A stretch of DNA of 20,863 bases, taken from positions 1 through 20,863 of IMG/VR virus record IMGVR_UViG_3300028388_000361; one strand, 5' to 3'. The position numbers and the translations under genes were made by a program. The notes under the pieces are model-generated. The model was not told the origin of the DNA. It saw only the letters and a list, made by a program, of their open reading frames with translations, and ran no database searches. The stretch comes from a virus. Of this stretch, positions 1 to 20,863 are shown one piece after another. How positions within the stretch are numbered: position 1 is the stretch's first letter; the number at the start of each line of letters is the position of its first letter.

Positions 1-2258
1 ATAGGATTAGGGTCGGCGCCAGTAACATAACGATCACGCGCGCGGTCAAGCAAGTTACGCGCCTGCATACGCGCCATGACAAACTCACGCGCGTTAGCAG
101 GCGCGTTACCGGACGGGAACATTGACTGGAGAAATTCACGGTCGCCGTCAGACATAGACTGCCCACGAATACCGTAGACATTTGCGAGTTCTAGCATCAG
201 CGTTTTGTTGGCGAGGTTCAGCGTGTTATAGGCTTCTTCGGGCATACCAAACACGCTCGCTGCAAAAGTAGCGCCAGCGTCTTCGCCGCCAAACCTTTCT
301 ACCAAGCTGTTAAAGATACGCCGCACACCCGCTTCTTCGGAGGACTCGTCGCGCATAGCTTCGGCACTGCCCACGTCTACGAGGGCTTCTTCAACAGACC
401 GAAGTAAACCTAATTGGGTACGCGCGTCTACGCCGCTTTTTTGAATTGTTTCGACCTGCGATGTAACAGCCGATGCAACGTCTTCTGCTGCTTGCTCGTC
501 CATGATAGTGCGGACAAGCTCAACAGCTTCGCTTGACCCCCCGCGAAGAAGCTCGTTAGCTTCTAACACCGCCTCCGCTTTAGTTATCGGCTCACCAGCG
601 GCCTTGGCTTGTTGATATACTGCGTCGGCAATAGAACGTAGTTGCGTAGGCGCCGGCGGGTTACCGCCGCGCACAGCCTCCGCAGCCGTTAGAAATTCTG
701 GAAGTTGCTCAGGAGGCATGGAGCCGATGATTTCAGCGCGTCGCACAGCTTCATCCGGCACATCAGGATCAAGAGTGTTAAACTCGATCAACGACTGAGG
801 GTCGACGCTCTGCATACCCGGCTCGCTAGCGCGCTCTAATGTTTTACCTATGCCTTCATACGCTGTGTCGATTAGCGTAGGGTCATTTGTCTCCATACCA
901 GCGGCCAGCATGTCAAAATACTGCGCTGTCTCAGGAAACGCCTGCATAGTACGCTTTGCGTAGTCCAAAGGAAACTGTTGCGGTTGCTGAGAAGCGGCAA
1001 ACTCTTGCTCGTCTAGCGCGATGCGCGCTTCCTCGGCGGCAACGCGCCGGGCATCAAGCGCGGTTCTGAACCTATCTAGGTTAGCCGCCTGTTCTGCGCG
1101 CTCTTCTTCGCGCAAAGCCATTGCTGCCTCTTGTCGGCGCTGCCGAATATCAGCCAGCGCGCCGGGCATGTTGGGCGCCTGCCCCGCAAATGCTTGGCTG
1201 TATGCGACACCCAGCGCAGATAGCCAGTCACCCCACTGTTGGCGGGTTTCTGCGCCTTTTGCTTCTTGGCCGTCTTCGCGGGACCGCGGACGCTGCGACG
1301 ACGCGGGGGCCTGCGGTGAAGACTGCGGCGCTTTACTTGCTTTCTTGGACTCAGTGGTGGCCTCTTTCTCGTCTACCTCTTCGGGTAAGGTAAGCGGGAC
1401 TTCCTGATCTGGCGTAGCACCTGGCAGCGGCATTGGCAACGGGTTGCCGCTGGCCAGCATGTCGCGCGGCTGCGTGCTACCAATGCGCGGCCCCATGGCA
1501 CCGGGCGCACTAGAAGGCACCATTGTAAGACTACCGCGAAGTTGATCTTGACCAGCACCGCCGCGCAAGTAATTAGGACCGCCTTGTGGGTTCTTAGGCC
1601 CGAGCTTTTTCTTAGCATCGGGCATAAGTACGTTAACCGCGCTGTCCTGATACTCTTTCATGTAGTCGACCATGCCGCCTTGGCGCTCGCGTGAGTCCAT
1701 GGCGCGGTCTTGCATCATTTCAGCAAAGTTACCTAAACCGGTAGATTTGCGCTTGGCGCTATCGGGGCCAATGGTCGAGAATGTAGTCGGGTCGGCTTCA
1801 TAGGCAAGAATAGCTGCGTCTAGGTCTTCATCCGATACGTGCCTAAAGCCTTCCCACTCCGAGCGCAAAGCGGCGCGCGCTTCGGCGGGGCTGCGTGCAG
1901 ACTTAAGCCGCTGCTCAAGAAGGTGCCGCCCAATCATGTCCTGAGTGTTAGCGTCAAAAGGCGTGTCTAACGACAAACCCATTTGGGTAACAGCATTCTC
2001 AAGCGTAGTGCCTACAATCTGATTAGCGCCAACAGGCGTCGCAATGCGGGGGTTTTGGCCGCTAGCCGCCAGTTGATCTTTTACCCACTGGCCGTAAGAA
2101 CCCGGACCGCGCTTGCGCTGAAAGTCAAGAACCTGTCCAATGGTCATTTGCGACGGACGCACGTTTTCCCACCGACCGCCCGGCCGCTGGGAGTGGCCAA
2201 ACAGGGTGTCGGGGGAAGGCGCTTCGTAGCGAGAAAGAAGCTCAGCAAACGTCGGCAT
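1..2258 (-). CDS. Internal virion / DNA-ejection protein with N-terminal lysozyme-like domain (partial, C-terminus off the left edge)
   Basis: The minus-strand frame is open from an ATG at 2258 to the window edge, at least 752 codons without a stop. The ATG lies 2 nt after the upstream stop and follows a G-rich Shine-Dalgarno-like run. Residues about 10-115 carry a pattern I know from phage lysozyme-like domains: YEAPSPDTLFGHSQ, then MTIGQVLDFQ, GSYGQWVK, ATPVGANQIVGTTL and a TPFDANTQDMI-type ending. Glu12 is the candidate catalytic acid. About residues 235-330 form a Pro/Ser/Ala-rich linker; next come a charged Arg/Glu/Ala-rich coiled-coil stretch and a long helical region. In podoviruses, large internal proteins with a murein-cutting domain (T7 gp16 type) are ejected first and help DNA cross the envelope. 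Position after other ejection-type genes fits that role. The enzymatic assignment is inferred from motif resemblance. Confidence 0.75.
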   Translation of the reverse strand, partial: MPTFAELLSRYEAPSPDTLFGHSQRPGGRWENVRPSQMTIGQVLDFQRKRGPGSYGQWVKDQLAASGQNPRIATPVGANQIVGTTLENAVTQMGLSLDTPFDANTQDMIGRHLLEQRLKSARSPAEARAALRSEWEGFRHVSDEDLDAAILAYEADPTTFSTIGPDSAKRKSTGLGNFAEMMQDRAMDSRERQGGMVDYMKEYQDSAVNVLMPDAKKKLGPKNPQGGPNYLRGGAGQDQLRGSLTMVPSSAPGAMGPRIGSTQPRDMLASGNPLPMPLPGATPDQEVPLTLPEEVDEKEATTESKKASKAPQSSPQAPASSQRPRSREDGQEAKGAETRQQWGDWLSALGVAYSQAFAGQAPNMPGALADIRQRRQEAAMALREEERAEQAANLDRFRTALDARRVAAEEARIALDEQEFAASQQPQQFPLDYAKRTMQAFPETAQYFDMLAAGMETNDPTLIDTAYEGIGKTLERASEPGMQSVDPQSLIEFNTLDPDVPDEAVRRAEIIGSMPPEQLPEFLTAAEAVRGGNPPAPTQLRSIADAVYQQAKAAGEPITKAEAVLEANELLRGGSSEAVELVRTIMDEQAAEDVASAVTSQVETIQKSGVDARTQLGLLRSVEEALVDVGSAEAMRDESSEEAGVRRIFNSLVERFGGEDAGATFAASVFGMPEEAYNTLNLANKTLMLELANVYGIRGQSMSDGDREFLQSMFPSGNAPANAREFVMARMQARNLLDRARDRYVTGADPNP

Positions 2259-2260
2259 AA

Positions 2261-3085
2261 TTACCCCCCAAACAGCCACTTACCGGCACTGTTACCTAGT
2301 GGCCCACCTAAAGCGGTACCGACAGCTTGCAGGGCCGTGCCAAACAGATCGACCGGTTCTGTGACAGTAGAAGATTGAGACGTAGCACCAGCGCGAGGGC
2401 TACCGCCGAGTAGCGCCTGCACAAGCTCAAGGTCAGAGTACGGATCGTTAAGATAAGTTTGGAAGGTCTGGTCAGCGCCGCTCATAACTTGTTGTTGAAG
2501 CTGCCGCAATCCCTCGCCTTGGCTAAGCACGCGGTCGATTTGGTCATTGCCTACATTGTAGTAATCACGCCCGGCGCCGCTGAGACCGCGTGCCGCAGCG
2601 AGTGCGCGTTCGAGGTCATACGTCCTGTCGGTGTTGGCGAGGTTCTGCGTCGTAGCAAACATGCCGCCGCCTTGGCCGGCAGACGACAGCGCTGCGCTCA
2701 GCGCCTGAGAAAAAGCGTCAGAGCTTGTCTGCGCCGTCAGGTCGCCAACATTTTGTTGGTACGCCTCGTTCGCCTTAGCTTCTAACAGCCCGTGGCGCGA
2801 GCCACCAAACGCGCCTGCCGCGCTTGCCGCGTCACCTATTTGGGTAAGCTGTGTTTGGTGGGTGTCACCCATGCGCCCAAGAGCGCGGTTAAGCACTTCA
2901 TCCAGATACGGGTTGATAAACTCGTTGAGGCTGCTGCCCACCATTTCGGCGTAAGCTTGCGGCGCAAACTGGCCGTTGGCGTACGCCGCCGCGGGGTCTT
3001 GATGTGTCTGAGGTTGCGCAAGAGCCTCATATACGCCAGTCGCTTGGCCGTATAAGTCTCGGGCGCTGTCATAAGGCGTAGCCAT
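2261..3085 (-). CDS. DNA-ejection / internal virion protein (AGAFGGSRHG family)
   Basis: A 274-aa protein starting at ATG 3085, which overlaps the upstream stop as TGATG; a GTG one codon earlier (3088) is an alternative. The protein is Ala/Gln/Gly-rich and mostly helical. It contains NPYLDEVLNRAL followed by a QIGDAASAAGAFGGSRHG stretch at about residues 75-98, a signature I associate with small podovirus proteins carried in the virion and ejected with the DNA (T7 gp14-like role). The C-terminus is Gly-rich and mildly hydrophobic (VDLFGTALQAVGTALGG), compatible with membrane insertion. It lies between a Pro-rich small protein and the large lysozyme-domain protein, as expected for an ejection module. 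The family is recognised by pattern only. Confidence 0.75.
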   Translation of the reverse strand: MATPYDSARDLYGQATGVYEALAQPQTHQDPAAAYANGQFAPQAYAEMVGSSLNEFINPYLDEVLNRALGRMGDTHQTQLTQIGDAASAAGAFGGSRHGLLEAKANEAYQQNVGDLTAQTSSDAFSQALSAALSSAGQGGGMFATTQNLANTDRTYDLERALAAARGLSGAGRDYYNVGNDQIDRVLSQGEGLRQLQQQVMSGADQTFQTYLNDPYSDLELVQALLGGSPRAGATSQSSTVTEPVDLFGTALQAVGTALGGPLGNSAGKWLFGG

Positions 3086-3609
3086 CACTTATACCCGTTC
3101 TTAGTAAGCCACCGTTGGTACTGCAGGTAATCAGGTTTGTCGTTTTGCTGTTCTCGCCACTGCATGTAACCCGGCGGCTCTTTTTTAGGTGTGGCTGCCG
3201 GTTTTTCTTCGGGAGCTTGCGGAGCCGCCGCGGGGTCAACACGCGACAACTCGCGCTCCAACGCCGCGTCAATGTCAGCTACTTGCTCCTGCCGCTCTGG
3301 AGAAACTTGAGAGACAGCTTCGTCAAACAGACCGCCAGTACTGTAGCCCCTAAAGCCTTCGGCAGTTTTTACCGGTTTAGGTACGGACACGGGGTCAAAG
3401 TCAAACCCAAAAGCGTTTGCGCCTTCGATTTGCGCGTTCATGGCACCCACTTGCTGCGGAGTAAGTGCAGCGACAGTAGGTGCACGGTTAGGCTCAGGCT
3501 TTAACATTGCCGCAAGTAACCCGCGCACATATTGCTCGTCGCCCATGCGCTTGAGTTCTTCGTCTACTTTGACCTCAGTAGTCTGCTTGGTCGTCTTGTT
3601 CTTGCCCAT
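3085..3609 (-). CDS. Hypothetical virion-module protein, Pro/Ala-rich
   Basis: I choose ATG 3609 (MGKNKTTKQ) because a GGAGG Shine-Dalgarno lies about 9 nt upstream; an upstream in-frame start at 3627 would lengthen the overlap with the previous gene. The product is 174 aa. It has a Lys/Thr-rich start, a central segment with GFDFDPVSVPKPV and FRGYSTGGLFDEA, an acidic helix (about residues 105-128), an Ala/Pro/Lys linker, and a C-terminal aromatic tail (PPGYMQWREQQ to YLQYQRWLTKNGYK). I do not recognise a family. Location between a GNAT-like protein and an ejection protein suggests a minor virion or assembly protein. Confidence 0.65.
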   Translation of the reverse strand: MGKNKTTKQTTEVKVDEELKRMGDEQYVRGLLAAMLKPEPNRAPTVAALTPQQVGAMNAQIEGANAFGFDFDPVSVPKPVKTAEGFRGYSTGGLFDEAVSQVSPERQEQVADIDAALERELSRVDPAAAPQAPEEKPAATPKKEPPGYMQWREQQNDKPDYLQYQRWLTKNGYK

Positions 3610-4009
3610 CAGGAGCCTCCGGCACAACGGCTAATTCTAGGTACACAGCGGTTTCGCGCCAGCCTTGATTTTTGAGCGGTTTCGCCCACCCCTTGCGACC
3701 AGTCATTGTGAGCCTAGTACAGCCGTGGTTGTACGCAGCTTCGCATAGTTTGTCTTGAAAGTCAAGGATTTCTTTCAGGTCGCCGCCGGCCAGGTATATG
3801 TAGTATTCTCGGCTATGGCGGTGCTGTAATACCTGCGCAATTACTACCGCATTAGGTAAAGGGTAAAAATGATACTCGTTCCGCATCACCCCAACGGTAA
3901 TGTCGTCAAAAGTATCGCCAGTACCAGTGCGCGCTAGCGACGCTTCAATTAGCTCTCGCCGGTCTCGTAGACCGGCGAGAATTGCAATGTATTTGTCTGC
4001 AAGCGTCAT
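3575..4009 (-). CDS. GNAT-like (acetyltransferase-fold) phage protein
   Basis: A 144-aa protein whose ATG overlaps the holin stop (ATGA). Residues 68-125 read like the second half of a GNAT fold: a strand YYIYLAGG, a helix DFQDKLCEAAYNHGC, a strand TRLTMTGRKGW, then KPLKNQGW and TAVYLELAVV. Similar small proteins are common beside internal virion genes in podoviruses, but their function is not established. The usual acetyl-CoA loop (Q/RxxGxG/A) is not evident, so catalytic activity is doubtful. The end overlaps the next gene by 35 nt. A perfect 12-bp hairpin lies inside its first 20 codons (3954-3980). Confidence 0.65.
   Translation of the reverse strand: MTLADKYIAILAGLRDRRELIEASLARTGTGDTFDDITVGVMRNEYHFYPLPNAVVIAQVLQHRHSREYYIYLAGGDLKEILDFQDKLCEAAYNHGCTRLTMTGRKGWAKPLKNQGWRETAVYLELAVVPEAPDGQEQDDQADY
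3954..3980 (-). other. Perfect 12-bp hairpin inside the start of the GNAT-like gene
   Basis: TCTCGCCGGTCT and AGACCGGCGAGA are exact reverse complements separated by only 3 nt. The hairpin spans codons about 10-19 of the 144-aa gene, just after the lysis cassette. No U-tract follows, so termination is unlikely. RNA processing or a translation brake between lysis and ejection genes are possibilities. Confidence 0.7.
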
Positions 4010-4224
4010 CTTTTCTTACGGTCGATCTTTGCGCCGATAGTTGCGCCCAGCGCGATGTTGATAGCCGCGATAAACTCGGTGGACTCAACGTCGACGTTAG
4101 GAATGTCAACTTTAAAGACCACTTCGGCTACCCAGCACGCCAAAGCAAGAGTAACAACGAAGTAGGTTTTGAAGCCCGGCAGAATGTCAAACTTTCGGGC
4201 AAGCTTAGCAAGAAGCGCAATCAT
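4006..4224 (-). CDS. Holin (small two-helix membrane protein)
   Basis: A 72-aa protein with two hydrophobic stretches: about residues 18-37 (FKTYFVVTLALACWVAEVVF) and about 51-65 (FIAAINIALGATIGA). It ends in a basic tail, KIDRKKR. Size, charged C-terminus and direct position next to the endolysin fit a phage holin that opens the inner membrane at lysis. The ATG overlaps the endolysin stop (ATGA), and a GAGGG Shine-Dalgarno lies inside the endolysin's last codons, so the two are translationally coupled. The second segment is short and weakly hydrophobic. The call rests on topology and context. Confidence 0.72.
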   Translation of the reverse strand: MIALLAKLARKFDILPGFKTYFVVTLALACWVAEVVFKVDIPNVDVESTEFIAAINIALGATIGAKIDRKKR

Positions 4225-4787
4225 TGGTCCCTCTGCAGTTCGGTCTTCATCAAAGTCAGGTTGGCTTGCATCGCGTCTACCGCCTTGCGCAGCTTTTCTA
4301 GGTCCGCCCCCTGCGCCGGGGCGCTCGGAAAATCCGGCTGCGGCGGGGTGATCTTATGCGGCGACCTGCGAACGCCAAGAATGCGGTCGATGTTATACTT
4401 CCGCACGTTAACTTGGTTGTTCTGGTTACCGCCTAAGATTTCGACGGTAAATGGGCCGTCGTATTTCTTGTTTAGAAACCCAACGTGCCCGCGCCAGTCG
4501 CTAGGCGCGACACGCCAGAACACGACAATGTCGCCGGGCTCAGCGGCTTCAAGGTCGACTTCTTCACCCCAGCCAAGAAAGGACCGAGCGTCAAGTTTGC
4601 CGGTATGCGCCATCCCTGCGCGCTTGAGCATGGCGTTTACAAACGCCGCGCACCACGCGGTCGCGTCATCCTGCACCCATTCATGCCCTATGTCGTGAAA
4701 GTATTGCACGACCTTCGGGTTAGACCCTTCGGCCCATTCCCATGTGCCGAGGTCTTTCTTCGCTAGCTCGTAAGCTGGGTTAGTCAT
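4221..4787 (-). CDS. Endolysin, TIGR02594-type (NlpC/P60-like peptidoglycan hydrolase)
   Basis: A 188-aa protein. The N-terminal domain (about 1-142) has the pattern of the TIGR02594 phage/bacterial family: TAWCAAFVN with candidate nucleophile Cys46, GDIVVFWR, GHVGF with candidate His101, LGGNQ at 118-122 and a closing YNIDRILGVRR. Such enzymes cut peptide bonds in murein and end the infection with the holin encoded next. There is no signal peptide or membrane segment, so it should be holin-dependent. A Pro-rich linker (about 143-160) leads to a short heptad-like C-terminal helix (161-188), an unusual appendage that could mediate oligomerisation. The ATG follows an 18-bp leader with an AGGTGAG ribosome site. 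Confidence 0.85.
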   Translation of the reverse strand: MTNPAYELAKKDLGTWEWAEGSNPKVVQYFHDIGHEWVQDDATAWCAAFVNAMLKRAGMAHTGKLDARSFLGWGEEVDLEAAEPGDIVVFWRVAPSDWRGHVGFLNKKYDGPFTVEILGGNQNNQVNVRKYNIDRILGVRRSPHKITPPQPDFPSAPAQGADLEKLRKAVDAMQANLTLMKTELQRDQ

Positions 4788-4789
4788 TT

Positions 4790-4807
4790 CTCACCTGTTT
4801 AGGTCAG
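4790..4807 (-). promoter_or_regulatory. Ribosome-binding leader of the endolysin gene
   Basis: On the minus strand this reads CTGACCTAAACAGGTGAG, 2 nt before the endolysin ATG. It is the most divergent of four copies of a CTAACCTAAAGAGGTAAC-like leader that sits in each true intergenic gap of the window. It includes the stop of the preceding gene and the AGGTGA Shine-Dalgarno. Confidence 0.6.
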
Positions 4808-5106
4808 CGAGGATCTTCGTCGTCAACTATACGACGTAAGTCCTTCGAGATTACACTGAGCGTTTCGTCAATGCGGCCCAGCTTGATCGCTTGATCGATG
4901 GCTACCTCTTGCGCGTTTTCCTGCAAAGCCTGCAAGCGTTGAATGTCCCGCTGGTTGACAGCAACTTGCGCAGAAATTTGGGACGCGGTCCAGACACCGA
5001 TGCCAAATTGAAGAGCAATAGTCACAATCAGCGCCGCGGGGATGCCACGGTCTACATGCCAAGTAGGGGTTGGCCGTGTGTTAGGTGTGTTAGGTTCGTA
5101 AGCCAA
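4804..5106 (-). CDS. Membrane-anchored coiled-coil lysis-cassette protein (possible inner-membrane spanin or holin accessory)
   Basis: I place the start at TTG 5106, because AAAGGAG lies just upstream, right after the stop of the heme oxygenase-like gene; the longer frame from TTG 5151 would overlap that gene by 35 nt without a ribosome site. The 100-aa product has a Thr/Pro/Asn-rich N-terminus and one membrane helix at about residues 20-43 (RGIPAALIVTIALQFGIGVW). A long hydrophilic coiled coil follows (NQRDIQRLQALQENAQEVA to LSVISKDLRR). One N-terminal membrane segment plus a coiled coil beside endolysin and holin is the layout of Rz-like inner-membrane spanins, but no overlapping lipoprotein partner is seen, so a holin-accessory role remains possible. 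Confidence 0.65.
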   Translation of the reverse strand: MAYEPNTPNTRPTPTWHVDRGIPAALIVTIALQFGIGVWTASQISAQVAVNQRDIQRLQALQENAQEVAIDQAIKLGRIDETLSVISKDLRRIVDDEDPR

Positions 5107-5116
5107 AGGTTCTCCT

Positions 5117-5653
5117 TTAAGTGCTGTACGGGTTTTGGTTGCACGCCTCAAGATACGCTTGAAAGCACTCGCGCGCAGGTTGGACTAACTCTTTTCTGTC
5201 ACGCAGAGACTTGACAAACGCAGTCACTTTGTTTTCGTCGTAAAAGTAAAAATTAGTCACCGGAAATAGGTGCGCAACCTTTTCTCGAATAATCCTTCCA
5301 CCAGTAGAAGCGCCGCCGATTGTCACATACGCCGCGCCTAGCAGCTTTTCAGTAGTGTTTAACGTGGCGGCAAAATGCCTGGTTGTCTGGTGAAGGTGGA
5401 TCGGGACGCTGTATTTTCTCTGTAGAATAATCATGTCGTCCATTATTTTAGAAGCTGTGCTGAGAGCTTCTGGAGCAGAGTTTGTCAGGCCGAGGCGGCT
5501 GTATATCGGCATTTTCATGCCAAGCCACCACATATACTCACACGCGTTGGGCTCATGAGCGGTCATCACTCTACCTAAGTAGGTAGTATGCTCTACAGCG
5601 TGGTGCAGATGCTTCGTGCCTTCGTGGAGGGCGCCTTTGTACTTATCGGTCAT
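5117..5653 (-). CDS. Heme oxygenase-like protein
   Basis: A 178-aa, mainly helical protein. The N-terminus has TKHLHHAVE, matching the T-x3-H-x2-(L/V)-(D/E) site that holds the proximal heme ligand of heme oxygenases; His17 is the candidate. Residues 104-122, LLGAAYVTIGGASTGGRII, match the kinked distal helix (bacterial LGALYVLEGSxLGG; mammalian AYTRYLGDLSGGQ). Spacing fits the mammalian/cyanobacterial form, with Ala115 where a catalytically important Asp usually stands. Length is close to bacterial enzymes, about 190-200 aa. Known members split heme into biliverdin, CO and Fe2+. The ATG overlaps the tail-spike stop (ATGA), and the lysis gene follows after 10 nt, so it is a late gene. Activity is not shown; it could be a heme-binding or structural derivative. 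Confidence 0.75.
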   Translation of the reverse strand: MTDKYKGALHEGTKHLHHAVEHTTYLGRVMTAHEPNACEYMWWLGMKMPIYSRLGLTNSAPEALSTASKIMDDMIILQRKYSVPIHLHQTTRHFAATLNTTEKLLGAAYVTIGGASTGGRIIREKVAHLFPVTNFYFYDENKVTAFVKSLRDRKELVQPARECFQAYLEACNQNPYST

Positions 5654-7404
5654 CTTAGCCAGTTCACCTTAAATTTTTTGGTCACAGCCATACGATTTTC
5701 TACGTAAAGTGAGCTACCAACAACAGAGAGCGAAAACTTACCGTCGGTACCGGTAGTCCCACTTAACACGCCTGTCTCCATGGCAATGTCGGTGTCGTTA
5801 AACATCGCCGTTATAGTTTCGGCAGTTGTGTCGTAAGCACACAACGCCGTGATTAGGTTGCTGGAAGTCGCATCGTCCACAATTTCCAACACGAATGTGC
5901 CGTAAGTTGCAGGAATAGCTAGCGCCCTTGCGTCATCGTCGACAATCGTTCCCTGCGTCAGAGTTGGGGCTGGGTTTACCGTCTCACCGTTTACGATTAG
6001 AGTGTCAGTTTCGACTGTCGAAAAGTCGCCTGTGCCGGTGGCCGTGCCGGCAAACGTGCCGGTAGCACCGCTAAGAGAGCCGCTAAACGCGCCCGAAATG
6101 GTGGAGTCCCCGTCAACAGTGATGTTGCCTCCCACAGTGACGTTACCAGAAAAATAACCATCCCTAAAGCGGTTAGACGGCCCTCCGAGAGAAACAACGT
6201 TGTCAGTTTCCGGCCGGAAGTAAGAAGCTGTAAACGTGAGAAGGTCTGTCCCGGCTGCGCTTGAAAGCGGGCCTGTATGCTTGGGAATTTGGCTGACGCG
6301 GTCATCAAAGCAAATACCGCCGCCGGTAAACGAGTTGGGCACGATATTAATACCGCCAAGCACTTCGACGTTTTCAATGTGCGTGATGCCGTTTTCAGTC
6401 GTAAAAATGTCGTTGTCGCTATCTGCGCCCAGCGTGCGGCGGTAATTCTGTGTATGTACGCCGGGAAACAAGTCTTCAAAGCCGCCGTAAATACCGAGGA
6501 TGCGCAGATCGCCGTTGTTGTAGATGGTGTAGTCGGTGCATTCGATAGCGCTGCATGAGCCGATAATGCCGGTACCACGGTTGACTAAACCTGTTTCGTC
6601 GGCGTAATCGAACGTTCCTCGGTAACCCTCAAAATGGCCCGCATTGTGAATGTTGACGTCAAACCCATTCAGACCCCAAGGGCGTTCAGCGATGGGGGCA
6701 CCGTTAACTACGGTAGCAGAATGTGCCGACGCCCAAGCGTTACCGCCTACGTATAAGCCGGCAGACTTGTACCCGGTGCCGGGCACGCCAGCTTTGTTCG
6801 ACACAAAATTAGTGTTAATCTGCGGGCTGCGTGCAGTGCCGTAGTTGGCGATAAACGCCTTGAGCTTAAAGTTTTCATTTGAAACTTCGGTAAGCGCCTG
6901 CTCGTCAACAAAAACAACCGGGTCTTCCGAAGTAAGGTTTACAAAAGAAAGGTCTACGTAGTTGTGCAGTTGTTCCCTAACTAGGTGGCCACTCAGGATG
7001 AGCACTTCGACAGTGAGCCGCTTTGTGACTTCGTCCTGCCATTTTTCGAGGTACGCGGCTTTGTAGCGTGAAGCAAACTCAAGCGCGGCGCCGACAGTTT
7101 TATACTGAGCTTCGGGGTCAGTTTCGTGCACCGTAAAGGTTACGCTGAAGTCAATGACCGTAATGAACGCGACGTCATTGCCCTCAGCGCTAGGGTCACC
7201 TGGTATAGACACAACCGGGATAATGCCCCAAAAAGCTTCTCTGCTACCGTCGGCAGACTCAGGGAACGCCCACAGCGGCTGCCCAATGGGCGACATGATA
7301 AGCGAACCCGCGTTATTCTGTGGGTCAGGATAGTCGTCCTGAGACGCATAGCGCAGAGCGCGCTGAGAAGTCTTATATCGTCCGCTAATGCGCTTTACAC
7401 TCAC
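5650..7404 (-). CDS. Tail spike / tail fibre protein with beta-helix-like body
   Basis: A 584-aa protein from a GTG start at 7404 that overlaps the previous stop (GTGA), with AAGGAG 8 nt upstream. Residues about 1-190 form a mixed N-terminal region that may attach to the tail. Residues about 245-400 are rich in short Gly/Asn-turn strands (GIIGSCSAIECTDYTIYNNG, NGITHIENVEVLGGINIV), as in parallel beta-helices. A fibre-type motif follows at 401-421 (DNVVSLGGPSNRFRDGYFSGN), then Thr/Gly/Ser-rich repeats. The last about 100 residues resemble the C-terminus of the large fibre at 10678-13122, ending GVLSGTTGTD, LYVENR and NWLR. No polysaccharide-cutting site can be named. It likely binds the host surface. 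Confidence 0.75.
   Translation of the reverse strand: MSVKRISGRYKTSQRALRYASQDDYPDPQNNAGSLIMSPIGQPLWAFPESADGSREAFWGIIPVVSIPGDPSAEGNDVAFITVIDFSVTFTVHETDPEAQYKTVGAALEFASRYKAAYLEKWQDEVTKRLTVEVLILSGHLVREQLHNYVDLSFVNLTSEDPVVFVDEQALTEVSNENFKLKAFIANYGTARSPQINTNFVSNKAGVPGTGYKSAGLYVGGNAWASAHSATVVNGAPIAERPWGLNGFDVNIHNAGHFEGYRGTFDYADETGLVNRGTGIIGSCSAIECTDYTIYNNGDLRILGIYGGFEDLFPGVHTQNYRRTLGADSDNDIFTTENGITHIENVEVLGGINIVPNSFTGGGICFDDRVSQIPKHTGPLSSAAGTDLLTFTASYFRPETDNVVSLGGPSNRFRDGYFSGNVTVGGNITVDGDSTISGAFSGSLSGATGTFAGTATGTGDFSTVETDTLIVNGETVNPAPTLTQGTIVDDDARALAIPATYGTFVLEIVDDATSSNLITALCAYDTTAETITAMFNDTDIAMETGVLSGTTGTDGKFSLSVVGSSLYVENRMAVTKKFKVNWLR
5653..5772 (-). other. Shared C-terminal tail-protein domain, copy 1
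   Basis: Residues 545-584 of the spike. The pattern GVL-x-GTTGTD, LS, LYVENR and W-x-R matches the last 44 residues of the larger fibre (copy 2 at 10690-10812). Weaker similarity extends about 55 residues upstream (DDDARALAIPATYGTFVL versus DDAASGRPAPAHGCFAL). Confidence 0.7.
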
Positions 7405-7868
7405 GGGTCAACTCCTTCACCGATTTCGTCGTCATGCTGGCCCGCCTCTCGCTCGTAGCACATGATGAAAGCGTCAACAGCGTTTTCGGTATCAGCCCAC
7501 ACTTGAAGCGCGTCTCCCGTGCCGCTTGCAGGATCACGCTTTACAAGCGCGCTACCTTGCAGTGGAACCAAGGCTGCGTCTTTAGCGTCAATGTGGACTT
7601 CTGGCGCAAACATGTAATCCGTGCCGGCCTCGTCCAAAATGCGCACTTGAACAGACACCGGATTATCTGTCTTGTTGCTGAGAATAAGCGGCGTGCCGAA
7701 GGTGATGATGCCGGGAGCAATCGTGCGTGTAGGAACATCGACGTCCCTAGGCGGCACCGAAAACTCAGACGCTGCCACCACAGACTGCCAAGCAAGATGG
7801 TCGATGTTTTTCTTCCGCACTGGAATTTCTTTTTCCGGGTGCGGCGTGCGTGTATAGATGCGGGACAT
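7401..7868 (-). CDS. Hypothetical structural protein of the tail-fibre cluster
   Basis: A 155-aa protein starting at ATG 7868, which shares its A with the upstream TAA stop (TAATG). After a basic N-terminus (MSRIYTRTPHPEKEIPVRKK) the rest alternates short strands and turns: TIAPGIITFGTPLILSNKTDNPVSVQVRI-type strands at about 48-78, then FAPEVHIDAKDAALVPLQGSALV at about 86-109. This looks like a single beta-sandwich. It lies between two large fibre/spike genes, so an accessory or adaptor protein at the tail tip is a reasonable inference. I do not recognise a named family. Confidence 0.65.
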   Translation of the reverse strand: MSRIYTRTPHPEKEIPVRKKNIDHLAWQSVVAASEFSVPPRDVDVPTRTIAPGIITFGTPLILSNKTDNPVSVQVRILDEAGTDYMFAPEVHIDAKDAALVPLQGSALVKRDPASGTGDALQVWADTENAVDAFIMCYEREAGQHDDEIGEGVDP

Positions 7869-9994
7869 TAGAAGCTCCCTCCAACAATAGCTGCTTGTCG
7901 AGCGGCAGAACGTATAGACGCTTGCAGGCCGATGCCAACAAGTCGCCTAGTTTTAGCGTCATACTTGAGACCAATCTGCCCGTTGTCGCCGGCAAAGATC
8001 ACGTCAGCATTGTCGCCCTGACCTGAATAGGTAACGTTGCCGCCGTCTGAAAGCACGATGGCTTGCTCGACGCTGCGCTCTTCACCGCTGCCGCCAAACT
8101 CAGGAGGTAAGCCTTCCGGGCTCACGCCAGCTAACGGGTATGTCCACTGGTGGCTAATCGCTGTGATCTGCGACCTGTAAAGACGAGATAACGTCGGGTC
8201 ACTGTCATAGTTGTCAAGCGTGTAGTTGACTGCGTCAACGCCGTCTTGAATGTTTGTTTGCTCGCCGGCAGTGAGCGTAACTACGCCGGGTAGCTGGTCG
8301 TGGATTTCTTGGAACCACCATTTGAAGTCGGCAACAAGTGCGGGGTCAAAGATCAACAGCCCGTTATCAAAAAACCCGTAAACAAACCGCCGGTAGTAAT
8401 CAGAGCTACCAGATTGAAACGCATATGCTATTGTTTTGAGGAAGATTTTTGCGTCCCGTTTTGTAAACGCCTCTTGATCCGCAGTGTAAGTCCCGGCGCC
8501 CCCCGCAGGTGTAAACGACGCCCAAATATCGTCTACGAAGGTGTCCATGTCCATCGCAAGAATGGCGTCGGCCGCCGTAGTGTTTTTAATTTGCGTACCG
8601 GCTACCGTTTTAGGTACGATTAAGGCTCTAGACCCTTGGCTCCAGAAGATATAGTCGCCAAACTGCGAAGCACAAGCCGAAAGAAGCACAGTGCCGCCAT
8701 CGAGCGCCATGTAGTGCACTCGCGCCCACATAGTGATGGCGTTAACTGCGTGCACAAATGCTCTACCACGGGCAACGTAGCCGATGCCGTTAAAGCTAAT
8801 TGGTGTTGCGCCCCAAGCCAGAATGTTGGGGAACAGCGAGAAGCGGCTAATTATGTTACCGTCAGCGAGGATAACCCCGCCGCCGTGACCGATTTCGGGG
8901 TTACCGTTCGCACGGTCCAGCGCGGGCATAATGTATGACGGCCGCGCGCCATGGTACATGACGCAATTATGCAGGTAAGGAGGCCGAAAGATGACAGCGT
9001 CAGGCCTGAACGTGGCTAGAAAGCCTTTGGTTGGGTTAGCGAGGTCATCAATTTGAAAGCCTTCGGCGCCGCCGCCTGCGGCGGCTATGCTTTCCAGCTT
9101 ACACCCACTGCCTAGCAGAAAACAGTTTGAAATTTCATTGCCTGCTGTTGGCCGGAACACAACCGACCTTGCGTCAGTAGCGCCGCGAATTGTTACCCCA
9201 TCAGGTACGGAGTATTCTTGGCCGTAGTACGTACCAGCGTAGACCAAGATACAAGGCGGCGTACCGCCTGCGTCAATCATGGCTTGCGCTTGCGTAAGCG
9301 CCTGCGTCATAGTAGCGACAGGGTATTCGATGCTACGGCCAGAGTTAGCGTCGTCGCCGCCTTCGGACAGAAAGATTGTGTTGGCAACAGGAGGAGCGAG
9401 CGGCGCGGTAATTGTGCCTAGCTCAAGCCACGCGTCATCTTGCTCAAGATACAACGTGAGCGTACCGTCCCCGTTGATAAGCCCCCACGCAGCATTGTCG
9501 GGAACAGTAGCAGGATCAGGCCGATTAGCGATATCTGCGTCGGCGCCGTACAGGTCGAGCCCTAAGTAGTTGCCGGGCGCACCTTGCGGTCCAGTAGCGC
9601 CTGTTGCACCAGTGGGGCCTTGCGGGCCTTGGGGGCCGGGAGGAAATGAACCTTTTGCAAGTAGCTCAGGGTTCTGGTTAGCGTCAAAGCACATAACCGT
9701 GTCAGCCCGGTTCTGGACCGGGAATGACGGGATTGGCGCCAGCGAGCGGTTAATCCTTACTGTTCGTCGGTGCATCTGGTACGGAACAGCGTGAAGGTTT
9801 GACCGCGGGTTACCGAATAAGGTAAGAGGCCCGGTCATAGTGTCGCCGGCGCGCTCAACATACCGAGAGTCGAGCGGATTAGAGGGCAGTTTGTGCACCC
9901 ACTTCACGCCGTCCCAGCGCCAAGCGCGGTCGCCATGAGTGTGGACAGTGCCAACTGTCGGGTTTGCCGGAAAGTCGATAACGCCAAGGTTCAT
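7868..9994 (-). CDS. Tail fibre protein with collagen-like segment and pectate-lyase-like beta-helix
   Basis: I choose ATG 9994, which overlaps the preceding stop (TGATG) with AAGGAC upstream, over the longer frame from 10039; 708 aa. The N-terminal about 35 residues (NPTVGTVHTHGDRAWRWDGVKWVH) resemble domains common at the start of phage fibres. Residues about 119-142 are collagen-like Gly-X-Y repeats (GPQGPQGPTGATGATGPQG). After about residue 200, IFLSEGGDDANSGRSIEYP and ILVYAGTYYGQEYSVPDGVTI look like the start of a pectate-lyase-type right-handed beta-helix, the usual body of capsule- or LPS-binding spikes. The C-terminal half is less recognisable. No catalytic residues can be assigned. 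Confidence 0.75.
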   Translation of the reverse strand: MNLGVIDFPANPTVGTVHTHGDRAWRWDGVKWVHKLPSNPLDSRYVERAGDTMTGPLTLFGNPRSNLHAVPYQMHRRTVRINRSLAPIPSFPVQNRADTVMCFDANQNPELLAKGSFPPGPQGPQGPTGATGATGPQGAPGNYLGLDLYGADADIANRPDPATVPDNAAWGLINGDGTLTLYLEQDDAWLELGTITAPLAPPVANTIFLSEGGDDANSGRSIEYPVATMTQALTQAQAMIDAGGTPPCILVYAGTYYGQEYSVPDGVTIRGATDARSVVFRPTAGNEISNCFLLGSGCKLESIAAAGGGAEGFQIDDLANPTKGFLATFRPDAVIFRPPYLHNCVMYHGARPSYIMPALDRANGNPEIGHGGGVILADGNIISRFSLFPNILAWGATPISFNGIGYVARGRAFVHAVNAITMWARVHYMALDGGTVLLSACASQFGDYIFWSQGSRALIVPKTVAGTQIKNTTAADAILAMDMDTFVDDIWASFTPAGGAGTYTADQEAFTKRDAKIFLKTIAYAFQSGSSDYYRRFVYGFFDNGLLIFDPALVADFKWWFQEIHDQLPGVVTLTAGEQTNIQDGVDAVNYTLDNYDSDPTLSRLYRSQITAISHQWTYPLAGVSPEGLPPEFGGSGEERSVEQAIVLSDGGNVTYSGQGDNADVIFAGDNGQIGLKYDAKTRRLVGIGLQASIRSAARQAAIVGGSF
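9572..9643 (-). repeat. Collagen-like Gly-X-Y repeat within tail fibre
   Basis: About eight consecutive Gly-X-Y triplets are encoded (PGPQGPQGPTGATGATGPQG). Such segments form trimeric rods in phage fibres and act as hinges or spacers between attachment and receptor-binding domains. Confidence 0.85.
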
Positions 9995-10188
9995 CAAACT
10001 AAGTCCTTCGTTACTTCGACCCAAAAGTTGCCGTTGCACGACGGGTAATACACGAACAGACTAGCCCTGCCGTCCTCGTTTTCACAAAACCACAAGTCCA
10101 TAGGACAAGGATTAGTAGGCGGCGCAACGCCGATATGGGCGTAGCCGCCGGCAACCGACGTTTGTTGAATGGGCGGGCAGTTGGACAT
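9994..10188 (-). CDS. Small Cys-containing fibre-like protein (64 aa)
   Basis: A 64-aa protein with ATG at 10188, preceded by AGAGGTAAC. It is the first gene after the promoter at 10211-10239. The core APPTNPCPMDLWFCENEDGR and FVYYPSCNGNFWVEV follows a pattern seen in tail-fibre domains of other phages, roughly PPxxPxxGDLWxxxxDGxxYVYYxDGxxxxWVxV. Here it is a free-standing mini-protein. Four cysteines (4, 28, 35, 51) are striking in such a short protein and could form disulfides or bind metal. It overlaps the following fibre gene by one base, so the two are coupled and may assemble together. Confidence 0.7.
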   Translation of the reverse strand: MSNCPPIQQTSVAGGYAHIGVAPPTNPCPMDLWFCENEDGRASLFVYYPSCNGNFWVEVTKDLV

Positions 10189-10192
10189 AGCG

Positions 10193-10210
10193 GTTACCTC
10201 TTTAGGTTAC
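10193..10210 (-). promoter_or_regulatory. Ribosome-binding leader of the 64-aa protein
   Basis: The minus strand reads GTAACCTAAAGAGGTAAC, with AGAGGT about 9 nt before the ATG. It is one of four related leaders. Because it lies downstream of the promoter -10 box, it would form the short 5' untranslated region. Confidence 0.65.
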
Positions 10211-10239
10211 ACTATACAGAACTTGGCGCGACAAGTCAA
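10211..10239 (-). promoter_or_regulatory. Sigma70-type promoter with near-palindrome in the spacer
   Basis: On the minus strand a -35 box TTGACT (10234-10239) and a -10 box TATAGT (10211-10216) are separated by exactly 17 nt. Start of transcription is expected near 10204. The spacer contains a near-perfect 16-bp dyad (10221-10236, 14 of 16 positions symmetric) with a CGCG centre and ACTTG/CAAGT arms. It lies in one of the few gene-free gaps, directly before the 64-aa gene. It would drive fibre, spike, heme oxygenase-like, lysis and ejection genes. Confidence 0.7.
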
Positions 10240-10240
10240 C

Positions 10241-10681
10241 CTAAAATTGTGCGGCAAAAGCAGCTACCTTGTCAGGGACAGTAGGCCAATTTGAGTCGTC
10301 AGTGGGGTCGGCATTACTATGATAAATAAGTCTCCAACGTCTACGCATTTCCATCACCCACTCCACACCGGCGCGGTACAAGACGCGGTCGTCGGCAGTA
10401 AGCATTCCTGCGGCTGCCGACGCCATCATATTAAGTTGCCGTTTGCCGCTAACAGGGCCAAGCACTTCTTCGATCCGGCGCTGACATTCGGCCTTGCACT
10501 TCTCTTGCCGCTGCATGGCGGCCCACGCCGCACGCTGCTGCACGGAGGGGCCGTTCTCGATCTCCGCGACGACCGCCAATGCGTCGGCCTCGTTGTCCCG
10601 ACCAGCAGGTAGAATGACCTCTCGCCGCCTGCCGTTGCGCTCGACCAACCAGACGCCATTGGAAATTCGTTCGACCGTCAT
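10241..10681 (-). CDS. Possible tail-fibre assembly chaperone
   Basis: A 146-aa protein. I choose ATG 10681, which overlaps the fibre stop (ATGA); a longer frame from 10699 lacks support. The N-terminus (MTVERISNGVWLVERNGRRREVI) looks like a small beta unit. A charged helix follows (AAWAAMQRQEKCKAECQRRIEEVLG), then a Met/Ala-rich helix and a Trp/Arg-rich region ending NWPTVPDKVAAFAAQF. Small helical proteins directly after a fibre gene are often fibre chaperones; this is positional inference. Codon use changes inside the gene: the first half (10681 to about 10440) has GC-rich third positions like the fibre, and the second half has the usage of the rest of the phage. It may therefore be a hybrid. 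Confidence 0.6.
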   Translation of the reverse strand: MTVERISNGVWLVERNGRRREVILPAGRDNEADALAVVAEIENGPSVQQRAAWAAMQRQEKCKAECQRRIEEVLGPVSGKRQLNMMASAAAGMLTADDRVLYRAGVEWVMEMRRRWRLIYHSNADPTDDSNWPTVPDKVAAFAAQF

Positions 10682-13122
10682 ATCAGCCCCCGGAACCATT
10701 GAATTCGCACGTCGGCCGCCCCGCCGAGCCGATTTTCGACATAGAGGTCGAGGTCCGAATGCGGACTGAGTGTCAGGCGAATGTCTGTCCCGGTCGTGCC
10801 GGTCAGCACCCCGGTCGTCGTTTCCACAAGCGTGCCTGACCCAATCACGTCAATGGCAGGCGACGGCGTCGTGTGGAACCGGATAAACGCCCAGGAACGA
10901 TCGTGCGGGTAGCCCTGCCCGATGGTTGGGCTATTCGTCTGCACCAGTGCAAAGCACCCGTGCGCGGGGGCAGGTCGACCGGATGCCGCATCGTCGGCTA
11001 ACGTGAATTCGTCGATGTAGTCACCGACGTCCTCGAAGCTGGAGGCGAGGGCGATTTCCGACCACGAAATTGCCCCGGTGGCGCCGTTCCGATTGCCGAG
11101 CCACGCCTGGCCGACGGTGTCGTAACTGCCGCTCTGACGCCACGCGATCAGCGAAGTGTATTCGCTGCCGCCACGGGCCACGATACAGGAACCGTTGAAC
11201 GCCGTTGTGAAAGGGCCACCCGTCGCCGCCGTCCCATTGAAGCGGTAGAAACCGGGATGCAGTTCGGCTGTGAAGTCGGTGATTTCGGGGGGAGTCGTTA
11301 CACCTAATCCGGTAGGATTGCCATTTACAGCGAAACCGCCTGCCGCGTCGACCTCCCCTTCGCTGACGACGTCCCCATTCGCCTCCACGAGGAAATTCAT
11401 TTCCGTGCCGCGATAGCCGACATAAAGATAACCACCGTCGCCAACGGTACTGTCTCGCTGGACGTAGACCGGGCCGTTCTGGAAGCTGAGGTGAATACCC
11501 TTACTGCTCGCCAGCCCAAGGTCGGCGAATTCCAAATTCGGGCTGCGCAATGCACCCGCTTCAAAAACGACCTGATCGCCCGCATCGTCCGTGTCGATCT
11601 TGTCGACAAATGCCGTGGTCGCGTGGAGGTTGCCCGCAAAATGGGCGTCCTTGAATTTGTAGGTAACGGACCCGAGGTCAACGTCATTTGTGGTGCCGGG
11701 CCTGAACACCCCGTCGGTCAGCAAAAGCTGGATGCTGTTTTCAATCCGCCACTGATGCTGGACCGCGCCAGAGGCGGCGCCGGCAATGTAGTAGTCGTGC
11801 GAGACAAATACTCCGGCGCCATCCCTTGTCTGAAACGACAGGTTCCCGCCGCTATTTTGGAAAGTGAATTGGTAGGAGGCGACGTCCGTATCCGTCATAT
11901 AGATGAACGGGTTGCTTGACCTCACCTTGATGCTGTCTGTGATCAGCGGGCCAACTTCTGCGCTGCCAGACAGATACAGGTCCTTGAATTTGTAGGTAAC
12001 GGACCCGAGGTCAACGTCATTCGTGGTGCCGGGCCGAATGACTCCGTCCTCAATGCGAAATTGTGCAGAGCCTTCGATACTCCATGCGTGCGCCGTCGCC
12101 CCGGCGGCCCCGCGGGACATGATGTAGTCATGCGCGACAAACGACCCGGCGCTGTTCCGGGTCTGCATGTAGAAGTCCCCGCCGGACAGGCCGACAACCT
12201 CCTGCCGGTGGGTGGTGGCAACGTCAGTCTCGCTCAGGGTGTACGTTGCCGCTGCCCCCTCAAGGAACAAGCCTCCGACGTTCGCCGTCCCGCCCAGATT
12301 GAGCGCCCCGGCGAAATAGGCATCCTTGAATTCGTAGGTGACTGACCCAAGATCGACGTCATTCGTGGTGCCGGGCCGAATGACTCCGTCCTCAATGCGA
12401 AACTGTGTGCTTCCCGCGATCTGCCACGAATGCGACGTCGCCCCGGAGGCCCCCCGAACCATCCCGTAATCCTGCGCGACGAACACCCCCGAATTGTTGC
12501 GGGTCTGCATCAGGAAATTGCCGCCGGACATGACCAGAAATTCACGGCTGTGCGTGGACGGCGCATCGGTTTCGTTGAAATAGAGATATGGGCCGGTACC
12601 GGAGATTGTTATTCCGCCAGAGATAGTGGTCGTTCCAGCGTTAAGCGTACTAGAAAAATTAGCTGCTACAGCGCTAATGTCGCCTGACAAGGTTGCGTTA
12701 ACAGCGCTAACATCACCTAATAAGGTAGCGTTGTCAGCAGCTAAATCGCCTGTTAAAGTGGCGTTTATAGCGCTTAGGTCGCCTGATAAAGTAGCGTTTA
12801 CAGCGTCAATATTGCCGGTAGCGGTAAGATTAGGCAAAACTAGGTCGCCGGTTAACGTGCCACCAGTTAAGTCTAACTTATCTTGCGGGTTAATTTGCAG
12901 CCATGTATTGTCGGCCGACCAGTCAAGATTTTTTGTGTTAACGTCAAAAAGAATGACGCCATTTTCAGACGAGCCTGCCTTTTCACCCGGCACTTTATAG
13001 GCGGGTTTTACAGGCTGACGTTTAGCTGGGCTAGTGTCCTCAGAAGACAGCACGCGGTATAAATCTTGCAGCCATCTATGGACTTTACCGTCAGCGGGCG
13101 GTGGACCAAGGTAACGCCTCAT
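10678..13122 (-). CDS. Large repeat-built tail fibre protein
   Basis: An 814-aa protein; the ATG overlaps the nozzle stop (ATGA). Layout: N-terminal attachment region (about 1-85); an 11-residue repeat series (87-152, consensus NATLSGDLSAV); three homologous units of about 95 residues (178-274, 293-388, 406-499), each ending in PGTTNDVDLGSVTYKFKD and YFAG; a linker; a region with HPGFYRFNGTAATGG and WRQSGSYDTVGQAWLGNRNG (about 620-690), typical of fibre receptor ends; and a C-terminal domain shared with the spike at 5650-7404. From about codon 175 onward codons become GC-rich, unlike the first part, except for a native-looking island near 11281-11335. It probably determines host range. Confidence 0.8.
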   Translation of the reverse strand: MRRYLGPPPADGKVHRWLQDLYRVLSSEDTSPAKRQPVKPAYKVPGEKAGSSENGVILFDVNTKNLDWSADNTWLQINPQDKLDLTGGTLTGDLVLPNLTATGNIDAVNATLSGDLSAINATLTGDLAADNATLLGDVSAVNATLSGDISAVAANFSSTLNAGTTTISGGITISGTGPYLYFNETDAPSTHSREFLVMSGGNFLMQTRNNSGVFVAQDYGMVRGASGATSHSWQIAGSTQFRIEDGVIRPGTTNDVDLGSVTYEFKDAYFAGALNLGGTANVGGLFLEGAAATYTLSETDVATTHRQEVVGLSGGDFYMQTRNSAGSFVAHDYIMSRGAAGATAHAWSIEGSAQFRIEDGVIRPGTTNDVDLGSVTYKFKDLYLSGSAEVGPLITDSIKVRSSNPFIYMTDTDVASYQFTFQNSGGNLSFQTRDGAGVFVSHDYYIAGAASGAVQHQWRIENSIQLLLTDGVFRPGTTNDVDLGSVTYKFKDAHFAGNLHATTAFVDKIDTDDAGDQVVFEAGALRSPNLEFADLGLASSKGIHLSFQNGPVYVQRDSTVGDGGYLYVGYRGTEMNFLVEANGDVVSEGEVDAAGGFAVNGNPTGLGVTTPPEITDFTAELHPGFYRFNGTAATGGPFTTAFNGSCIVARGGSEYTSLIAWRQSGSYDTVGQAWLGNRNGATGAISWSEIALASSFEDVGDYIDEFTLADDAASGRPAPAHGCFALVQTNSPTIGQGYPHDRSWAFIRFHTTPSPAIDVIGSGTLVETTTGVLTGTTGTDIRLTLSPHSDLDLYVENRLGGAADVRIQWFRGLI
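10690..10812 (-). other. Shared C-terminal tail-protein domain, copy 2
   Basis: Residues 771-811 of the fibre: GVLTGTTGTD, LTLSPHSDLDLYVENR and IQWFR. It matches copy 1 (5653-5772) in order and spacing but uses GC-rich synonymous codons, so the two are old homologues in different sequence backgrounds and not a recent duplication. Confidence 0.7.
11626..11907 (-). repeat. Tail-fibre repeat unit 3
   Basis: Encodes residues 406-499 (from FIYMTDTD to KFKDAHFAGN). It shares a stretch of about 40 identical bases (near 11648-11688) with unit 2 (near 11981-12021), but is the most divergent unit in its first half. Confidence 0.8.
11959..12246 (-). repeat. Tail-fibre repeat unit 2
   Basis: Encodes residues 293-388 (from TYTLSETD to KFKDLYLSGS). 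It shares about 48 identical bases with unit 1 (12013-12060 against 12355-12402) and about 40 with unit 3. Confidence 0.82.
12301..12591 (-). repeat. Tail-fibre repeat unit 1
   Basis: Encodes residues 178-274 (from PYLYFNETD to EFKDAYFAGA). Its right edge at about 12591-12600 coincides with the change from AT-richer to GC-rich codon usage within the gene. Confidence 0.82.
12667..12864 (-). repeat. 33-nt tandem repeats encoding 11-residue fibre shaft units
   Basis: Six units of 11 residues (87-152): GGTLTGDLVLP, NLTATGNIDAV, NATLSGDLSAI, NATLTGDLAAD, NATLLGDVSAV, NATLSGDISAV. The DNA copies are degenerate but keep a 33-nt period. Such units probably form a triple-beta or similar shaft. The series lies directly beside the composition breakpoint. 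Confidence 0.85.
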
Positions 13123-14624
13123 CTGCCAGCACCTATGGTGTGGTTAAGCTCGATACGGTTGCCAATAACTGCGTAAGAAATAGGTTGGCCTTCGTACCTA
13201 AACCGCAGATGCCGGCCTTGCGCACCAGTGGTAGAAATTGGGTACGTATACGCGTACGGCCCAAACGTCGCGTATTGTTTAGAATGAAACTGCCTACCTA
13301 AAACGGTAAGCTTGTAGGCGCCCGTATCTTCTGCGTCCGGGTAAACTTCCTTTAAAGCCATGCCCTTAGCGCCGTATCCGTGGCTAAGCGGACCAGTCTC
13401 CAAGTACCAGCTAGAAACTAACGTGTTTTTGAGTTCGTGCCGATATACAACACCGTCAAGATTGACATAAAGCGGTGTAGTAAACGCGCCTGCGTCAAAG
13501 CCGCATGTGCGGCGTAGCCGGCCAAAGTACCACAAATCAGCGACGTAGTTCCAAAGCACGTAACTATCTACGTCGGACCCGTTAGCAGATTGAAAAAACC
13601 ACCAAATTTCAGTGTTTTCTGTGTTGTGGGTAACCCACATTTTTGACAAATTAGCGCGGTCAATTTCATCAAACAACCAAGTGCTGACAGAGCACGGCAG
13701 CGGCCGCACTGTGCCGTCAAACAACCAAAAGGTATCAAGCCCCATCCACACTGCAAAATTGCCAGTGTAGCACACAGCATACTTGCTAATAGGCGGGCAA
13801 TCAGTGGCAAGCGTGTTAAACGAGTAGACAAACGGTAGCCCGGTAAACTGTCCAATATGCGCGCCGTTACCGAGAACAAGCACGTCGTCTTGTACAACGC
13901 CAACGCTCTGCAATCCAAGAGAGTCTTCGATAGAGTAAAACCCGGCAAGTTTAGTTTCGTCGGCAAAGTCCCAAAACGAATAGTCTTCGCGTCCGCTCCA
14001 CCTGATTAGGTTGGGGTCGTTAGTAGAACCGATGCCAAGAACAATGCGTTGCGGCGTCGTAACAAAATCGACAAAATCTGTAGGCGCATTGCTGACTACC
14101 GTCGCCTCAGCAGCAATTAAGTCCCAAGAATAGAGAGAATTACCCACGAACAGCGCAAGTAATTCTTCGCCCCACGAGGCAAAACGCCACCGCTGGCGGT
14201 CAATAACTGTCTGTGTCAGCGCAGTGCGTGGGGTGCCAAACGTACCTCGCCCAAAGTTGCCGTAGCCAAACCCATATGGGGAAGGATCAGCAGGTGCAGC
14301 AGGTAACGAGCTAGGAGTAATGTCGGTAATAGTGCCGCCAGCAGATAGATGGACAAGACCCGAGTTTGAACCAAAAACACCGTTTGCTTGGCCTGAAATA
14401 GAGCGCCAAGAAAAAGCGTCTCTGAATATCTCGCTCTCCGGTGTAGACGTCAGAGCGTTGATAGCGTCCATGTTCTGATCGCGATAAACGTCCCATCCGC
14501 CGATAGGCCGGTGCGCGCCTTTACTCCAGCGCACACGGTCACAATCATAGAAACGGTCTGTAGCGTCAGTTAACGTACCGTTTCTATAGATGCCCGGCGG
14601 TATGACACGCTGCTCTTGCGGCAT
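13119..14624 (-). CDS. Tail nozzle / packaged-DNA stabilisation protein (P22 gp10-like beta-propeller)
   Basis: A 501-aa protein with ATG at 14624 sharing a base with the previous stop (TAATG). The N-terminus (IPPGIYRNGTLTDATDRFYDCDRVRW, then IGGWDVYRD) and repeated Trp/Gly beta strands (RWRFASWGEELLALFVGN, NLIRWSGREDYSFWDFAD, VWMGLDTFWLFDG, EIWWFFQSANG, SYVLWNYVADLWYFGRL) look like the propeller-type nozzle proteins that close the podovirus tail tube and retain DNA. Length is close to the P22 gp10 class. Position between the adaptor/collar genes and the fibre fits. I recognise the class by repeat style and context, without a diagnostic catalytic site. Confidence 0.72.
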   Translation of the reverse strand: MPQEQRVIPPGIYRNGTLTDATDRFYDCDRVRWSKGAHRPIGGWDVYRDQNMDAINALTSTPESEIFRDAFSWRSISGQANGVFGSNSGLVHLSAGGTITDITPSSLPAAPADPSPYGFGYGNFGRGTFGTPRTALTQTVIDRQRWRFASWGEELLALFVGNSLYSWDLIAAEATVVSNAPTDFVDFVTTPQRIVLGIGSTNDPNLIRWSGREDYSFWDFADETKLAGFYSIEDSLGLQSVGVVQDDVLVLGNGAHIGQFTGLPFVYSFNTLATDCPPISKYAVCYTGNFAVWMGLDTFWLFDGTVRPLPCSVSTWLFDEIDRANLSKMWVTHNTENTEIWWFFQSANGSDVDSYVLWNYVADLWYFGRLRRTCGFDAGAFTTPLYVNLDGVVYRHELKNTLVSSWYLETGPLSHGYGAKGMALKEVYPDAEDTGAYKLTVLGRQFHSKQYATFGPYAYTYPISTTGAQGRHLRFRYEGQPISYAVIGNRIELNHTIGAGR

Positions 14625-15127
14625 TATGCAACACGCTCCCAGATATACACCGCTGTATAGGGCGGAATGACGCGGACAGACTGGTCAGGCCCGGCAACAC
14701 TTGCTTGGCTATCTGGCGGGACAGGTGTGTCTACAGCAACGTCTGTAAGCGAGACTTCATTGACGCCGCCAGTGTCACGCGCGCTTAACACCTTAGTTTC
14801 TCCCTCGATGGTGTCGCCAGCCCCGATTATGAACGTACCCATTGAGGTAAGCTGCCACTGAGTGTCAGGAAATCGGTCGTTAGGGTCCACATCGTAGCTG
14901 AGGTAAATCGAGCCGACCGGAAACAGTGCATTAACGACAATGGCAAGGATGGCAGCTTCTGTAGTCTTGTCGGCAATTTGGTCAGACAAATCCTTCAAGT
15001 GACCGTCAAGTGCCTGCCAGTTTTGCACGATATAGTCGCCCCAACGATCAGCGTCAGCACCCACCGTGGGTAGCTCAAACTGATAGTGGTCAGTAACTGT
15101 CGGTTCAGGATCAGACGGATCAGGCAT
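14624..15127 (-). CDS. Small tail protein with collar-type domain
   Basis: A 167-aa protein. After an acidic N-terminus it has a helical part (WGDYIVQNWQALDGHLKDLSDQI). A domain with FPVGSIYLSYDVDPNDRFPDTQW, then GTFIIGAGD, DTGGVNEVSL and a final PPYTAVYIWERVA follows. This matches the phage tail-collar pattern (FPVGSIY, a Trp, G-x-FI-x-G, a Gly-rich turn, PPY-x-x-x-Y-x-W-x-R). In other phages the domain ends long fibres; here it is a short separate protein encoded between adaptor and nozzle. It could be a connector or a short side fibre. Overlaps with both neighbours are of the TAATG type. Confidence 0.72.
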   Translation of the reverse strand: MPDPSDPEPTVTDHYQFELPTVGADADRWGDYIVQNWQALDGHLKDLSDQIADKTTEAAILAIVVNALFPVGSIYLSYDVDPNDRFPDTQWQLTSMGTFIIGAGDTIEGETKVLSARDTGGVNEVSLTDVAVDTPVPPDSQASVAGPDQSVRVIPPYTAVYIWERVA

Positions 15128-15780
15128 TATCGTCTATTGCTCCGTTTTCTAGTTGGCGATGCGGGGTAAGGGAGCGGTACTTGAGCGCCGACGCCTAGGC
15201 TTTGGTTGAACGCATAGTTGTCGTTAACTGCTTCGATAGTTTCGTTGTATAGGTTCATCCAGAGAGGCATACGCTCGTCTTCTCGCAAGAAGACGCCGGC
15301 GTGTTTCAAGACGGCGTAGGTATAAAGGTCTAAGTGGTTGTCTGCTACCCAGCTTTGATCCGAAAGCTTGAAAATAGGAACCTTACCTGCATAGGTAATG
15401 ATGACGCAAATGCGGTCGTTTAGTTCGGCGCGCTCGACAAACGGGCCCGACATTAAAATCTGGTTGCCGTGGACAGCGTAAACTTGGTGCAGTGTGGTAG
15501 GATCGTCGTTACGTAGCGCGTAAATATACGCCGGCGGGACCGAGTGGTGTTCACCTAAGTAGGTAGAAATTGAGCGCAGACGAGTAAGCTCGCACGGCAA
15601 AGTAAAAGTGTTACCCGGAGGATGGATTTGAGCGATAAGTTTTTGCTCTTTGGTCTCTAGCGCAGAGTTCAGCGTGTGTTCGCCCATGGTAATGAGCGTA
15701 TCCAGCTTTGCGATAAGCACAGAGTCCGTCTCTTTCCACAGAAACGTCGCAAGGTGGTCCTTAAACTCTTGGTAGTTCAT
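15127..15780 (-). CDS. Head-tail adaptor protein
   Basis: A 217-aa protein whose ATG overlaps the preceding stop (ATGA). It has an N-terminal helical pair (MNYQEFKDHLATFLWKETDSVL onward) and a central beta region (TFTLPCELTRLRSI, VYAVHGNQILMSGPF, ICVIITYAGKVPIF). A helical end follows, with NHLDLYTYAVLKHAGVFLRED and MPLWMNLYNETIEAVND. This sequence of elements is typical of podovirus adaptor proteins (P22 gp4 / T7 gp11 role) that dock below the portal: LP near a turn, a Y-x-x-x-G-N-x-I segment, then a Leu/Tyr-rich helix and a W-x-x-x-Y-x-x helix. The basic tail PTRKRSNRR is consistent with portal or DNA contact. Confidence 0.75.
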   Translation of the reverse strand: MNYQEFKDHLATFLWKETDSVLIAKLDTLITMGEHTLNSALETKEQKLIAQIHPPGNTFTLPCELTRLRSISTYLGEHHSVPPAYIYALRNDDPTTLHQVYAVHGNQILMSGPFVERAELNDRICVIITYAGKVPIFKLSDQSWVADNHLDLYTYAVLKHAGVFLREDERMPLWMNLYNETIEAVNDNYAFNQSLGVGAQVPLPYPASPTRKRSNRR

Positions 15781-16127
15781 TTCAGGTCCGCCTTGTATTT
15801 CGTGTACTCTTGCTGAATTTTCTCTACTGCGTGGTCTGCAAACTCTTTCGTCCCGATCTTAAGCCCGCTTTTAGCGGCTAGGTCAGCAGCAGTGATCGGG
15901 TCAAGCGAGCCGATATAGCGTTGCCCTGCTTTGCCGCCTTTGCGGCCGTTAGCGCGGATCATTTCTGACCGCGCCTTCACTGTGTCGATTACAGGGTCAG
16001 CGTTTATTTTGCGGACAATGAAAAACTTGCCGTCTTCAAAACGCTCAACGACCGTGTAGCCAAGACGGTCTATTTTCTCTACTTCAAAGGCTAGTCGTGC
16101 TTCCTCCTGGCTTAGCGGCAGGTTCAT
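15777..16127 (-). CDS. Hypothetical head-completion-position protein
   Basis: The open frame reaches 16301, but its first 58 residues overlap the neighbouring gene and look like shadow sequence. I choose ATG 16127 (MNLPLSQEEARLAFEVEKIDRLGY), giving 116 aa and a 44-nt overlap with the gene at 16084-16308. The product has a compact start (RLGYTVVERFEDGKFFIVRKI) and a basic segment (RANGRKGGKAGQRYIG), ending in a Lys-rich helix (EKIQQEYTKYKADLK). I recognise no family. It lies between a small capsid-adjacent gene and the adaptor, so a head-tail joining or minor head role is possible. The exact start is uncertain because AGGA is directly adjacent to the ATG. Confidence 0.55.
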   Translation of the reverse strand: MNLPLSQEEARLAFEVEKIDRLGYTVVERFEDGKFFIVRKINADPVIDTVKARSEMIRANGRKGGKAGQRYIGSLDPITAADLAAKSGLKIGTKEFADHAVEKIQQEYTKYKADLK

Positions 16128-16308
16128 CCTGAGTTTTGCGTCGATCTGCTTTAAAAGCTTTTGCAGCTTCTTCGGGGAGTTCGTGAAGCTTTCCAAGCTT
16201 TTCGGCGCGCTTAAATTCGGCATCGGTAAACTCCGAGACGCGGTTGACGAGAATGCGCTCACCATGTCGGTCGCGCACAGACCCTTTGACGACAACAGCA
16301 ACTTTCAT
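16084..16308 (-). CDS. Small protein downstream of the capsid gene (DUF7210-like architecture)
   Basis: A 74-aa protein with AGAGGT about 8 nt before the ATG. It begins MKVAVVVKGSVRDRHGERI, then LVNRVSEFTDAEFKRAEKLGKLHEL, and ends in a Lys/Pro-rich tail. A short first strand, a loop, and a helix with a KLG turn resemble small phage proteins often found after capsid genes (DUF7210-like); this is a weak family impression. It is the first gene after the capsid hairpin, so its expression may be set by that hairpin. Confidence 0.6.
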   Translation of the reverse strand: MKVAVVVKGSVRDRHGERILVNRVSEFTDAEFKRAEKLGKLHELPEEAAKAFKADRRKTQDEPAAKPGGSTTSL

Positions 16309-16310
16309 TT

Positions 16311-16328
16311 GTTACCTCTTTGGGTTAG
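16311..16328 (-). promoter_or_regulatory. Ribosome-binding leader after the capsid hairpin
   Basis: The minus strand reads CTAACCCAAAGAGGTAAC, 2 nt before the ATG at 16308. It is near-identical to the leader at 10193-10210 and lies immediately 3' of the hairpin at 16330-16357. Confidence 0.65.
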
Positions 16329-16329
16329 C

Positions 16330-16357
16330 GGCTCCCCGGCGGCAGAACCGGGGAGCC
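16330..16357 (-). terminator. Strong hairpin after the major capsid gene (attenuator or partial terminator)
   Basis: A perfect 10-bp stem, GGCTCCCCGG with CCGGGGAGCC, encloses an 8-nt loop in the 83-nt gap after the capsid stop. No U-tract follows on the minus-strand transcript (CGCTAACCC comes next), so it is not a textbook intrinsic terminator. A leaky attenuator, an RNase processing site or 3'-end protection of the abundant capsid mRNA fit better. Confidence 0.65.
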
Positions 16358-16391
16358 TAGCGGCGGCCGGGCAGGAAGCGCCGCGTTCGTG

Positions 16392-17402
16392 TTACGCCGA
16401 CAGCCCGTTAGTGTCGCGATAGATGCCGTGGGCAGCTTCGTTGTCGACTTGCAGACCGTACTCCGCCCAAATCAGATGCTTCATGGTGTGGCCAGTCTCG
16501 GCAAGCGGCTTACGCTGCACCGGGTCGAGCCACGCCATCCGGGCGTATTCGGGGTCAAGCACCAGCACTGACCAGCTAGTGTTGGTAGGCGCGTTCAACG
16601 CGGGCAGGAACCTCGTCGGGGCAATCGTGAGGCGCCCAAAGTCAGAGTCGTAAAAGTCGATGGCGTTCACCACTTCCTTGTCGACTGCCGGCTGGTAGCT
16701 CGTTGCGATACCCGTGAACGTCTTTGTGATCGCACGTTTGTTTGCGCCATGAACAAGAACAAGCGAAGGATTGGCACCAGAAGTCCAGCATTGCTCGATC
16801 AGGTCATTGAACGTGTCTTCACTGATTGCGCTAAGAGTACCAGCAACAGCCGCAGCATCAGGATACCCGTTAGTCGTACCCGAATAGGTTGGGTCCACAG
16901 CAGTACCGCCACCGTCCACGACGTTGGTAGTGAGCCACGCTTGAAGGCCGGCAGTTACCCGCGCGGTGGCACCTGTGGCGGCGCCGGGATCGGCGGCGAC
17001 GTTTGCAAGCAGCATCATTTCCATATCGCGCTTAAGCTCGCGAAGTTTGAGGCTGACCTGCGACATGAGCCGCTGCACGTTTTCCGCGGCAGCGTCGGTA
17101 GCCTGAGACGTATGAGACACAGCCACAACTTTGTCGCTGATCTGAGTGTAGTTCTTCCACCGAACGCCGAGAGTGGCGGGATCAAGGCTGGGATCATCCT
17201 CGCCCTCCATGACCCGGTTATCCATCTGCGGCGACGCAAGCGCCATCGTGGGCCATTCAAATTCCGGGTTCGACACACTACGCGAACCGAGAACTTGCTG
17301 AAACGGAGTTTCTTCCGGCGAAATCATGGAGTACGCTTCTTGCAGGTCTTCGCGCAGAAGCGTGTTGTCGTAGGACTCTACAGTGTTGGCTGCGGTAGCC
17401 AT
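16392..17402 (-). CDS. Major capsid protein (HK97-fold, SU10 / DUF5309-like)
   Basis: A 336-aa protein with ATG at 17402 preceded by GAGGTAA. The N-terminal arm (ESYDNTLLREDLQEAYSMISPEETPFQQVLG) followed by FEWPTMALASPQMDNRVMEGED, NYTQISDKVVAVSHTSQA and a long helix (KLRELKRDMEMMLL) follows the DUF5309 / SU10-like capsid pattern. The C-terminal half (VLVHGANKRAITKTFTG, VVNAIDFYDSDFGRLTIAP, VLVLDPEYARMAWL, ETGHTMKHLIWAEYGLQVDNEAAHG) matches the expected sheet and the outer axial part of the fold. Position after the scaffold agrees. GC-rich, strongly biased codons here fit a highly expressed gene. The true assembly state is not visible. Confidence 0.88.
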   Translation of the reverse strand: MATAANTVESYDNTLLREDLQEAYSMISPEETPFQQVLGSRSVSNPEFEWPTMALASPQMDNRVMEGEDDPSLDPATLGVRWKNYTQISDKVVAVSHTSQATDAAAENVQRLMSQVSLKLRELKRDMEMMLLANVAADPGAATGATARVTAGLQAWLTTNVVDGGGTAVDPTYSGTTNGYPDAAAVAGTLSAISEDTFNDLIEQCWTSGANPSLVLVHGANKRAITKTFTGIATSYQPAVDKEVVNAIDFYDSDFGRLTIAPTRFLPALNAPTNTSWSVLVLDPEYARMAWLDPVQRKPLAETGHTMKHLIWAEYGLQVDNEAAHGIYRDTNGLSA

Positions 17403-17405
17403 GGG

Positions 17406-17423
17406 TTTACCTCATTAGGTTAG
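17406..17423 (-). promoter_or_regulatory. Ribosome-binding leader of the major capsid gene
   Basis: The minus strand reads CTAACCTAATGAGGTAAA, spanning the scaffold stop and ending 3 nt before the capsid ATG. GAGGTAA provides the Shine-Dalgarno. It is one of four related leaders in the window. Confidence 0.65.
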
Positions 17424-18514
17424 CGGTTGGTTGCTCTGGCAACGAGAAAGTTAGCAACGTCGTCGACCTTACCGGTCTTAGCCGCTGCCTTCTTTGCTTC
17501 TGCGATCTTGTCATTTGCGCGCGCTTTGGCCGATCGTGGCTTAGTACGCCCTGCCCGCAGTACCTTTTTAGGTTTGGCCGGCTTAGCAGCGTTGTCATCA
17601 GCGTCTTTGGTGGTGACTTTGCCGGTGCCGCTAACCATTTTGTGATACTGCTCAGCGTCGTATGCCATCAGGTAAATCCTGGGGTCTTGCAAAGACGCAA
17701 CCTCTTCCTGAGAATATCCGTACCGCTGTGCGGAGTTTTGGATATCTGCGGTAGCTGCTTTGCGCGTATCAGGGTTAGCCATCGCTGGGATGCTGTCCGT
17801 GATGATTTGCGCAGTCTCTTTTTTCTGTTTCTCGGTGAGCTGTTGATAAGCTTGGCCTTGATCTTTGAACGCTTTTTCCAGAGTCGATTTGGACTCCTTA
17901 ATCCGTTCTTGATCTTGGGTGTAAGCCTCAAGCTGCTTGAGATACAGCGCAGGATTTGTCTGACGCAGACTTTCGTTTGGCGCGTTGACAAGTGGTGTAT
18001 GAAGCTGCTGGTCGAGAGTTTGCAGCACTTTCACTGCGGCTTCCCGAATTTGATTAGCTTCTTGAAGCGTTTGATCCCGCTTGGTAATTGCCTCCTTGCG
18101 GGCTTCCGTAGCTTCACGCAGTCGCGCCTCAATGGCGCCGTTTCCAGAGGCTTTTGCGACCAACTCGCTTAGAGTCGCTTCGACTTCCTCGCCGTCTACC
18201 CGGTACTTCACGACAAGGTTGTCGTCGTCTCCGTCCAGATATTGCGGGTCGTCGTCGCCCTCGTCTTGTTGGGCTTCGGCCTCTTCGCTTTCCTCCGGCT
18301 TAGTTTCTTCACCTTCGGAAACGGTTTGATCGTCGCTGTCCGTATCTTCGGCAGCGCCGTCGTCATTCTGTTCGGTGGCCTCAACCTGCTCGGCTTGCTC
18401 GTCGTCGCCGGCGGTCGTCTCGGCTACCTCTTTGGGTGGGGCGCCAGCATCTTCTTGCGGCTTGCCCATTGCCCGGTTGGTAAGAAATTCTGCAACTTCG
18501 GTGGGAGTAGACAT
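17420..18514 (-). CDS. Capsid scaffolding protein
   Basis: A 364-aa protein read from ATG 18514; a TTG three codons earlier (18523) overlaps the upstream stop as TTGA and is an alternative. No clear Shine-Dalgarno is seen, so coupling is likely. After MSTPTEVAEFLTNR there is a very acidic Asp/Glu/Gln stretch (about residues 25-100), then VVKYRVDGEEVEATLSELVAKASG. A long Lys/Glu/Gln-rich coiled coil (about 125-260) follows, and the C-terminus is Lys/Ala-rich and basic (KPKKVLRAGRTKPRSAKARAN). Acidic front, coiled coil and basic capsid-binding end, directly before the capsid gene, are the marks of a phage scaffold. It ends in VDDVANFLVARATNR, an echo of its N-terminal EVAEFLTNRAMG. Confidence 0.82.
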   Translation of the reverse strand: MSTPTEVAEFLTNRAMGKPQEDAGAPPKEVAETTAGDDEQAEQVEATEQNDDGAAEDTDSDDQTVSEGEETKPEESEEAEAQQDEGDDDPQYLDGDDDNLVVKYRVDGEEVEATLSELVAKASGNGAIEARLREATEARKEAITKRDQTLQEANQIREAAVKVLQTLDQQLHTPLVNAPNESLRQTNPALYLKQLEAYTQDQERIKESKSTLEKAFKDQGQAYQQLTEKQKKETAQIITDSIPAMANPDTRKAATADIQNSAQRYGYSQEEVASLQDPRIYLMAYDAEQYHKMVSGTGKVTTKDADDNAAKPAKPKKVLRAGRTKPRSAKARANDKIAEAKKAAAKTGKVDDVANFLVARATNR

Positions 18515-18519
18515 GGCAA

Positions 18520-18744
18520 TCAATAGTCCGATTTGGCGTTAGCAGTGTCAGCGATCCACGAGACTAAGTCCCGCAGGCTTTGGTACTCACGGTGTGGACC
18601 CATTACCTCTTCCGGTACGCTGAGACTGAGAATTTCCTGCGTTAGAGCGTTGAGCCGAACGTTGACCACTAGTTCCAAGTCTTTGTTCTGGAGAAGCCGA
18701 CGACATGCGTCCTTTAACTGCTCTTGCGATACTTGGGGTTCCAT
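18520..18744 (-). CDS. Small hypothetical protein overlapping the portal gene end
   Basis: A 74-aa protein. I choose ATG 18744 (MEPQVSQEQLKDACRRLLQN) because AGGAG lies 7-8 nt upstream; an in-frame ATG at 18768 has no such site. It overlaps the last 158 nt of the portal gene in another frame. The sequence reads as a genuine helical protein (LLQNKDLELVVNVRLNALTQEILSLSVPEEVMG, then YQSLRDLVSWIADTANA). The overlapping portal end is low-complexity Ser/Gly/Gln/Arg. Function unknown; small genes between portal and scaffold are common in podovirus head modules. Confidence 0.65.
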   Translation of the reverse strand: MEPQVSQEQLKDACRRLLQNKDLELVVNVRLNALTQEILSLSVPEEVMGPHREYQSLRDLVSWIADTANAKSDY

Positions 18745-20761
18745 TGTTACTCTCCTGCTCTTGAGCAATGGCTTCGTTTTCGCGTTGTTGTGAAAGTTCG
18801 ATCAACTTAATGTAGCGCTCTTGAATAAGCCGGTCTCTTTCAAGGTCAATTTTGGCGTCAGCCTCTAACGCCTCTCTGAGTAGATTAGCCGAGCCTTCTT
18901 CTTTCTCGTGCATCAGCTTAAGCACTTCGGCTTGGCGCTTTTGTTGCTCAATCGCAAGCATAACACGTCCGGGGTCGGCGGGTGCGTTCTCTTGCGCAGC
19001 TTCCGCTTGTTTAGCCATGCGTTCCGCAATTCTCTTTTCCACATTCGGAGTCACGGCCTTGTAGTACCTTCCTACGTCATGCACGCCAGCCAGTTCCGCC
19101 AGGTCTTCGATGGTGTTAAACATCTGGACATATGACGTAAACGGGTTATCCGGCCCCCACTTTTCCATCAGCATGTCTTGACGCTGCAACGTGAAGGTCA
19201 AAAATGCCTGTTTAGCCTCGCTCGTCGCCGTGCCAAGACCAACATTCGGTCTCGCAATCGGATCAGGGTCAAGATAGCGCAAATCAAGTGGGACTACAAG
19301 CCCTTTGAATTTCACTACCTGATTGGGTGAAAAGTGCCGCCCAGCCAGCTTGAACATTTTGCGGAAAACCGGCACAAGCGTAAGCTGCACCAAGTTTCTG
19401 ACCATAAGTTCGGTCTGCCCTTGGCTAGTCTGGATCGTGTTCATGACCGCTTGCTTGTCAGTCGACTGCAAGGCGTCAGGGTCAAGACCTTGAGCGGCTT
19501 TAGTCACGCCAACTTTGGACTGCACGTCAAGATCAAGATATTGAAGCAGCCCAAGAAGCCCTTGGCCAGTAAACGGGATAGCCGCGACCTGTACTTGTTC
19601 CCTTGTGCGGATAGGCGCACCAAGCGACGGGTTAATAAGGTCGTCGAAGGTAGTTAGACGCGGGTTAGCTGCGTACCGCGGGTTATTTGCCGCGTGGGCG
19701 TTGTCAACCGTTGCGCGAAGAATTGACGTGCCTGCGTCTTGTTGCGGAATAGTTAGGTCCGCAATAGACTGCATGTCTAAGGTATGCGCGTCGAAGTTCA
19801 AGTAGACCAGATCGTATGGCGACTCTTCGACTTTTTCGTGACCTAAATAGGTATAGCTTGAACCGCCAAAGTAGAAGCGGTAAAGCTGCGTGTACCCGTT
19901 TTCTTCTAGATCGCAGGAGTAGTAGACGCACGTAAGAAGCAAGCGATGCTTCATCGGGTCCGGGTCATCAGCCGGTTCCGAGATAGCTGTATTGCGTCTC
20001 GCAGCCGACGACGCCCCGTGGTCTTTTAACTCGGGGTATTCGGCGTCCAGTTTGTCCCACTCTTCGTATTCTAAGCCCATTTCAAGGGCTTCGGATACCG
20101 TAATGACGCGCCGGTGCCCGTGCACGCCGTCTTCAACCGCTTGATCGACAGTTTCGCAGTGTTCTGAGATGAAAAATTCGTAGTTTGGAACGGTCTCAAA
20201 CCGAATTTTGCCGTTTTCAGCGTACTTTACGTACTCAATATCGTAAAAACCGTCGTCTTCGCTTTCTTCAATCGACTCAATCTCAATATCTTGCGCGTTA
20301 AGAAGCTGTTGTGCCAGCGTCCCCGGCACTTTTGTCAGTCTTACCCATTCAGGTTTGGGGTTTGGCTCCCAATACGTCTGCATAACGGCGTATTTCAGCT
20401 TAGCGGCGGTATAAATGCCGTTCATAAGCTGCCGGTAACCGTCATTTTGCCAAAACAGCTGCGTTACGTAGGTCGCCTGCTGCTCAACCCATTGAGAATA
20501 CATGGGGTGAGAAGGTAGGTACTCGACAATTTTGCTCGCTTGCAGCAGCGGGCGCATAATTGACGGCACAGTGTTGCGGACAGCATCGCGCACTTCGGTC
20601 TTGACGACTTGTGACCGACCTTCAAATAGCTCAAGATCGGTTTCTCCACGATAGTACCGCTCCGCACGTTCCCACTGACCCTCCATCGTAGACGAAATGA
20701 AGGTGACAGCTTCTTGCACGCGAAGCGGAAGATCGTTTTTGACGTCGTAAAGTAGACTCAT
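18587..20761 (-). CDS. Portal protein
   Basis: A 724-aa protein whose ATG overlaps the upstream stop (ATGA). The N-terminus (WERAERYYRGETDLELFEGRSQVV, then VRDAVRNTVPSIMRPLLQ) and ATYVTQLFWQ are typical of podovirus portals. So are YAVMQTYWEP, FETVPNYEFFISEHC, LDMQSIADLTIPQQDAGTSILRATVDN, TREQVQVAAIPFTGQGLLGLLQYLD and GVTKAAQGLDPDALQSTDKQAV. The last is the conserved region around the portal helix and tunnel loop. Residues about 585-680 form a long charged coiled coil (barrel-like), and the final 50 residues are low-complexity and overlap the next gene. The twelve-subunit ring would sit at the DNA-entry vertex; order (portal, scaffold, capsid) confirms the call. Confidence 0.88.
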   Translation of the reverse strand: MSLLYDVKNDLPLRVQEAVTFISSTMEGQWERAERYYRGETDLELFEGRSQVVKTEVRDAVRNTVPSIMRPLLQASKIVEYLPSHPMYSQWVEQQATYVTQLFWQNDGYRQLMNGIYTAAKLKYAVMQTYWEPNPKPEWVRLTKVPGTLAQQLLNAQDIEIESIEESEDDGFYDIEYVKYAENGKIRFETVPNYEFFISEHCETVDQAVEDGVHGHRRVITVSEALEMGLEYEEWDKLDAEYPELKDHGASSAARRNTAISEPADDPDPMKHRLLLTCVYYSCDLEENGYTQLYRFYFGGSSYTYLGHEKVEESPYDLVYLNFDAHTLDMQSIADLTIPQQDAGTSILRATVDNAHAANNPRYAANPRLTTFDDLINPSLGAPIRTREQVQVAAIPFTGQGLLGLLQYLDLDVQSKVGVTKAAQGLDPDALQSTDKQAVMNTIQTSQGQTELMVRNLVQLTLVPVFRKMFKLAGRHFSPNQVVKFKGLVVPLDLRYLDPDPIARPNVGLGTATSEAKQAFLTFTLQRQDMLMEKWGPDNPFTSYVQMFNTIEDLAELAGVHDVGRYYKAVTPNVEKRIAERMAKQAEAAQENAPADPGRVMLAIEQQKRQAEVLKLMHEKEEGSANLLREALEADAKIDLERDRLIQERYIKLIELSQQRENEAIAQEQESNNGTPSIARAVKGRMSSASPEQRLGTSGQRSAQRSNAGNSQSQRTGRGNGSTP

Positions 20762-20862
20762 CGCTTAGGTAACATCTGCCTGAAAAGAGTGCGGAAACTG
20801 TCGGCCGTACCGGGTTTTTTGCCTTTTACCCTTTTAGGTGAGGGCTTAGACGGCTTCGAGCC
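20758..20862 (-). CDS. C-terminal end of an upstream gene (partial; possibly terminase or other packaging protein)
   Basis: About 34 residues are visible before a TGA that overlaps the portal ATG: a Lys/Pro-rich, strongly basic stretch (GSKPSKPSPKRVKGKKPG) and then SFRTLFRQMLPKR. The 5' part lies beyond the window. Genes before the portal in such phages often encode the large terminase or a small packaging protein, but the visible part is too short and low-complexity to identify. Confidence 0.6.
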   Translation of the reverse strand, partial: GSKPSKPSPKRVKGKKPGTADSFRTLFRQMLPKR

Positions 20863-20863
20863 G

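Follow-up and report, generated by a model that had tools for sequence, protein, structure and literature searches.

Domain mosaicism of phage receptor-binding proteins is well documented (Smug et al., 2023, PMC10684548), and even distant Alteromonas phages share modules that consist of a tail fibre and its cognate chaperone (PMC10579305). In published tail-fibre assembly proteins a beta N-terminal part, which is variable and binds the fibre, is joined to a helical part that is conserved (PMC9608196); such a division would be expected if the fibre-facing half alone had travelled.

Here we describe a fibre gene in IMGVR_UViG_3300028388_000361, the entire record of an uncultured virus of bacteria, 20,863 bases long and referred to as the window. 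All window genes treated here are encoded on the minus strand. The outer three quarters of the fibre gene (10678-13122, 814 aa) were most likely swapped in from another phage. We hold with good confidence that the gene is a graft in which a resident anchor carries a distal body that came, in frame, from a phage of GC-richer dialect; the import probably extends into the downstream gene.

As in the mosaicism surveyed by Smug et al., 2023, a conserved N-terminal anchor is followed by a distal part common to unrelated phages. In the window, however, the join is still visible as a break in codon dialect that probably reaches the next gene. As in the Alteromonas phages, fibre and neighbouring gene appear to travel together, but here only part of the neighbour appears to have moved, its role as a chaperone is putative and a donor was not found. 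The small gene shares with those of Mu TFA and Pam3 gp25 (PMC9608196) its place directly after the fibre, and a model of its product suggests a similar layout, a beta N-terminal part followed by a helical part; the product has no sequence or profile match, however, and the confidence of the model is too low for a fold claim. The podovirus Kuravirus SU10 (PMC9509320) resembles the window in the families of its portal and major capsid protein and in having a tail-tip gene after the nozzle gene. In contrast, a profile of the window anchor matched neither SU10 gp18 nor other SU10 fibre proteins, and SU10 gp17 did not match 13119-14624 in a sequence test. The fibre was also considered as the gp18 tail needle, a candidate that was rejected (anchor HMM against gp18, E 0.82).

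Results

The window encodes an SU10-type portal (PF23899, E 2e-111) and an SU10-type major capsid protein (PF17236, E 4e-76), the two proteins by which it is counted as SU10-like. The virion protein gene upstream of the fibre takes its name, stabilisation/nozzle-like, from the annotations of relatives. Upstream of it, 14624-15127 encodes a 167-aa protein at a place where the relatives L024, L025 and L030 carry genes of 239-1196 aa, and at its N-terminus this protein matches the L024 counterpart (E 1e-6). The small gene after the fibre (10241-10699) more likely begins with the ATG at 10681 and thus shares an ATGA overlap (10678-10681) with the end of the fibre gene. Coordinates of the features are collected in Table 1.

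Table 1. Features of the fibre locus in the window (positions of the record; LLR, body over native dialect).
Feature	Position	Strand	Evidence
Stabilisation/nozzle-like virion protein, upstream syntenic marker	13119..14624	-	phrog_3287, E 2e-50; 35-38% identity to L024, L025, L030
Resident N-terminal anchor, fibre residues 1-78	12889..13122	-	iterated HMM of relatives; 50/53 loci
Linker of 11-residue repeats, residues 79-172	12607..12888	-	33-nt direct repeats at 12656-12812; GC3 0.38; not common to relatives
Foreign-dialect fibre body, residues 173-814	10681..12606	-	codon surprise above all 633 same-size blocks; edge 12606; no match in 83 added loci
Three ~84-residue repeat modules	12323-12574, 11981-12232, 11648-11899 (span 11648..12574)	-	motif PGTTNDVDLGS-YxFKDxxFxG; repeat family D1
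C-terminal fibre domain, residues 707-811	10690..11004	-	paralogous to end of fibre 5650-7404
Downstream gene, first half, foreign dialect	10465..10681	-	LLR +6.6; p 0.0005 under native codons
Downstream gene, second half, native dialect, predicted helical	10241..10464	-	LLR -7.4; 0/2000 body-dialect simulations as low
~6.7 kb absent here in relatives	4010..10677	-	downstream gene, two more fibres, small genes, CHAP lysin, small membrane-type genes

A preliminary description of this DNA had proposed a composition-mosaic segment at 10440-12600 in which TTA, GCT, ACT and GTA become scarce, and both observations hold. GC3s conditioned on the amino acid is 0.717 across these positions (707 codons, z 8.0) and 0.548 elsewhere in the window, so that GC3 is not flat relative to the rest. 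The best-fitting GC3 segment of any position and length lies at 10472-12537 with z 8.27, compared to a 95th percentile of 4.12 and a maximum of 4.78 for the best z in 500 synonymous shuffles. None of 614 same-size blocks from elsewhere in the window, which carry the real patchiness of the genome, matched the codon surprise of the segment. Per 1000 codons, TTA, GCT, ACT and GTA occur 3, 4, 6 and 4 times inside and 8, 29-33, 22 and 9-13 times outside. From outside to segment, Phe TTC rises from 0.25 to 0.70 and Gln CAG from 0.44 to 0.81, and GCT falls from 0.29 to 0.04. Asn AAT rises from 0.22 to 0.55, against the GC trend, and the codon choice of Asp, Glu, His and Tyr is unmoved. The shift is one of codon dialect, more than of GC alone. 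The native-like island formerly seen at 11281-11335 has a score of -1.0; when the codons of the segment are permuted among themselves, a 19-codon window at least as native-like turns up in 73% of cases. It is a product of chance, so of the "one or two imports" once suggested, an import from a GC-richer phage stands and a second one is unsupported.

A likelihood over all synonymous codons placed the upstream edge at 12606 (95% 12537-12633), inside the fibre gene and near the first repeat module of the body. By codon-dialect likelihood the downstream edge lies at about 10465 (95% 10339-10543); as had been claimed, it falls inside the small gene and not at a gene boundary. The z value alone proves little, because z 8.2 or above was reached by 16 of 42 other phage loci in a scan of crudely tiled contigs. 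Breaks of this size within one open frame are rare: of 269 long ORFs, only 3 have a higher statistic than the fibre (7.7). Two of these are fibre-like genes; the third, a portal frame, has an N-terminal extension that, judged from its sequence, may be miscalled. Strong intragenic breaks in the comparison set fall mostly in fibre-like genes. Breaks stronger than that of the window fibre are seen in the fibre-like genes L071 9759-12636 (GC3 0.35 to 0.75 at codon 611) and L072 17226-19578 (0.62 to 0.18 at codon 679). Within the window, the second-highest GC3 stretch (16104-16730, z 5.25) lies around the C-terminal end of the major capsid gene.

Translational selection or a local mutation bias might have raised GC3 in a highly expressed resident gene, as the raised GC3 of the major capsid gene (0.64-0.66) and the segments of similar z in other phage contigs would allow. 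However, the shift is larger than that of the major capsid gene, it switches inside two genes instead of at gene ends, it moves Asn towards AAT, and it divides the anchor from the body of one protein, which are translated equally often. We give this explanation hardly any weight.

The fibre body consists of three repeat modules, an intermediate region and a C-terminal domain. Members of repeat family D1 show 62-75% DNA identity to the reference copy, and related modules occur in phage contigs from IMG/VR (L002-L019) as well as in Synechococcus, Pelagibacter and Puniceispirillum phages. The C-terminal domain aligns with the last part of fibre 5650-7404 (33% identity over 106 columns, E 3e-8) and has relatives in 26 viral loci; in the ones checked it sits close to the end of the open frame, on contigs of 32-65% GC.

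These homologues bear on the idea that GC-rich codons are intrinsic to the module type, or were spread by tandem duplication of one GC-rich unit, without any import. The three copies do share ancestry and composition and are not independent, but the non-repeat part at 10700-11640 is shifted as much as the repeats (z 4.6; surprise 0.085 compared to 0.092 for the repeats). Moreover, homologous domains elsewhere follow the GC3 of their own contig without excess (r 0.96, mean difference -0.05, sd 0.06 over 40 domain matches), whereas the window segment exceeds its own genome by +0.17. Finally, the paralogous domain in fibre 5650-7404 is written in native codons: where the two copies have the same residue, its GC3 is 0.46, compared to 0.74 for the segment. 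This possibility is largely refuted and deserves very little credence.

The same paralogue, located in the native part of the record, speaks against a metagenome assembly chimera of two phages. Such a chimera would further need two joins, both in frame and one of them near a module edge. The window is the record of an uncultured virus, 20,863 bases in length, and a second assembly of the same phage was not found, which leaves some room for this reading; we nevertheless judge it very improbable.

As for the source of the graft, 72 of 124 other contigs explain the codons of the segment better than the window's own usage does. For the rest of the window its own usage fits best (-1.113, in-sample, compared to -1.144 for the best of the 124 contigs). 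Several contigs of 58-70% GC fit the segment dialect about equally well, and the donor can therefore only be described as a GC-richer phage. Neither a donor nor a near-identical sequence was found in any collection searched: a DNA-level search gave nothing but a collagen match of 64 bases in another part of the query, the fibre was not found in bacterial genomes, and neither its N-terminal 100 nor its C-terminal 250 residues, searched alone, matched viral contigs. A structure model of the fibre C-terminus was discarded (pLDDT 37).

Comparison with relatives at the same locus identified the part of the fibre that is resident. An iterated HMM from the relatives' same-locus genes matches the window fibre (E 3e-9), and the anchor is carried by the next open frame after the stabilisation/nozzle-like homologue in 50 of 53 non-redundant loci. 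The offset to the upstream gene is -4 or -1 in nearly all anchor-bearing relatives, and in the window the two genes share a 4-base ATGA overlap at 13119-13122. Complete anchor genes of relatives encode 85-484 aa (median 228 aa), compared to 814 aa in the window. Similarity to the relatives is lost around residue 78 (about 12889). The codon switch follows roughly 280 bases later; composition and homology therefore place the edge differently. The similarity break that the preliminary description had looked for thus exists, though not at the codon switch. In the neighbouring gene, identity to the nearest relatives is only 35-38%, which leaves the event undatable and blurs the homology edge.

Beyond the anchor, the window shares nothing of this gene with those relatives, and neither the fibre body nor the downstream gene had a homologue at E 1e-5 in 83 added loci, mostly relatives. 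The fibre thus combines an N-terminal part that is homologous and syntenic in relatives, within SU10-like synteny, with a distal part that matches unrelated phages and not the relatives, and the break between dialects lies inside the gene, as in a mosaic fibre. In this phage group the anchor would serve to dock the gene's product to the tail.

The codon use of the anchor is ordinary for the window (GC3 0.46). Contrary to what had been thought, the N-terminal part of the fibre as a whole is not like the rest of the phage: its GC3s is 0.41 against 0.55 for the genome (z -4.6), and the low value sits in the linker (0.38) more than in the anchor. The codon surprise of the linker is in the top 1.7% of same-size blocks. 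That the stretch between anchor and body has an odd composition of its own is a point against the graft.

At the other end of the segment, a changepoint test inside the downstream gene gave p 0.0005, a switch that rests on 134 codons. The gene is probably a compositional hybrid, and to this extent the hybrid product proposed earlier is supported. An imported body whose import stops at the fibre stop or covers the whole downstream gene, the inner switch being sampling noise, is a possible but less likely arrangement. Each half of the small gene is ordinary on its own among same-size blocks (0.15 and 0.21), the range of the edge spans 200 bases, and relatives lack the downstream gene altogether; yet the changepoint inside the gene and the fit of its halves to opposite dialects (p 0.0005 and under 0.0005) argue against such limits. 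The reading frame was kept, as had been stated. The earlier statement that the ATGA overlap was kept holds for the one at 13119-13122, which is ancestral; the one at 10678-10681 lies inside the import and probably arrived with it.

The designation of the downstream product as a chaperone was not borne out. No significant Pfam or PHROG match, no phage or plasmid relative and no PDB relative below E 0.03 was obtained, and a protein search of phages, plasmids and viral contigs yielded no relatives of the gene. An IUPAC family pattern searched in genome contigs gave at most three unrelated contigs, and no paralogy was found with the small genes after the other two fibres. A single-sequence model predicts a beta meander at residues 2-23 (pLDDT about 90) followed by less certain helices, with residue 72, at which the dialect changes, at the end of a predicted helix. 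The mean pLDDT is 64 and the model is good only for residues 1-40; Foldseek with this low-confidence model returned no match below E 0.29. The gene does lie directly downstream of the fibre, joined to it by the ATGA overlap, as a gene for a tail-fibre assembly protein would. The resemblance of its product to such proteins is one of position and of a modelled beta-then-helix layout only, and a function as fibre-folding chaperone is putative.

The non-ancestral DNA does not end where the segment had been delimited: the block that differs from the relatives extends well beyond 10440, to about 4010. A homologue of 3575-4009 stands directly after the anchor gene in 38 of 40 relatives. The two further fibres and the lysis genes of the 6.7-kb block use the native dialect and come after the anchor gene, whereas fibre or lysis genes of L024, L025 and L030 precede the stabilisation/nozzle-like gene. 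From this gene order the block 4010-10677 seems rearranged. Two relatives carry other, apparently fibre-like genes between the anchor gene and the 3575-4009 homologue (L121 5588-8390 and L175 5881-8756), and with these other insertions at the same place the site looks like a recurrent insertion site, or hotspot.

Discussion

The dialect shift with its two edges, the conservation of the anchor alone and the homology of the distal modules to unrelated phages make this a case of ordinary fibre mosaicism, a clear but familiar kind of event. We propose that the resident anchor of about 78 residues was kept and ties the gene product to the tail, and that recombination between phages replaced or added the distal fibre with the frame preserved. 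The import probably extended across the ATGA overlap to take in the first half of the small gene, which would thereby have become a hybrid. The beta N-terminal part of the downstream protein would then travel with the fibre, the helical part would stay resident, and the benefit would be an exchange of receptor specificity.

A bolder version, to which we give a rather low probability, is that the fibre tip was exchanged as a unit with just the fibre-facing half of an as yet undescribed kind of fibre chaperone. The crossover would then lie inside the chaperone, separating a beta module specific to the fibre from a helical module that is resident, and the anchor gene, normally that of a short tail-tip protein, would thereby have become a full fibre gene.

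The comparison of homologous modules with the GC3 of their own contig is a usable control, and the comparison with relatives supplied what composition alone could not. At this locus codon dialect still marks both ends of a receptor-binding swap, which makes it a clean case. For this uncultured phage group it separates the constant part of the fibre, the anchor of about 78 residues after the stabilisation/nozzle-like gene, from the part that is exchanged.
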